From assembly GCA_947246475.1 (NCBI GenBank), contig CAMXSH010000010.1, positions 1 through 59,904 on the forward strand: a DNA stretch of 59,904 nucleotides, in the 5' to 3' direction. This DNA comes from an uncultured Roseburia sp. Its GTDB lineage: Bacteria; Bacillota; Clostridia; Lachnospirales; Lachnospiraceae. Below, piece after piece: positions 1-59,904 of this stretch; position 1 is the stretch's first letter, and the number at the start of each line of letters is the position of its first letter. The notes beneath the pieces are model-generated. The model had not been told where the DNA came from and did no database searches. It was given only the letters and a program-made list of their open reading frames with translations. The position numbers and the translations under genes are program-made.

Positions 1-2
1 AC

Positions 3-1616
3 TCTACCTACAACGCACCGGATAAAAATCCAGTAAACACAGACAAACAGAAGATCATGATCCTGGGAGGTGGTCCAAACCGGATCGGCCAGGGTATCGA
101 ATTTGATTACTGTTGTGTCCACGCGGCTATCGCACTGAAAAAGCTCGGTTTTGAGACGATCATTGTCAACTGTAATCCCGAAACGGTGTCCACAGACTAT
201 GACACTTCTGATAAACTGTATTTTGAGCCTCTGACACTGGAAGACGTGCTTTCTATCTATAAGAAGGAGAAACCACTGGGTGTCATCGCTCAGTTTGGCG
301 GCCAGACTCCTCTAAACCTCGCGGCAGAGCTGGAGAAAAATGGTGTCCGTATCCTCGGAACCTCTCCTTCCGTCATTGATCTGGCTGAAGACCGTGACCT
401 GTTCCGTGACATGATGGATAAACTGGAGATCCCGATGCCAGAGTCCGGCATGGCGACCACTGTAGATGAAGCGATCTCCATCGCAGAAAAGATCGGTTAC
501 CCGGTTATGGTCCGTCCTTCCTATGTACTTGGCGGACGGGGCATGGAAGTCGTATATGATAATGAGAGCATGACAGGATACATGAAAGCAGCGGTTGGAG
601 TCACACCGGATCGTCCGATCCTCATCGACCGCTTCCTGAATCATGCCCTGGAGTGTGAGGCGGACGCCATCAGCGACGGTACAAACGCCTTTGTCCCTGC
701 TGTTATGGAACACATCGAACTGGCTGGCGTACATTCTGGAGATTCTGCCTGCATTATCCCATCCGTCCACATCACACCGGAAAATGTTGAGACGATCAAG
801 GAATATACAAGAAAAATCGCTGAGGAAATGCATGTCAAAGGTCTTATGAATATGCAGTATGCCATCGAGAACGGAAAGGTTTATGTGCTGGAGGCAAATC
901 CAAGAGCTTCCCGTACGGTTCCTCTTGTATCCAAGGTCTGCAACATCCGCATGGTTCCTCTGGCTACAGAGATCATCACGGCAGAACTGACAGGACGTCC
1001 TTCACCAGTTCCAGAATTAAAAGAGCAGAACATTCCGAACTATGGTGTAAAGGAAGCCGCATTCCCATTTAATATGTTCCAGGAAGTGGATCCGGTTCTC
1101 GGACCGGAAATGCGCTCCACAGGCGAAGTTCTCGGTCTTTCCCGTTCCTACGGCGAAGCTTTCTTCAAAGCCCAGGAAGCAGTACAGTCCAAACTTCCAC
1201 TAGAGGGAACTGTCCTGATCTCCGTCAATGCCAAAGACCGTCCGGAAGTGACTGAGATAGCCAGAAGCCTCTCTGAGGATGGTTTCAAGATCATCGCCAC
1301 AGGAAGTACCTATGACCTGATCTCCTCCTCCGGCATTCCTGCGGAAAAGGTGAAAAAGCTCTACGAGGGACGTCCGAACATTCTGGATATGATCACCAAC
1401 GGAGACATCCAGCTGATCATTAACTCCCCGGTGGGCAAGGAAAGCGTACATGACGACAGCTATCTGCGAAAGGCAGCCATCAAGGCAAAGATTCCTTATA
1501 TGACAACCATTGCCGCTGCCAAAGCCACCGCTGACGGTATCCACTATGTGAAGACACATGAAAGAAGTGAAGTGAAATCACTGCAGACACTGCACAGTGA
1601 GATCACGGATAAATAA
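3..1616 (+). CDS. carB: Carbamoyl-phosphate synthase large subunit, C-terminal half (5' end outside window)
   Basis: The reading frame is open from the first bases of the window, so the first in-frame ATG (57) is internal and the N-terminal half of this roughly 1,070-residue enzyme is missing. CarB makes carbamoyl phosphate from bicarbonate, ammonia from CarA and two ATP, for pyrimidines and arginine. Visible are the second-half start GGGPNRIGQGIEFDYC, the ATP-grasp stretch with YPVMVRPSYVLGGRGMEVVY, the metal/ATP loop VLEANPRASRTVPLVSK, and a C-terminal MGS-like allosteric domain (VLISVNAKDRPEV, IATGSTYDLISSSG) where UMP or ornithine act in relatives. It ends in TAA, followed by a clear terminator, so it is the last gene of its operon. 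Confidence 0.97.
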   Translation, partial: STYNAPDKNPVNTDKQKIMILGGGPNRIGQGIEFDYCCVHAAIALKKLGFETIIVNCNPETVSTDYDTSDKLYFEPLTLEDVLSIYKKEKPLGVIAQFGGQTPLNLAAELEKNGVRILGTSPSVIDLAEDRDLFRDMMDKLEIPMPESGMATTVDEAISIAEKIGYPVMVRPSYVLGGRGMEVVYDNESMTGYMKAAVGVTPDRPILIDRFLNHALECEADAISDGTNAFVPAVMEHIELAGVHSGDSACIIPSVHITPENVETIKEYTRKIAEEMHVKGLMNMQYAIENGKVYVLEANPRASRTVPLVSKVCNIRMVPLATEIITAELTGRPSPVPELKEQNIPNYGVKEAAFPFNMFQEVDPVLGPEMRSTGEVLGLSRSYGEAFFKAQEAVQSKLPLEGTVLISVNAKDRPEVTEIARSLSEDGFKIIATGSTYDLISSSGIPAEKVKKLYEGRPNILDMITNGDIQLIINSPVGKESVHDDSYLRKAAIKAKIPYMTTIAAAKATADGIHYVKTHERSEVKSLQTLHSEITDK

Positions 1617-1677
1617 GTAGAAATGAACTTAGCTCCGATGGTTCGGATTTGAACCTGCCAAGCTATGATAAAATAAG

Positions 1678-1725
1678 AACCCAGCGGGGAATTTCAAGAA
1701 TGTTTGTTGAAATCCCCGCTGGGTT
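1678..1725 (+). terminator. Hairpin terminator after carB
   Basis: A 19-bp stem with one bulged A (left arm 1678-1697, right arm 1707-1725) starts about 60 bases after the carB stop. The tail on the plus strand is TTTATGTTTATT rather than a pure U-run, so termination is likely but not textbook. Confidence 0.7.
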
Positions 1726-1755
1726 TATGTTTATTGCTGCTCTCACTCACCTTTT

Positions 1756-2061
1756 TCAAATGCGTCTTGTATGTACTTTTTTAATATGATATTGGAGTAA
1801 ATATAATAATATAAGAGAATTGCCAATGGTCATCCAATGGTCCCGAAGTACTTCTTCTACCATCCCACTTCCATTATCAATCATAGTGATACAATTCTCT
1901 GACGCAATTTAATAAAGGCAGAACACCTTTGTATCTGCATCATAAGCATTTTTCACGATCTCAAGAACTGCCCCTTCTAATTTGGATACATTCTCCCTTC
2001 CGATTAATCTGGCTGTATATGCATCCACATTGAAGGAGATGCTTCTCTCATTCCGTCTCAT
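1756..2061 (-). pseudogene. Remnant of a GHKL (HSP90/MutL-like) ATP-binding protein
   Basis: Minus-strand translation starts at an ATG (2061) behind a good ribosome binding site (GGAGGAAG, 4 bases before the start). It reads through LEGAVLEIVKNAYDADT, hits an in-frame TAA at 1911-1909 (codon 51), and continues in the same frame with CITMIDNGSGMVEEVLRDHW and MTIGNS before drifting into unrelated sequence and stopping at 1756. EIVKNAYDADT matches the Asn-containing N box, and DNGSGM matches the G1 box, of GHKL ATPases, as seen in MORC/HSP90-like bacterial ATP-binding proteins. The rest of such a protein (usually several hundred residues) is gone. The in-frame stop and the truncation mark it as dead. 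It is too fragmented to say which subfamily it came from. Confidence 0.65.
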
Positions 2062-2236
2062 TAATCTTCCTCCAAAGACCAAATCCAATAAACTATTTAT
2101 TCCTCAAAACAGTCAGAATTATCCTCTCCGCCCAAGCTCTTTTGCTAACCTTTTGATCTGCTGGATTAATACACCCTTATATTCATTGTATTGATCCTTA
2201 TATTACTTTCCAGTATAACCTTACACACCTAAAAAG
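2062..2236. other. AT-rich intergenic stretch upstream of the GHKL remnant
   Basis: I see no gene here. On the minus strand it is the leader of the decayed GHKL gene and the downstream region of sfsA. A short plus-strand reading frame across this area has no ribosome binding site and no family signature. Confidence 0.5.
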
Positions 2237-2920
2237 TCAAGGAATATTCCCATCAGCAGCCTCTCTAACCCCCGCGATCTCCAGCGTATCTTCCGTCACC
2301 GCACATCCCAGATACAAAACTTTTACTCCGGCATTTTCTGCCTCTTCCAATGCCTCTCCAAACTCTTTGTGGGTTTCTATATTGGGACGCACCTCAGTAA
2401 TACCCTCCATCTGGATCACAAATGCCGCATAACACTGGTATCCTTCCTGCGCCGCCTTTTTCAACTCCCTCAGATGCTTGATTCCACGCTCAGTGGGGGC
2501 ATCCGGGAAATAGCCGATGCCGTCGATTTCCAGTGTACAGCCCTTGACTTCCATCAGATATTTTTGATCTCCCTTCTCCATATAAAAATCGATGCGGGAG
2601 TCTCCGATGGTATATTCCGGGCGCACGACATCATAATCCTGCTCTTCCAGCCATGCCCGAACGATCTTATTGGGCGCCTGGCTGTCAATATTTACCCAGC
2701 CCAGACTTTCCTTGTAGACACTGATCAGGTCGTACTTTGTCTTGCGAGAGGGGTTGTCCACTCGTTCTAACACCACTTCGGCGCCGGGCAGCAACAGCTC
2801 CCGGCACCGGCTCGTATTTTTCACATGTACTGTTTCCTGCCTGTCTTCGATCATTACCTCTGCCACAAAACGGTTTTTCCGGCTGCAGAAGCTACCGTGT
2901 ATAGTGTTATTATATTTCAT
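2237..2920 (-). CDS. sfsA: SfsA family DNA/RNA nuclease-like protein
   Basis: This is a full-length SfsA (227 residues; family about 230). The family was named for effects on sugar fermentation in E. coli. It combines an N-terminal OB-like nucleic-acid-binding part with a C-terminal PD-(D/E)xK-type nuclease fold, and its physiological role in Firmicutes is not settled. Visible are the N-terminal FVAEVMIED, the NTSRCRELLLPGAEV block, and the nuclease-like core with SRIDFYM followed by LMEVKGCTL, which supplies the acidic residue and the ExK pair. The gene lies 54 bases downstream of the flavoprotein gene on the same strand and may share its transcript. Confidence 0.93.
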   Translation of the reverse strand: MKYNNTIHGSFCSRKNRFVAEVMIEDRQETVHVKNTSRCRELLLPGAEVVLERVDNPSRKTKYDLISVYKESLGWVNIDSQAPNKIVRAWLEEQDYDVVRPEYTIGDSRIDFYMEKGDQKYLMEVKGCTLEIDGIGYFPDAPTERGIKHLRELKKAAQEGYQCYAAFVIQMEGITEVRPNIETHKEFGEALEEAENAGVKVLYLGCAVTEDTLEIAGVREAADGNIP

Positions 2921-2974
2921 ATTTGTATTCTGAATCCTCCTGCGTCGGACCTTTCAAATCTTAATCATGTTTCA

Positions 2975-3595
2975 CTAGCGGATAAAACTCGTATGGATTT
3001 TGGGCTCATATTCTGGCGCTTCGATGCCCGCCTCTATACCCGCTTTTCTGTTTTTCAGAGCCCACGCTATATTTTCTCCCAGCGTCCGCATCGTCTGTAA
3101 GCCCTCTTCATCCTTTTTTACGTCCTCCGGACAAGAGCCATGAACCTGATTCCAATACTGGGATCCGATAACGTTCATACTGCAGATCGTAAAATATTTG
3201 TTCAGGCGGTCGAAAGCTGCACTGGCTCCCCCACGACGACAGGATACTACTGCCGCACCAACTTTGCCCTTCATCCGGGCACCGCCGCAGTAAAAGAGAC
3301 GGTCTAAAAACGCCTGCACCTGTCCGGAGGGTCCCGCATAGTACACAGGAGATCCCACCAGGATCCCATCGTATTCATCCAAATGCTCCAGGATCTCATT
3401 CACTTTGTCATCGAAAATACAGCGTCCCTTTCCGGCACATTTGCCACAGGCGATGCATCCTGCCACCGGCTTATTACCCACCCAGGCAAACTCCGTTTCT
3501 ATTCCACTTTTCTCCAGTGTATCCGCCACTTCTCTCAGTGCTGTATAGGTGCAGCTGTGTTCCCGCGGACTTCCATTCAAACATAAAACTTTCAT
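2975..3595 (-). CDS. Flavodoxin-fold NAD(P)H-dependent oxidoreductase, iron-sulfur flavoprotein-like
   Basis: 206 residues with a flavodoxin-like FMN-binding fold. The N-terminus VLCLNGSPREHSCTY is the phosphate-binding loop, and GILVGSPVYYAGPSGQVQAFLDR is the second FMN-contact region. A cysteine cluster C-x2-C-x2-C-x5-C (CIACGKCAGKGRC, near residue 50) resembles the [4Fe-4S] site of iron-sulfur flavoproteins, so this may be an FMN/Fe-S electron carrier rather than a simple reductase. Some relatives lack the cluster and are quinone or FMN reductases. The physiological partner is not shown by the neighbours. A promoter lies at 3637-3665, and transcription probably continues into sfsA. Confidence 0.85.
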   Translation of the reverse strand: MKVLCLNGSPREHSCTYTALREVADTLEKSGIETEFAWVGNKPVAGCIACGKCAGKGRCIFDDKVNEILEHLDEYDGILVGSPVYYAGPSGQVQAFLDRLFYCGGARMKGKVGAAVVSCRRGGASAAFDRLNKYFTICSMNVIGSQYWNQVHGSCPEDVKKDEEGLQTMRTLGENIAWALKNRKAGIEAGIEAPEYEPKIHTSFIR

Positions 3596-3636
3596 ATGAC
3601 ATATCCTCCATACTCTAACGTATTCCTTTTAGCTAA

Positions 3637-3665
3637 AGTATATACCCTGGTCCTGTTAAAAGCAA
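3637..3665 (-). promoter_or_regulatory. Sigma-A promoter for the flavoprotein gene
   Basis: Minus strand TTGCTT (3665-3660), 17-base spacer, TATACT (3642-3637), about 40 bases before the ATG. It is divergent from the degV-family promoter about 30 bases away. Confidence 0.55.
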
Positions 3666-3668
3666 CCA

Positions 3669-3697
3669 TTGATATTTTCATTTATTAATGCTACAAT
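3669..3697 (+). promoter_or_regulatory. Sigma-A promoter for the DegV-family gene
   Basis: TTGATA (3669-3674), 17-base spacer, TACAAT (3692-3697), 33 bases before the chosen ATG. Confidence 0.65.
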
Positions 3698-3730
3698 CAT
3701 TTTAATTTTAAAATTTTTTTGGAGGGCGCT

Positions 3731-4618
3731 ATGGGGAATTATGTGATCAGCTGCTGTTCCACAGCAGATTTAAGCGAAGAACACTTTAGAGAAAGAGAGA
3801 TTTCATATATTTGTTTTCATTTTGAACTGGACGGAAAAGAATATCCCGACGATCTTGGAAAATCCATACCATTTGATAAATTTTACCAGTCCATGCTGGA
3901 AGGTGCAGATACAAAAACTTCTCAAATTAACGCAGACGAGTTTGAGGCTTATTTTGAGCCATTTTTAAAAGAGGGACTTGATATTCTTCATGTCACCCTT
4001 TCCTCCGGTATCTCTGGCGTGATCGGCTCCGCGAATATCGCCAGCAGCAATCTTTCGGAAAAATATCCAGAACGGAAAATATTGATCGTGGATTCTCTGG
4101 GGGCATCTTCTGGCTATGGTCTTTTGATGGATCGGTTAGCAGATCTCCGGGACGAGGGAAAAACTCTGGAAGAAGTTTATGACTGGGCGGTCTCCCACCG
4201 CCTGAATGTAAATCATTGGTTTTTCTCCACTGACCTGACCTTTTATATCAAGGGCGGCCGGATCTCTAAAACCGCCGGCGTTGTCGGCGGCCTGCTGAAT
4301 ATCTGCCCCCTGCTGGACATGAACCACCTGGGGCAGCTAATCCCCCGGTATAAAATACGGACAAAGAAAAAAGTCATCCGCGCCATTGTGGATAAGATGG
4401 AAGAATTGGCAGATAACGGAACAGACTATGACGGAAAATGTTACATCTCCCAGTCTGCCTGTCTGGAAGACGCAAAAACGGTAGCTGCCCTGGTAGAAGC
4501 CCGCTTTCCCCATTTGAAAGGGAAGGTAGAAATCAACCACATCGGCACTACCATCGGCAGCCACACCGGTCCTGGCACCATTGCCCTGTTTTTCTGGGGA
4601 AAGGAGCGGGAGGGATAA
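3731..4618 (+). CDS. DegV family fatty-acid-binding protein
   Basis: A 295-residue DegV/FakB-type protein. Members bind a fatty acid in a buried pocket, and FakB members hand it to the kinase FakA. ATG 3731 is preferred over the TTG at 3719 because GGAGG sits at 3721-3725, five bases before the ATG. Typical features are SxxTSQIN-like DTKTSQINADEF, HVTLSSGISGVIGSA, the SLGASSGYG stretch, and the C-terminal IGTTIGSHTGPGT loop where the ligand carboxylate is bound. No FakA gene is next to it, so the partner would be elsewhere. Its stop codon overlaps the ATG of the broken DUF3990-type gene. Confidence 0.93.
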   Translation: MGNYVISCCSTADLSEEHFREREISYICFHFELDGKEYPDDLGKSIPFDKFYQSMLEGADTKTSQINADEFEAYFEPFLKEGLDILHVTLSSGISGVIGSANIASSNLSEKYPERKILIVDSLGASSGYGLLMDRLADLRDEGKTLEEVYDWAVSHRLNVNHWFFSTDLTFYIKGGRISKTAGVVGGLLNICPLLDMNHLGQLIPRYKIRTKKKVIRAIVDKMEELADNGTDYDGKCYISQSACLEDAKTVAALVEARFPHLKGKVEINHIGTTIGSHTGPGTIALFFWGKEREG

Positions 4619-5015
4619 TGAATATTATCAGTAGGAATGAATTGATAACTCTTTATCACGCTTCAAAGTCGGGAATTCATGGCGCTATTGCACCTATAAG
4701 CCGGGAACAATGCGATTTTGGAAAAGGGTTTTACGTGGGAACTGACCGAAAACAGCCGCTTACTTTAATTTGTAATTATCCGAAGGCAAAAATATATATA
4801 TTCTTGAGGAATTAAATGATGAAGTAAAGGGACTTAGAAAGGCTGACACAACCTATTCCGTGGAAGTAATGTACTGGGCAGGGTATACCTGTCGCTGCTG
4901 GCATTATTATTCAAACGAATACAGCCGTGAAATATATAAAATCGCTGATGCCAAAAGGATGAATGAAGTCGGAGGCTCTTTGAGTAATTCTAGAATTATC
5001 AGTAATCATTACTAG
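4618..5015 (+). pseudogene. Truncated DUF3990-type protein joined to a foreign tail fragment
   Basis: The ATG at 4618 overlaps the degV stop (TAATG). The frame gives 65 residues that match the start of DUF3990 proteins: LYHASKSGIHG, then FGKGFYVGTD and a second motif ending LICNYPKAK. It then breaks at about 4800 and stops. Immediately after, in another frame (4803-5015), lies a different tail (LEELNDEVKGLRKADTTYS, then EVMYWAGYTCRCWHYYSNEY and SREIYKIADAKRMNE) with no start codon of its own. DUF3990 proteins are normally about 150-170 residues, so the first piece lacks more than half. The second piece I cannot assign to a family. The join looks like a deletion between two neighbouring accessory genes. 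Confidence 0.6.
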
Positions 5016-5028
5016 ATCGCACTTTGGG

Positions 5029-5062
5029 CAATTACAAGCGGGGAGTACCCCACTTGCAATTG
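5029..5062. repeat. Imperfect inverted repeat between the DUF3990 debris and the XRE gene
   Basis: A 34-base imperfect palindrome: CAATT-CAAG-GGGG arms around AGTA, with two mismatched positions per arm. There is no U-tract on either strand, so it may be a weak terminator for the XRE gene or simply structured RNA. Confidence 0.4.
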
Positions 5063-5093
5063 TTTGCCAGGTAGAAAACCCAAATTTTACTTA

Positions 5094-5699
5094 CTATACA
5101 CCAGCACAGGTAACAGAACCTCCCGCATTTACATCTCCTATCACATTGGCACAGGTAACAGAACCTCTTGTATTTACATCTCCTGTCACATTGACACAGG
5201 TAACGGAACCTCCCGCATTTACATCTCCCTGGACACCTTCGCAGGTGACCGAAGTTCCCGCCGATACATCGCCTTTTATATATCCTTCGATCTGCGCCGA
5301 TCCCCAGATTTCTATACAGAGATTTCCTTTCGGCATTTGATTTGTCTCAATGGCGAGAGGTATTACTGGTATATCCTTTGGGGATTTTCCCTCAAGCTCG
5401 TTCTGAGTAATCACACGGTTCCCAATACATTGGAAAATCCTTACCTTTCCATCATCTGGAAGCTCTATCTTCTCCAGTCTCTGCGGCCTTACAAATTCAC
5501 TTGTCTCTTGCCGCAACAGATCATCCAGACTTACCCCGAGATAATCTGCGATATGTGGAAGATGCATAATATCCGGGCAGGACTGGCCGCACTCCCATTT
5601 ACTGACTGCCTGAACCGAGATGCCAATTTCCCCTGCAAGATCTTCCTGACTCAGATTCTGTACTTTTCTGGCTTCCCTGATCTTTTCACCAATCTTCAT
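5094..5699 (-). CDS. XRE-family regulator with a repetitive, bactofilin-like C-terminal tail
   Basis: 201 residues. Residues about 5-60 form a Cro/C1-type helix-turn-helix (LSQEDLAGEIGISVQAVSKWE, DIMHLPHIADYLGVSLDDLL). Residues about 60-135 are an unassigned linker. From about 135 to the end there are four 15-residue repeats of the form GDVNAGGSVTCANVI, the first pair diverged (GDVSAGTSVTCEGVQ). The repeats resemble the short-period beta-helix of polymer-forming/bactofilin-like domains, with one cysteine per turn. The DNA behind them is a 45-base tandem repeat. The target operator and signal are unknown. Clostridia carry many XRE regulators with extra C-terminal sensor regions, but I do not recognise a named one. 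Confidence 0.85.
   Translation of the reverse strand: MKIGEKIREARKVQNLSQEDLAGEIGISVQAVSKWECGQSCPDIMHLPHIADYLGVSLDDLLRQETSEFVRPQRLEKIELPDDGKVRIFQCIGNRVITQNELEGKSPKDIPVIPLAIETNQMPKGNLCIEIWGSAQIEGYIKGDVSAGTSVTCEGVQGDVNAGGSVTCVNVTGDVNTRGSVTCANVIGDVNAGGSVTCAGV
5107..5286 (-). repeat. Four 45-bp tandem repeats inside the XRE gene
   Basis: Copies start at 5107, 5152, 5197 and 5242, exactly 45 bases apart. The first three are almost identical and the fourth is diverged. The period keeps the frame and encodes the 15-residue repeats, so copy number could vary by slippage without breaking the gene. Confidence 0.85.
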
Positions 5700-5855
5700 A
5701 ATTTCTGCCTCCTTTTCCTACATAACAATATCATGATGCCTCGGATTGCTTCGTTGTTTCACAACTCCCACTATCATTATAGCTTCCCGATCCTGACAGG
5801 AACAGCAACCATCCGTAGATATCCAATCAACCATTAGTTGAACCCCGAATGGTTC

Positions 5856-7445
5856 TCAAAGCCCTTTTAGCAGCCCCTCTACACCCTCTCTTTCATAGAT
5901 CCCCCGGTAATACTCCACCTCATCCTGGATCAGGCTGTCGATGACCCGCATCCCCAGGAGCTCTACCGGCGCCTTATCATCTGTCATCACAAGATCTCCG
6001 GCTTCATAGGGCTGCATTCCGTCAAGTATTTTTTGCATAAGTCCTGTGAGATCTGTGTCGGTCTCAGCAGCAATCCCTCTTCGGAAGCGCTCCACGGTCT
6101 CCCTGGAATTAAAGGCATATAAGGCACGGTTTGTACATCCAGGCACATCTATCGTATATACATGTTTAAAAACGCTGCCGATGGTATCCGACAGATATTG
6201 GTTGATATCCCCTTCCTCGCTTCCCTTCATATTCAGGTTCACCGCCATTACCCCGCCCTCTTTCAAATGAGCTTGTACAAGGGTAAAAAATTCAAAGGAG
6301 GACATCTGGAAGGGAATGGTAATATCCTGAAAAGCATCTACCAGGATCACATCATATTTTTTATCCACAGCGTTCAGATACGCCCTGCCGTCATAAGTAG
6401 CCACTGGTATATCTTCTGGCTGCTGAAAGTACTGCTTCGCAAGTTCTGTGATTTTCTCATCGATTTCCACACCCTCGATATGAATATTGTCAAAATATCT
6501 CTCACACTGGAGGGCAAAGGTTCCCGTCCCCATGCCAAGGACCAGCACATCCAGATCTTCTTTCTCATTCACTCCTGCCATAACCGGCGCCGCCATCATA
6601 TAATCATAATACATCCCCGACAGACTGGCATCTTTTCGTAGCATCGACTGCACGCCAAACAGCACATTTGTGGAGAGGATCACATTATTTTTGTCCTCTT
6701 TGACCTGCAGATAATTGTATACGGACTCTCCTTCATAGATCAGCCCCTTCTCCCAGAAGGCAAAACCACCGGAGGAACTGCCAGCACAGCACAAAACAAA
6801 CAGCAGCACTCCCACAATTACACCTCTGCTCCCTCTCCTTTTGCTCACAAAATAAATCAGGGCCAGAAGTAAAAGAATTCCCGCAAAGACCAAAAATGTC
6901 ACTGAGGTTCCAAAGGCAGGAATCGTCACGAAGGTGGGCACAAAAGTTCCGATGATGCTGCCTATAGTATTGGAAGCATTCAGCATACCTACGGTCTTTC
7001 CGCTGTCCTCCAAACTGTCTACGGTATATTTTACCAGGGAAGGAGTTACAGTTCCCAAAAGAAACAGAGGAAATACAAAGATGACCATACAGGCGGCAAA
7101 GGCGGCCCAGATCAGAAAATTACTGCTCACGGAAAATATAAGCAGGGCAGAGATTCCCAGTATGATATATTTGCCCACCACAGGAATGGATGCGATCCAC
7201 ACAGCTGCCACAACCATTCTCCGGTACAGCCTGTCCGGATCGGGATTTTTGTCGGCGGCCCTTCCTCCATAAATATTCCCCAGCGCCATGGCGATCATAA
7301 TCGTCCCGATGATGATCGTCCACACGATCTGAGAAGAACTAAAATAGGGAGCCAGCAGGCGGCTGGCTCCGAGCTCCACTGCCATCACAGACATCCCTGC
7401 AAAAAATTCCGTCACATACAAATAGGTCTTATTTTTTAAAATCAT
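5856..7445 (-). CDS. Membrane-anchored spermidine-synthase-like protein (MFS-type membrane half fused to a methyltransferase-fold half)
   Basis: 529 residues from ATG 7445, which follows GAGAGGAG by five bases; the longer reading frame to 7496 runs into a terminator and is rejected. The N-terminal 220 or so residues are hydrophobic with about eight predicted membrane segments (LYVTEFFAGMSVMAVELGAS, GTIMIAMALGNIYGG). The C-terminal half is a spermidine-synthase/Rossmann fold: VLGMGTGTFALQCER, then VEIDEKITELAKQYF, then YDVILVDAF. This fusion is common in bacteria and its substrate is generally unknown. No other polyamine gene is nearby, so polyamine synthesis should not be assumed. It has its own unit, cut off from the MATE gene by a terminator. 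Confidence 0.85.
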   Translation of the reverse strand: MILKNKTYLYVTEFFAGMSVMAVELGASRLLAPYFSSSQIVWTIIIGTIMIAMALGNIYGGRAADKNPDPDRLYRRMVVAAVWIASIPVVGKYIILGISALLIFSVSSNFLIWAAFAACMVIFVFPLFLLGTVTPSLVKYTVDSLEDSGKTVGMLNASNTIGSIIGTFVPTFVTIPAFGTSVTFLVFAGILLLLALIYFVSKRRGSRGVIVGVLLFVLCCAGSSSGGFAFWEKGLIYEGESVYNYLQVKEDKNNVILSTNVLFGVQSMLRKDASLSGMYYDYMMAAPVMAGVNEKEDLDVLVLGMGTGTFALQCERYFDNIHIEGVEIDEKITELAKQYFQQPEDIPVATYDGRAYLNAVDKKYDVILVDAFQDITIPFQMSSFEFFTLVQAHLKEGGVMAVNLNMKGSEEGDINQYLSDTIGSVFKHVYTIDVPGCTNRALYAFNSRETVERFRRGIAAETDTDLTGLMQKILDGMQPYEAGDLVMTDDKAPVELLGMRVIDSLIQDEVEYYRGIYEREGVEGLLKGL

Positions 7446-7463
7446 ATTTTCTCCTCTCAAAAA

Positions 7464-7492
7464 CAGAAGGGCAGTCGAATACTGCCCTTCTG
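7464..7492 (-). terminator. Rho-independent terminator between MATE and the spermidine-synthase-like gene
   Basis: A perfect 12-bp stem (7481-7492 with 7464-7475) and a 5-base loop, followed on the minus strand by TTTTT. It begins 10 bases after the MATE stop and ends about 20 bases before the next start codon. Confidence 0.85.
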
Positions 7493-7502
7493 TCATAAAG
7501 CG

Positions 7503-8882
7503 CTAACTCAGCGCCTTTTCTCTCCATTTTCCCATGCGGTAAAAAACTGCCGTCACCACTGCGCCGATCACCCAGGAACTTAGCAGGGAAATAAAGATAC
7601 ATTCCTGCCTTCCATTGGGAAGTTCTGCACTTCTGGTCAGATAGGCGATGCCATATGCCACAGGCACACGCACTACAACTGTAGTGAACAAAGAAATCCA
7701 CATCGGCGTCATAGTGTCACCAGCTCCCCGCATAACCCCGGATAAGCTCTGGGTCACTGCCATCGCTATATATCCAAACGCAATAATCCCCATCATACGA
7801 CGGCTCAGATCCACCAGCTCGGAAGTATCAGTAAAGATCCCCATAAGCTGCTTTCCGAAAATAAGAATGGCTCCTGTGATAACAGATGTGGTGAGCACAG
7901 CGATCAAGGTACCCTGCTTCGCCCCCTGGCTCACACGATCCTGTTTTCTCGCTCCCACGTTCTGTCCGGCATATGTAGTCATGGCAGTTCCAAAGGAAAA
8001 GTTGGGCAGCATCGCAAAACCATCCACCCTCATAACGATTACATTCGCCGCAATAAACATTTCGCCAAAACTATTGGTCAGAGACTGCACAATGATCATA
8101 GCCATGGAAAAGATTGCCTGGGTCAGACCAGAAGGAAGTCCCAGACGGACGATATTTTTCGCGTATTTTTTATGAAGCTTCATATAACAGAGCTTCAGGT
8201 CAAATATCTCCGTCATCTTAGCCAGACGCCAAAAGCACAGGACTGCCGATACCGCCTGGGCGATCACCGTAGCCAGTGCCACGCCGCTGACTCCCATCCC
8301 CAGCTTCGCCACAAAAAGCAGATCAAGGGCAATATTCAGCACGGTAGACACCAGAAGATACAACAATGCTGAAAAAGAATCTCCCAAGCCTCTCAGGACA
8401 CCACTGAGAATGTTGTAGTAAGCACATCCTACGATACCGATAAACATAATCATAAGATACGAAGTACACCAGCCAATGATACTTTCCGGCGTCTTTAAAA
8501 GTACCAGCAGCGGCTTCACAATGATCAATGACAGAACCATAATAACAGCCACCGCTGCTGCCGTCAGCAGAATACAGTTTCCTATAGTACAGGAGAGATC
8601 TTTTCTCTGCTTTGCTCCATAATACTGAGCCACCATAATGCTGGCTCCCATGCTAATCCCGATAAACAGCACAAGCAGAAGGTTCAGGATCGGCCCGGCG
8701 CTTCCCACAGCGGCCAGGGCGTTGTCCCCAACGTATTTGCCCACGACGATACTGTCCACGGTATTATAAAGCTGCTGTGCGATGTTCCCGATCAGCATAG
8801 GAAGCGTAAATGCAACAATCTTTTCCCATGGTCTTCCTACTGTCATATCTGTTGCCTGAAATAATTTTCTGATTTGTATCAT
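7503..8882 (-). CDS. MATE family multidrug/metabolite efflux transporter
   Basis: 459 residues, the usual length, with about 12 membrane segments in two homologous halves. The first half opens with PWEKIVAFTLPMLIGNIAQQLYNTVDSIVVG and the second with YAKNIVRLGLPSGLTQAIFSM. MATE proteins export cationic drugs, dyes or metabolites in exchange for Na+ or H+. Substrate and ion cannot be read from the sequence. It starts 18 bases after the chemoreceptor stop and probably shares its transcript, which ends at the terminator at 7464-7492. Confidence 0.92.
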   Translation of the reverse strand: MIQIRKLFQATDMTVGRPWEKIVAFTLPMLIGNIAQQLYNTVDSIVVGKYVGDNALAAVGSAGPILNLLLVLFIGISMGASIMVAQYYGAKQRKDLSCTIGNCILLTAAAVAVIMVLSLIIVKPLLVLLKTPESIIGWCTSYLMIMFIGIVGCAYYNILSGVLRGLGDSFSALLYLLVSTVLNIALDLLFVAKLGMGVSGVALATVIAQAVSAVLCFWRLAKMTEIFDLKLCYMKLHKKYAKNIVRLGLPSGLTQAIFSMAMIIVQSLTNSFGEMFIAANVIVMRVDGFAMLPNFSFGTAMTTYAGQNVGARKQDRVSQGAKQGTLIAVLTTSVITGAILIFGKQLMGIFTDTSELVDLSRRMMGIIAFGYIAMAVTQSLSGVMRGAGDTMTPMWISLFTTVVVRVPVAYGIAYLTRSAELPNGRQECIFISLLSSWVIGAVVTAVFYRMGKWREKALS

Positions 8883-8900
8883 TATGATTCATCTCCAATT

Positions 8901-10805
8901 TTAGGACGTAAAAAACTTAAAACGTTTAATCAATTTTTCCAGCTGCAGGATCAATTTTCTATTGTCCTCTGACTGCAGCTGAATTTTATCTGCTATTTGG
9001 GAAGTATTACCATTTTTCTGTCCAATCATTCCGATAGCAGTACTATTTTCCCGGGTAACTTCCTTCACAGAGGTAACGCTGCTGGTGATCTGCTGAAGCG
9101 AATTGCTCAGCACATCCGACGATTGATTTAAGTCCATGATTTCATGACGTATCTGATCTGCCGATACACTGTACTGACGGGCGTTTTCCGCAAAAACCTC
9201 AAACTGCCCCATAACGTTCTGCTCTAAAAACTGTATGATCGTGTCAAAACATTTTTTAACATCTTCAATACTAGTGTTGGCATCATCACATATGCTCTGG
9301 ATATCACCTGCCGTCGCCGTCGTCGTCTGTGCCAGCTCACCAATTTCCTCAGCCACCACTTCAAACCCTTTTCCAGCCTCCCCGGCTCTTGCCGCCTCCA
9401 GGGAAGCATTTAATGAGAGCAGTTTGGTCTGGGAAGCAATGTCCACAATCTCTCCTGTCATTTTGTTGATTCTGGCAATTTCTTCCAGTCTCTGCATGAC
9501 ATCCCTGACTACCTCTTTTGTTTCCTCAAAAGTCTTGCGGCTGTTTTCATAGGCATTATGCGCCTGTTCATTCATCTCGCTGGAACGGCGGATCAATCCC
9601 TCACTGGATTTAACACTCATTCCCAGATGTTCCATCGTATTTTCCATCCACTTACTAATGTCCAAAACCTTCTCGTGCACATCTTCCACGATATCATCTG
9701 TATGTACCTGACTCGCCGTCAATTCCTCGATGATTGAAGTGTTTTCTGTCACACACCCCACAAGACTCTGGGCATGTGTACTCAGATCATCGGTTTTTGT
9801 ATTAAGGGAACCACTGCATAATCCCAGAGTTTCCACAACTTCTTTCAGTGACTTTATCAAACGGTCAATAATTTTATATGTAAACGCCATCAGAATAGCC
9901 ACGCCAACAATACAGATAAGGACCAGCATAAACCGAATCCTTCCCAGGGAACTAAAAACTTCTGCTGAGGGGTCTGTAATAACAAATGCCCAGTCTCTTC
10001 CATCCATAAACTGATAGGATGCCAGATACTCCGTATCTCCTTCCTCAAAGGTCAGTGATCCGGAACTATCACCATCTTTGATCTGATCTAATATATCCTT
10101 TATGTACTGTTCTTCTGCTACTTTTGTTATTTTTTCTTTATCCGTATGGAAAATATATTCCCCCGTCTTTGTATTTACAAGGTAATAATTCAGCTGCTTC
10201 ATTCCCTCTGCTGGCAGACTGTCCAGTATATTTACAAGACCTTCCGTAAAAATACCGCCTCCTACCAGTCCAACAGGATTATTATTCTCATCATAGCATG
10301 CCCGGTAGATGGAAATAATCTGTGTCTTGCTGGCAGGTGATATTATGATTCCTGCATTATATACTTTTTCCGAATCCAGCAGCAGTTTCTGCAGCGCCGA
10401 CAGCGCCTCGCCCTTTCTTGTGGTTATACCTACCACTTTAGGATTGGTATGTGCCAGCACATTCGTTTGCCAGTCACTGGTATAGATGCCTTCCAGGTAC
10501 TCCCTGTCCTTGCTGAAGCGCTCTGTATATGCCTGTGCTTCCCTTACAATATTCTCATCTGAAGGGTTCTCCAAGAGTGCTTTGATCTCTCCTGCACGGC
10601 TGTATGCCGTCAGATAGTTTTCCGTATCAACAATGTAATTCTCGATAATCTGTGATCGTTCCTGAGAAACGGTTTCCATCATCTTCACAGCATTTTCTTT
10701 CATTGATCCCGTCACAGAAAAATCCACAAAATAATACACGATCGCCATCACAATGATCTGTGCAATTAAAATAATTGTTATTATTCCAATACTCTTATTC
10801 TTCAT
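8901..10805 (-). CDS. Methyl-accepting chemotaxis protein with extracellular dCache-like sensor
   Basis: 634 residues. A membrane segment at about 7-29 is followed by a 250-residue extracellular region with Cache features ([40 protein letters not shown]). A second membrane segment lies near 285-308, then a cytoplasmic coiled-coil signalling domain with the conserved hairpin tip region [21 protein letters not shown] see no clear HAMP domain after the second membrane segment. The protein would sense a small molecule outside the cell and signal through CheA/CheW. No che genes are in the window. The pairing with a MATE exporter suggests, without proving, that the ligand is related to the exported compound. 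Confidence 0.92.
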
Positions 10806-10884
10806 TTTTTTCTGCCTCCCTATCTGAGATTTTCTTTCGTTATTTTATCATAATTTAAAATTATTTTCCAGCTATTTTCGCTCC

Positions 10885-11445
10885 TTATTCCCTGCTCCAC
10901 AAATAGCTGTATGCCTGGGTCCTTCCGGCAAAAAGTTCATTTTGGAGGAGATACCGGACTTCTTTCTTCGTATACCACCCGGCCTCGATCTCTTCCACTG
11001 GCGAGTCACTCTTCTGGATCCTTCCCTCCGCTGTGCCCACGATACAGAGATTGGTCTCATTGGAAAATCCCACCGCGCTGTAACTGATGGGCAGAATCTC
11101 CTTGATGCCTGCCAGATCAAGCCCCGTCTCTTCCTTTAACTCCCTGGCGGCGCTCTCCTCCGGCGTCTCGCCCTGCTCGATCAGCCCCGCTGGAAAATTG
11201 TACACCCATTCCCCAGGCGCCAGGCGGAACTCACGGTTAAGAAGCAGCTTTTCCCCGCTCTCATCGTGCAGGATCAGCACCACGGCATCTGCTTTTTTCT
11301 TCTGCAGATCCTCAAGCCTCTTCACTTCCGGATTCCGGCTGATCATCTCGTATATCTTTTCCTGTCCCCCCTCTGTCTCATAGGTAATATCATAGCGGTG
11401 AATAAATCTTCCGCCCAGAACTTTTCTGATCGAAACATACTTCAT
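10885..11445 (-). CDS. NUDIX hydrolase (ADP-ribose pyrophosphatase-like)
   Basis: 186 residues with a complete NUDIX box: G-x5-E-x7-REL-xEExGL, seen as GLIEQGETPEESAARELKEE. It hydrolyses a nucleoside diphosphate linked to another group. The layout (N-terminal strand region, then VVLILHDESGEKLLLNREFR, then VYNFPAGLIE) is closest to ADP-sugar pyrophosphatases, but substrate cannot be fixed from sequence. Its ATG overlaps the stop of the AraC regulator gene by four bases, so the two are translationally coupled. Confidence 0.9.
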   Translation of the reverse strand: MKYVSIRKVLGGRFIHRYDITYETEGGQEKIYEMISRNPEVKRLEDLQKKKADAVVLILHDESGEKLLLNREFRLAPGEWVYNFPAGLIEQGETPEESAARELKEETGLDLAGIKEILPISYSAVGFSNETNLCIVGTAEGRIQKSDSPVEEIEAGWYTKKEVRYLLQNELFAGRTQAYSYLWSRE

Positions 11446-12281
11446 ACTTTATTCCCCCCTGCATTTCTCCATACCGACGGGGACATACCCGTCTGCTTTT
11501 TAAATACCTTTGAAAAGGAAAATGGATCGTTGTAGCCGACGGAATAGGAGACGTGCTGCACTGGCATCGCGGTCTCCCTAAGCAGCTGCTTTGCCTTCTT
11601 GATCCGGAACTGGATCAAATACTCCTGAATGGTATAGCCTGTAGCATATTTAAACACCTTGCTGAGATAAGATCTGTCAATTCCACAAAAATCGGCTATG
11701 CTCTGTACACAGATCGGTTCTGAATATTTTTGATTGATATAATCAATAACCCACTGAACGTATCGAAGGGCTGGTTCTGTCTGCTCTCCCTCCTCCGGCT
11801 TATCCGGAGAGTGGTCGATCAGAAGCTGGAAAAAATCATATAATTTTCCCATACAGGTATACTCCTGTTCATGGCAGTCGCATATTTTCTGAAGAATCTC
11901 CCCCAGCTGCACACCAACCTCCGAGAGCCAAAGCACCGGAGTCTTCCTTGTCAGCCCTGCCTTCTGAAGCAGTTCCACCACTTTGAATCCATGGATATGG
12001 ATCCATATATAATGCCAGGGTCTTGTGTCATCTGCCTGATAACGGACCAGCGTATTCGGGGGCATTAAAAACAGGCTCTGCTCCCTTACTGCAAACTCTT
12101 TTTGATCTAAATATAATGTCCCTGCTCCATTAAAAACATAGTGCAGAATATATTTGTCCCGGATAATAGGGCCAAATTCATATCCTGCGGGACATCTCTG
12201 CCTCCCCACCTCATAGAGGCGCAAATCTTCATATTGGCTAAAATTCAGCCACCAGACTCCATCCTGCCACTCTTCTTCCAT
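11442..12281 (-). CDS. AraC family transcriptional regulator
   Basis: 279 residues. The N-terminal cupin-like ligand domain (LRLYEVGRQRCPAGYEFGP, YVFNGAGTLYLDQKEF, LMPPNTLVRYQAD) is of the type found in sugar-responsive AraC proteins. The C-terminal 100 residues hold two helix-turn-helix motifs (VQSIADFCGIDRSYLSKVFK and VQHVSYSVGYNDPFSFSKVF) and end KKQTGMSPSVWR, the family signature. It is transcribed with the overlapping NUDIX gene. It lies next to, but is separated by a terminator from, the GH97 glycosidase gene, which is a plausible target. The effector is unknown. Confidence 0.92.
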   Translation of the reverse strand: MEEEWQDGVWWLNFSQYEDLRLYEVGRQRCPAGYEFGPIIRDKYILHYVFNGAGTLYLDQKEFAVREQSLFLMPPNTLVRYQADDTRPWHYIWIHIHGFKVVELLQKAGLTRKTPVLWLSEVGVQLGEILQKICDCHEQEYTCMGKLYDFFQLLIDHSPDKPEEGEQTEPALRYVQWVIDYINQKYSEPICVQSIADFCGIDRSYLSKVFKYATGYTIQEYLIQFRIKKAKQLLRETAMPVQHVSYSVGYNDPFSFSKVFKKQTGMSPSVWRNAGGNKV

Positions 12282-12403
12282 GATTGCACGGCTCCTCCTC
12301 TCTGCCAGCTCAATGGCACCGGCGAGCTACCTCAACAGATCATTCCAATCATGCCAATCAGCTCTATACTATCACCTCTTTTCCGGCACGTCAACCCACA
12401 AAG

Positions 12404-12478
12404 AAAAAGTACTATCAATCAGTGAACCATTTTTACAATATGCCTGTGCTGGTTCTCCTATGACTGATAGTACTTTTT
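12404..12478 (-). terminator. Bidirectional hairpin terminator after the GH97 gene
   Basis: A perfect 14-bp stem, arms 12404-12417 and 12465-12478, flanked by T-rich tails on both strands (TTTTTCTTT on the minus strand). The loop is long (47 bases). It ends transcription of the GH97 gene. Confidence 0.7.
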
Positions 12479-12538
12479 TATTTCACCTGACAAAGCCGTA
12501 AATCAGCAACGAGTCAGGAGCGTCTATTATTACAATTT

Positions 12539-15500
12539 TTATTTGATCTTAACTTTTTTCACTTTGCTCCATGCACCATATACTTTTTTCGTACCTGATT
12601 TGCGGAGCGCACGCACACGTACATAGTACAGTTTCTTTGATTTTAACTTCTTGATCACTTTTTTGGACAGGGATTTCTTTACAACGATGGTCTTCGCTTT
12701 TTTCCATTTCTTATTCATACTATAAGAAATCTGATAAGATGAAATATTTTTCAGCTTCTTAAAACTTACCGTCATCGTCTTTTTCTTCTTGCTCTTTACC
12801 GTAACCCCTTGAACCTTTCCAGGTTTCTTTACACCAGCTTTTGGTGCAGTGGTCGGAACAGATGGTGCTGGAGTTGCCTGTGCACCATTTCCAGAAGGAT
12901 TCTGAGGTGCCGATGTCGCCTGTGGCGGCTCCGGAGCCTTCTTAATGGTATACGTTTTCTGTACCCTGCCGGCATACTCACCAATTCCCACAACTGTCAC
13001 TGTAGCAGTACCTGCCTGTTTACAGTTGGAATAAAATACCTGATAGTCTTCTCCATCAGTCAATGTAACACCATTTCTTACCACGGTTACCGCCGGCGTA
13101 TTTCTCTCCCCACTGTAATCATATTCTTCTTTTGATAATGTTACCTCTGACATGGAAAGGTCTGCTTTGGAGATAGCGATCCGGTCGATACCCGGCGCCC
13201 CAGCCTTCTCATTATACAGACAGATGGTATTGGTACCTGCCTCCAGGTTAACATTGATAGACTTCGCAGAAACAGCGTTGCCATCGCCAGACACGGCAAC
13301 TATGCCGCTCAGCTCGATGGGTTTTCCATCATTCACCTTTACATACAAAGTCTTTGCAGATGGGGATATTAAGAAGAGCCTGCATTCATGTTCGCCTGCT
13401 TCCAGGGCCTCCACCTCAAAGGTTACCGTTTTCTTACTGTTTCCACCTACATTATTTACAAACTTCTTACCAGAGACATAATCTGTCTGGGAAATGGAAG
13501 TGCCATCTCCCAACTGTGCATCTTCTGCCTCATAATATTTATATCCATCGTATACCGTTGTACCGATCGGGTCATTTTTGCTAAATTTGATCGCGCAGCC
13601 TCCGGCTTTCATCAAGCTGAGATCCATCATGGTATCAGAGGTCACCTGGCGGGTTTCTACATCGATACCGCCTCCTTCTCTGTCGGTATAAATATATGCA
13701 TAATACGTTTCACCCTGATCCAGGAAGTCTAAGGAGATCTTAAAGTCACCGGCATCATTGGTCATAGCACCTACATACCAGTTTTCCCCGCTTCTTCTTG
13801 CCCGGATCACAGACTCTCCCGGAGTGCCTGCCAGCAGCCTGCTCTCATCCCATGAGCTCGGCAGACCAGCCAGCAGGGAAGAACCGCCGTATCCCGGATA
13901 GACATAAGCAGAATGAGCCAGAGTCTGCATCGCTGATTCATATACAACCGTCATACCCAGCATAAATCCATCGGTGGCAGCCACATTCTTTACACTCATT
14001 CCCACTGGTGTAAACTCCATGGAGCCAATGACATTTCTCGCGTAAGGCAGCATCAGGAGAGACTGGACTGGTGAACCGGCTCCCCACTTAAAGTACTCAG
14101 AACCCATAACAGCTTCACTGGATAAAATATTCGGAAATGTCCGGTTTTCCCCATTCGGATCGGTACATCCATGATAATTCAATACCAGCTTATGTTTGGC
14201 AGCGATAGATGCCAGATCATACATTACCTTCATGGCAAACTGGCTGTCACTGTTGATATAGTCTACTTTCACACCTTTGACGCCCAGCTCTTCACACCAG
14301 GCAAATTCCTGTTCAATGGTCTCTGGATTATCCAGATCAAATTTATGAGGCTGGTCAAACTTATTCACACCATACCACAGAAGCAGCTTGACGCCTTTGG
14401 GCTCTGCATAGGCAACCAGATCCCTGATCTTAGTCTCATAGTCTTTCCACAGCTCCCACCCAAAATCGATAAGACAATACTTCTGCCCCGTCTCCTGGGC
14501 ATAATCAATATAGTCATACATGTTATCATAATCAATGGCGTCACTGGTAGTTGACCACCAGGACCAGGAAGAAGTTCCTGGCTCTACCCAGCTGAAATCT
14601 CCCTCTGCCGGCGGATTCAGATCTGAGATCAGAGAGCTGTTTACCAGATTCTCCAGATTATCCGTCATAATAGCTACACGCCACGGAGTATGGAATACAT
14701 CGGTCATCTCTACACTGGAGATGCCTTTATAGGTAGCCTTATATGTCTGCCCATTCTTGGAATCGTCCTGCTCCTGCTCCAGGTACAGACCGAAATTAAC
14801 CTGCAGCGCTGTACTTCCTGACTTGGTTTTGAAACCGGAAGCACAATAAGGCTCTTCTTCATTATACACGTTTGCCTCTGCCAGAAGCACCCAGTAATCC
14901 CCGTTATTCGTCGGTACTTTTCCCAGGATCGGAGGTCCATAGCTGCTGTTCGCACTCTTAATGCTGGACACTTTCCGCGGAGTATAGGTACTTGCCTCAT
15001 AAGTTGCCGAGACTCCCATGGTCCATATATTGGCCGCATCCGGAAGTACAAAAGAACTTGTCTCTTCCGTTATCTCCGTCACTTCATCGCTGCTGCCAGT
15101 ATCACCGTCTACCTCGTAGCGGTATGCCATACCGTCCTCAAATATACGGAAAATCATGGTGATTTTACTGTTTTCCCGGGTGAGGGTAAAGGCTGTCTCT
15201 TGATATTCCTTGGAAACATGGCTGGAACTTCCCTGAAGCCAGTCATACTCTTCTTTTCCCCTTGTCTTCCGGATGGAATCTTTATCCAGTTCAAGGCCGC
15301 TGGACAGGTCTACCCTTTTTGTGACCAGTCCCAGAGGTGCGCATTTCATGACAACCTCTCCGTTGCGGTATGCAGAATAGTAATACTTCTGGGAAGAATC
15401 TGTCCAGATCCGTACCACATTGCTTCCATCTACCGAAGCTGTCTCCAGCTCCTTGATCTCTGTCATTCCAGCAGAACCGTCATCCTGCACGATCTCTTCT

Positions 15501-16342
15501 GCCGGAGGTTTCTGCTGGCTCACATCAATCCCATATCCTTCTGCAGCCGCTTTCACTTGATCAGCAGTCAAAGCCCTGTCATACAGGCTTACATCATCTA
15601 ACTGTATTGCGCAGTCTCCATCGCTCCATGTAGAGCAGGTCGTTCCCAGCGCATTGTTCACAAGGCTGCTGATCGAGCTCAGACGGTCGCTCAGTACCTG
15701 GGAATCGCCTCCGCCGCAGGTGGTCTCGGCAAGAGCTCCGTTTACATAAAACTTTACTTCATCCGCAGATATTGTAATCGTCACAAGATTCCAGGCATTT
15801 TTTTCTGGTTCAGAATTAAAAATATGTTTATAACTTGAATTGTCATCAAAAATCAGATTCCACACGCTGTCACTGGAGTGCGGCGTGAAAGCAAACTCAT
15901 TTTTCTTCTGGCTGTCTGTAGAACTAAACAGTCTGGAATAGCTGGATATGCCAGATTCCGGTTTCATCCAGAAAGACCACGTCAGCCCTGTTTCTTCATT
16001 GATTCCCTCATATAGATTATTCGGAAGCTCCACATAAGAACTGCCTTTCGCTCCACCGGAAAGCTTCAGAACATGATTGGTGTCGGCGGAATATTTTTTT
16101 CCAGCCATCTCTACCACCGCAGGATCTACCTTAGCCGATCCTTTCAGCAGTGCACTGCCCTGGGATGCCGTTCCGGCATTTTCCACCGTCTCCCCTTCCA
16201 CTTTTTCAAAATTCCATTGATAGACAGGCTGCAGCACCTCTGCCGCCTCTACTGTACTGCCTGAAGTACCCATACTGCACATTGGGACAACCAGTGCGGC
16301 AGAAAGAACACCTGTCAAAATACGTCGCAATGTTCGTTTCAT
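12539..16342 (-). CDS. Secreted multidomain glycoside hydrolase family 97
   Basis: 1,267 residues from ATG 16342 (GGAGG seven bases upstream; the longer frame to 16525 adds a non-signal extension). Order of parts: signal peptide (1 to about 33), LamG/concanavalin-like domain (40-270), GH97 N-terminal and TIM-barrel domains (about 295-930), a CBM35/6-like carbohydrate-binding module (about 940-1075, YEAEDAQL), an Ig-like module, a Pro/Thr/Ala linker, and a Lys-rich fibronectin-III-like C-terminal domain. The catalytic region shows VKVDY (Asp 694) and SSEAVMGSE (Glu 743, Glu 749). An Asp at that strand end is expected for retaining GH97 enzymes, so alpha-galactosidase-type activity fits better than inverting alpha-glucosidase. 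No LPxTG anchor is present; the basic tail may bind the wall. Monocistronic. Confidence 0.9.
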   Translation of the reverse strand: MKRTLRRILTGVLSAALVVPMCSMGTSGSTVEAAEVLQPVYQWNFEKVEGETVENAGTASQGSALLKGSAKVDPAVVEMAGKKYSADTNHVLKLSGGAKGSSYVELPNNLYEGINEETGLTWSFWMKPESGISSYSRLFSSTDSQKKNEFAFTPHSSDSVWNLIFDDNSSYKHIFNSEPEKNAWNLVTITISADEVKFYVNGALAETTCGGGDSQVLSDRLSSISSLVNNALGTTCSTWSDGDCAIQLDDVSLYDRALTADQVKAAAEGYGIDVSQQKPPAEEIVQDDGSAGMTEIKELETASVDGSNVVRIWTDSSQKYYYSAYRNGEVVMKCAPLGLVTKRVDLSSGLELDKDSIRKTRGKEEYDWLQGSSSHVSKEYQETAFTLTRENSKITMIFRIFEDGMAYRYEVDGDTGSSDEVTEITEETSSFVLPDAANIWTMGVSATYEASTYTPRKVSSIKSANSSYGPPILGKVPTNNGDYWVLLAEANVYNEEEPYCASGFKTKSGSTALQVNFGLYLEQEQDDSKNGQTYKATYKGISSVEMTDVFHTPWRVAIMTDNLENLVNSSLISDLNPPAEGDFSWVEPGTSSWSWWSTTSDAIDYDNMYDYIDYAQETGQKYCLIDFGWELWKDYETKIRDLVAYAEPKGVKLLLWYGVNKFDQPHKFDLDNPETIEQEFAWCEELGVKGVKVDYINSDSQFAMKVMYDLASIAAKHKLVLNYHGCTDPNGENRTFPNILSSEAVMGSEYFKWGAGSPVQSLLMLPYARNVIGSMEFTPVGMSVKNVAATDGFMLGMTVVYESAMQTLAHSAYVYPGYGGSSLLAGLPSSWDESRLLAGTPGESVIRARRSGENWYVGAMTNDAGDFKISLDFLDQGETYYAYIYTDREGGGIDVETRQVTSDTMMDLSLMKAGGCAIKFSKNDPIGTTVYDGYKYYEAEDAQLGDGTSISQTDYVSGKKFVNNVGGNSKKTVTFEVEALEAGEHECRLFLISPSAKTLYVKVNDGKPIELSGIVAVSGDGNAVSAKSINVNLEAGTNTICLYNEKAGAPGIDRIAISKADLSMSEVTLSKEEYDYSGERNTPAVTVVRNGVTLTDGEDYQVFYSNCKQAGTATVTVVGIGEYAGRVQKTYTIKKAPEPPQATSAPQNPSGNGAQATPAPSVPTTAPKAGVKKPGKVQGVTVKSKKKKTMTVSFKKLKNISSYQISYSMNKKWKKAKTIVVKKSLSKKVIKKLKSKKLYYVRVRALRKSGTKKVYGAWSKVKKVKIK

Positions 16343-16503
16343 CTCACTACCTCCATTCCAAATTTCCGTCCATAAAATACAATATCCTCTATGTATTCCA
16401 TAACAATATGATATCAAAAAAGCAAAAATAAAGAATGTCCTTATGTCATATAAACATGTCAAAATGCGTTGGCTAAATGACACCATCCGGTTAGAAAAAC
16501 AAC

Positions 16504-16531
16504 GGGGATCTGAAACATTGTCCAAATCCCC
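16504..16531 (-). terminator. Terminator after the HD-GYP gene
   Basis: GGGGAT/ATCCCC arms (16526-16531 with 16504-16509) followed on the minus strand by GTTGTTTTTCT. It lies just past the HD-domain stop codon and separates the FapA/HD unit from GH97. Confidence 0.55.
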
Positions 16532-16543
16532 GCCGCCGGGCTG

Positions 16544-17212
16544 TCATGATTTATTTTCTACACTATAGATCCTCTCAATCTCATCCTGGACATCTTCAAG
16601 GTCCATTCTTACCAGAGAAAAGATTTCCATGAGACGTGGATTAAAAATCCCGCATTCTCCCTTCATGATCATCTCAAATGCTTCCGCCCTGCCATATGCT
16701 GGCTTGTAGATCCTCTCACTGATCAGTGAATCATAGGCATCCGCCAGACCAACGATCTGCGCAGATATGGGAATCTCATCCTTCGCCAGTCCTTTGGGAT
16801 AACCGCCACCGTCAAACCGCTCATGATGATACATGCACACCTCTGCACAACAGCGGAATAATTCGTACTCCATATTTTCTTTCTTCAGGGTCTGACGAAT
16901 ATGTTCAAAAATCTGCCGTCCCTTTCTCGTGTGGTTCCGCATGATCTGCTTTTCTTCAAAAGTCAGCTTTCCAGGCTTATGAAGGATATGATCCGGTATT
17001 GTCATTTTACCCAGATCGTGCATCATGGCAGCAAAAGCAATATGCTCACAATCCCTGACAGATAATTTGTATTCTGGACAGAACTGGCGGATCTTCACCA
17101 GCATGATCTCTGTAAACTTTCTCACTTTCTCGCAGTGGTGTTCCGCAAAAAAATCCCTGCTCTCTATCATAGAAATGAGATATTCGAGCAATAACCCTGT
17201 TCCTTTCTGCAT
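16544..17212 (-). CDS. HD-GYP-type phosphohydrolase
   Basis: 222 residues consisting almost entirely of an HD domain with GYP-type features. The metal-binding HD is in FAAMMHDLGKMTIPDHIL, the downstream His pair in MYHHERFDGGGYPKGL carries the GYP-region signature, and VGLADAYDSLISERIYKPA completes it. HD-GYP proteins hydrolyse cyclic di-GMP. There is no receiver or other sensor domain, so regulation would come from a partner. The gene starts 14 bases after the FapA-like gene stop, and the two form one operon. Cyclic-di-GMP hydrolysis is inferred from the family. Confidence 0.88.
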   Translation of the reverse strand: MQKGTGLLLEYLISMIESRDFFAEHHCEKVRKFTEIMLVKIRQFCPEYKLSVRDCEHIAFAAMMHDLGKMTIPDHILHKPGKLTFEEKQIMRNHTRKGRQIFEHIRQTLKKENMEYELFRCCAEVCMYHHERFDGGGYPKGLAKDEIPISAQIVGLADAYDSLISERIYKPAYGRAEAFEMIMKGECGIFNPRLMEIFSLVRMDLEDVQDEIERIYSVENKS

Positions 17213-17226
17213 ACCATTACACCTCC

Positions 17227-19734
17227 TTATCGTGATATCATATCCACTTTATTATCCTGAGCCACAAAATCCACATTATAAAACGCCTCTTTTAACACTA
17301 ACGGCGCGGTATTCAGATACAATAAAGTTCCCGGAAAGGCTCTTCCTGTCACCCGGACGCGGGCACCTCTCTGTTTGGTCATCTTATCCATCTTCACTGA
17401 CTGCTCCTGCAGAAGATCTTTCTTCTGCCTCTTTTGTGTATAGACAGCCTTGGTAAGCCGGGCCAGAAACTCTGTTGACTTTTCATCCCGCGATGGCTTC
17501 TCCATAAGTTTCTGCAGCGCCGCCTCACAGGTCTTGAGCTCGGCATCTACTTTATCGATCATCTTCACCAGTTCCTGGTATTCCATCATATCGTCTTTAT
17601 CTATGCCCACTTCCACAACAGTTTTGATCTCCGCGATATTACCTACCCCAAAACAGGATACCCCCTGCTTGGCACAGGTATAACCTCCGATGATGACACC
17701 CCGGCGTCCTTCCACCAGGAGCTTGCCCTGGGTCCTCAGATCACAATTCAAAAGATAGCTCGCCTCTACATCACCTTCTGCTTCCAGGGTCGCCGACTCA
17801 AAAAATTTCCCCATGATCTCTCCTCCGGAAACAATTTTTCCGATTCCTTTGCCCTGGTATCCTTTGCGGATGATCACATCTTTTCCTGCCACGATCTCGC
17901 AGCCCTCACAATGTCCGTCTATAACCACACTTCCCGTCGCCGTGATGGTAAATCCGGACTGCACATTTCCCAATATGTTGATATCACCGTTAAAGTCGAT
18001 ATTTCCAACGGAAGCATCCACATCCCCGGGCACTGTATACAGGTTCCGGATCATCAGCTTATGATTATGGGTATCCAGCTCGACAATGCCGTCCAGCAGG
18101 GAATAATACTGCTTTTTGTCCTCTGTCATCATAAAGCCTTCACCTGTTAAGGGCGGCAGCTCTTTTCCCTGTTTGGGTGCAATAATTCTTCCTGTCACAT
18201 CAAATCCATTTACACCCGGTGTGGCAGGCTGGTACTCGGCAAGAAGCATATCCTTTTTTACAACTTCAAACAGTTCCATGCTCTTGTAATCCACGGAACC
18301 ATCCTGCAGCACCCTTGGTTTGCGGTTTAATTCTTTTCTAAAATAATACGTGAATTTTCCATCCTCACCATTTTCCGCGTTTTTACCCTCCGCCACAACG
18401 ACAGGTATCGTAAACTGCTTTTTTTCTACAATCTGCCTTATGCGGTCGCTGTGTACTCCCTGCCTGACTTCATTATGCCTCAGCAGCCGGATTAAAGCCG
18501 GAACCGTAAGGGCATCCAGCATTTTCTGCATCTCACCAGTTACCAGGGAGAAATCCATGGTAACCGACATCTTATCTTCAGACACAACAATACAGGGGTC
18601 AAGGACATAGTCTTCGTCCGTCGTTTCTTCCTGTTTTGTTTCCACCGGTTTCACCGGTGTCTCTTTTTCCTCTAATGAATCCTGGAGAAGCCGCTCGATT
18701 TCTTCGGAAAACTCATTGTTGGATTCACCTAGTTCATGCCGGATGTCCTCCATCTGTTCCGGCTCAAAATATATCTTCGCATACTTGGCTACATCCAGCC
18801 CCTCAAAAAGTCCTTTCCGGATTACCTCCATCTGCTTCGCCGTAAATTCTGGTCTGGCATAGACAGAAACATCCACCTTCCGCTCCAGTCCATAACGGAT
18901 CTCCCGCATCTGGAACCAGTTAAACCGTATATCTGCATACCGGGACACATCCAGTCCTTCTTTCAGGCCGGCTATGATCTCCTGCAGCTGTACACCATGA
19001 ATTCCCTTACGCAGATATGGCACCAGGTTCACACCAAATTCATGGGCATTATTAATCTGTCTGAGCTGTTCCGCGTCGTAACCCTGCTTGAGATATTCAC
19101 TGATATCATAATTCATACGGATTCCCCGGCTGATCTCATTGAGAATACTACCTGTATAGCCCTTTTCAATAAAAGGTAAAAGATTGATCCCATCTGCCAG
19201 TCCCAGCCGGATGGCACGCATCGTCGTATATGTATATTCAGGCTTGGCAAAAACAGATACATTCATCTTTTTCTCCAGCCCCAGCCGGATCTCCTTCATC
19301 TGAAACCAGTCAAATTTTGGAGAAGCATACTGGGAAACATCCAGTTTCTGCTGCAGCCCCTTCCGGATCTCCCTCATCTGGGCTGCCAGATAACTGACAT
19401 CCAGATATTTAGCAACGCTTACTCCCGCCTGAATACCTGCCCGGATCTCATTGCACTGCATCCAGTCAAACCCCTGGTTAATGTATTTGCCCATATCAAA
19501 ACCGGTCTCCATGGAAACGCGGGTCTCCTCCATCTCTAACCAGCTCTTCTGGGGATCAAGATACACTTCTACATCTACGCCGCTTTCCAGTCCTCTTCGG
19601 ATCTGTTCCAGCTGCAGTACGTCGAATGAAAGGCGGCGATACCTATCGATATCACCGCCGGCCTTTTGGCACAACAATAATTCCTTCTGATAATTCTTTT
19701 TTTGGATCTCTAAATCTATTTCCCGTCTGGTCAT
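17227..19734 (-). CDS. FapA (DUF342) family protein with a long N-terminal repeat region
   Basis: 835 residues. Residues about 10-345 are roughly 13 degenerate repeats of about 24 residues with the pattern F..xQM.EIR.GLE.G.DVS.YA.P (for example FDWFQMKEIRLGLEKKMNVS, FNWFQMREIRYGLERKVDVS). A DUF342/FapA region follows (about 395-830), with glycine-rich beta-helix turns (VPGDVDASVGNIDFNGDINI, SVVIDGHCEGCEIVAGKDVI) and a coiled-coil near the C-terminus. FapA was linked to flagellar assembly and polar regulation in other bacteria, but no flagellar gene is near here. The protein has no signal peptide and is likely cytoplasmic. Its only operon partner is the HD-GYP hydrolase. ATG 19734 follows GGGGGG by five bases. 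Confidence 0.85.
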   Translation of the reverse strand: MTRREIDLEIQKKNYQKELLLCQKAGGDIDRYRRLSFDVLQLEQIRRGLESGVDVEVYLDPQKSWLEMEETRVSMETGFDMGKYINQGFDWMQCNEIRAGIQAGVSVAKYLDVSYLAAQMREIRKGLQQKLDVSQYASPKFDWFQMKEIRLGLEKKMNVSVFAKPEYTYTTMRAIRLGLADGINLLPFIEKGYTGSILNEISRGIRMNYDISEYLKQGYDAEQLRQINNAHEFGVNLVPYLRKGIHGVQLQEIIAGLKEGLDVSRYADIRFNWFQMREIRYGLERKVDVSVYARPEFTAKQMEVIRKGLFEGLDVAKYAKIYFEPEQMEDIRHELGESNNEFSEEIERLLQDSLEEKETPVKPVETKQEETTDEDYVLDPCIVVSEDKMSVTMDFSLVTGEMQKMLDALTVPALIRLLRHNEVRQGVHSDRIRQIVEKKQFTIPVVVAEGKNAENGEDGKFTYYFRKELNRKPRVLQDGSVDYKSMELFEVVKKDMLLAEYQPATPGVNGFDVTGRIIAPKQGKELPPLTGEGFMMTEDKKQYYSLLDGIVELDTHNHKLMIRNLYTVPGDVDASVGNIDFNGDINILGNVQSGFTITATGSVVIDGHCEGCEIVAGKDVIIRKGYQGKGIGKIVSGGEIMGKFFESATLEAEGDVEASYLLNCDLRTQGKLLVEGRRGVIIGGYTCAKQGVSCFGVGNIAEIKTVVEVGIDKDDMMEYQELVKMIDKVDAELKTCEAALQKLMEKPSRDEKSTEFLARLTKAVYTQKRQKKDLLQEQSVKMDKMTKQRGARVRVTGRAFPGTLLYLNTAPLVLKEAFYNVDFVAQDNKVDMISR

Positions 19735-19900
19735 AAGATCCCCCCTTTTGGTATCATCGCTTCACTTTAACCGCTTAATGTATATTAGAATTATATTAAT
19801 TATAGTACCTTTTGTCAAGTGCCACCACCTGCTGAAAGCCAGTTTTTTATGGTATATCCTTATTTTAACATAATTACTGTGCACGCTTTCTGCACATACC

Positions 19901-19943
19901 AAGTTGCGTAAGCAACTTACTAATAAGTTCTTTAGAACTTATT
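19901..19943 (-). terminator. Two tandem hairpins at the neuB 3' end
   Basis: The first (19922-19930 with 19935-19943, 9-bp stem) contains the neuB stop codon. The second (19901-19907 with 19912-19918, 7-bp stem) follows at once. There is no U-tract, so they could protect the mRNA 3' end rather than terminate transcription. Confidence 0.45.
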
Positions 19944-20976
19944 TTAACATGTCCCAGGTCAATTGTACATCCCTGCCTATATTAATACGCGCTTTTTTTC
20001 CCAGAACCGACTCATATTTTTCAGCCGGGATCTCTCCTGTACCCGGCCGCTTTACCCAGAGATTTTCCCTGGTAAATATTTCCCCCTCTTTTACTGGTGC
20101 AATGGTGACCGCAGTAGCAAAGGCAAAGTCGATCGTAACCTGTTCTTCTTTCAAAGCCTTTTTCGTGCCTCCCAGCATGGCGGGTACCTCCCCAGCCGCC
20201 TGCAGCAGCTCATGAAGCGCCCTCTCATCCATGGAGCAGACGATATCCGGCCCCTGCCTGTCCATCCGGTCGGTATAATGCCGCTCTACCACTTTCGCGC
20301 CAAGGGCCATCGCTGAAATACAGGCATTATTGTTTAATGTATGGTCGGAAAGCCCCACTGGTATATCGGGATATACCTCCATCATCTGCTGCATTGCCCC
20401 TAACCTGACCTGCCCCGGTGTGGTAGGATACAGATTGGTGGTGTGCAGAAGGGCATAATCTACGCCATATTTTTCCAGGATACCAATGGCTTTATCTATG
20501 CTTTTTAGATCATTCATGCCGGTAGAGACAATCATTGGCTTGCCAAAAGCTGCCACATGTTCCAGCAGCGGATAATTGTTCATCTCTCCAGAACCAATCT
20601 TATATGCTTTCACACCCATCTTTTCCAGCCGGTCTGCCGCTGCCCGGGAAAATGGCGTGCTTAGAAATACCATTCCCAGCTCCTCAGTATAGCGCATCAT
20701 TTCCCGCTCTTCTTCCTCATCCAGGGCGCAGCCTGCCATCACCTCGTAGATCGAGACATCTGCATTTCCAGGAACCACCTTTTTGGCTGCTCCTGCCATT
20801 TCATCTGTGACGATATGGGTCTGGTGCTTAATCAGCCTGGCTCCGGCGCGATGTGCCGATAGCACCATTTCTTTCGCTGTCTCCAGGCTCCCATTGTGGT
20901 TGATTCCGATCTCTGGTATCACAAGCGGTCTGGCAGATCCGCCGATTTCGATCTCTCCAATCATAAATGATTTCAT
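19939..20976 (-). CDS. neuB: N-acetylneuraminate/legionaminate-type sialic acid synthase
   Basis: 345 residues, full NeuB length. It condenses phosphoenolpyruvate with an N-acetyl-hexosamine-type sugar to give a nonulosonic acid. The TIM-barrel start has VIPEIGINHNGSLETAKEM, the barrel carries KIGSGEMNNYPLLEHVA, VSTGMND and GLSDHTLNNNACISAMALGA plus KVVERHYT, and the C-terminus is a SAF (antifreeze-like) domain (IFTRENLWVKRPGTGEI). Which nonulosonic acid is made cannot be decided. No neuA, neuC or glycosyltransferase is nearby. It is a monocistronic unit between the atpC terminator and two 3' hairpins. Confidence 0.9.
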   Translation of the reverse strand: MKSFMIGEIEIGGSARPLVIPEIGINHNGSLETAKEMVLSAHRAGARLIKHQTHIVTDEMAGAAKKVVPGNADVSIYEVMAGCALDEEEEREMMRYTEELGMVFLSTPFSRAAADRLEKMGVKAYKIGSGEMNNYPLLEHVAAFGKPMIVSTGMNDLKSIDKAIGILEKYGVDYALLHTTNLYPTTPGQVRLGAMQQMMEVYPDIPVGLSDHTLNNNACISAMALGAKVVERHYTDRMDRQGPDIVCSMDERALHELLQAAGEVPAMLGGTKKALKEEQVTIDFAFATAVTIAPVKEGEIFTRENLWVKRPGTGEIPAEKYESVLGKKARINIGRDVQLTWDMLK

Positions 20977-21010
20977 ATGTTTCTGTTTCCCCCTTCTTAT
21001 TTAGACAAAA

Positions 21011-21066
21011 AAGTAATTTCAGATATTCTTTGGGGCAGTTAACCACATAGAAATCTGAAATTACTT
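21011..21066 (-). terminator. Terminator of the atp operon
   Basis: A perfect 14-bp stem (21053-21066 with 21011-21024) followed by a T-run on the minus strand (ACTTTTTTG), 13 bases after the atpC stop. It isolates atp from neuB. Confidence 0.85.
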
Positions 21067-21079
21067 TACTTAACTTAAA

Positions 21080-21508
21080 TTATAGCTTCCGCGCCTGCTC
21101 AGCCAGGTTGATCCGAACCAGCGACTTCCGAAGCGCCTGTTCTGCTCTTGTCATATTTATATTTGCATCTGTGCTCTTGATTCTTCTCTCTGCCCTTGCC
21201 TTTGCCTCCAGTGCCCGGTTCATGTCGATTTCATCCGGCCATTCACAGGACTGGGCAAGAATCGTCACCTTATCCGGCAGGATTTCAAGGAACCCTTCCA
21301 GAACAGCGGCCTCTTTTATTCCTTTCTCACCTGATGATTCCGTGATCGTCAGAACTCCAGGAGCAACGATAGAGGTCAAGGGTATATGGTCTGCATAGAC
21401 GCCGATCTCTCCTTCTATGGTCGTGAGTTCCACCATCTCCACATCTCCGGTGTAAAACACCCTCTCCGGTGAAATCACTTCCAGACGGAATTTTTTCAAC
21501 TCTGCCAT
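21080..21508 (-). CDS. atpC: ATP synthase epsilon subunit
   Basis: 142 residues. The N-terminal beta-sandwich (LEVISPERVFYTGDVEMVEL, EGEIGVYADHIPLTSIVAPG) and the C-terminal helical hairpin (ALEAKARAERRIKSTD) are both present. It is part of the central stalk and controls rotation and ATPase inhibition. It is the last gene of the operon, 80 bases after atpD. Confidence 0.97.
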   Translation of the reverse strand: MAELKKFRLEVISPERVFYTGDVEMVELTTIEGEIGVYADHIPLTSIVAPGVLTITESSGEKGIKEAAVLEGFLEILPDKVTILAQSCEWPDEIDMNRALEAKARAERRIKSTDANINMTRAEQALRKSLVRINLAEQARKL

Positions 21509-21588
21509 ATTTTAATCCTTTCTTTCCACGACTTCACAACGCGCTACCGCATCTTGTCCCGCGGTATGCCAGCATTGGCCACAGCATG

Positions 21589-23061
<1,473 letters not shown>

Positions 23062-23973
23062 TTATTCGATTGCCGATGCTCCGGCAACAATTTCTGTCAA
23101 TTCCTGGGTGATCGCTGACTGTCTTGCCCGGTTATACAGCAGACCAAGCTTGTCGATCATCTCCTCAGCGTTGCTGGTAGCCGAGTCCATCGCCTGCATT
23201 CTGGCACCATTTTCACTTGCCACTGCTTCCACCAGCGCACCAAATATAAGGCTGTTCATATACATCGGGATAATGTAGCCCAGAGTCTCTGATTCCTCCG
23301 GCTCATAGTTCATAAGAGCTTCGGGTTTTTTTGCCCCGTCACCCGCGTCAGTCTCCTCCGGCTTCGCAGCAGCTTCCTCCATATTCTGAATATCTTCCTG
23401 GGTAAATGGAAGCAGCTTGATAAGCGTCGGAATATGGGTTACGGTATTTTTAAATACCGTATAAGCAAGATACACCTCATCGATCTCACCGCTCTCCAGC
23501 GCCGACACTACCGTTTTTCCGATGGAGACAGCATCCCCGAAGAGTGGATTATTCATAACTTCAGAATAATCCCCCTGACAGGTATATCCAAGACGCTGCA
23601 CCGACTCCATTCCCTTTCTTCCCACTGGAAATACGATTGTATCTTCCACTGGAAAATCTCCTTGGGTTACCAGCTTAACGATATTGGAATTGTATCCGCC
23701 CGCCAGGCCCCGGTTGGAGCTGATAAGGATTACGCCCTTTTTTTTATTTCCAGTCTTTTCCCGTTCTGACAAAAGAGGATGATCCACATTGCCTGATCTG
23801 GACAACATACCGGAAACCGTCTCATACATTTTATCAAAATAGGGCTTTGTCTCCTCGGCACGTCCCTTGGCATGCTGCAGTTTCACCGTGGACACCAGTT
23901 TCATGGCTTTCGTGATCTGGGAAGTGCTCTGTATACTTTCTCTACGCCTTTTTATATCTCTCATTGAGGCCAT
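23062..23973 (-). CDS. atpG: ATP synthase gamma subunit
   Basis: 303 residues. This is the rotor shaft of F1. The N-terminal helix (MRDIKRRRESIQSTSQITKA, MKLVSTVKLQHA) and the C-terminal helix (ALVEAVASENGARMQAMDSA) are conserved. ATG 23973 is chosen because GGAGG lies seven bases upstream; the TTG two codons earlier is too close. A poorly conserved acidic insertion of about 20 residues (EEAAAKPEETDAGDGAKKPE, near 210) lies in the outer domain. Confidence 0.97.
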   Translation of the reverse strand: MASMRDIKRRRESIQSTSQITKAMKLVSTVKLQHAKGRAEETKPYFDKMYETVSGMLSRSGNVDHPLLSEREKTGNKKKGVILISSNRGLAGGYNSNIVKLVTQGDFPVEDTIVFPVGRKGMESVQRLGYTCQGDYSEVMNNPLFGDAVSIGKTVVSALESGEIDEVYLAYTVFKNTVTHIPTLIKLLPFTQEDIQNMEEAAAKPEETDAGDGAKKPEALMNYEPEESETLGYIIPMYMNSLIFGALVEAVASENGARMQAMDSATSNAEEMIDKLGLLYNRARQSAITQELTEIVAGASAIE

Positions 23974-23987
23974 ATACAACCCTCCAT

Positions 23988-25502
23988 TCAGGCATCATGA
24001 GCCCATTGCTTTTTGTATTCTTCAATCGCCTGAATCAGTTTCTTCTCGGTATCATCACTGATCTCTTTTTCATCACGGATGGCTGCAGGAACTTCCGGAT
24101 ACTTCGTATCCATAAACTCGAAAAGTCCCTTCTCAAAATTAAGAATATCTTCAACTGCTATATCCAGCAGATATTTTTTCGTAGCTGCATAAATGATGAT
24201 AACCTGATACCATACCGGAAGCGGTGCATATTGTCCCTGTTTCAAAATCTCACGGATACGTTCTCCCTGATCCAGCTTCTGTTTTGTATCTGCATCCAGA
24301 TCCGAACCAAACTGGGAAAACGCCGCCAGCTCGCGGTACTGGGCAAGTTCGATACGAATCGGTCCGGCAATCTTTTTCATCGCCTTGATCTGCGCCGAAC
24401 CACCTACTCTCGACACACTAAGTCCTGGATTTACCGCAGGACGGAATCCTGAATTGAACATCTCCGTCTCCAGATAGATCTGACCATCTGTTATGGAGAT
24501 TACATTCGTAGGAATATATGCGGAAACGTCGCCTGCCTGTGTCTCGATAATCGGCAGCGCAGTAAGAGAACCACCGCCTAATTTATCCGAAAGCTTCGCC
24601 GCACGCTCTAACAGTCTGGAATGCAGATAGAATACATCTCCCGGATATGCCTCTCGTCCCGGCGGACGGCGGAGCAGCAGGGCAAGGGTACGATAAGCCG
24701 CTGCATGTTTGGTCAGATCGTCATAAACGATTAGCACGTCCTTTCCGGCTTCCATCCACTCCTCACCGATGGCACAGCCCGCATAGGGGGCAATGTACTG
24801 GAGGGGAGCCAGTTCACTGGCAGTAGATGCCACAACTGTCGTATAATCCATGGCTCCATTGTCTTCCAATGTCTTCACTATATTTGCCACCGTAGAAGCT
24901 TTCTGTCCGATCGCCACATAGATACACAAAACATCCTGGTCCTTCTGGTTCAGGATCGTATCCACTGCGATAGCTGTCTTTCCTGTCTGACGGTCACCGA
25001 TGATCAGCTCACGCTGCCCTCTTCCGATGGGTACCATGGAATCGATGGCCTTGATACCAGTCTGCAGTGGTGTATCCACTGATTTACGGGAAATAACACC
25101 ACTTGCCACTCTCTCTACCGGGCGGGCCTTTGTCGTGTGAATTGGTCCCTTGCCGTCAATCGGCTGTCCCAGTGCGTTGACAACACGTCCCAGCATGGCG
25201 TCACCAACTGGTACCGTCGCCACGCGTCCGGTGGTCTTTACGGTGTCTCCCTCGTTAATGTTAGATGTATCTCCCAACAGAACGGCTCCTACGTTATCTT
25301 CCTCCAGATTCAGCACCATTCCGTAGATCTCATTCGGAAATTCCAGAAGTTCACCCTGCATCGCCTTTTCCAGACCATGAATACGGGCAATTCCATCTGC
25401 TACCTGAATTACGGTTCCCACATCTGATACTTCAAACTCAGTACTATATTTTTTTATTTCTTCCTTGATCACTGAACTGATTTCTTCAGGTCTTAAATTC
25501 AT
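23988..25502 (-). CDS. atpA: ATP synthase alpha subunit
   Basis: 504 residues from ATG 25502 ([16 protein letters not shown], the usual clostridial start); a TTG at 25511 is a less likely alternative. The P-loop GDRQTGKT, Walker B VLIVYDDL, and the arginine-finger region [10 protein letters not shown] are present. Non-catalytic nucleotide-binding subunit of F1. Confidence 0.98.
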
Positions 25503-25530
25503 GTTTACCAAACACCTTCTTTCCTTGAAG

Positions 25531-26076
25531 TCAGACTCTGACCTTCGCTAAGCTTCTGGTCATCTCTTCTAACTTCGTCTGAATACTGTTGTCCACAACC
25601 CTGTCACCAATGCGGATACGGATGCCTCCCAAAAGTTTCGGCTCCACAATATAACTCATCTCCAGGCTGTCATATCCGGAAGTCGCCCTCAGGCGCTCTT
25701 CCACATCGGACCTCTGGCCCTGGGTCAGCTCCGTGGGCGTCGTCACATAGACAACCCCAATTTTTTTATATTCTTTTGCCTCACTCTGAAAATGATCCAG
25801 CACAGGCAGGATTTCCCCAAAACGTCCTTTCTTCACAAGAATCTGAAGAAATCCCATCATGGTCTCTGACAGCTTGCCGTGAAAGGCGCTCTCCACCAGA
25901 TCCCTGCTCTTTTCCTGCGTCATTTCAGGATGTGCCATAATTTCCATAAATTCTTTATTCTCTTCCAAAGCGGCGTGAAGCCCTTTCACCTCATCCCAGA
26001 TTTCATCCAGGCGGTCTTCCTCCAGCGCCAGCGAAAATAAAGCGTCTCCGTATACCTTAGAAACTAATTTTGCCAT
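25531..26076 (-). CDS. atpH: ATP synthase delta subunit
   Basis: 181 residues with the N-terminal helical domain ([18 protein letters not shown]) and the conserved C-terminal [19 protein letters not shown]. It ties the peripheral stalk to F1. The start overlaps the 3' end of atpF by 13 bases, indicating translational coupling. Confidence 0.96.
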
Positions 26077-26582
26077 GTCTCATCACCCATTTCCTTCAAT
26101 GTCTCGTCAATGAGCTGCGCCTGTTTATCCTTGTCCATGGATGCTTCCACGAATTTACCAGCCATGGCAGATGCAACCTGAACCATTTCCTGTTTCATCT
26201 CGTCACGAACTTTATTCTTCTCAAGCTCTACTTCCTTCTCGGCACGCACCTTGATCTGGTGTGCCTCTTCCGATGCCTTTTCCACAATCTCTTTTTCCTT
26301 GTCAAGAGCCTTGCGCCTTGCATCAGCAAGAAGTTCTGCTGTCTCCGCATCCACCTGGGAAAGCTTCTCGTCATACTGGATTTTCATCTCTTTGGCATCC
26401 GCCTGAGCCTTCGCCGCATCTTCGAGCTGCCCCTGGATAAAATCCTTTCTTTTCTGGATCAGCTTCCTCGCCGGATTGAAAAGCAGATAGGAAAGCAGGA
26501 TAAACAAAACCAACATGGCGATCAACGTAATTCCCGTGTCCACTAATAACTGGGAGTCAAGTCCAAATATTTTATCACCCAT
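26064..26582 (-). CDS. atpF: ATP synthase b subunit
   Basis: 172 residues. One N-terminal membrane helix (LLVDTGITLIAMLVLFILLS) is followed by a long charged coiled-coil (RKLIQKRKDFIQGQLEDAAK onward). It dimerises to form the peripheral stalk. Confidence 0.96.
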   Translation of the reverse strand: MGDKIFGLDSQLLVDTGITLIAMLVLFILLSYLLFNPARKLIQKRKDFIQGQLEDAAKAQADAKEMKIQYDEKLSQVDAETAELLADARRKALDKEKEIVEKASEEAHQIKVRAEKEVELEKNKVRDEMKQEMVQVASAMAGKFVEASMDKDKQAQLIDETLKEMGDETWQN

Positions 26583-26649
26583 GTCTTCTCACCTTTCCTG
26601 CACAGATAGCTGTGCATCATTCTTTTCTTGCACACAAATCTGTGTTATA

Positions 26650-26928
<279 letters not shown>

Positions 26929-26985
26929 TTATTTTAATATTAATATAAAACTACAGTAAAAACTATACTTGTGCTGTCGGATGAT

Positions 26986-27699
26986 CTATTCCTGAGCCGC
27001 ATCTCCGGCTGCATTGGAAATAAACACCATCGTCAGCATGGCAAATACATATGCCTGAAGACATCCGGAAAATACATCCAGATATGCATGCAGTGCCGCT
27101 GGCCAGATAATTGCAATCTTCTGCATCAGTCCATAGATCAGCGCCATCATCATCGTTCCCGATAAGATATTGGCAAACAGACGAAGGGACATAGAAATCG
27201 GCGTAGCAAATTCACTGATGATATTCACAGGCAAAAACAGAAAGAATGGTTCAAACAATCCTTTGATCTTGCCCATCTTCTGCCACTTAAAGCCCTGATA
27301 CTGAATCATAAAGAAGGTGATCAGTGCCAGCGGAAGCGTTACTCCGTAATCCGCTGTAGGCGGCCGGAGACCGAACAGACCGGACAAGTTACAGGTAAGA
27401 ATAAGTAAAAACAGCGCGCTGACATAATTTCTAAATACCGGCGCCAGCTTTCTTCCCATATTGTCTAGGATCAGCTTATCCAGCGTCTCCACCAGCATCT
27501 CCAGCACATTTAGGAAACCGGTGGGGGCTTTGCGGTAATCCGCTTTTTTTATCACACGGTTGGCCACGATGGCAAAGATAATAAGTACCACCATGACAAT
27601 CGCCAGGCACACATGTGTCGTGGTAATCCAAAACGAAAAATCACCGATATGGACTTCCTGGTAACCATGTATATAAAAATCTACCTTATTTTCACCCAA
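26986..27699 (-). CDS. atpB: ATP synthase a subunit
   Basis: 237 residues with five to six membrane segments. The stator arginine lies in the conserved helix ISMSLRLFANILSGT, and the last helix ends with AYVFAMLTMVFISNAA. It forms the ion half-channels facing the c-ring. The start is TTG 27699, behind AAAGGAG with six bases between; no nearby ATG fits. Confidence 0.96.
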   Translation of the reverse strand: MGENKVDFYIHGYQEVHIGDFSFWITTTHVCLAIVMVVLIIFAIVANRVIKKADYRKAPTGFLNVLEMLVETLDKLILDNMGRKLAPVFRNYVSALFLLILTCNLSGLFGLRPPTADYGVTLPLALITFFMIQYQGFKWQKMGKIKGLFEPFFLFLPVNIISEFATPISMSLRLFANILSGTMMMALIYGLMQKIAIIWPAALHAYLDVFSGCLQAYVFAMLTMVFISNAAGDAAQE

Positions 27700-27731
27700 T
27701 GTTTTCTCCTTTCCAGGCAGTTTTAAATGCC

Positions 27732-28154
27732 TTAATATTTATTCTCTGACAGTGAACTGTCGGAAATGCTTTTTTCCCTGAATATAACAGGGTATAATAA
27801 CGCTGCTGCCTTTGTGGCAAACAATCCCGCAAAAGTAGTTGCCGGATGAAACAGCCACGGAAACCGGAAACCGGCAAACAGTGCAGCCAGCGCGGCGACC
27901 GAGCGGAGGGCCGCCATGACTTTAGAGTGGTTTACAGCACTCTTGCGTTCCAGATCCAGTTCCAGATCCAGCGTAGAAAACCGATGCAGCATGAGAAGGG
28001 TAGATACCCCGCTTCCCAGCACCTCGCCCAGCACGTAAGGCAGTATAGAAAAGGGATGAAAGATCCAGACCGCCAGCCCTGCTGCCAGAACGACAGCCGC
28101 CAGAAGCCATATGATGCCGATCACCCTATAGAGTGTCTGTTTTGCTTCCTTCAT
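27732..28154 (-). CDS. atpI: ATP synthase subunit I (AtpI-like)
   Basis: 140 residues from ATG 28154, which has AAGGAGG six bases upstream; the longer frame to 28196 adds only an Arg-rich run. Four predicted membrane helices (VIGIIWLLAAVVLAAGLAVW, ILPYVLGEVLGSGVSTLLML, MAALRSVAALAALFAGF, then a last one). AtpI proteins help c-ring assembly and Mg2+ uptake in some bacteria. It overlaps the upstream atpZ by 29 bases. Confidence 0.85.
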   Translation of the reverse strand: MKEAKQTLYRVIGIIWLLAAVVLAAGLAVWIFHPFSILPYVLGEVLGSGVSTLLMLHRFSTLDLELDLERKSAVNHSKVMAALRSVAALAALFAGFRFPWLFHPATTFAGLFATKAAALLYPVIFREKSISDSSLSENKY

Positions 28155-28443
28155 CCGAATCCTCCTTCGGTGTGTCCGTGACCTCCGCCGCCGCATCTTT
28201 TTTCACATTCTCTTCCGATGGCTTCAGTCTGCCGGTCAGGATAAATAAGCTCCGGATGGAAGCCAGAATCCCAATGAGCAGAAATATCATGACCCAGTAC
28301 CGGGTGCCAGCCAGCCGGTCGATATAATATCCGATACCAAAACTGATTCCCATACAGGTCATCATCGCCAGCCCGATCTGGGTAAGCATAGCAAGCGCAC
28401 GAATGATCTCTTTGTGTTCACTTTTTTTATCTCTTTTTTTCAT
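28126..28443 (-). CDS. atpZ: AtpZ/AtpI-family small membrane protein
   Basis: 105 residues from ATG 28443 with AGAGGG seven bases upstream; the frame is open further upstream only because it crosses proC. Two membrane helices (MLTQIGLAMMTCMGISFGIG and WVMIFLLIGILASIRSLFIL) around a short polar loop, with a charged N-terminus and a long acidic C-terminus. This is the layout of AtpZ, which often precedes atpI. It starts 32 bases after proC without a visible promoter between, so the atp genes may be fed by upstream promoters. Confidence 0.8.
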   Translation of the reverse strand: MKKRDKKSEHKEIIRALAMLTQIGLAMMTCMGISFGIGYYIDRLAGTRYWVMIFLLIGILASIRSLFILTGRLKPSEENVKKDAAAEVTDTPKEDSDEGSKTDTL

Positions 28444-28475
28444 AGATATGCCCTCTGCCATCCTTCCGGCGGTCC

Positions 28476-29288
28476 CTACATTTCCCTCGCCTTTTTTACA
28501 CAGGCTTTCATCGCCTCGATCACAGCGCTCCGGAGACCTTCTTTTTCCAGAATTCTCACAGCCTCTATAGTCGTACCCCCTGGAGAGCACACCATGTCTT
28601 TTAATTCTCCCGGATGCCTGCCGGTCTCCAGAACCATTTTAGCGCTCCCCAGCACACTCTGTGCCGCCAGCTCATAGGCCTGTGCCCGGGGCATGCCGTC
28701 TGACACTGCCGCATCTGCCATAGCTTCAATAAACATAAATACATACGCAGGAGAGCTTCCGCTCACGCCGATCACTGTATCGATCATGGTCTCGGACACT
28801 TCATGAGCGATGCCAAAGCTGGAGAATATTTCCATCGTTTTTTTCTTATCTTCTATCGCTATATTTTCGTTAAAACATATGCCAGCTGCTCCTTCCAGCA
28901 CCAGCGCCGGAGTATTAGGCATACTTCTCACTAATTTGATATTCTTGCCAAAAAGACGCTCTATATTCTCCATCGTCTGTCCGGCAGCGATGGATATAAT
29001 CAGGGCATCCTTTCTGATCTCATCCCGGATCTCCTGAATTACTGCCTCAAATTGAAAGGGTTTCACTGCCAGAACGAGAACATCTGCCGCTCCCGCTACC
29101 TTCTTATTATCTGCTGTTACATGTACACCTAGCTGATCCTTCAGTTTGGAGAGTGCTTCCTGATTTCTTCGGGATACTATGATGTCTTCCGCTGCATACA
29201 GCTTTTTCTCCAGTATTCCCTTTATCATAGCCTGTGCCATGTTGCCGCAGCCAATAAAACCTAACTTATTTTTCACTCTTTTCTCCAT
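28476..29288 (-). CDS. proC: Pyrroline-5-carboxylate reductase
   Basis: 270 residues, normal size. It reduces pyrroline-5-carboxylate to proline with NAD(P)H. N-terminal Rossmann fold (LGFIGCGNMAQAMIKGIL), middle motif VLAVKPFQ and VRSMPNTPALV, and the C-terminal dimer/substrate domain (GSSPAYVFMFIEAMADAAV, CSPGGTTIEAVRILE) are intact. It sits between rpiB (33 bases upstream) and atpZ, on one apparent transcript. Confidence 0.96.
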   Translation of the reverse strand: MEKRVKNKLGFIGCGNMAQAMIKGILEKKLYAAEDIIVSRRNQEALSKLKDQLGVHVTADNKKVAGAADVLVLAVKPFQFEAVIQEIRDEIRKDALIISIAAGQTMENIERLFGKNIKLVRSMPNTPALVLEGAAGICFNENIAIEDKKKTMEIFSSFGIAHEVSETMIDTVIGVSGSSPAYVFMFIEAMADAAVSDGMPRAQAYELAAQSVLGSAKMVLETGRHPGELKDMVCSPGGTTIEAVRILEKEGLRSAVIEAMKACVKKAREM

Positions 29289-29321
29289 TTCTTTTCTGCT
29301 ATTTAACTTCCAGCACAGCCT

Positions 29322-29753
29322 TTATTCGTCTTCCAACATGGCTATCCGTCTCGCATGACGCTCAGCACCGGAAAATTCTGTATTTAAGAAAGTGTCCACG
29401 ATCTTTACCGCGAGCCCTGGACCGACAACCCTTGCCCCCATCGCCACAATATTTGCATCGTTATGTAATCTGGTCGCTTCCGCGCTGAAACAATCATGAC
29501 ACTGCGCGGCACGTATTCCTTTTACCTTATTGGCAGCGATCGAGATGCCAATACCAGTGCCACAGATCAGGATCCCCTTCTCACATTCCCCGTCTGCTAC
29601 CGCGTGGGCCACTTTTTTCCCATACACTGGATAATCCACCGGATCTTCGCTGAAAGACCCATAATCTTTATACTCCAGGCCCTTTTCATCCAGATACTTG
29701 ATAATTTCCTGTTTTAGATTGTAACCTGCCTGGTCACTTCCCAATGCTATCAT
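29322..29753 (-). CDS. rpiB: Ribose-5-phosphate isomerase B
   Basis: 143 residues from ATG 29753. The upstream ATG at 29759 directly abuts GGAGG, whereas the second ATG has it at six bases. It interconverts ribose-5-phosphate and ribulose-5-phosphate; related LacA/B proteins act on galactose-6-phosphate. Seen are GSDQAGYNLK, the catalytic Cys loop ILICGTGIGISIAANK, and LHNDANIVAMGARVV. The gene order ywlC / LMW-phosphatase / rpiB is the same as ywlC-ywlE-ywlF in B. subtilis, where RpiB is YwlF. A small hairpin (29773-29789) lies just upstream. Confidence 0.95.
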   Translation of the reverse strand: MIALGSDQAGYNLKQEIIKYLDEKGLEYKDYGSFSEDPVDYPVYGKKVAHAVADGECEKGILICGTGIGISIAANKVKGIRAAQCHDCFSAEATRLHNDANIVAMGARVVGPGLAVKIVDTFLNTEFSGAERHARRIAMLEDE

Positions 29754-29772
29754 TTTCATCCTCCATTCGCAG

Positions 29773-29789
29773 GGTGAACGCAGTTCACC
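29773..29789. repeat. Short inverted repeat upstream of rpiB
   Basis: A perfect 7-bp stem (GGTGAAC/GTTCACC) with a 3-base loop, about 20 bases before the rpiB start. A second small palindrome (CTAGTG/CACTAG) lies about 30 bases further upstream. Neither has a U-tract. Function not assigned. Confidence 0.4.
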
Positions 29790-29831
29790 TTTGCCTTATT
29801 GCGTCTCGCATTTTTCGTTCTAGTGAGTACA

Positions 29832-30278
29832 CTAGTCCCACTCCAGTTTTTTCTTTATCTTATAAAGCAAGTCCTTTATCTCCACATAACTTGCCTCATA
29901 CACCGATTCGTCTCCTCCGTGGGGCGGCAGAACCTCTCCCTCTTCGCCAGCAAACTCGTGGAGGGTATACACGTTGTCAGAAATGCCAAAATCCTCAACC
30001 ACTTTCACCTTTTCCACAAAATTCATCGTGATGATCAAGGTGTCTTCCGTCACTTCCTCCGGCTGAAATTCTGTCGAAATCTGCTCCTCACAGGGAACCG
30101 CATGATTCATAAGAATATCCGTCACCTTCATGTTCCGCGGCTCCGGAAACAAAACCACAAGTCCCCGGGACAGGATCTCCTTATCCTTGTCCATCAGGAT
30201 ACTTTTGAACATCCACTCCGCCATCGGACTTAATGTCACATTTTCCTTGCTTACAAATATAACTTTTTTATAATCCAT
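29832..30278 (-). CDS. Low-molecular-weight phosphatase homologue lacking the catalytic residues (YwlE position)
   Basis: 148 residues from ATG 30278 (GGAG six bases upstream; ATGs at 30290 and 30296 are alternatives). The fold matches LMW protein phosphatases: VIFVSKENVTLSPMAEWM at the N-terminus and VYTLHEFAGEEGEVLPPHG near the end. The P-loop CX5RS should carry Cys and Arg, but reads Ser10 and Leu16 here. The general-acid Asp of the DPF/Y motif is Pro (LPPHG). All three catalytic groups are therefore gone. In B. subtilis this position holds YwlE, a protein-arginine phosphatase. The fold is otherwise well kept, so a binding or regulatory role is more likely than decay. It overlaps ywlC by 11 bases. 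Confidence 0.82.
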   Translation of the reverse strand: MDYKKVIFVSKENVTLSPMAEWMFKSILMDKDKEILSRGLVVLFPEPRNMKVTDILMNHAVPCEEQISTEFQPEEVTEDTLIITMNFVEKVKVVEDFGISDNVYTLHEFAGEEGEVLPPHGGDESVYEASYVEIKDLLYKIKKKLEWD

Positions 30279-31356
30279 CCCCGACTCCATCTCCATCTTC
30301 TACCTCGACCAACTGCTGTCCAGCGGCTTTCAACAAACGGTTCATCACCGCTTCTTCCCTGGCAGAATCATAAAAACTTTCTGATAAGATCACCTTTACG
30401 TGAAGCTCGTCAAATCTGCGGAGCACCCCATAAAGATATCGTCCCACATCGTCCCTCTTTCTGGAACCTGACGTCACAACCTGACCCACATCGTACCGGG
30501 CTGCGGTCTCTTCGGTGGCAAGTATGCCGATCTCTTCCGAAAGAACTCCTTCTTGAACCAGCCGTCCTGCTGCCTCTTTGATCGCCGAAACGACTGCCTC
30601 CTGTCCGCCACAAAACACTTTCATCTGTGCTTTTGGTGCATAATGTCTGTATTTCATGCCAGGAGCCTTCGGCGCGACGTCTCCTTCCACACTGAGAAGA
30701 GCCGGATCCATCAATACCTCTCCTGCCACCTCTTCTACCATCTGTCTTGTAATATATCCTGGACGAAGAATCACCGGAATTTCGCCGGTCAGATCCACGA
30801 TGGTGGATTCAAATCCGATCCCCACTTCACCGCCATCGATGATCATATCGATCTTTCCGTCTAAATCTTCTCTCACATGCTCCGCCCTGGTAGGGCTGGG
30901 GCGTCCTGACGTATTGGCGCTGGGGGCTGCCACAGGCACCGCTGCCGCCTCCAGAAACTGCAGCGCTCCGGGATGTTCTGGCATGCGAACGGCTACGGTC
31001 CCCAGACCGCCAGTTATCTCATAGGGAACACAATCTGCCTTTTCAAATATCATCGTCAGAGGCCCGGGCCAGAAAGCCTCTGCCAGCCTCACTGCCGTGT
31101 CCGGAATCCATCTGGTGATCCCTTGTAATTGGGAAAACCGGCTGATGTGGAGGATCAGAGGATTATCCGACGGGCGGCCCTTCGCTGCGTAAATCCTTCG
31201 GGCGGCTTCCTTTTGAAGCCCATTCCCTCCCAGACCATACACGGTCTCCGTGGGAAATGCCACCAGTCCCCCCTGATCTATGATCCTTTTTGCCTCCGCC
31301 AGTTCAGTGGGCTTATACCCTCTGTCCGGACTCCAGATAATGTATTTTGTATTCAT
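30268..31356 (-). CDS. ywlC: Threonylcarbamoyl-AMP synthase (Sua5/YwlC type)
   Basis: 362 residues. It makes threonylcarbamoyl-AMP from threonine, bicarbonate and ATP, the first step of t6A modification of ANN-decoding tRNAs. The N-terminal YrdC domain (about 1-200: VAFPTETVYGLGGN, KGRPSDNPLILHI, AAPSANTSGRPSPT) is followed by the linker and C-terminal Sua5 domain (APGMKYRHYAPKAQM onward), which distinguishes Sua5 from short TsaC. The start at 31356 (MNTKYIIW) fits relatives; 31389 is an in-frame alternative with no better ribosome site. Confidence 0.95.
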   Translation of the reverse strand: MNTKYIIWSPDRGYKPTELAEAKRIIDQGGLVAFPTETVYGLGGNGLQKEAARRIYAAKGRPSDNPLILHISRFSQLQGITRWIPDTAVRLAEAFWPGPLTMIFEKADCVPYEITGGLGTVAVRMPEHPGALQFLEAAAVPVAAPSANTSGRPSPTRAEHVREDLDGKIDMIIDGGEVGIGFESTIVDLTGEIPVILRPGYITRQMVEEVAGEVLMDPALLSVEGDVAPKAPGMKYRHYAPKAQMKVFCGGQEAVVSAIKEAAGRLVQEGVLSEEIGILATEETAARYDVGQVVTSGSRKRDDVGRYLYGVLRRFDELHVKVILSESFYDSAREEAVMNRLLKAAGQQLVEVEDGDGVGDGL

Positions 31357-31410
31357 AGCCTTTTGTCTGCCTTCATCCATAAAATCCATATAGAATATAT
31401 TACCACAAGA

Positions 31411-32109
31411 TCATTGGTTATACAAGAAATTTTCGATCCCTTCCGCAATGGCATTTGCCATTTTTTGTTGATAATCCCCGGATTTTAAGAGCTGCTCCTC
31501 CTGAGGATTGGAGAGAAAGCCACACTCAATGATGGCAAATATCCCCTCCGTCTTCTTTAACATGTAATAACTGTCGTTTCCCTTCTCCACCCGGTGATTT
31601 CCATCTGCTATTTTTTCCTTCACCGTCTCCTGCAGTACTGTTGCAAAAGCGTGGCTTTCTTCTGAATTATTGTAGTAAAACACCTGCGCCCCTTTCGTCC
31701 CAGCAGAATAACTATTTTGATGAATGCTTACAGTCAGGGCGGGTTTATTCTCATTGATCATGCTCACCCTGGACTTTAGATCTGAGAGCTTTTTCCCCGA
31801 TGCCTTTTCATGGCACAATGCCTGATCCTCTTCTCTGGTGAGCAGAACCTGGTACCCACTATCTTCCAGCACCTGTTTCAATTTCAGCGCTATACTCAGG
31901 TTAACATCCTTTTCCAGCGTCCCCCCCACTCCCACTTTTCCGGGATCAAAACCGCCATGTCCGGGATCCACCATAACCAGCTCCTTGGTATTTTTACCTG
32001 TTATATTCAGCACCGCCTGGTCCTTTACCTGAATGGTAGCGAGGACGACTACCGCAAACAAAAGGATCGTCACTGCCCAGACTTTCCATGTCCCTCGTTC
32101 TCTTTTCAT
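31411..32109 (-). CDS. cwlD: N-acetylmuramoyl-L-alanine amidase, CwlD-like
   Basis: 232 residues from ATG 32109. An N-terminal membrane/signal helix (VWAVTILLFAVVVLATIQV) precedes an Amidase_3 domain with the zinc ligands His (VDPGHGGFDPG), Glu (EKDVNLS) and His (VSIHQNS), and the catalytic Glu (IIECGFLSNPQE). CwlD in B. subtilis cleaves side chains from cortex peptidoglycan so that muramic lactam can form, which spores need for germination. The size, the membrane anchor and the sporulation genes in the window support the CwlD call over a vegetative amidase. It is downstream of the GH18 gene. Confidence 0.87.
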   Translation of the reverse strand: MKRERGTWKVWAVTILLFAVVVLATIQVKDQAVLNITGKNTKELVMVDPGHGGFDPGKVGVGGTLEKDVNLSIALKLKQVLEDSGYQVLLTREEDQALCHEKASGKKLSDLKSRVSMINENKPALTVSIHQNSYSAGTKGAQVFYYNNSEESHAFATVLQETVKEKIADGNHRVEKGNDSYYMLKKTEGIFAIIECGFLSNPQEEQLLKSGDYQQKMANAIAEGIENFLYNQ

Positions 32110-32163
32110 AAAAAATTCCACTCCATACATCTTTATTATCAATGTACGGAGTGGACAAAATGT

Positions 32164-33879
32164 CTATTCCTGTTTTTGTATATATTTTGCGATGGTCGTC
32201 CATGTAACAGGACGCTCAAAACCGAGCTTCCAGAAGGCTGCTCCTGCCGCTTTGTTACCAAAGACCACTTCTAATTTTTTCTCCAGCGAAGTCTCTTCCT
32301 CCAGCCATATCCGGTACTTATGATTATCTGCCTTATATTCTGCATAATACTGTCCGGTAGCCTCATCCCATTCCGAAGTCACTCCATGGGACTGAAGAAG
32401 GCTTTCTGCAGAGCTCATGCCATAGACAGCGGGTGGACTGGCCAGTTTGCCTTTCTTCGTCTCTTTCCACAGCCTTGTATAGAAGGGAAGCGCTACCACA
32501 ACCCGCTCTGCCGGAATATATTTCAACCCAAGCTCGACACCATTTTTTACAAAAGGCAGTGATGAAACAGAACCGCTCTCTGTGCTTCCGGAATAATGTT
32601 CATCGTATGCCATAAAGATCACATAATCCACGACTCTGCCCTGCTCTGCCCAGTTATAGAAAGATGAACTTTCTGTAGGAAGGTAATCATCCACCGACAC
32701 TACAATGTTGTTGGCATGGCAGGCGAGCACCAGCTCCCTTAAAAATTCCAGATATGCAGGAGCTGTCTTTGCCGTTATTTTCTCAAAATCCACATTGATC
32801 CCATCCAGGTTATACCGCAGCGCTGTGGTCACCAGATTGTTGATCAATTTAGTCCGGATCGATGTTCTTCCAAGTATCTTCTTTATATTAATTTTATTTT
32901 TCTTTTCATCAAAATCATTAACCAGCCCCCACACTTTCATTCCTTTTGCGTGGGCCGCCGACACATAATCCGTGCTGGCAAGGGAAGAAATGTTTCCCTT
33001 ATTGTCAATGAGCGCAAACCAGGTAGGTGAAATTACATTGAGGCTTGCAGCCTGCGACGTCTTGAGCTGAAAATCCGCACTTCCCACTACACCCGTCATC
33101 TGATGCCATCCAAGGCAGATCGTTTCGTCCATCTTGATCTGAGGGAATATATCTTCCTGCTTCTCCGTGGTCCACGCCTTCTCCATCTTTTCCGTCAGAT
33201 ATTCTTCGGGAACATATCCTGCGATGCCTTCCAATGTAAAAATCTTCTGGTACCCATTTTCAGCCTTACTTGAAGTATCTACCAGAACCTCTTTGGCTTT
33301 TTTCAGTTCCAGCAGGTAATCGTACTTTTTATTTGGTCCCACCCGAAGCCTTATGTCATCCGCCAGTACGGCAAATGTATTATTGCTCTCAAAATCTGAC
33401 TGCACCAGAACCCGGTTCGGTTCCTGCATATAGGAATAGTTGATCCTGGAATACTGCGCCACAAATTCCATCGCCACATAAGTAATTTCTCCGTCCTGGT
33501 ATAACACCTGATAAGACATTTCCTTCGTCTCTTTTCCCAGTGTATAGCGAAGGCTGTCCGCCATATTTACCGTGATCAGCCCCCCGGAAGTCGCCAGGCA
33601 CAGAACATCCTCTTTATCATCCCAGTAAATCCGCTCATTCATATATCCGATAGCGGTCTCCATTGGAACATAAACGACGCCGCTGACCAGTTTTCCTCTC
33701 TCCTCTACCGGCTTTCCATTTATAATAAGCAATGCCTCTTCTTTGCCGATCTTATACTGCTCACTCATCGGCCTCTGGGTAAAACTTGGTGCAAACTTCT
33801 TAAACACGATCATACCCACCGCCGCAAAAAGTGCAAGTATGACAAATAATATAAATATCACGGTCAGCTTCTTTTTCAT
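32164..33879 (-). CDS. Membrane-anchored SH3/GH18 protein, spore-cortex-lytic or peptidoglycan-binding type
   Basis: 571 residues. The N-terminal helix (KLTVIFILFVILALFAAVGMI) is an anchor. Next comes a copper-amine-oxidase-like/stalk region (ALLIINGKPVEERGKLVSGV, VYVPMETAIGYM), an SH3-like domain (about 170-230: DDIRLRVGPNKKYDYLLEL), and a GH18 barrel (about 250-571) with the catalytic DGINVDFE. The order resembles YaaH/SleL-type spore hydrolases, which act on N-acetylglucosaminyl bonds in cortex fragments. It is first in a probable operon with cwlD under a sigma-A promoter, so expression is not limited to sporulation. Confidence 0.85.
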   Translation of the reverse strand: MKKKLTVIFILFVILALFAAVGMIVFKKFAPSFTQRPMSEQYKIGKEEALLIINGKPVEERGKLVSGVVYVPMETAIGYMNERIYWDDKEDVLCLATSGGLITVNMADSLRYTLGKETKEMSYQVLYQDGEITYVAMEFVAQYSRINYSYMQEPNRVLVQSDFESNNTFAVLADDIRLRVGPNKKYDYLLELKKAKEVLVDTSSKAENGYQKIFTLEGIAGYVPEEYLTEKMEKAWTTEKQEDIFPQIKMDETICLGWHQMTGVVGSADFQLKTSQAASLNVISPTWFALIDNKGNISSLASTDYVSAAHAKGMKVWGLVNDFDEKKNKINIKKILGRTSIRTKLINNLVTTALRYNLDGINVDFEKITAKTAPAYLEFLRELVLACHANNIVVSVDDYLPTESSSFYNWAEQGRVVDYVIFMAYDEHYSGSTESGSVSSLPFVKNGVELGLKYIPAERVVVALPFYTRLWKETKKGKLASPPAVYGMSSAESLLQSHGVTSEWDEATGQYYAEYKADNHKYRIWLEEETSLEKKLEVVFGNKAAGAAFWKLGFERPVTWTTIAKYIQKQE

Positions 33880-34191
33880 CTGTTATACTTCCTTTCGTTT
33901 ATCAATCGTTTTCTCGTCATTTTTTTGCCATGGTATCATTATAACAGTTGTGATAATGGTTTTCAAGGGCTATCGTTATGAGCAGCCACTACCTACGCAT
34001 ATAGAAAGAAGCGGCTGACAGAAACGAACAAATCCGAGAGAGCGTTTACAGTATCTTGTGGCAGGAACAGCGGAAACACGCCCCCACAGAGCACAGGATA
34101 TAGAACGGTTACAGACTGGGCGGTGGGATTGTCAAAACCTATTACCGTCGAGCTAGCTTTTCATCATACCATAAACTGGAAGTTGTCAGTG
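33880..34191. other. Intergenic region with GH18 promoter and unrecognised debris
   Basis: 33880-33966 is the GH18 leader and promoter. From about 33970 to 34190 there is GC-richer sequence with stops in all frames and no recognisable motif in any frame; it could be a residue of a lost accessory gene. No tRNA, attachment site or inverted repeat was seen. Confidence 0.5.
33938..33966 (-). promoter_or_regulatory. Sigma-A promoter for the GH18-cwlD-ywlC block
   Basis: TTGAAA (33966-33961), 17-base spacer, TATAAT (33943-33938), 58 bases before the GH18 ATG. It is the only strong promoter I could find upstream of ywlC, rpiB and proC. Confidence 0.75.
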
Positions 34192-34812
34192 TTACATATC
34201 TTCAATCAGGATAAAGCCTCCATCATTCTTACCATTGAGAAATGTAAACATTGTAGGCTCACCTCCACCATTTATATAAAATGGCAACCAATTTGTATGT
34301 AGCTGTAATAATAGCATATCATCAGATTTAACTTTACTATTTTGAAAAAAGGCAGGGATACCGCAAAATTTATCTACATCTAATTGCTTAAATTCCGTGG
34401 TGTCCATTTCTTCACTTTCAGTTGTTTGAGGTATCCATATAGTTTCACTATCTACTGTTGGACCAACACAGAAATTCTCTGTATGAATATATCCTGGGAT
34501 TTTTCCATTAGGTTGAACAATAATCGCATTCTCACCCGCATCAGGATAAATTATATCCGGGTCAAAAAACGGGTCAGTTTTATCTTCTGGCTGTGTCATA
34601 AAAATATATACTAAAGTCAAATCTTTCAATTCACTATTAAAGTCATTTATTCGTATCTGCCCTATAAATTTTAATGGCCGATTATCCCACGGAAGGCTAA
34701 TCGGCCATTGGGGGGCGACAATCCAATCTGGTTGTCCGCCAAATCTTGTTGTATATCGTTCACCACTGCCTCTGCTTTGAGAAATAAAAGTATCTATTTT
34801 GTAAGTTTTCAT
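34192..34812 (-). CDS. DUF1963/YwqG-like protein
   Basis: 206 residues. It resembles DUF1963 (YwqG) proteins: FGGQPDWIVAPQWPISLPWD, a middle PLKFIGQIRINDF, and the closing GEPTMFTFLNGKNDGGFILI. YwqG members are frequently found in polymorphic-toxin and immunity loci, where they act as probable immunity proteins, but none has a proven enzymatic role known to me. There is no toxin in the window. Translation initiates behind AAAGGAAG. It is the last gene of a patch with a hypothetical 146-residue gene and a gene fragment. Confidence 0.6.
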   Translation of the reverse strand: MKTYKIDTFISQSRGSGERYTTRFGGQPDWIVAPQWPISLPWDNRPLKFIGQIRINDFNSELKDLTLVYIFMTQPEDKTDPFFDPDIIYPDAGENAIIVQPNGKIPGYIHTENFCVGPTVDSETIWIPQTTESEEMDTTEFKQLDVDKFCGIPAFFQNSKVKSDDMLLLQLHTNWLPFYINGGGEPTMFTFLNGKNDGGFILIEDM

Positions 34813-34836
34813 TTTTATTCACTTCCTTTACTGCAG

Positions 34837-35027
34837 TAGGTATTCAAGCATATAAGATTCCCGGATGATAAATGTGGTCTCGTATTTTTGGCCAAGTTCC
34901 ATGTTTATTTCATATGCCCTTTTCAAGTCTTCCCAGACAAGCTCATATTCCAGATCCTGCTCATATTTATCCAGTTTTTGTTCCTTTACTTCATCCAGCA
35001 CAAACGGGACTGTTAATCTTCTTTCAT
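34837..35027 (-). pseudogene. Orphan C-terminal protein fragment
   Basis: Between the two hypothetical genes, a minus-strand frame without a start codon reads LYERRLTVPFVLDEVKEQKL, then DKYEQDLEYELVWEDLKRAY and KYETTFIIRESYMLEYLLQ, then stops (TAA) a few bases before the ribosome site of the YwqG-like gene. The amino-acid composition looks like real protein, but no in-frame ATG is suitable; an upstream TGA closes the frame inside the neighbouring gene. I do not recognise the family. It may be the tail of a deleted gene. Confidence 0.45.
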
Positions 35028-35453
35028 ATAATCAAAATAATCCGCTCCAACATAAATCACCTTATTGTCTTTTACAGCAAAACCAACCACATCACCCCAG
35101 TCCCCTTCACCTTCAACAACATAGGCTATTTCATCATTCTCACTTAACATGTTTACATATAGTGTTGTAAACCAGCAGTAATTTAAAATGTCAAGAGCAT
35201 TATCAGGAACAGGCAATTCATATTCCTCATCCATACCACATCCTTTTGCACAATTTAAGATTTCTTTACAGATTTCATTAATCACAGGCTCCGATAGATT
35301 ATTAAATGCCTCAACACATCTTTCAGCACATCCTTTCAAAGCAGCGCTTTTAACACCAACTCTCAGCTCATTACCGTTTTCTTCATCACGAAAAACATGA
35401 CTTTTGAAACTTCCCTCACAAAATCCATCTTCCTGATGCAACCAATTAATCAT
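35013..35453 (-). CDS. Hypothetical protein, possible immunity protein
   Basis: 146 residues with no family I can name. It has AAAGGAGG upstream of the ATG. Visible features: a cysteine-rich middle (KGCAERCVEAF, CKEILNCAKGC), a long helical stretch, and an acidic C-terminal region (VEGEGDWGDVVGFAVKDNKV) typical of small immunity-like proteins. It stands next to a YwqG-like protein and a gene fragment, in a patch of genes with unlike composition between conserved blocks. Function is unknown; the immunity idea rests only on context and acidity. Confidence 0.6.
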   Translation of the reverse strand: MINWLHQEDGFCEGSFKSHVFRDEENGNELRVGVKSAALKGCAERCVEAFNNLSEPVINEICKEILNCAKGCGMDEEYELPVPDNALDILNYCWFTTLYVNMLSENDEIAYVVEGEGDWGDVVGFAVKDNKVIYVGADYFDYMKED

Positions 35454-35570
35454 AAAACTTCTCCTCCTTTAAAACCTTTTCATTTTCATGAGTTTTGATT
35501 CACTTATTAACTAATATTGGAATTCAAAACAATATGGGGCTGTCGGGAAATGAAAACCCTAAAACAGGAA

Positions 35571-35597
35571 GAGTGTGATTCGCGATGAGTCACACTC
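35571..35597 (-). terminator. Terminator after rnfB
   Basis: A perfect 8-bp stem (35590-35597 with 35571-35578), 11-base loop, followed on the minus strand by TTCCTGTTTTAGGGTTTT. It lies 25 bases after the rnfB stop. Confidence 0.6.
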
Positions 35598-35621
35598 CCC
35601 CATAACATTCCATATATATCT

Positions 35622-36407
35622 TTACATAATAATTTTCTTCGGACATTTCTCCGCACATTTGCCACAGTTCTGGCATTTCTCCGGATCAATGACCGCCAGG
35701 TTATTTTCCAGTGTAACCGCACCGAATTCACACTGTTTCACGCAGAGTCCGCAGCCGATACATCCAGATTTACACACACTCATCACGTCTTTACCCTTAT
35801 CGTGGGAATTACACTGCACCTGATATTTCGTGTCGTACGGCTCCAGGGAAATGACAGAATTTGGACAGGTGTCCACACATTTTCCGCAGGCCACACATTT
35901 TTCTTTATCTACCACAGCGATGCCATCCTGGATCGAGAGTGCACCGAACTGACAGGCTGCCACACAGGAGCCAAGTCCAAGACAGCCATAGGTACATGAT
36001 TTGTCACCGCGTCCTGGTACCATTACCGCCTGACGGCAGTCCTGGGCGCCAATGTAATTATATTTCACGGAAGCCTGCTCACAGGTTCCGGCACAGCGCA
36101 CCTTCGCCACCATTTTTACGGCACTTCCCGCCTCTACACCGAGGATCGTTCCAATCTTTTCTGCCACCGGAGCTCCGCCTACAGGACAGCCGTTTACTTC
36201 CGCTGTACCAGCGACGATGGCCTCTGCCAGACCATCACACCCCGGAAATCCACAGCCTCCGCAGTTATTTCCTGGAAGGCATTCTCTTACCTGTTCTACC
36301 CGCTCATCTACTTCTACTGAGAAAAACTTTCCAGCCACGCCCAGAAGAAGACCGATAGCGATACCAAGCACTCCAAGGAGTACCACTGATATTATGATCG
36401 TATTCAT
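35622..36407 (-). CDS. rnfB: Rnf complex subunit B (iron-sulfur protein)
   Basis: 261 residues. N-terminal membrane helix (IIISVVLLGVLGIAIGLLLG), then the RnfB-specific four-Cys motif region (ECLPGNNCGGCGFPGCDGLA), then several ferredoxin-type CxxCxxCxxxC clusters (CVACGKCVDTC, GCIGCGLCVKQC, CQNCGKCAEKC). RnfB receives electrons from reduced ferredoxin. It is the last gene of the operon, order rnfC-D-G-E-A-B as in Acetobacterium woodii. It is shorter than the 333-residue A. woodii protein, as in many Lachnospiraceae. Confidence 0.96.
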   Translation of the reverse strand: MNTIIISVVLLGVLGIAIGLLLGVAGKFFSVEVDERVEQVRECLPGNNCGGCGFPGCDGLAEAIVAGTAEVNGCPVGGAPVAEKIGTILGVEAGSAVKMVAKVRCAGTCEQASVKYNYIGAQDCRQAVMVPGRGDKSCTYGCLGLGSCVAACQFGALSIQDGIAVVDKEKCVACGKCVDTCPNSVISLEPYDTKYQVQCNSHDKGKDVMSVCKSGCIGCGLCVKQCEFGAVTLENNLAVIDPEKCQNCGKCAEKCPKKIIM

Positions 36408-36425
36408 ATTAGTGCCCTCCTTTTA

Positions 36426-37001
36426 TCAAAAGCCGACGCCGCCAAAGCCACAGAACGCAATCGCCATCAAACCAGCGGTAATCAGAACGATCGGTGTGCC
36501 TTTGAAGACCTCAGGAATATTACTGTTTTCAAGTTTCTCACGAATACCTGCCATCAGAACAATGGCGATCAGGAATCCAATGGAAGCGCCGATACCGTTG
36601 ATCACACTCTCCAGCACATTGTACTCGTTCTGTACGCTGAGAAGCGCCACACCAAGTACAGCACAGTTCGTAGTGATCAGAGGAAGGTATACACCCAGGG
36701 ATTTGTAAAGGGCTGGCATTTTCTTTTTCAACACCATCTCCACAAACTGTACCAGGGCTGCGATCACGAGGATAAATACAATGGTATTCAGGTATTCCAG
36801 CTCAAAAGGTACCAGAAGATAATTATACAACAGGCTGGTACAAAGGGAAGCGATGGTGATTACAAAAAGTACGGCACCACCCATTCCTGCCGCTGTCTCC
36901 ACTTTCTTGCTGACGCCGAGGAATGGGCAGATACCCATAAACTGGCTGAGCACGAAGTTGTTTACGAGAGCAGCGGTAAAGAGAATTGTAAATATACTCA
37001 T
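36426..37001 (-). CDS. rnfA: Rnf complex subunit A
   Basis: 191 residues, six membrane helices, related to RnfE. The start FTILFTAALVNNFVLSQFMG (then ICPFLGVSKK) and the TTNCAVLGVAL motif are family signatures. It helps carry electrons and ions through the membrane. Its start overlaps the rnfE stop by four bases. Confidence 0.97.
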   Translation of the reverse strand: MSIFTILFTAALVNNFVLSQFMGICPFLGVSKKVETAAGMGGAVLFVITIASLCTSLLYNYLLVPFELEYLNTIVFILVIAALVQFVEMVLKKKMPALYKSLGVYLPLITTNCAVLGVALLSVQNEYNVLESVINGIGASIGFLIAIVLMAGIREKLENSNIPEVFKGTPIVLITAGLMAIAFCGFGGVGF

Positions 37002-37717
37002 TCTTTTTCATCCTCCTCTCTGCTGGCAGCCGCCTCCTCAGGAGCTTTTCCGCAGGTTTCCACATGACCTGCACAGGCTGCACAGTTACCGGTACAGGAG
37101 ATCTCCTCTGCCTCCGGCGTATTGGTGGCGCATGGCATCTTCAGCTTGTTCTGAAGGGCTGTCAGCCCGGCAAGTACGAAAAATGCTCCCGGCGCCATAA
37201 CAAACATTGCAATATGAAAATCATCCGGAATAAATTCAAACCCGAAAATCGCACCACTTCCGAGAATCTCACGGAAAATACCGATGCAGGTGAGACCCAG
37301 GGTAAATCCAAGACCCATTCCCACTCCGTCCAAGGCAGACAGCATTACCGGACTCTTAGAAGCATAAGCCTCCGCACGTCCAAGAATGATACAGTTTACC
37401 ACGATCAGCGGAATGTATACACCCAGGGCGCTGTCCAAAAATGGCAGATATGCCTTCAAAAGCAGCTGCACGATGGTCACAAAGGACGCGATCACTACGA
37501 TGAATGCCGGGATACGAACCCGGTCCGGAATCACTTTGCGAAGCGCCGAAATCATCATATTGGAAAGAATAAGCACTACAGTTGTAGACAATCCCATACC
37601 AATGGCGTTTACTGCACTGGATGTAACAGCAAGTGTCGGACACATTCCAAGCATCATGACAAAGGTAGGGTTTTCTTTGATAATTCCGTTCTGAAGCCGT
37701 TCTGTGTATTTACTCAT
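36998..37717 (-). CDS. rnfE: Rnf complex subunit E
   Basis: 239 residues: six membrane helices (NPTFVMMLGMCPTLAVTSSA, VNCIILGRAEAYASK) plus a Cys-rich tail of about 40 residues (SCTGNCAACAGHVETCGK) that is not part of the classic RnfE core. The tail could bind a metal or Fe-S cluster but is not a standard motif. Its start overlaps the rnfG stop by four bases. Confidence 0.95.
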   Translation of the reverse strand: MSKYTERLQNGIIKENPTFVMMLGMCPTLAVTSSAVNAIGMGLSTTVVLILSNMMISALRKVIPDRVRIPAFIVVIASFVTIVQLLLKAYLPFLDSALGVYIPLIVVNCIILGRAEAYASKSPVMLSALDGVGMGLGFTLGLTCIGIFREILGSGAIFGFEFIPDDFHIAMFVMAPGAFFVLAGLTALQNKLKMPCATNTPEAEEISCTGNCAACAGHVETCGKAPEEAAASREEDEKE

Positions 37718-38439
37718 CCCTGAACACCCCCTTCCTTATCGTATAAGAGAATTCCTTTTACCGCGTTGGTGATGGCACGTGAGGTTACCGTCGCACCAGA
37801 CATCGCCTCAATCTGCCCCTGGGGATCCTTTGGTGTTGTTCCCACTTTAAAATACATAGGCAGACTATCCGAAGATGGATACTTGATTCCCTTTTCAAAA
37901 TTAAATTTAGACTTAAACTCTTCGCTGGTACAGTTAGCACCAAGACCAGCTGTCTCGGACTGGTTTGTAATCTCGATTCCTGTAACCACTCCGCCACAGA
38001 CACCCATTACGAAGGAAATGCTTCCGCCATATCCTTTTTTCGCATCTGCGATATAAACATGCCCTACATCCTGACCATCTGCCTGGATTTTTTTCACCGT
38101 GGATACCACAACATGTTTTGAATAAGAATCCGCAGATTCTTCATTTACCTTGCCTTCTGCAGAAGATTTATCAATCACGTGTTCCTGAAGAAATTTATTG
38201 GCTTTCTCTGCTGCGTCCGCCGCATCATCAGCCACCTTCAACTCCATCCCGGCAGCCACCTTTTCCACCGCCTTTAACACGACCTCACAGGCTTCATTAT
38301 CAGTCTTCGCCTGAGCATTTTCGATGGGTTTTTTTGTCACCATGTACACACCGGCAAGAATCCCGCCAAGTATCAGGGTAATTAAACAAAGGATCACGGC
38401 ATCAACCACAAATGAACGCTCTTTCTTTTCACTACTCAT
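37714..38439 (-). CDS. rnfG: Rnf complex subunit G (covalent FMN)
   Basis: 241 residues from ATG 38439 (AAAGGA just upstream); the ATG at 38460 would overlap rnfD by 29 bases. One membrane helix (VDAVILCLITLILGGILAGV), then an extracytoplasmic FMN-binding domain ending in AMSGATVTSRAITNAVKG, where the Thr of SGAT carries FMN through a phosphoester bond. GGSISFVMGVCGGVVTGIEI is also family-typical. Confidence 0.96.
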   Translation of the reverse strand: MSSEKKERSFVVDAVILCLITLILGGILAGVYMVTKKPIENAQAKTDNEACEVVLKAVEKVAAGMELKVADDAADAAEKANKFLQEHVIDKSSAEGKVNEESADSYSKHVVVSTVKKIQADGQDVGHVYIADAKKGYGGSISFVMGVCGGVVTGIEITNQSETAGLGANCTSEEFKSKFNFEKGIKYPSSDSLPMYFKVGTTPKDPQGQIEAMSGATVTSRAITNAVKGILLYDKEGGVQG

Positions 38440-39430
38440 TTCCTTTGCCCTCCTTTCCAAATGCCTTTGGAATGGTAACCATCTCGATCAACGGCACAAA
38501 CAGGTTACCGATGATGATCGCAAATGACACACCCTCTGCGGACTCTCCGAAGAAACGGAACAATCCAGTCAGAAGTCCCAGAAGAATGGCATATATGATC
38601 TTTCCTTTATCCGTGATCGGGCTGGTCACATAATCCGTCGCCATAAAGAATGCACCCAGCATGAGACCACCACCACATACCTCATAGAATACCGGCATGT
38701 AAGCCTCTTTTGCCACACAGACATAAATAAAGTTAAATACTACAAAGGTTCCAATGTAGATCACCGGGATTTTCCAGTCGATAATCTTCTTTACGATCAG
38801 ATAAATACCGCCGATCAAAAGGGCAAGTACAGAGGTCTCACCAATGGTTCCCCATGTAGTTCCAAGAAACATATCTTTGAGACTTGCCGCTACGTCGGCG
38901 CCGCCAGCTGCTTCTTTTACCTGCATCAGCGGTGTGGCGCTGGAAGCAGCATCCAGTGTCGCCTGATATCCACCCCAGACAGCATTTCCTTTGGGGATGG
39001 CAAAACTGTTTGTCATGGCGCTGCTGAAAGAAAGCATCAGAAAACATCTTGCCCCCAGCGCCGGGTTCATAAAGTTCTGACCCAGACCGCCAAACAGCTG
39101 CTTAACGATTATAATGGCAAACACACCTCCCAGAACACACATCCAGAGCGGCAGGGTTGCTGGCAGGTTCAGCGCCAGCAGCAGTCCTGTGAGCAGGGCA
39201 CTGAAATCACCCGTAGTAACCTGCTGCTTCATACATCTCTGCCATATGTATTCCGCAAGTATTGCACTTACACACGTTGTCAATATTACAAGTACCGCTC
39301 TCACACCAAAGTTAGCAACACCTACCAGCGTCGCTGGTACAAGAGCAATCACAACATCTCTCATGATTGATTTAGTTGAAGATTTATCACGGACATGAGG
39401 AGATGATGATACATTTAATAACTTATCCAT
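38432..39430 (-). CDS. rnfD: Rnf complex subunit D (membrane, covalent FMN)
   Basis: 332 residues, eight to ten membrane helices. N-terminal SSSPHVRDKSSTKSIMRDVV and QNFMNPALGARCFLMLSF are signature blocks. SSATPLMQ carries the Thr expected to hold FMN. RnfD is the likely ion-translocating core together with RnfA and RnfE. It lies 23 bases after rnfC, and its stop overlaps the rnfG start. Confidence 0.97.
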   Translation of the reverse strand: MDKLLNVSSSPHVRDKSSTKSIMRDVVIALVPATLVGVANFGVRAVLVILTTCVSAILAEYIWQRCMKQQVTTGDFSALLTGLLLALNLPATLPLWMCVLGGVFAIIIVKQLFGGLGQNFMNPALGARCFLMLSFSSAMTNSFAIPKGNAVWGGYQATLDAASSATPLMQVKEAAGGADVAASLKDMFLGTTWGTIGETSVLALLIGGIYLIVKKIIDWKIPVIYIGTFVVFNFIYVCVAKEAYMPVFYEVCGGGLMLGAFFMATDYVTSPITDKGKIIYAILLGLLTGLFRFFGESAEGVSFAIIIGNLFVPLIEMVTIPKAFGKEGKGNE

Positions 39431-39453
39431 TCTTTACCTCCATTCTCCGCAGA

Positions 39454-40782
39454 CTATTTATTTTTACGGGCATTATCCATGACAGCCCGTCTCGCCTGCT
39501 TAAATGCCTGAGTGAGTCTCCTCTTTGCCGGGCACACATAAGTACAGGTTCCACATTCATAACACTCCATACCATTTAACTTCTCAAACAGAGCCAGATC
39601 TGACCGCTCTGCCGCCTCTGCCATCTTCTGCGGCACCAAATGACTTGGACAAACTGTGGCACAGCGTCCGCACCGGATACAGTTGGTCGGCTCGCATGCC
39701 GCCACCTCATCCTTTGACATGGCAAGTATCGAAGAACTGGTCTTTGTGATAGGGACATTCATGTCATACATCGCCATACCCATCATCGGACCACCTGAGA
39801 TGATCTTTTCCGCTCCGGCTTCCACCAGTCCGCCAGCCTCTTCCAAAAGCTCAGCATGGCTCATTCCAAACTTCACTTCATAATTCTGGGGCTTTGCCAT
39901 GGCATCTCCTGTCAATGTCATGACACGGCTCATAGACGGCGTACATTTACAAACGGCGTCATAAACTGCCAGAACGGTCTGCACGTTATCTACAACACAT
40001 CCCGCATCCGCTGGAAGCATTTTGGAATAGATCTTTCTTCCTGTGGCCACATAGATCACCTGACGCTCTGCACCCTGTGGATATTTGGTCTTCAGAGTTT
40101 TTACTGTGATCTGGTTATCATCCTGGGTCAGATATTCCAGCTTGGCAATCGCTTCAGGCTTATTGTCCTCAACGGCAATGATTCCTTTTGCATGGTCAAA
40201 CAGCCTCAGAAGCACCTTAAGTCCTGTGATAAGCTGCTCTGGCTTTTCCAGCATCAGCCGGTAGTCAGAGGTCAGATACGGTTCGCATTCTGCTCCATTG
40301 ATGATCACATATTCGATCTCATCCTCATTCTTCGGTGTCACCTTGACATTGGTAGGGAAACCAGCGCCTCCCATACCGACGATACCGGCATCCTTGATGA
40401 TCTGACGGATCTCTTCTTTGGAAAGAGCAGTATAATCCCTGTCCTCTCCCAATCCATCGATCCCCTGATATTCGCCATCGTTTTCAATGACGACACAGGT
40501 TGTCTTTGCGCCGGACACAGTCAGTCTCGGTTCGATCTTAGTAACTTTTCCGGATACAGAACTCACGATATTGGCGGAGATAAATCCGCTTGCCTCACCG
40601 ATCACCTGTCCCATCTTCACCGTATCTCCAACAGATACCGTAGGTGTTGCAGGGGCTCCGATATGCTGGCTCATTGGAAAAACGAGTTCGTCCTTAGGCA
40701 GCATGCTTTTAATCGGAAGATCCATACTGAGCTCTTTTCCCTCATATGGATGTGTTCCCCCTCTAAAGGTTGAATTTCCCAA
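39454..40782 (-). CDS. rnfC: Rnf complex subunit C (NADH-binding)
   Basis: 442 residues. NAD(H)/FMN-type domain at 120-330 (GIVGMGGAGFPTNVKVTPKN, INGAECEPYLTSDYRLML), then two [4Fe-4S] sites (CIRCGRCATVC and CYECGTCTYVC). It passes electrons to NAD+. Start codon is TTG 40782, behind GGAGGGGG; no in-frame ATG fits better. First gene of the rnf operon, with a promoter at 40838-40866. Confidence 0.97.
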   Translation of the reverse strand: MGNSTFRGGTHPYEGKELSMDLPIKSMLPKDELVFPMSQHIGAPATPTVSVGDTVKMGQVIGEASGFISANIVSSVSGKVTKIEPRLTVSGAKTTCVVIENDGEYQGIDGLGEDRDYTALSKEEIRQIIKDAGIVGMGGAGFPTNVKVTPKNEDEIEYVIINGAECEPYLTSDYRLMLEKPEQLITGLKVLLRLFDHAKGIIAVEDNKPEAIAKLEYLTQDDNQITVKTLKTKYPQGAERQVIYVATGRKIYSKMLPADAGCVVDNVQTVLAVYDAVCKCTPSMSRVMTLTGDAMAKPQNYEVKFGMSHAELLEEAGGLVEAGAEKIISGGPMMGMAMYDMNVPITKTSSSILAMSKDEVAACEPTNCIRCGRCATVCPSHLVPQKMAEAAERSDLALFEKLNGMECYECGTCTYVCPAKRRLTQAFKQARRAVMDNARKNK

Positions 40783-40837
40783 GTAAATCCCCCTCCTTTA
40801 TAATTTTTTTAAATTTATTTATATTTTGACAAATTCT

Positions 40838-40866
40838 ATCATAGCACTTTTTTCGACAAAAAACAA
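40838..40866 (-). promoter_or_regulatory. Sigma-A promoter of the rnf operon
   Basis: TTGTTT (40866-40861), 17-base spacer, TATGAT (40843-40838), about 55 bases before rnfC, in an A/T-rich leader. Confidence 0.6.
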
Positions 40867-40938
40867 GAAAGGAAATTACGAAGTCAATTCCTTTATTCCC
40901 CAAAAGCAGTAATCTGCCAACAGAAATCTGCTATCCCA

Positions 40939-40980
40939 TAAAAAGAAGGCTTGTGCAGGGCGCTCCCTTCACAGACCTTC
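40939..40980 (-). terminator. Terminator after spoIIID
   Basis: A stem with GAAGG/CCTTC outer and AGGG/CCCT inner pairs (40945-40980), followed on the minus strand by TTTTT at 40944-40940. It separates spoIIID from the rnf promoter. Confidence 0.65.
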
Positions 40981-41037
40981 CTTTTTACGCCAACACAGCT
41001 TTATGGCGCGAATTTGAGCTATCTGCCTGGCATCCTT

Positions 41038-41313
41038 TCAGATTGCAGTATTCGCTTGATGTTCATGTAGCTGATGGTATTTTTCTTTTGTCGCCATCCC
41101 TCCCCGGATGTGCCGTTCCGACTTATTGATATCAAGTATCTTTCTCGCCTGAGAAGCAAGCGCTGGATTGATCTGCATCATCCGCTCTGTGACATCTTTA
41201 TGTACAGTGCTTTTGGACACACCGAACTTTTTCGCAGTCTGCCGCACCGTGGCGCCATTTTCCACTATATAGTTTCCGATCTCAATAGCGCGCTGTTCGA
41301 TATATGATTTCAA
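41038..41313 (-). CDS. spoIIID: Sporulation regulator SpoIIID
   Basis: 91 residues, normal for the family. SpoIIID is a mother-cell DNA-binding protein that switches gene expression after engulfment, repressing and activating many sigma-E genes. The helix-turn-helix is in YIVENGATVRQTAKKFGVSK and STVHKDVTERMMQINPAL, and the basic C-terminus (SERHIRGGMATKEKYHQ) contacts DNA. A near-consensus sigma-E promoter lies 30 to 58 bases upstream. It confirms that the organism belongs to a spore-forming lineage. Confidence 0.97.
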   Translation of the reverse strand: MKSYIEQRAIEIGNYIVENGATVRQTAKKFGVSKSTVHKDVTERMMQINPALASQARKILDINKSERHIRGGMATKEKYHQLHEHQANTAI

Positions 41314-41342
41314 AAAACTACCCCCTGAATACTCGTTGATTC

Positions 41343-41371
41343 ATTGTATGCAGGGGGAAAATAAAATATTC
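41343..41371 (-). promoter_or_regulatory. Sigma-E-type promoter for spoIIID
   Basis: On the minus strand GAATATT (41371-41365), 14-base spacer, CATACAAT (41350-41343). These match the B. subtilis sigma-E consensus (about KMATATT, 14-15 bases, CATACAMT) at nearly all positions. spoIIID is a sigma-E gene in B. subtilis. Confidence 0.65.
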
Positions 41372-41424
41372 TGCCATCCACAGCTGTTTTTAGAGACAGC
41401 CAGGCAGCTCCGCCTGGACCGTAT

Positions 41425-44121
41425 CTACTCTGTGGCGATAAACACAGCTCTGAGATAAAATAGTGTTGGGATCACAAATAATGCGACAAAAAAGATGATA
41501 AACACCCCGATAAAAATCCCATATGCAGCATAGCCGGCAAGATCCAGCGCCCTTTCAGGAATAACCACTTTTTTTCTGGCGAAGACAAATGCCGCCAGCG
41601 CTAACAAAGCGCAGATTGATAGCACGGCTCCCACTTTCTGTCCTGGAGCAGTATATCTCAGTCTGATATCATTCTTACCTTTGACAACAGGTATAGAAAT
41701 CATTCCATCCATATTCAGGATATCCGACACCTTTTCTCCATTTACTTTACACTCCCAGCCCTCATCATAGGAAATAGGAAGAAAGAGATGAGATTTGGCC
41801 ACACCCTCCAGTTCAATGTCCACACCAGACCTGCCCTGTTCCAGAGACACAATCTTGGGATTTTCCTTTTTCACTTTCTCAATCCCGTTTACAAAGACAG
41901 CATGATCCAGCATTCCCAGATGAAGAGCCGATGCACTCACTCCACCGCTAAACTGAACCTGGACAGTCTCATTTTGAAAAACTCCCAAACATATGAAACC
42001 ATTTCCAAAATCTGCGGGGTAACTCCGGTTCTCCATGGAAGAAGACGCCGGAATACGCACCGGAACTCCGTTCACCGTGATCTCCACTGGATGATCATCT
42101 GTATTCGTCCCATAAAAATACAGTATCTTTTTCTCATTTCCTATCTGCATCTCACAGAAATTGTTTTGGATCTGACTGGATACATCCTGGATCAGTTTCT
42201 CCTGGCTTCCAGTAACAGCCGCAAACAAGGCATTTTGTGTCTCAAACTTCTCTGTCTTAGGCACAAGGGAAGGAGTATCTGTATTGATGGCAAAGGGAAG
42301 TTCAAACTTATTTTTAAACAGCTGCAGGATGTCACCATTTGCTTCTATATCCTCACTGAACTCATATAATTCTTCTGGCAGATTATCCTGGCTCAAAAAA
42401 TACTTTATATTAAACAGGGTATCTGAAAAAACTGTTCCTCCCGTATCCAGCAGCTGAGTCCAGTTGATGGAGTAGCCAAGTGCGGCAAACTTGGGCTGTA
42501 CAGATGGATTGATCACATGCCAATAGTTAGAAATCGCCTCTTCGCCAAGCACCAGCGAATATTCTATATGATCCACCTTATAATCTGTATTTTTTATTCT
42601 TTCAAAATCTTTGATCTCAGTCTCCATCTCCGTGGCAACATCATTCGCAGCCTTCAGGTATTCAGCAGAAAAAACTGTTACATTATCTTTGTTAGGAGCA
42701 AAACTTATAACTGAAGTACAAGTTAACTCCACACATAATAATACCAGTATCAGTCCCTTTGCTTTTGACTTTAACAGGCACCAGTAGACCCCGGCAAAAA
42801 TCAGCTCAACAAGAATGCAGAGGAAGCCATCCCCCAATGATGCATAGGAGGACTGCTCACAGTAGGCATGGTATATTCCATAAAACAGCCATCCGGAAAA
42901 AAGCAGGGCAGCCACGCCAATGCCGGCCCAAATCTTTTCTTTCAGCCAATTTCCGGCCGCCTCTACACTCTCTTTGTTTTCCTGATAGAGTACAACCGCC
43001 AGATCAATCAATACGAAAGAAATGATATACACAAACCGCAGCGGCCAGCTGGCACGGCTTCCACCATGCCACAATGCCTCAATTCCCGCAACAGCCACAG
43101 AGAGGAATAAAAGACCGGCCACACAAATACGGCTCTTATATTTTCTAATCTTCTCAGAAACCAGTCCCTTTCCATGTACCAGGAAAAACAATATGCAGGT
43201 AAAAGGCAGAGCAGTGTTTACCAGCATGGTCTCTACCGTCTTCCATTCATGATAACTCCATCGGTTGCCAAGCACCGCCCTGTATACATTTAAAAAGCCT
43301 CCCTCTCCGCTCCTGGGCGTATCAGCTACACAGAGCAGCGCCGGAATACTTACAAAGGCGCTGATCAGTAAAGCTGCACCCACGGACACTCCAAGCCACA
43401 GGGCACACCTTCTTTTCTCCTCTTTTTCCTTTATATCCCAAAAAGTTCTGAGGGCGCTTGAAAGAAAAAGAAAAACCAGTGTAATACAGCCAGTATAGAC
43501 ATTCACCATCATACATAATGCTAAGATAAAGATAAAAAATTTGCACCCTTTCCTGTTAAATATTCGATCCAGCCCGATCATAAGCAGGGGAAGCAGAAAT
43601 GCAATGTCCATCACAAGCATGATCTGAAAATGCACCAGCGTTGCCGCACCAAATGCATACAAGACGCCGCCCGCCATGTGTATAATGTTTTTTACTTCGT
43701 ACTTCCGCAGGTAAAAATACATAGAAAAGGCAATGGCAATCATTTTAAGTATCATAAGGATATTAGCAAAATTCGCCAGGTTATCTCTTGACGAAAAATA
43801 TAAAAACAGATTCAGCGGACTCATCAGCGCCCCCAGAGAGGAAGCTCCTGATATATTCATGCCAAAGGCAGAATTCCATGTAAAAAACGGACTCGCCTGT
43901 CCATGCAGGATATCCCAGACATAGTACATCCCTGCAGGGATCGTCTGCTGAACCATATCACCGCGGGCAATGGTTCCATCACCAAAAGGATAAATATCAT
44001 TCAGCAAATACACCATCAGAACCACAGCACTGATCACAATCGCCATTATAGACAAATCTTTGGTGATTGCTTTCTTTTTTTCTGTCACTGTAAACCAGCT
44101 GCGAATATTTTTTTCTATCAT
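41425..44121 (-). CDS. YfhO family membrane protein
   Basis: 898 residues from ATG 44121 (GGAAGG upstream; 44154 lacks a site). About 12 N-terminal membrane helices with MVQQTIPAGMYYVWDILHGQ plus TWNSAFGMNISG, an extracytoplasmic domain of about 300 residues, and a last helix pair. YfhO proteins are GT-C-fold-type membrane enzymes; B. subtilis YfhO works in lipoteichoic-acid glycosylation, and L. monocytogenes relatives modify teichoic acids. A polyprenyl-phosphate-sugar-dependent glycosyltransfer is therefore likely, with target unknown. No modification partner is adjacent. It may be cotranscribed with the AAA/DUF4276 pair 51 bases upstream. Confidence 0.85.
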   Translation of the reverse strand: MIEKNIRSWFTVTEKKKAITKDLSIMAIVISAVVLMVYLLNDIYPFGDGTIARGDMVQQTIPAGMYYVWDILHGQASPFFTWNSAFGMNISGASSLGALMSPLNLFLYFSSRDNLANFANILMILKMIAIAFSMYFYLRKYEVKNIIHMAGGVLYAFGAATLVHFQIMLVMDIAFLLPLLMIGLDRIFNRKGCKFFIFILALCMMVNVYTGCITLVFLFLSSALRTFWDIKEKEEKRRCALWLGVSVGAALLISAFVSIPALLCVADTPRSGEGGFLNVYRAVLGNRWSYHEWKTVETMLVNTALPFTCILFFLVHGKGLVSEKIRKYKSRICVAGLLFLSVAVAGIEALWHGGSRASWPLRFVYIISFVLIDLAVVLYQENKESVEAAGNWLKEKIWAGIGVAALLFSGWLFYGIYHAYCEQSSYASLGDGFLCILVELIFAGVYWCLLKSKAKGLILVLLCVELTCTSVISFAPNKDNVTVFSAEYLKAANDVATEMETEIKDFERIKNTDYKVDHIEYSLVLGEEAISNYWHVINPSVQPKFAALGYSINWTQLLDTGGTVFSDTLFNIKYFLSQDNLPEELYEFSEDIEANGDILQLFKNKFELPFAINTDTPSLVPKTEKFETQNALFAAVTGSQEKLIQDVSSQIQNNFCEMQIGNEKKILYFYGTNTDDHPVEITVNGVPVRIPASSSMENRSYPADFGNGFICLGVFQNETVQVQFSGGVSASALHLGMLDHAVFVNGIEKVKKENPKIVSLEQGRSGVDIELEGVAKSHLFLPISYDEGWECKVNGEKVSDILNMDGMISIPVVKGKNDIRLRYTAPGQKVGAVLSICALLALAAFVFARKKVVIPERALDLAGYAAYGIFIGVFIIFFVALFVIPTLFYLRAVFIATE

Positions 44122-44172
44122 TGGTCTTTTTCCTTCCTTTTTATATAAATTCAAAATTAATCCACATTGATT

Positions 44173-44823
44173 TTATCTGATTCTCATACGAACTTGAGAC
44201 AAAAAATAGTTAAAACTTGGTGAACTATTGTTATCAATATTCATATATCTACCAATTTCATCCGCCCATTTTGACTTATATTTCCCAATTTCACCATATG
44301 AAGGGCAATCTTTCTTAAATTTTTTTAGTCCACCTTTATAAACAACATTTGCAAGCACCTCCCATGTTCCACAAATGCTGTCCTGCTCATACTCCCTAAA
44401 AGCGCTCTCCCTGGCATTTGGATATGCCTTAAAGAGTGCAGCCCTGTCTCCAAGCAGCCATGCCTCCATCTCCTCTACAGCTATACAGAAGACATGATCA
44501 ATGGAAATCATCGCCCATAACGCCCGTCTATGCAGCTCATCCCTGAACTCATCTATGTTTCTTTGATCATTATCCAATACAATTACAATTAACGCCTCAA
44601 TATTCTGCAGGCTTTTTTCAAAGCCTTTTAAATAAATCCCAAGATCATTAAGCAATTTATACGTTTTCACGTTTGTTGCAGCAATATTCTTTTTAAATCC
44701 ACCAATCCCTTTAAATGCTTTGCAATCATACGTAACTGATCCATTACCCATAAGTAATTTTGTCATAACATGCCTTATCAGCACTTCTCCAGACATATCT
44801 TCTATCAAAAACTGTATATGCAT
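44173..44823 (-). CDS. DUF4276 (TOPRIM-like) protein, partner of an AAA ATPase
   Basis: 216 residues. It matches DUF4276 proteins, which have a TOPRIM-like fold: an N-terminal acidic residue (QFLIEDMSGEVLI, Glu8), an Asp pair after a strand (IVIVLDNDQRN), and a downstream VEEMEAWLLGD. These positions match the metal-binding E/DxD set of TOPRIM nucleases. It lies eight bases after an AAA ATPase gene, a layout also seen in RloA/RloB, AbiL (AbiLi/AbiLii) and PARIS (AAA/DUF4435), which are anti-phage systems. The TOPRIM protein is expected to be the nuclease effector. This reading is inference; I have no proof of nuclease action. Confidence 0.75.
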   Translation of the reverse strand: MHIQFLIEDMSGEVLIRHVMTKLLMGNGSVTYDCKAFKGIGGFKKNIAATNVKTYKLLNDLGIYLKGFEKSLQNIEALIVIVLDNDQRNIDEFRDELHRRALWAMISIDHVFCIAVEEMEAWLLGDRAALFKAYPNARESAFREYEQDSICGTWEVLANVVYKGGLKKFKKDCPSYGEIGKYKSKWADEIGRYMNIDNNSSPSFNYFLSQVRMRIR

Positions 44824-44831
44824 ATAGACTC

Positions 44832-46052
44832 CTATCCAAAATATTTATCGTACCATAAATCTCCAACTTCCACTCCCTCTTCTGTCAGTTCCGTTACAAA
44901 TTCATATTCTGAAGTTCTTCTAGCAGTAGAAAAACCACTTTCATCTTTTTTCAACACCCATACATCATCTGGTTTTAAGGAGTTTACAAAAAATGGACTA
45001 TGAGTGGTAACAAACAGCTGTTTACTGAAACCTGTGCCAGCGCTCTTACGCATCTCCACAGCCAAATCTGATAAGTAATGATGATAAAGACCATTTTCCG
45101 GTTCTTCAATAAATACCAGCTGTCTGGCATTTTTCTCATGAAGCAAAAGATAATATGCAAAAAGCTTCAAAGTTCCATCTGACATTTTATGTGAGAAAAA
45201 AGGTTCAGAAAATCCTTTTTCCCAAAATTGTAAGACCACTTGTCCATTTGGCATTTTAAGGGGCTCAATTTTATCTATTCCTGGAAGCTTAGTTTGTATA
45301 TCAGACAACGTCCTGACAAAATCTGCTTTATTTTCCCTGTACATATACTGCGCTACATTATTAAGATTACTTCCTATTCTGTCCAAATATGGCTGTGGTG
45401 CTGAAGTTTGAATTCTTCTCGCCGCATCCGGAGTAAAATAACATAAATACCAGCTCCTTAGAAATTTCAGAAACTTCTCTATCCGTGAGTATTGTTTCAT
45501 AGCCCCAAGAGTCACTACACCAAGTTTCCGGCTATCCGATAATGAAACAGGTATTTTTACTCCATCTGATACGCCTGTCTCATCATCCTGTCCCCCTGTA
45601 TTTCCCTCAAAAGCATAACCTGTTCCATTCTGGAGATGCAAGAATGATCTTGGACGTCCCTGACTCTCAACTCTCTGCCTCAATCTCTCCTCTGCCACAT
45701 AAGGACGCCCGGACCGATCCAGATCCATCGCCAATTCATAAGTGATAGGACGTGTATTGCTTGATTCCCTATAATATAATTCAAAACGTATCGCATCCTC
45801 AATCCCCTGGGATCGTATTTGTTCAAATCCCCCTCTGTTTCCTGCATCGCATGCTGCCTCTATCCCCATTTCCAGACAATCCGCAATAAATCCAAAGACA
45901 TCTGCTATCGTGCTTTTTCCATTTCCACTGGGACCTATGATCGTAGTCATATTACTTAATGGTTTCTCTTTTTGATGTGAAAGCGTTTTCCCCAGGGTTA
46001 TATCTTTCAAAGACCCATAATTACGAATAGAAATCCCCTCGATTTTTCCCAT
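44832..46052 (-). CDS. AAA family (ABC/SMC-like) ATPase, sensor partner of DUF4276
   Basis: 406 residues from ATG 46052 with AGGAGG five bases upstream; the longer frame to 46127 crosses the promoter and is rejected. Walker A IIGPSGNGKST (40-48), signature-like MSDGTLKLFAY, Walker B LVFIEEPENGL, and the His switch FVTTHSPFF mark the AAA_21/RecF-like group. The large insertion (about residues 60-280) is the part expected to bind a partner or DNA. It pairs with the TOPRIM-like gene, and has its own sigma-A promoter (46093-46121). Confidence 0.8.
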   Translation of the reverse strand: MGKIEGISIRNYGSLKDITLGKTLSHQKEKPLSNMTTIIGPSGNGKSTIADVFGFIADCLEMGIEAACDAGNRGGFEQIRSQGIEDAIRFELYYRESSNTRPITYELAMDLDRSGRPYVAEERLRQRVESQGRPRSFLHLQNGTGYAFEGNTGGQDDETGVSDGVKIPVSLSDSRKLGVVTLGAMKQYSRIEKFLKFLRSWYLCYFTPDAARRIQTSAPQPYLDRIGSNLNNVAQYMYRENKADFVRTLSDIQTKLPGIDKIEPLKMPNGQVVLQFWEKGFSEPFFSHKMSDGTLKLFAYYLLLHEKNARQLVFIEEPENGLYHHYLSDLAVEMRKSAGTGFSKQLFVTTHSPFFVNSLKPDDVWVLKKDESGFSTARRTSEYEFVTELTEEGVEVGDLWYDKYFG

Positions 46053-46092
46053 CACAACCTCCTGACCTTTCAACACATATACGTTTTTTATC

Positions 46093-46121
46093 ATTATAAG
46101 TGTTCTTCCGAAAAAAATCAA
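46093..46121 (-). promoter_or_regulatory. Sigma-A promoter for the AAA/DUF4276 pair
   Basis: TTGATT (46121-46116), 17-base spacer, TATAAT (46098-46093), 40 bases before the AAA gene start. Divergent from the fabF promoter about 30 bases away. Confidence 0.65.
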
Positions 46122-46151
46122 TGCCAACTGTCCAAAGATACACAGGGCATC

Positions 46152-46180
46152 TTGACCGCCTTTTCTTATTTTGATACAAT
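46152..46180 (+). promoter_or_regulatory. Sigma-A promoter for fabF
   Basis: TTGACC (46152-46157), 17-base spacer, TACAAT (46175-46180), followed by TGGAGG and the ATG at 46206. Confidence 0.7.
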
Positions 46181-46205
46181 ATTAGCCAAATGGAGGTATA
46201 CATAA

Positions 46206-47453
46206 ATGAAAGAAAGATTAGTGATTACCGGAATGGGAGCAGTGACCCCCATCGGTATTGGAGTAGAAACTTATTGGAATAATCTAATTGCTGGCAAATG
46301 CGGCGTAGGGCGGATCACCCGCTTTGACCCGGAAGCATCACCAGTTAAAATCGCCGCCCAGGTAAAGGATTTTGATCCGGATGAGTTTATGACGAAAAAA
46401 CAGAGCCGCGAGATGGATCTGTTCATGCAGTACGGCTATGCCGCTGGTGAAGAAGCACTGAAAGATGGCGGTATAAAGGACACGATTCCTGCTGACCGCA
46501 TGGGTGTCGTAGTAGGAACTGCCATGGCAGGCGTGTCTATTATTGCGGAAACCCAGGACGGACTGAGCACTGGGGAACACAAAAAAGTTAGTCCTCGTTT
46601 TGTTCCTAAGTTTATCGGCAACATCGCCGCGGCGCAGATCGCCATCGCCAAAGGCTACCGCGGACCAAGCCTTACGGTCAGCACCGCATGTTCCTCCGGG
46701 GCTGATGCCATTTCCACAGCTGCCATGCTGCTTCTAGCCGGGGAAGCCGATGCCATCCTTGTAGTAGGCGCTGAGGCAAGTCTTTGTCCGGTGGTAGTGG
46801 CTGGTCTTGCCTCCGCTCATGCTCTCAGTACGAACAACGACAATCCCCAGACTGCCAGCCGGCCATTTGACAAGACCAGAGACGGTTTTGTATTTGGTGA
46901 GGGCGGCGGAGCTCTTTTGCTGGAGACAGAAGCCCATGCTGTGGCAAGAGGCGCAAAGATCCACGCGGAGCTGATGGGCTTTGCCAACTGCACCGACGGG
47001 CATCACGTGACAGCTCCCCATCCGGAAGGGATTGGAGCCATCGCCTGCATGGACAGTGCCATCAAAAAAGCAGGACTGGTGCCGGAGGACATCGGTTACA
47101 TCAATACCCACGGCACTTCTACTCCGATGGGTGACACCATTGAGACCAACGCCATCAAATCCCTCTTTGGAGATCATGCCTACCAGATGGCTGTGACTTC
47201 CACTAAAGGTGCTACCGGGCATATGATGGGAGCCGGCGGTGTTACTGAGACCATTGCCTGCATCAAAGCCGTTCAGGAGGGTGTGATCCCGCCAACGATG
47301 AATCTGAACACGCCGGATGAAGCGTGCGACCTGAACTACGTCCCGAATAAGGCAGAAAAACGGGATGTCCGGTATGCCATGACCAACGCCTTTGGGTTTG
47401 GCGGGCAGAATTCAAGCCTGATCATCGGAAAATATGAAGCCTCTGTATCATAA
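46206..47453 (+). CDS. fabF: Beta-ketoacyl-ACP synthase II
   Basis: 415 residues, normal for the family. It condenses malonyl-ACP with acyl-ACP in fatty-acid chain growth. The catalytic triad is present: Cys in STACSSGADA, His in NTHGTSTPMGD and His in TKGATGHMMGAGG, with the Lys of STKGATGH. It is not in a fab cluster here and may be a second copy or a lineage-specific enzyme. An in-house promoter and ribosome site precede it. Confidence 0.96.
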   Translation: MKERLVITGMGAVTPIGIGVETYWNNLIAGKCGVGRITRFDPEASPVKIAAQVKDFDPDEFMTKKQSREMDLFMQYGYAAGEEALKDGGIKDTIPADRMGVVVGTAMAGVSIIAETQDGLSTGEHKKVSPRFVPKFIGNIAAAQIAIAKGYRGPSLTVSTACSSGADAISTAAMLLLAGEADAILVVGAEASLCPVVVAGLASAHALSTNNDNPQTASRPFDKTRDGFVFGEGGGALLLETEAHAVARGAKIHAELMGFANCTDGHHVTAPHPEGIGAIACMDSAIKKAGLVPEDIGYINTHGTSTPMGDTIETNAIKSLFGDHAYQMAVTSTKGATGHMMGAGGVTETIACIKAVQEGVIPPTMNLNTPDEACDLNYVPNKAEKRDVRYAMTNAFGFGGQNSSLIIGKYEASVS

Positions 47454-47506
47454 TGAACAACACAGGAAATAATACATTATAGATCTTATAGAGAATCGAG
47501 GCTTAT

Positions 47507-47881
47507 ATGAAATACATCCGACAATTTTTGATCATACTATTATTTTGTTTTTTGGGTGAGCTTCTTAAATATCTGATTCCCCTTCCCATACCCACCAGTA
47601 TCTATGGGCTGATCCTGATGCTCACAGCGCTTCTCAGCGGTATCCTGAAGGTGGATCAGGTGGATGATACAGCTGTGTTTCTTATCGATATCATGCCAGT
47701 CATGTTTATCCCGGCAGGTGTCGGCCTATTGACCAGCATTGAAGCGCTGCGTCCAAACCTTGCCGCCATCATTGTGATCACAATCCTCACTACGATCCTC
47801 GTCATGGCCGTCACCGGGATCACTGCCCAGTTAGTAATGGAACGTAAAAAAAGCAGGAACGATAAAGAGGTGGCACAATGA
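47507..47881 (+). CDS. lrgA: LrgA/CidA-type holin-like membrane protein
   Basis: 124 residues, four membrane helices (FLIILLFCFLGELLKYLIPL, PTSIYGLILMLTALLSGIL, MPVMFIPAGVGLLTSI, AAIIVITILTTILVMAVTG). With LrgB it forms the exporter-like system first described for control of murein hydrolase activity, and in B. subtilis PftAB transports pyruvate. No LytS/LytR two-component pair is nearby. The lrgB ATG overlaps its stop. Confidence 0.9.
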   Translation: MKYIRQFLIILLFCFLGELLKYLIPLPIPTSIYGLILMLTALLSGILKVDQVDDTAVFLIDIMPVMFIPAGVGLLTSIEALRPNLAAIIVITILTTILVMAVTGITAQLVMERKKSRNDKEVAQ

Positions 47882-48570
47882 ATGATTTTTTCATAAGCTC
47901 ACTTTTCTTTGGCGTCCTGGTAAGTCTGGGCGGCTACGAACTGGGAATATTTTTGAAAAAGAAGACTGGTCTCGCCATCATGAACCCTCTGATGGTATCC
48001 ATTCTCTTCGTTATCAGCTTCCTGCTTTTGTTCCGTGTAGACTACAGCACATATAATGCCGGGGGAAAATATCTCACCTATCTCCTCACACCGGCTACCG
48101 TCTGTCTTGCCGTTCCTCTTTATAAACAGATCCATCTGTTAAAAAAGTATCGTACCGCCATCGCCCTGTCTGTGCTGGCGGGTACGCTGACCAGCCTGGC
48201 AGGCGTTTTGGTACTGGCTGCCCTGTTCCGTCTCTCCCACTCCATGTATGTCACCCTTCTTCCCAAGTCCATCACCACTGCCATCGGAATGGGAGTGAGC
48301 GAAGAGCTGGAGGGAATTGTAAATATTACAGTGGCGGTCATCGTAGTCACTGGAGTTCTTGGAAATGTCATGGGGGAATGGATCCTCAAACTTTTCCGTA
48401 TCGAAAATAAAATTGCCAGAGGGCTGGCTCTGGGCACTGCTGCCCATGCCATCGGCACCAGCAAGGCGATGGAACTAGGTGAGATCGAAGGTGCCATGAG
48501 CAGTCTTGCCATCGTGACAGCCGGGCTTCTGACCGTCATTGGAGCCAGCATTTTCTCCATAATCTATTAA
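47878..48570 (+). CDS. lrgB: LrgB-type membrane protein
   Basis: 230 residues, six to seven membrane helices. Signature blocks LLPKSITTAIGMGVSEELEG and ARGLALGTAAHAIGTSKAME are intact. The start overlaps the lrgA stop (ATGA), so the two are coupled. Pyruvate or another metabolite export together with LrgA is possible. Confidence 0.93.
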   Translation: MNDFFISSLFFGVLVSLGGYELGIFLKKKTGLAIMNPLMVSILFVISFLLLFRVDYSTYNAGGKYLTYLLTPATVCLAVPLYKQIHLLKKYRTAIALSVLAGTLTSLAGVLVLAALFRLSHSMYVTLLPKSITTAIGMGVSEELEGIVNITVAVIVVTGVLGNVMGEWILKLFRIENKIARGLALGTAAHAIGTSKAMELGEIEGAMSSLAIVTAGLLTVIGASIFSIIY

Positions 48571-48628
48571 CGATGGCAATAAAATAATACACTGGTACAT
48601 TACACCGGCAACAGAAAGGAACAGACCC

Positions 48629-49279
48629 ATGGATGCCCTGACAGAACAAATCAAGAACTCTGATTCCTTGAGCGATGAGGCACTGGCAAGGAAAATAGAC
48701 CATTTCTTACACATACACACAGAGGAGGTCCAGACCGACGGCAAAGACACCTTTCACTGCCACCGCTACGAACCGACCGCCTACCGCGTTCTGCATACCC
48801 TGTTTGAGGCCGTTCCCCTGACAGATAAGGATACCCTGCTGGATTACGGCAGCGGCCTGGGGCGCCTGAGTTTTTACACAAACCACCGATTTCACAACGG
48901 AGCTATCGGCATCGAACTGTCCGAAGTATTTCACCAGGAGGCGCTGCATAATCTTGGCCAGTACCGGGGGATCCACAGGGAACGCCTGACTTTTCTTCAT
49001 GGAAAAGCGGAGGATTTTCTCGTACCAGACGAAGTTACTACTGCCTACTGCTTTAACCCATTTTCCACGGACATTTTCCGGAAGGTACTGATGAATCTCG
49101 AAAAGTCCTATGAAAATAAACCGCGCAGGGTGACCCTGATCCTCTACTACCCCGAGGATAACACCATATTTTACATCGAGCGGCATACCGGATTCCGGCT
49201 GATAAATGAGATTGCCGTACCAGAACTTTTTGGGCAGGACCGCAGAGAAAAGTTCTGCATTTACGAGCTGAGTGAATAA
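48629..49279 (+). CDS. Class I SAM-dependent methyltransferase
   Basis: 216 residues with a Rossmann methyltransferase fold: motif I LLDYGSGLGRLS, acidic strand IGIELSEVFHQEAL, and post-motif FNPFSTDIFRKVL. Ribosome site GAAAGGAAC. The substrate is not evident; the N-terminal 60 residues do not match a known substrate domain that I recognise. It follows lrgB at 58 bases and could be cotranscribed. Confidence 0.85.
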   Translation: MDALTEQIKNSDSLSDEALARKIDHFLHIHTEEVQTDGKDTFHCHRYEPTAYRVLHTLFEAVPLTDKDTLLDYGSGLGRLSFYTNHRFHNGAIGIELSEVFHQEALHNLGQYRGIHRERLTFLHGKAEDFLVPDEVTTAYCFNPFSTDIFRKVLMNLEKSYENKPRRVTLILYYPEDNTIFYIERHTGFRLINEIAVPELFGQDRREKFCIYELSE

Positions 49280-49303
49280 TACGATTTCCATAGCAAAATT
49301 ATA

Positions 49304-49332
49304 TTGCGGTTCTGACATTTTTCTAGTATAAT
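49304..49332 (+). promoter_or_regulatory. Promoter for the small orphan gene
   Basis: TTGCGG (49304-49309), 17-base spacer, TATAAT (49327-49332), some 30 bases before the likely start. Confidence 0.55.
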
Positions 49333-49344
49333 AAATTTATATAG

Positions 49345-49578
49345 TTGAGAAAGGAAGTGGAGAGATTGATTGATGAAGAGCTGTTTAAAAAAATGCTCAT
49401 GACTTTCGACCGCAAATATGAGGCAGCTTCTGTATTTTATGACAATCTCCCTTATGTGAGAGACTATGACCTCTGTAATTGGACACCTCTCCGCATGGTG
49501 AGTGGCAATATCATAAAATATTATCAGTATAAGCTTGATAAACCTGTAATTCTTCAGACGGATCCTGACGGCTATTGA
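49345..49578 (+). CDS. Small hypothetical protein
   Basis: About 70-77 residues with no family I recognise. There is no in-frame ATG near the 5' end; TTG at 49345, GTG at 49357 or TTG at 49366 are possible starts, the last behind AGTGGAGAG. The product has a helical start (LIDEELFKKMLMTFDRKYEA) and ends in KLDKPVILQTDPDGY. Its last 77 bases form the first copy of an 81-bp direct duplication. Its own promoter argues that it is expressed. It might be the N-terminal remnant of a larger protein. Confidence 0.45.
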   Translation: MRKEVERLIDEELFKKMLMTFDRKYEAASVFYDNLPYVRDYDLCNWTPLRMVSGNIIKYYQYKLDKPVILQTDPDGY

Positions 49579-49582
49579 GAAA
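49502..49582 (+). repeat. 81-bp direct repeat, copy 1
   Basis: This stretch covers the 3' end of the small orphan gene and recurs without mismatch at 49609-49689, 107 bases further on, with 26 bases between the copies. Confidence 0.9.
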
Positions 49583-49608
49583 CGTCCTTTTATTCAGAAC
49601 ATAGACTT

Positions 49609-49689
49609 GTGGCAATATCATAAAATATTATCAGTATAAGCTTGATAAACCTGTAATTCTTCAGACGGATCCTGACGGCTATTGAGAAA
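49609..49689 (+). repeat. 81-bp direct repeat, copy 2
   Basis: Exact duplicate of 49502-49582. The absence of drift suggests a recent event. It repeats the coding tail (GNIIKYYQYKLDKPVILQTD) without a start codon. Confidence 0.9.
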
Positions 49690-49709
49690 AAAATCTTTTT
49701 ATAAAAAAG

Positions 49710-49753
49710 ACATCCTTTTATCCCGATCCCAAACATTCGGAGTAAAAGGATGT
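49710..49753. terminator. Bidirectional terminator between the orphan gene and eno
   Basis: 11-bp stem (49710-49720 with 49743-49753) flanked by TTTTTTAT on the plus strand and CTTTTTTAT on the minus strand. It ends eno on the minus strand and the orphan gene on the plus strand. Confidence 0.8.
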
Positions 49754-49799
49754 TTTTTATATTGCCAAAAGCATTGCCAGGCTGTTGTTTCCGAACTTG

Positions 49800-51095
49800 T
49801 TATACCAGCTTCATAAATGCTGCAGATTCCCCGAGCTGTTCTTCGATGCGCAGCAGCTGGTTATACTTGCACACACGGTCCGTTCGGGTCGGCGCCCCCG
49901 TCTTGATCTGTCCGGCATTGAGCCCCACTGCGATATCGGATATGGTGGTATCCTCCGTCTCGCCAGAACGATGGCTGACAATAGCATTCCATTGGTTATT
50001 TTTCGTCATGCGGATCGCCTCCAGCGTCTCTGTCACACTTCCAATCTGATTTGGTTTAATCAGTACTGCATTGGATACCCTTAGATCCGCACCTTTGGCG
50101 ATACGCTCTGTATTGGTGACAAACAGGTCATCTCCCACCAGCTGTACCCGTTTTCCCAGCCTGTCAGTCAGAAGTTTCCAGCCCTGCCAGTCTTCTTCCG
50201 CCAGACCGTCCTCGATGGAGAAGATGGGATACTTATTGCAGAGCTCCTCCCAATAAGAAACCATATCCTCTGCGGACCGCAGCTCTCCATTTTTCCAGAA
50301 TAAATATTGTCCTGTCTTTCCCTGTTTGACAGCTTCATCGTACATCTCTGTACATGCCCCGTCGATGGCGATGCGAAAATCCTCGCCGGGACGGTATCCT
50401 GCCAGTTCGATAGCTTTCACGATATACTGCAGTGCTTCCTCATCATTGCGCAGTTTCGGGGCAAATCCGCCCTCATCTCCCACACTGGTTATATGGCCTT
50501 CCTTTTTGAGAAGATTCTTTAACTCCCGGTATACGTTACAGCACCACTCCAGGCAGCCGTGGAAAGATTTCGCCCCCACTGGCATGATCATGAATTCCTG
50601 GATATTCAGGCTGGAATCCGCATGTTTTCCACCATTTATGATATTCATCATTGGCACAGGGAGTATTCTGCCATCTGGTCCTCCAAGATACTGATAGAGC
50701 GGAAGGCCTACCTGCCCGGCAGCAGCTTTCGCCACAGCAATCGATACGCCAAGGATCGCATTGGCCCCAAATCTCCCTTTGTTCTTTGTCCCGTCTTCCC
50801 GGATCATAAGCTGGTCAATCTCCACCTGGTTCAGGGCATTCCTGCCATCCAGCAGATAGCCGATGTTGTCATTCACATGATCCACTGCTTTTTTAACTCC
50901 CATACCGCCATAACGGGGAAGTTCTTTATCTCTCAGTTCAATGGCCTCAAAGGCGCCCGTAGATGCCCCGGAAGGAACCGCCCCTCTTCCCGTTGCCCCG
51001 CCACAGAGCCCCACTTCTACTTCCACCGTCGGATTCCCGCGAGAATCCAGAATTTCTCTTGCCCGTACAGATTTGATCCTGAATTTATGTTCCAT
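49800..51095 (-). CDS. eno: Enolase
   Basis: 431 residues from ATG 51095 (AGGAGG eight bases upstream). It converts 2-phosphoglycerate to phosphoenolpyruvate in glycolysis. Metal ligands and catalytic residues are kept: [12 protein letters not shown], the Asp in [47 protein letters not shown] and [18 protein letters not shown]. The start lies right behind a strong hairpin that contains its ribosome binding site. Confidence 0.98.
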
Positions 51096-51143
51096 AAAAA
51101 AAGCCTCCTGTTTTTTTCTTAGTATCAAACAGAAGACTTTTTT
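51096..51143 (-). terminator. Hairpin covering the eno ribosome binding site
   Basis: Left arm 51143-51127 and right arm 51113-51097 pair over 17 bases, with two G-U pairs and a loop of 13 bases; the right arm includes the AGGAGG of eno and runs into TTTTTTT just before the ATG. It has the shape of an intrinsic terminator for the zinc-ribbon gene, but formed in the mRNA it would also bury the eno ribosome site. Confidence 0.65.
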
Positions 51144-51332
51144 CTATTCATTCTTTTTGTTTAATTCGCCAACAAATACATTCCTTATACTGTTCACTGT
51201 CCGAAAGGTGTATGTACTTCTGCCACAATGGGCACACACCTCGTTGTCATTACTAAAATCATCCGTCTCTTCGCGATAACCACAGATTGGGCATGTTACT
51301 AATACTTTTCTGCTGTTTTCTTTACTGTCCAT
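51144..51332 (-). CDS. Small zinc-ribbon protein
   Basis: 62 residues from ATG 51332 (GAGG eight bases upstream; a GTG at 51341 is possible). Two CxxC pairs (CPICGY and CAHCGRS) separated by about 18 residues form a zinc ribbon. The rest is short and charged. Related tiny proteins occur in clostridia without a known role. It shares a transcript leader with eno, from a promoter at 51373-51401. Confidence 0.7.
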   Translation of the reverse strand: MDSKENSRKVLVTCPICGYREETDDFSNDNEVCAHCGRSTYTFRTVNSIRNVFVGELNKKNE

Positions 51333-51372
51333 CCAACACACCTCGTTATAATAAAGTTGCTTTTACCTCTTT

Positions 51373-51401
51373 ATTATACTATATAATGTCTCAGATTGCA
51401 A
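51373..51401 (-). promoter_or_regulatory. Sigma-A promoter for the zinc-ribbon/eno unit
   Basis: TTGCAA (51401-51396), 17-base spacer, TATAAT (51378-51373). The -35 box overlaps the 3' end of the ABC permease gene. Confidence 0.65.
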
Positions 51402-52149
51402 GTCCACGCTTTTTCATGATTCTCCGTTCTATCGCCGAAAATATGCCTTTTTCGATAATAACTCCCACCAATACAATAATTACCATAACCAGCATTACCT
51501 GGTTAATGTCCGCCAGATCCCTTCCCATGACCAGCGTCTGTCCCAGCCCAATGGAAGTAGTCATTACTTCTCCTGCCATCAGCGCCCGCCAGGCAAAGGA
51601 CCATCCTTGCTTGAGCCCGGTGATCAGCTCTGGAAGGCTGGCAGGAAGGATCACATGCAGGTACAGCTGCTTTTTATCAGCCCCCATGGTCAATGCCGCA
51701 AGGCGGTAAATAGGAGGCACATTTTTTATCGCATTATCCACCGAAATCGCCACACTAAACGCAGCACCCATCACTACGACAAAAAGGATCGCCTGGGTGG
51801 AAAGCCCAAACCATAAGATCGAAAAGGGCACCCAGCACACACTGGGCAGTGTCTGAACTCCCAGCACCAGTGGTTTCATGTGCTTTTGAAGATAAGGAAT
51901 CTGATGGATCAAAAGTCCGAGAACCACCCCGATGACAACTGCCACGACAAAACCGGCCATCCCCCTCAGAAGGGAATTTCCAGTAGCTTTCAGCAATGTT
52001 CCGTCGCTGCAGAGCTCCACAAACCGCTCTGCCACCCCTGCTGGTGAAGGCACTGAATAACTTTTGAAGACCTCAAGCACATCCACAGTAAGCCAGAAGC
52101 CCCCCTGCCACAACAAGACTAGTATAATTAAAAATATAATGGTTCCCAT
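51391..52149 (-). CDS. ABC transporter permease, sulfonate/taurine/nitrate type
   Basis: 252 residues, six membrane helices; the EAA-like cytoplasmic loop is LAALTMGADKKQLYLHVILP. It belongs to the SsuC/TauC/NrtB group. The start overlaps the ATPase stop by one base (TGATG). Substrate (sulfonate, taurine, nitrate, thiamine precursor or similar) cannot be settled from sequence. Confidence 0.92.
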   Translation of the reverse strand: MGTIIFLIILVLLWQGGFWLTVDVLEVFKSYSVPSPAGVAERFVELCSDGTLLKATGNSLLRGMAGFVVAVVIGVVLGLLIHQIPYLQKHMKPLVLGVQTLPSVCWVPFSILWFGLSTQAILFVVVMGAAFSVAISVDNAIKNVPPIYRLAALTMGADKKQLYLHVILPASLPELITGLKQGWSFAWRALMAGEVMTTSIGLGQTLVMGRDLADINQVMLVMVIIVLVGVIIEKGIFSAIERRIMKKRGLAI

Positions 52150-52892
52150 CAGACAGCCTCCCCTCTCACTTCCTCCAGAATTTTGTGCCGGAGTTCTACA
52201 AATTCCGGCGAATACACATGCCTTGGCCTCTCTATACCAACTTCCACGATCTCGGCAATGCCACCTTTGACAGCTGATAATACCACGACCCTGTCCGCAA
52301 GATAAACCGCCTCTTCCACACTGTGGGTTATAAACACAATGGTTTTCCGTGTTTCCATCCAGATCTTCTGCAGTTCCTCCCGCAGGCGGTTGGATGTCTG
52401 TTTGTCCAGCGCGGAAAAGGGTTCATCCATCAGCAGTACATCGGAGTCCATGGTCAGCGCCCTGGCAAGGGCAGTTCTCTGTCTCATTCCCCCGGAAATC
52501 TGATGAATGGGATAATCTCTGTATTCACTGAGATGAACCATATCGAGATAATGCGCTGCCTTTTTCTCCCGCTCCTCTTTAGGCATACCCGCCAGCTTCA
52601 TGCCAAATGTCACATTTTCCATAACGGAAAGCCACGGATACAGGCCATGATCCTGAAACATTACGGTACGGTCAGCTCCAGGTCCCGTTACTTCCCTGCC
52701 ATCCAGCTGGATGCTGCCTTCTGTGGGACGCTCCAGACCTGCCACCAGATTCAAAAGTGTACTCTTTCCGCAGCCGGAAGTACCCACAAGACAGACAAAT
52801 TCACCCTTTTGAATCTCAAGATCAATCTGTTTCAGCGTTGCTTTATCACTGTTTTCAAACTGTTTACTTACACCTTTTAATACTAGCGACAT
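52149..52892 (-). CDS. ABC transporter ATP-binding protein, sulfonate/nitrate type
   Basis: 247 residues. Walker A GTSGCGKSTLL, signature ISGGMRQR, Walker B DVLLMDEPFSALD and switch His in VFITHSVEEA. The closest known group is SsuB/TauB. It lies 14 bases after the binding-protein gene. Confidence 0.93.
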   Translation of the reverse strand: MSLVLKGVSKQFENSDKATLKQIDLEIQKGEFVCLVGTSGCGKSTLLNLVAGLERPTEGSIQLDGREVTGPGADRTVMFQDHGLYPWLSVMENVTFGMKLAGMPKEEREKKAAHYLDMVHLSEYRDYPIHQISGGMRQRTALARALTMDSDVLLMDEPFSALDKQTSNRLREELQKIWMETRKTIVFITHSVEEAVYLADRVVVLSAVKGGIAEIVEVGIERPRHVYSPEFVELRHKILEEVRGEAV

Positions 52893-52906
52893 ACGTTATC
52901 CCCCAT

Positions 52907-53884
52907 TTATTTAGCAAAAAGTGCATCTTCTTTTGGCACTTCCTTTATAAAATCCTGTTCCTTACTGATCTGGGCATACCCCATAACAGACTCTTTGTTC
53001 AGCTCTGTACTCACTCCGATCCTCTGGAACGCCCCAGTAATTACAGATTCAGCCAGAGATTTTCCCGTAGCAGCTTTCAGCTCTTCGTTGATTTTTTTCA
53101 GGGAATTTTCTTTGTCATTATTGATCTGATCTGTAACTGCTTTGTGCTCCTCTAAAAACTTTTCTACCAGCTCCGGATTCTTTTCGCGGAATTCCTTGCG
53201 CACTACGACAACTGCCACATCCGACTGCCCCTGCATATAAATCTTATCGTAATCCAGAAGCAGCTCAGCTCCTCCTTCCAATAAGGTAGATCCCCATGGC
53301 TCCGGTACCAGGGCAGCATCGATATCGCCCCGTCCCATCATATTGGCTACGTCAGCATTTGCCACAGCAGATACATTTACATTACCACCCTCTGTCATCG
53401 GCTTCAGCCCATTTTCCTGCAGCAGACGCAAAAGATCCAGGTGCTGGGTATTTCCAATCTGAGGAATGGCTACCACTTTTTCCGCCAGTTCTGCCACACT
53501 GTTTATGCCGGAGTCTTTGCGCTTGATCAGCACCGCCCCACCCTTGGTAGCAGCAGAAAGAATCACCACATCCCCATTGGACTTAACATTGGCGCTGACT
53601 GCTGGTACCGGACCGATATATCCGATATCAATATCACCTGCAAAAAGCGCCTCTACCTCTGCTGGTCCCGCATTAAAAGCAGTCCAGGTCACTTTCATTC
53701 CTTCTCCCATCCTCTTTTCCAGGCTTTTCTCTGACTTCATCAACAGCGCCTGGGCATGAGTTACATTATTGAAGTATCCTATATGGATTTCTTCTGCCTT
53801 TTTTTCTCCCGCCCCGCAGCCTGTCAGACCGATGAGCATAAGCACACACAGCATAAGTGCGAAACTTTTTTTCAAACTTTTCAT
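52907..53884 (-). CDS. Lipoprotein substrate-binding protein, SsuA/NrtA-like
   Basis: 325 residues. Signal peptide with lipobox LTGC (cleavage before Cys 23), so it is a membrane-anchored lipoprotein. The fold is the NMT1/SsuA type (IHIGYFNNVTHAQALLMKSE, DIDIGYIGPVPAVSA, GDIDAALVPEPWGSTL). First gene of the importer operon, divergent from the LacI regulator gene. Confidence 0.92.
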   Translation of the reverse strand: MKSLKKSFALMLCVLMLIGLTGCGAGEKKAEEIHIGYFNNVTHAQALLMKSEKSLEKRMGEGMKVTWTAFNAGPAEVEALFAGDIDIGYIGPVPAVSANVKSNGDVVILSAATKGGAVLIKRKDSGINSVAELAEKVVAIPQIGNTQHLDLLRLLQENGLKPMTEGGNVNVSAVANADVANMMGRGDIDAALVPEPWGSTLLEGGAELLLDYDKIYMQGQSDVAVVVVRKEFREKNPELVEKFLEEHKAVTDQINNDKENSLKKINEELKAATGKSLAESVITGAFQRIGVSTELNKESVMGYAQISKEQDFIKEVPKEDALFAK

Positions 53885-54024
53885 ACTCTCTACCTCATTT
53901 CTGTCGTCATTTGGTTCTAATTATATAGTTTCATGGCGCTGTATACCGTCTCTTCGACAACACCATGAATAAAAGTTTATAAATAGTTTACATTATAATT
54001 AAAGTAAAATAGAATTCCATCTTT

Positions 54025-54038
54025 TGCAAACGTTTTCT
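54025..54038. promoter_or_regulatory. LacI/CcpA-type operator, site 1
   Basis: TGCAAACGTTTTCT: LacI-family core AAACGTTT, and 13 of 14 positions agree with the cre-like pattern TGNNANCGNTNNCA. Confidence 0.5.
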
Positions 54039-54112
54039 ATTGAATTTTTCTCATATTTATGTTATTTTTATTAAAATTAAAGTTTTATCAGCAACATATA
54101 ACGCAATATATT

Positions 54113-54126
54113 CGCAAACGTTTTCA
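54113..54126. promoter_or_regulatory. LacI/CcpA-type operator, site 2
   Basis: CGCAAACGTTTTCA. Shares GCAAACGTTTTC with site 1, 88 bases away, near eight turns of the helix, as for a looped repressor. It lies about 30 bases before the LacI gene start, so autoregulation is likely. Confidence 0.5.
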
Positions 54127-54155
54127 TATTTTTCAGGAAGGGGAGCCTACATACC

Positions 54156-55235
54156 ATGTCTTTAAAAAAGATTGCAGAATTAACAGGAACTTCTGTATCT
54201 ACAGTATCACGGGTATTAAACCAGCCTGGACACACCTGTCATGATCCCCGGCTCTTTGACCGGATCTGGGAGACCGCAGAAGCGTTGAATTATCTTCCAA
54301 ATCCTGCAGCCAGGAACTTGCGGCTTGGGATGCCAGAAGACAAACATCCTTTTACCGCTGATATTTTTTTGACAAGATTTGATACCATGGACCAGGATCC
54401 TTTCTTTCGTGAATTGTTTCAGCATATCAAAAAAGAACTATTAGAGCACAACTGCCACCTGGGCGAACTTCAAACCCTAACGGATATAACCCGGTTATCC
54501 GCCCTTTCCACTGTCCCTGACAGAATTCCGTTCCGTTCCGCCTCTCAGCTCCATTCTGAGAAATCTGTCCACTCCCCTGCCCTGATCACTCCAAAGCATG
54601 ATACAGGGCTTATTATCCTGGGCAGGTGTCCTTCTAAATTTGTGCCTCTTCTGAAAAAAAGATATTCTTTTCTGATCGGCATCGACCGGAACCCTACAAA
54701 TTTTGAATACGACGAAATTATATGCGATGGTGTGGCGGCAGCGGAAAAGGCAGTGGAATATCTGATCTCCCTTGGCCACAGGGACATCGCCTACATCGGA
54801 AACTGTTCCTTTGAATCCCGCTATATCGGTTACTATCAGTCCCTGCTGAACCACAAGATTCCTCTGGATTATGACAACATCCATCCCAGCAGCCAGACGA
54901 GAGAAGAAGGGGAGCGCATTATGGACGCCATTCTCCGCTCCTCCCATCTGCCCAGCGCCTTGTTCTGCGCCAACGACTGTACCGCACTGGGTGTACTGGA
55001 AGCTTTAAAAAAACATAAAAAAAGAGGGTATCTGCCCTCTATTATCTCCATTGATAATATAAATGATTCACAAAAGACGACGCCGCTGCTCACCACCATA
55101 GACATTCCTAAAAAGGAAATGGCGCATCTCGCCGTAACCCTTCTTGTGGACCGGAAAAATAAAACCCGGGATGAAAATATCCGTATAGAACTCCCCAGCC
55201 GGCTGATCGTGCGGGAAAGCTGTACATGGCATTAG
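54156..55235 (+). CDS. LacI family transcriptional regulator
   Basis: 359 residues. The DNA-binding helix-turn-helix plus hinge is at 1-55 (LKKIAELTGTSVSTVSRVLN, ALNYLPNPAARNLR). The periplasmic-binding-like ligand domain spans about 60-355 (GLIILGRCPS, LISLGHRDIAYIGNCSFESR, ALFCANDCTALGVLEAL). Effector likely a sugar, as for most of the family; the gene is divergent from a sulfonate-type importer, which would be an unusual target. Start ATG 54156 is behind GGGGAG at long spacing. Two operator-like palindromes lie upstream. Confidence 0.93.
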   Translation: MSLKKIAELTGTSVSTVSRVLNQPGHTCHDPRLFDRIWETAEALNYLPNPAARNLRLGMPEDKHPFTADIFLTRFDTMDQDPFFRELFQHIKKELLEHNCHLGELQTLTDITRLSALSTVPDRIPFRSASQLHSEKSVHSPALITPKHDTGLIILGRCPSKFVPLLKKRYSFLIGIDRNPTNFEYDEIICDGVAAAEKAVEYLISLGHRDIAYIGNCSFESRYIGYYQSLLNHKIPLDYDNIHPSSQTREEGERIMDAILRSSHLPSALFCANDCTALGVLEALKKHKKRGYLPSIISIDNINDSQKTTPLLTTIDIPKKEMAHLAVTLLVDRKNKTRDENIRIELPSRLIVRESCTWH

Positions 55236-55269
55236 CTCCACAAATTGAAAACTTTCTAAATGAAATAAA

Positions 55270-55310
55270 AAAGATGCCCTTTTCCAAATTTTATGAAAAA
55301 GGACATCTTT
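55270..55310. terminator. Bidirectional terminator between the LacI and NYN genes
   Basis: AAAGATG-CCTTTT and AAAAGG-CATCTTT arms with one mismatch on each side; the two genes converge here. Confidence 0.65.
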
Positions 55311-55320
55311 CTATATCTGT

Positions 55321-56070
55321 TTATCCATTCCAAATACCGTCTTTTTCTACCCGGTCCCAATCTACTGTCAGGACATCTATCTTTTTTCCCCGGTACCCTG
55401 TCTTTCGGCTCTCTGTAATGTATTTCTGACGCATAAGGTTGTCCAGAGCCCTTTGTACCCGTTCTTTTGGTACTTTGTTATACTCTGCCACATTGTTTAC
55501 GGTTTTCCAGTAGGTAACTAATGTCCTTGGTCTGGACCGCAGCCTGTTCAGGCTGACAAATATCAGATCATAATAATGATTCTTTTCCTGGGATTGCCTT
55601 GGCATTTCCACATAACTTGTGGAGATTGATTTCAGCTGATTACTAAATGCTGATTTAACTCCATAAATGATCACACGCTTACCAAGTTCTTTCAGATATT
55701 CCGCTACTTTTGTAAAATGTGCATCCCCTGTAAATAAAATATAAACCTCCGGGCTCTTTTTCTTCGACGCATAACGATAAATATGATCCAGAATAATCAC
55801 ATCTGTGAAATCTTTATCAATGCCCAGTTTTTCACTGGCAGTATGGACAATTCCTGAAGTTATTTTTTTTAGGCGGTTCATCTCATGTTCAATATTGGGT
55901 TCTGAAAAATCTCCAAAGATATACAAATTCTTTATCTTAAAATCCTGCTTTAACTCTGCGAGCCATTGCTCTACATTGGGCTTCATCTGAAATTGATTCA
56001 TGTATCCATAAAACCAGTGCTCATAATCCACAAAAGCAACCGCATCGGTCAGCTTACGCTTTCCAAACAT
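55321..56070 (-). CDS. NYN-domain (PIN-like) protein with C-terminal winged-helix region
   Basis: 249 residues. NYN/LabA-type nuclease fold: the first acidic residue in VAFVDYEHWFYG, then TDVIILDHIYRYA, then YILFTGDAHFTKVAEYLKEL, VIIYGV. These acidic positions are those expected to bind metal in NYN RNases. The C-terminal 80 residues (RTLVTYWKTVNNVAEYNKVP, RVQRALDNLMRQKYI) look like a winged helix. Family members are uncharacterised in this lineage; RNA processing is a guess. Strong ribosome site AAAGGAGGGGGG. Confidence 0.8.
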   Translation of the reverse strand: MFGKRKLTDAVAFVDYEHWFYGYMNQFQMKPNVEQWLAELKQDFKIKNLYIFGDFSEPNIEHEMNRLKKITSGIVHTASEKLGIDKDFTDVIILDHIYRYASKKKSPEVYILFTGDAHFTKVAEYLKELGKRVIIYGVKSAFSNQLKSISTSYVEMPRQSQEKNHYYDLIFVSLNRLRSRPRTLVTYWKTVNNVAEYNKVPKERVQRALDNLMRQKYITESRKTGYRGKKIDVLTVDWDRVEKDGIWNG

Positions 56071-56110
56071 TTCCCCCCTCCTTTCCTATTATTTTTTTGC
56101 AACCTTACAT

Positions 56111-56140
56111 AGTATAGCACAACTATGATCCCTGACGCAA
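56111..56140 (-). promoter_or_regulatory. Probable promoter of the NYN gene
   Basis: TTGCGT (56140-56135), 18-base spacer, TATACT (56116-56111), 41 bases before the ATG. Confidence 0.45.
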
Positions 56141-56150
56141 GATCAACTTT

Positions 56151-56789
56151 TCACTGATCTTTTAGTAAGTTCATCTGCTCCCTCCGTTCTGCGTCCACTT
56201 CGATCCACTCATCCAGCGTTAAGGGCGTATAATCTGAAAACATACAAAAACAATTGATCATGTTACATGGGATCGGTTCCGGCTTATCTACATATCTGGA
56301 TCTCACCTTAGTGCCCGCTGTCTGACGGATAAAGTTGTTGACCAGAACCTCATCCTGGGAATTGTGTACATGGCCATAAAGCATATAGGTCCTGGGCTTT
56401 CCCGCATCATCCACCCGGTACTGACCATTGTAGCAGAATACGGGATAATGGCAGAGCACCACCTTGCGCTTGTTATCCCGCAGTTCCTCATAGGGCTTTA
56501 CCCACTCAAACAGGCTCCGGTCAAACCTGCGGTGGTGCAGAAAATGGTCATGGTTTCCCTCGATAAGCAAAAGATGCCCCTTCAGGCGCCTTAATATTTC
56601 ATTGGTCTGTTCTGCATTTCCCGCCGATACATCTCCCAGGATCACCACCTCGTCCCCATCTCCTACCTTCTGGTTCCACCGCTCCAGAATATACTCATTC
56701 ATAACGTCTGCCGACTCAAATCCCCGGCAGTCCAGGCGATGGTTCAGATTTTCATGAAAAAAATGCAGATCGGATATATAATAGCGCAT
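56151..56789 (-). CDS. Calcineurin-like metallophosphoesterase
   Basis: 212 residues with all five metal motifs: ISDLHFFHENLNH, ILGDVSAGN, IEGNHDHF, LCHYPVF and YGHVHNSQ. The substrate is unknown; small stand-alone members act on phosphodiesters or nucleotides. It lies 13 bases after the glutamine-type ATPase gene, as the last gene of that operon. Confidence 0.9.
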   Translation of the reverse strand: MRYYISDLHFFHENLNHRLDCRGFESADVMNEYILERWNQKVGDGDEVVILGDVSAGNAEQTNEILRRLKGHLLLIEGNHDHFLHHRRFDRSLFEWVKPYEELRDNKRKVVLCHYPVFCYNGQYRVDDAGKPRTYMLYGHVHNSQDEVLVNNFIRQTAGTKVRSRYVDKPEPIPCNMINCFCMFSDYTPLTLDEWIEVDAERREQMNLLKDQ

Positions 56790-56802
56790 ACACGTCCCCT
56801 GA

Positions 56803-57546
56803 TCACAGTATTTTAGACAAAAATTCCTTCAGCCTCTCATTCTTCGGATGGTCAAACACTTCCTCCGGCGTCCCGTCCTCTGCGATGACGCCGCCATCCA
56901 TAAACAGCACACGGCTGGCTACCTCTCTGGCAAACCCCATCTCATGGGTTACGCAGATCATTGTAATTCCGCTGGTGGCAAGTTCTTTCATCACATCCAG
57001 CACCTCTCCTACCATCTCCGGATCCAGCGCGGAGGTGGGCTCATCAAACAGGATGACTTCCGGATCCATCGCCAGCGCCCGGCAGATCGCTACCCTCTGC
57101 TTCTGCCCGCCGGAAAGCTGGTTGGGATAAGCCTCTGCCTTATCCAGCAGCCCTGTACGCCGCAGCAATTCCTCAGCTTTCTTTTTCGCCTCTTCCTGGC
57201 TCTTTTTCAAAAGACGGACCGGACCGACCGAAATATTGTCGAGAATGGTCATGTGTGGAAACAAATTGAAATGCTGGAATACCATCATCATCTTTTGACG
57301 CTCTTTATTGATATCTGTCCCGGAGGCAGTCAGCTCTGTCCCATCCAGAAAGACCTCGCCCTCTGTTGGCTGCTCCAGAAGATTCAGACAGCGAAGAAAC
57401 GTGGATTTGCCACATCCAGAAGGACCTATGATGACTACTACCTCTCCCCGGCGGATTTCCGTTGTGATCCCCTGAAGTACTTTGTTGTCTTTAAATTCTT
57501 TTTTCAGATTATTCACCCTGATCATTTCCTGTGTCTCAGCGCTCAT
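56803..57546 (-). CDS. Amino-acid ABC transporter ATP-binding protein (GlnQ type)
   Basis: 247 residues. Walker [10 protein letters not shown], signature LSGGQKQR, Walker [12 protein letters not shown], His switch CVTHEMGFA. It couples ATP hydrolysis to polar amino-acid import. ATG 57546 overlaps the end of the permease gene by 11 bases; ATG 57525 is an alternative start. Confidence 0.95.
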
Positions 57547-59062
57547 TTCTCTTCAGCCTCCTCTCCATTCTTCCTACCAGCCACGTGAGTATCATGACGA
57601 TGATAAGATATACCAGCGCCACAGCGATCAGCGGCAGAAACGCCTCATAGGTCCGGCTTCGGATGTAATCACCGCCCCTGGTGAGATCCACAATACCGAT
57701 ATAACCGGATATGGATGTCTCTTTGATCAGCACGATAAATTCATTGGCAAGAGGCGGCAATACATTCTTAAATGCCTGGGGCAGAATAAAATACCACATG
57801 GACTGGCCATAGGTAAAGCCCAGGCTCCGTCCCGCCTCAAGCTGTCCCTCATCGATGGACATAATCCCAGAACGGACGATCTCCGCGATATAAGCAGATG
57901 AGTTTACACCAAAAGCGATCACCGCCACCACGACTTTATTGATATCCGAGGAGGCAAATATCACGTAATATATGATCAAAAGCTGTATCATCGCCGGCGT
58001 CCCCCGGATTACCGTCAGATATGCCCTCAGTATCCAGTTCAGCAGCTTTGCTTTTCCGGTCTTGTCACAGGTACTGCGAAGGATCGCGATAAGGAATCCA
58101 AGAACAATACCGATCAGCACAGCAAAGAAACTGATGCAGAGCGTTGTCCGAAGACCCTGGGTTATATATTTCCATCGGTTTTCTTTGATAAAATTGTTGT
58201 TCAGCTTCTCAAGGAAATCCGCCGCCTGGGAAGTACTTTCTGACCGCAGTATGATCACCTGGGTAGCCGTGGTATAAGACTGGGTAAAATCAATACTCTT
58301 TAGCCGGTCTTCTGTCACGGTCATTCCCGCTATGCCCACATCTGCCTTGCCAGACTGTACCGCATTGATGATGGCATCGAACTCAATATTTTCAATCTTT
58401 AATTCCATATCCAGAATGTCGCAGACTGCCCACGCCATATCCACATCAATACCTGTAATGTCTCCATTCTGCATAAACTCATAGGGCTCAAAAGCGGCGT
58501 TGGTCGCCATGGTCAGAGTTCCATTAGCACGCTTGAGGTCCTTATCTGGCTCATATTTGTACTTTCCCTTCGTATCGTCACCAATATAATTCTTAACGAT
58601 CTGATCCAGCGTTCCGTCCTCTTTGATCTGGGTTATCGCCCCATTGATCTTTTCTTTCAGTTCCGCATTTTCTTTAGAAATACAGATGGCGTATTCCTCC
58701 ACTGCAAACTCTTCTTCCAGTATGCACAGATCCCCGCTGGTCTCCACAAATTTCTTTGCCGGATTCTCGTCAAGGATAATGCAGTCTATCTTTCCCAGCT
58801 TCAGCGCCTGCACAGCATCTGCCGCCTTGTTATACCGCTCTATGGTGCTGCCTTCCTCTTCATAATCGGAGGCATAGATGTCTCCCGTAGTTCCCAGCTG
58901 GACTCCGATCCTCTTTCCCGCAAGGTCATCCACCTTCTGGATCTCCTGCTGCCCGCTGTCTGCTTCCTTTTTACTGCCACAGCCTGTCATCAGAACCGCT
59001 GACGCCAGCAGTGCCAAAATCAGAAAACGAAGGCTTTTTATGCTTTGCTTCATATTTTTCAC
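57536..59062 (-). CDS. Amino-acid ABC binding protein/permease fusion with permuted binding domain
   Basis: 508 residues from GTG 59062 (AAGGAG six bases upstream). Lipobox LMTGC (Cys28). Then the binding protein appears in unusual order: lobe-2 motifs first (44-165: [39 protein letters not shown]), followed by lobe-1 motifs (182-278: [36 protein letters not shown]). After a short linker there is a GlnP-type permease (295-505) with the EAA-like loop [20 protein letters not shown]. In ordinary polar amino-acid binding proteins lobe 1 precedes lobe 2. Substrate likely glutamine or another polar amino acid. Confidence 0.88.
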
Positions 59063-59125
59063 TGTTTTCTCCTTCTCCGTATGTTTTTCCCTCAGATCAC
59101 GCCGCCAGCCAGGCAGCGCTGCAGA

Positions 59126-59506
59126 CTACTTATGATCCGCTTTTTCCTGGAATTTTTTATTGTCAATAATAAATCTTTCGTGCACTCCGCTTCCGATCTT
59201 TCCTCTCTCATTCCATGCTTCTACCTCAAAGGTAAGTTTTCTGCCATCGATGCTGGTGAGCACACTTTCACAGGTCACTTTCATTCCCAATGGCGTGGGG
59301 GCATCGTGGGTGATATCCAGTCGGATGCCAACAGTACCGCTGCCCTCCTCCAACTCTCCGGCAACACTTTTCCATGCTGTTTTCTCCATCAGTGCGGTCA
59401 TTGCTGGAGTGGCAAATACATTCAGTGTGCCGCTCCCCATGGTCTTCGCCGTATTAGTCTCGTCTACAATCACTATCTCTTTTCCTTTTATACCTGTCTT
59501 CAGCAT
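59126..59506 (-). CDS. Hot-dog thioesterase, FlK-like
   Basis: 126 residues. Hot-dog fold with the catalytic set of FlK-type thioesterases: Thr in VFATPAMTAL, Glu in LMEKTA and His in ITHDAPTPLG. FlK itself hydrolyses fluoroacetyl-CoA; most members act on other short acyl-CoAs, and the natural substrate here is not known. It lies 63 bases upstream of the amino-acid transporter genes and could be cotranscribed. A cre-like site (59521-59534) lies just upstream of the start. Confidence 0.88.
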   Translation of the reverse strand: MLKTGIKGKEIVIVDETNTAKTMGSGTLNVFATPAMTALMEKTAWKSVAGELEEGSGTVGIRLDITHDAPTPLGMKVTCESVLTSIDGRKLTFEVEAWNERGKIGSGVHERFIIDNKKFQEKADHK

Positions 59507-59520
59507 ATTATCCTCTTTTC

Positions 59521-59534
59521 TGGAAACGTTTACG
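59521..59534. promoter_or_regulatory. cre/LacI-type operator upstream of the thioesterase operon
   Basis: TGGAAACGTTTACG has the AAACGTTT core and agrees with TGNNANCGNTNNCA except for the last base. It sits 15 bases before the thioesterase ATG, where a bound repressor (CcpA or a LacI relative) would block the operon. Confidence 0.45.
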
Positions 59535-59655
59535 TCCCCTTCTCAAAGCCCTACGGTCCGTCGAGCCAACTGTATTTATAACTATTTTCTTATAAATGTG
59601 TCCACAAGTCAATCACTTTTAAAAGAAACTTTTTTAATTTTTTTGCAAAAAGATG

Positions 59656-59684
59656 TTGACATTTGTTTAATACTATAATATAAT
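59656..59684 (+). promoter_or_regulatory. Consensus sigma-A promoter of the tRNA genes
   Basis: TTGACA (59656-59661), 17-base spacer, TATAAT (59679-59684): both boxes perfect. Transcription would start about 24 bases before tRNA-Pro. Confidence 0.9.
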
Positions 59685-59714
59685 AGGTCTTGCGTTGTGA
59701 CGAGCAACACTCAT

Positions 59715-59789
59715 CGGGGTGTGGCTCAGCTTGGCTAGAGCGCCTGATTTGGGATCAGGAGGCCGCAGGTTCAAATCCTGTCACCCCGA
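59715..59789 (+). tRNA. tRNA-Pro (anticodon UGG)
   Basis: 75 bases. Acceptor stem CGGGGTG/CACCCCG, D arm GGCTCAGCTTGGCTAGAGC, anticodon loop TTTGGGA with TGG, T arm GCAGGTTCAAATCCTGT, discriminator A. CCA is not encoded. Confidence 0.97.
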
Positions 59790-59855
59790 TTCATGAGGCA
59801 TCAGCTTTCATTTTAATTATATAAAATGCTGTGGTGATTTTCTACAGCGATATAT

Positions 59856-59904
59856 GCGGGTGTAGTTCAATGGTAGAACACCAGCCTTCCAAGCTGGATA
59901 CGTG
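59856..59904 (+). tRNA. tRNA-Gly (anticodon UCC), 3' end beyond window
   Basis: The first 49 bases are present: acceptor 5' arm GCGGGTG, D arm GTTCAATGGTAGAAC, anticodon stem CCAGC/GCTGG with loop CTTCCAA (TCC). The T arm and acceptor 3' arm lie outside. It is 66 bases after tRNA-Pro and probably shares its promoter. Confidence 0.93.

Follow-up and report, generated by a model that had tools for sequence, protein, structure and literature searches.

Two adjacent genes, for an ATPase and a small partner protein, lie in the genome of an uncultured Roseburia sp. with yfhO on one side and a fabF-like beta-ketoacyl synthase gene on the other, both flanks being identified by Pfam. What does this pair do, and how did it come to lie between these two genes? 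The window referred to below is the whole stretch of DNA analysed, 59,904 nucleotides of contig CAMXSH010000010.1. Judged by its profile matches, the pair is an instance of HEC-01, a candidate defence system catalogued in PADLOC, and its type is therefore already known. We consider it likely (probability about 0.7) that HEC-01 is a split OLD-type module, in which the ATPase would act as a sensor restraining a Toprim-like effector until infection. The two genes are:

44832..46052, minus strand: ATPase gene, 406 aa, HEC-01A, putative sensor and regulator (PADLOC, AAA_21, homologue starts and model)
44173..44823, minus strand: Toprim-like protein gene, 216 aa, HEC-01B, DUF4276-related, putative nuclease effector

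Structure of the gene pair

Both ORFs were found on the minus strand at the positions given by an earlier, sequence-only reading of this DNA (ORF list and sequence), as was the reported gap of 8 bases (44824-44831), which runs from the ATPase stop to the Toprim-like start. The mechanical start of the ATPase ORF is TTG 46127. In most homologues the alignment begins at MGKIEG or an equivalent of it, which corresponds to ATG 46052 in the window, and this codon is preceded by AGGAGG; the ATPase is therefore best taken as a protein of 406 aa.

The two ORFs are open, and each is preceded by a ribosome-binding-site-like sequence. Comparison with G001, a genome of the same genus, gave dN/dS values of ~0.03 for the ATPase and ~0.07 for the Toprim-like partner, and the record titles of the matches place homologous pairs in several phyla. 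This recurrence, together with the low dN/dS, indicates that the pair is more than chance ORFs. That it is a locally decayed or non-functional relic is very improbable: although broken relatives exist (the ATPase ORF of genome G004 is intact and its Toprim-like partner broken, while both genes are split in locus L013), the window genes are open, equipped with ribosome-binding-site-like sequences and low in dN/dS.

Relation to HEC-01

The ATPase matched the PADLOC model HEC-01A at 3.8e-165 (547.8 bits, residues 26-431 of the long ORF), and the partner matched HEC-01B at 2.2e-97 (323.1 bits, residues 1-215). Such near full-length matches to both models by adjacent genes assign the pair to HEC-01; membership was judged by these matches and not by PADLOC's system rule or score cut-offs. 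The existing catalogue entry had been overlooked when the pair was proposed as a candidate anti-phage system. As far as found, only the insertion site sets the window copy apart.

The name stands for Hma-embedded candidate, and several HECs, HEC-06 among them, have shown antiviral activity, according to the parts of PMC12988326 consulted, where a preprint by Payne and colleagues is cited for the HEC systems. The embedding in Hma loci that gave HEC its name was seen for relatives L013 and L005, not for the window copy. HEC-01 also appears among the predicted systems of Desulfovibrio piger (PMC12724379, consulted in part). The literature searched contained no other relevant mention of HEC-01 and none of DUF4276; the Payne preprint lay outside that search and may say more.

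Motifs and predicted folds of the two proteins

All ATPase motifs described from the sequence were confirmed, namely Walker A GPSGNGKS, the signature MSDGT, Walker B LVFIEEPENG and the His switch TTHSP, and an alignment of 28 sequences, the window protein among them, shows their core residues to be invariant or almost so.

45912..45935, minus strand: Walker A GPSGNGKS, ATPase residues 40-47 (from the sequence; G40, G45, K46 and S47 invariant in 28 aligned sequences)

The protein scored 94 bits against Pfam AAA_21 (cut-off 27) and 51.6 bits against AAA_15. Its model (pLDDT 91.8) resembles PtuA as well as the heads of SMC and Rad50, with PtuA entries as the best Foldseek matches (E 4e-14). It is an ATPase of the ABC/OLD type. 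Two divergent pairs, L027 and L029, have ATPases that are 24-27% identical and carry LSAAEE in place of the MSDGT signature; their partners retain the invariant Toprim-like residues.

For the small protein, Glu8, DND (84-86) and VEEMEAW were likewise verified in the sequence. Its alignment comprised 29 sequences; L013 (split) and L030 (short) were left out of both alignments, and L026 also out of that of the ATPase. The candidate site residues are:

44800..44802, minus strand: E8, putative Toprim glutamate after strand 1 (invariant, 29/29; follows strand 2-7 in the model)
44566..44574, minus strand: DxD motif, D84 and D86 (invariant in 29/29 aligned sequences)
44458..44475, minus strand: EEMEAW, residues 117-122 (invariant in 29/29 aligned sequences)
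44275..44277, minus strand: K183 (invariant in 29/29 aligned sequences; in helix 176-191 of the model)

The predicted model has a Toprim-like topology and the site pattern of OLD/Toprim proteins (Glu; DxD; an acidic residue in the helical part; Lys). It thus agrees with the sequence-only reading of a TOPRIM-like partner behind an OLD-type ATPase; the conserved acidic residues of a candidate metal site, whose absence was to have counted against that reading, are retained. By order and topology, and not by superposed coordinates, E118 and E120 are proposed as counterparts of OLD T506 and E508, and K183 as that of the catalytic lysine K562, the roles of the Bp OLD site residues being taken from the consulted parts of PMC6755086. 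A second acid of the E404 type, which in Bp OLD lies four residues after the Toprim Glu, is absent, position 12 being G in 27 of the 29 sequences and S in the other two.

The best structural matches of the Toprim-like model were the Toprim regions of OLD nucleases, tied with one protein without assigned function and followed by AriB of PARIS; Foldseek returned nothing at E <= 0.001. The tied match, PDB 2p62 from Pyrococcus (PH0156), may be a related Toprim protein. A sequence search of the PDB gave nothing below E 0.1 with the protein and nothing below E 1 with its profile, and the best NCBIfam match (E 0.16) was not meaningful. The DUF4276 identity proposed earlier stood in part: a match to Pfam DUF4276 (PF14103) is present, but at 27.3 bits it falls short of the curated cut-off of 30.2. 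The partner would thus be a related but divergent member of DUF4276 at best, and its assignment rests on PADLOC and the model. A structural reading of the effector as an OLD-type Toprim, in which individual candidate residues of the active site are named, opens the system to direct tests.

Comparison with known systems and proposed mode of action

PARIS (AriA with AriB/DUF4435; proposed class 4 OLD) has, like the window pair, separate ATPase and Toprim genes. The window ATPase, with its 94 and 51.6 bits, passes the PARIS thresholds for AAA_21 and AAA_15 (27 and 32, respectively; PMC9122126, consulted in part), and AriB is among the best structural matches of the Toprim-like model. The ATPase has 406 aa compared to 464 in the solved AriA. 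Identity with PARIS was rejected because the partner gave no DUF4435 Pfam match at E <= 1, in searches where HMMER filters drop most matches above ~0.1.

The window ATPase also matched the AbiLi model of PADLOC (77.5 bits). AbiL/RloAB was rejected since the partner matched neither AbiLii nor RloB at E <= 1 in Pfam and PADLOC, libraries that presumably contain both models. The parallel in composition drawn earlier with PARIS and AbiL, with an effector of a different family, was therefore upheld: an OLD-type ATPase stands beside a Toprim-like partner that lacks a DUF4435 or AbiLii match.

With class 2 OLD proteins (Bp OLD; GajA of Gabija) the window protein shares, in its model, a Toprim-like fold with a helical part and the candidate metal-site residues in the same order. 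Here, however, ATPase and Toprim are encoded by separate genes without an adjoining helicase gene, and Gabija was rejected, there being neither an ATPase-Toprim fusion nor GajB and the flanks being YfhO and the ketoacyl synthase. The MAD3 model of MADS (NCBIfam) was matched with 84.2 bits, compared to a curated cut-off of 420, and MADS was likewise rejected; judged by their Pfam matches, the two flanking genes do not belong to MADS. PtuA, the ATPase of Septu and retrons and the best Foldseek match of the window ATPase model, pairs with PtuB (an HNH nuclease according to the entry titles of retron I-A), whereas the window ATPase pairs with a Toprim-like protein.

The Toprim nuclease of PARIS is held by a hexameric ATPase up to the moment when a phage protein, for example Ocr, binds (PMC12409363, consulted in part). 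On this analogy, the likeliest scheme for HEC-01 is a sensor ATPase with a restrained two-metal nuclease. The ABC-type ATPase, as sensor and regulator, would be co-expressed with the separate Toprim-like protein and, in the uninfected cell, would keep it inactive in the manner of AriA and AriB. Some phage product, or some DNA state, would then change the ATPase, upon which the released Toprim-like protein might cut nucleic acid (tRNA or DNA) with two metal ions; the cleavage would stop the infection, probably at the cell's expense. Complex formation, release, nuclease activity and outcome are thus modelled on the analogue. The computed support consists of the gene pairing, the predicted fold and the conserved candidate metal-site residues, to which the defence and prophage contexts of some relatives, the accessory distribution and the clean insertion are added below.

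A clean insertion behind a resident promoter

The yfhO-fabF region was compared among related genomes, with two features at issue:

44138..46077, no strand assigned: segment present in G001 and missing from G016, G017, G020 and G024 (ends placed to within a few bases)
46093..46121, minus strand: sigma-A-like promoter TTGATT-17-TATAAT (from a scan; four empty-site relatives share both hexamers and their spacing)

In the four genomes with an empty site, all of the same genus, yfhO adjoins fabF and a short spacer replaces window positions 44138-46077, while G001 has this insertion at the corresponding position, with 92.7% identity over 2180 bases. The other fabF loci compared, including the next closest by fabF (G003 and G030), have no yfhO beside fabF and are therefore uninformative on the site. 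The inserted segment contains the two genes of the pair only and, as noted earlier, lies between conserved genes without traces of mobile elements; no direct repeats were obvious by eye at its ends. The G+C content is ~0.35-0.43 across the cassette, compared to 0.40-0.57 in most flanking windows.

The promoter scan is weak when taken alone, since the region yielded 7 promoter-like sites and shuffled sequence would be expected to yield 7.7. The same hexamers with the 17-base spacer occur in 4/4 empty-site relatives, where they lead straight to the yfhO ribosome-binding site. The promoter that had been credited to the cassette as its own is therefore resident, and the cassette lies between it and yfhO. 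A clean unit of ~1.94 kb has thus been gained or lost between the resident promoter and the yfhO ribosome-binding site.

The scan of 43900-46400 returned no terminator-like site, where 1.2 would be expected by chance; co-transcription of the pair with yfhO is probable. Downstream of the cassette (window 44121-44172), yfhO is apparently in one transcription unit with it, so the insertion may alter yfhO expression. A defence-type cassette added or lost cleanly behind a resident promoter, between non-defence genes, would be missed by island-based searches.

Pairing, distribution, and gain or loss

An ATPase match lies directly upstream of the partner in 29 of the 30 genome loci found with the partner, and the intergenic gap in these paired loci ranges from -11 to 42 bases (median 10). 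The exception is L026, whose 607 upstream bases hold no ATPase match, tblastn included. Only ~400 upstream bases are available in L030, and the C-terminal end of the ATPase is visible in them (query 344-406). The ATPase is also adjacent in 4/4 loci on viral contigs and in 7/7 further family loci, two of which are repeats (L087 = L003, L089 = L002).

Within the genus, the intact pair occurs in two of 37 genomes, the one under study (G000) and G001. Matches were found in 4 of the 61 genomes searched, the fourth (G058) being a 30-residue stretch only, and 8 of 299 family genomes, own included, have a match at E <= 1e-20. The distribution of the pair is accessory. The broken pair of G004 (L070 4671-6187; ATPase 60% identical) is on a contig other than that of the G004 fabF gene. 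Searched at the DNA level with the Rahnella pair, E. coli genomes gave no match; as this was one divergent query, HEC-01 may still occur in E. coli.

Between G000 and G001, dS is 0.31 for the ATPase and 0.38 for the partner, compared to 0.59 for fabF, 0.46 for lrgA and lrgB, 0.86 for yfhO and 0.37 for SpoIIID, a value based on just 43 codons. G001 and the four empty-site genomes lie at similar distances from G000, dS for these four being 0.46-0.61 for fabF and 0.60-0.72 for yfhO. These dS comparisons, made without a tree, hint at transfer of the cassette between lineages; ancestral presence followed by losses is the alternative and is compatible with the data.

Genomic contexts of relatives

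The neighbours examined were up to two ORFs per side of at least 100 aa, chosen greedily by length, at 29 loci (104 ORFs; L001, at the same site, was left out). Twenty of the 104, picked as large or beside the pair, were scanned singly, as were 7 ORFs from the further family loci L091, L092 and L093 (L088 and L090 being left out).

Several relatives are embedded in restriction-like or Hma loci. The gene order is type I methylase, specificity subunit, pair, type I restriction enzyme in L007; pair, PDC-M38A, type I restriction enzyme in L004; and type I specificity subunit, pair in L020. The pair of L010 lies between two ORFs matching different parts of a type IIG enzyme. HmaA and HmaB matches flank the split pair of L013, HmaA matches precede the pair in L005, and BrxC is immediately upstream of it in L092. 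Defence neighbours thus occur at no fewer than six of the 29 loci and at least one of five further non-duplicate family loci, counts without a random control that are lower bounds since only chosen neighbours were scanned singly. A PADLOC match was absent at 1e-20 for 7 of the 20 singly scanned neighbours and at 1e-15 for 5 of the 7 ORFs of L091-L093. The pooled neighbour scan also gave an AbiLi match (2.6e-70), a pool-level result with no locus attached. A GajB-like helicase in L016 and a MAD3-like ATPase in L093 (166 bits), being on the other strand, were left out of the count of defence neighbours.

The expected clustering of homologues with defence genes was accordingly borne out for some, in R-M, Hma and mobile contexts, but many lie outside recognised defence loci. 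Housekeeping neighbours were also found, for example a methionyl-tRNA synthetase in L025. A conserved metabolic partner, which would have spoken for a non-defence function, was not seen: no Pfam family covers more than 4 of the 104 neighbour ORFs in the pooled scan, among the matches listed. We therefore regard as improbable a cellular role as a regulator or auxiliary enzyme of DNA repair or processing (Rad50-, RecF- or Cran1-like). The resemblance of the ATPase model to SMC and Rad50 heads as well as to PtuA, the housekeeping genes beside some carriers and the precedent of Cran1 would fit such a role, but the accessory distribution, the empty sites, the lack of a recurring partner family among the matches listed and the prophage, plasmid and R-M locations argue against it.

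The embedding in restriction-like systems suggests an anti-restriction product as a possible trigger. Given that some relatives are housed in type I R-M, type IIG and Hma loci, or next to BrxC, HEC-01 might, more specifically, guard other defence systems, its ATPase sensing anti-restriction phage proteins and its Toprim, of a family apart from AriB and RloB, cutting a particular host RNA, such as a tRNA, to terminate the infection. We hold this tentatively and think it unlikely; if true, split OLD modules would have evolved anti-restriction sensing on more than one occasion.

Mobile contexts include a prophage on a Rahnella plasmid, a conjugative Pseudomonas plasmid and IMG/VR contigs. On the viral contigs, 28 of 61 neighbour ORFs (L094, L096, L097) were scanned pooled and 10 singly. 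Head and packaging genes are clear in L097, a phage-type repressor is present in L094, and an integrase is the only phage-type gene of L096 among its singly scanned ORFs; L095 and L077 appear to be one and the same Rahnella prophage. Sequence MT836340, labelled as a phage, was rejected as phage evidence because it is marked unverified, carries no annotation, and its ORFs, by eye, include recombinases and housekeeping genes.

In L097 (4748-6630), a gpA-like replication nickase gene stands on one side of the pair and the portal and terminase genes on the other, and we read this prophage as P2-like from its gene order. The gpA-gpQ interval of P2-like phages is an antiviral hotspot, in which P2 keeps old and tin (PMC9122126, consulted in part), and the L097 pair sits at this position. 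Relative to the literature searched, three points are new: the P2-hotspot copy, the reading of the effector from its predicted structure, and the placement of the insertion behind a promoter that is resident.

Copies on a conjugative plasmid and in prophage-like elements would also be expected of a module that resembles a toxin-antitoxin system or serves plasmid or prophage maintenance, with the Toprim-like nuclease neutralised by the ATPase and phage defence incidental; the broken Toprim-like gene beside an intact ATPase ORF in G004 fits a nuclease that is the costly part. Such a module is nevertheless quite unlikely. Single-gene deletions in PARIS, the closest studied analogue, were non-toxic and abolished defence (PMC9122126, consulted in part), location inside R-M and Hma loci fits defence better, and L013 has both genes split and not the partner alone. 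The defence reading of the pair is, overall, fairly well supported.

The same genome carries a second, distinct pair of an ATPase and a DUF4276-like protein (L068 1841-3761; contig C4, 76000-84000). Its ATPase matches PDC-M25A (2.4e-79), its partner weakly matches DUF4276 (26.5 bits), and an ORF of 584 aa, recombinase-like by eye, lies ~1.3 kb beyond the pair.
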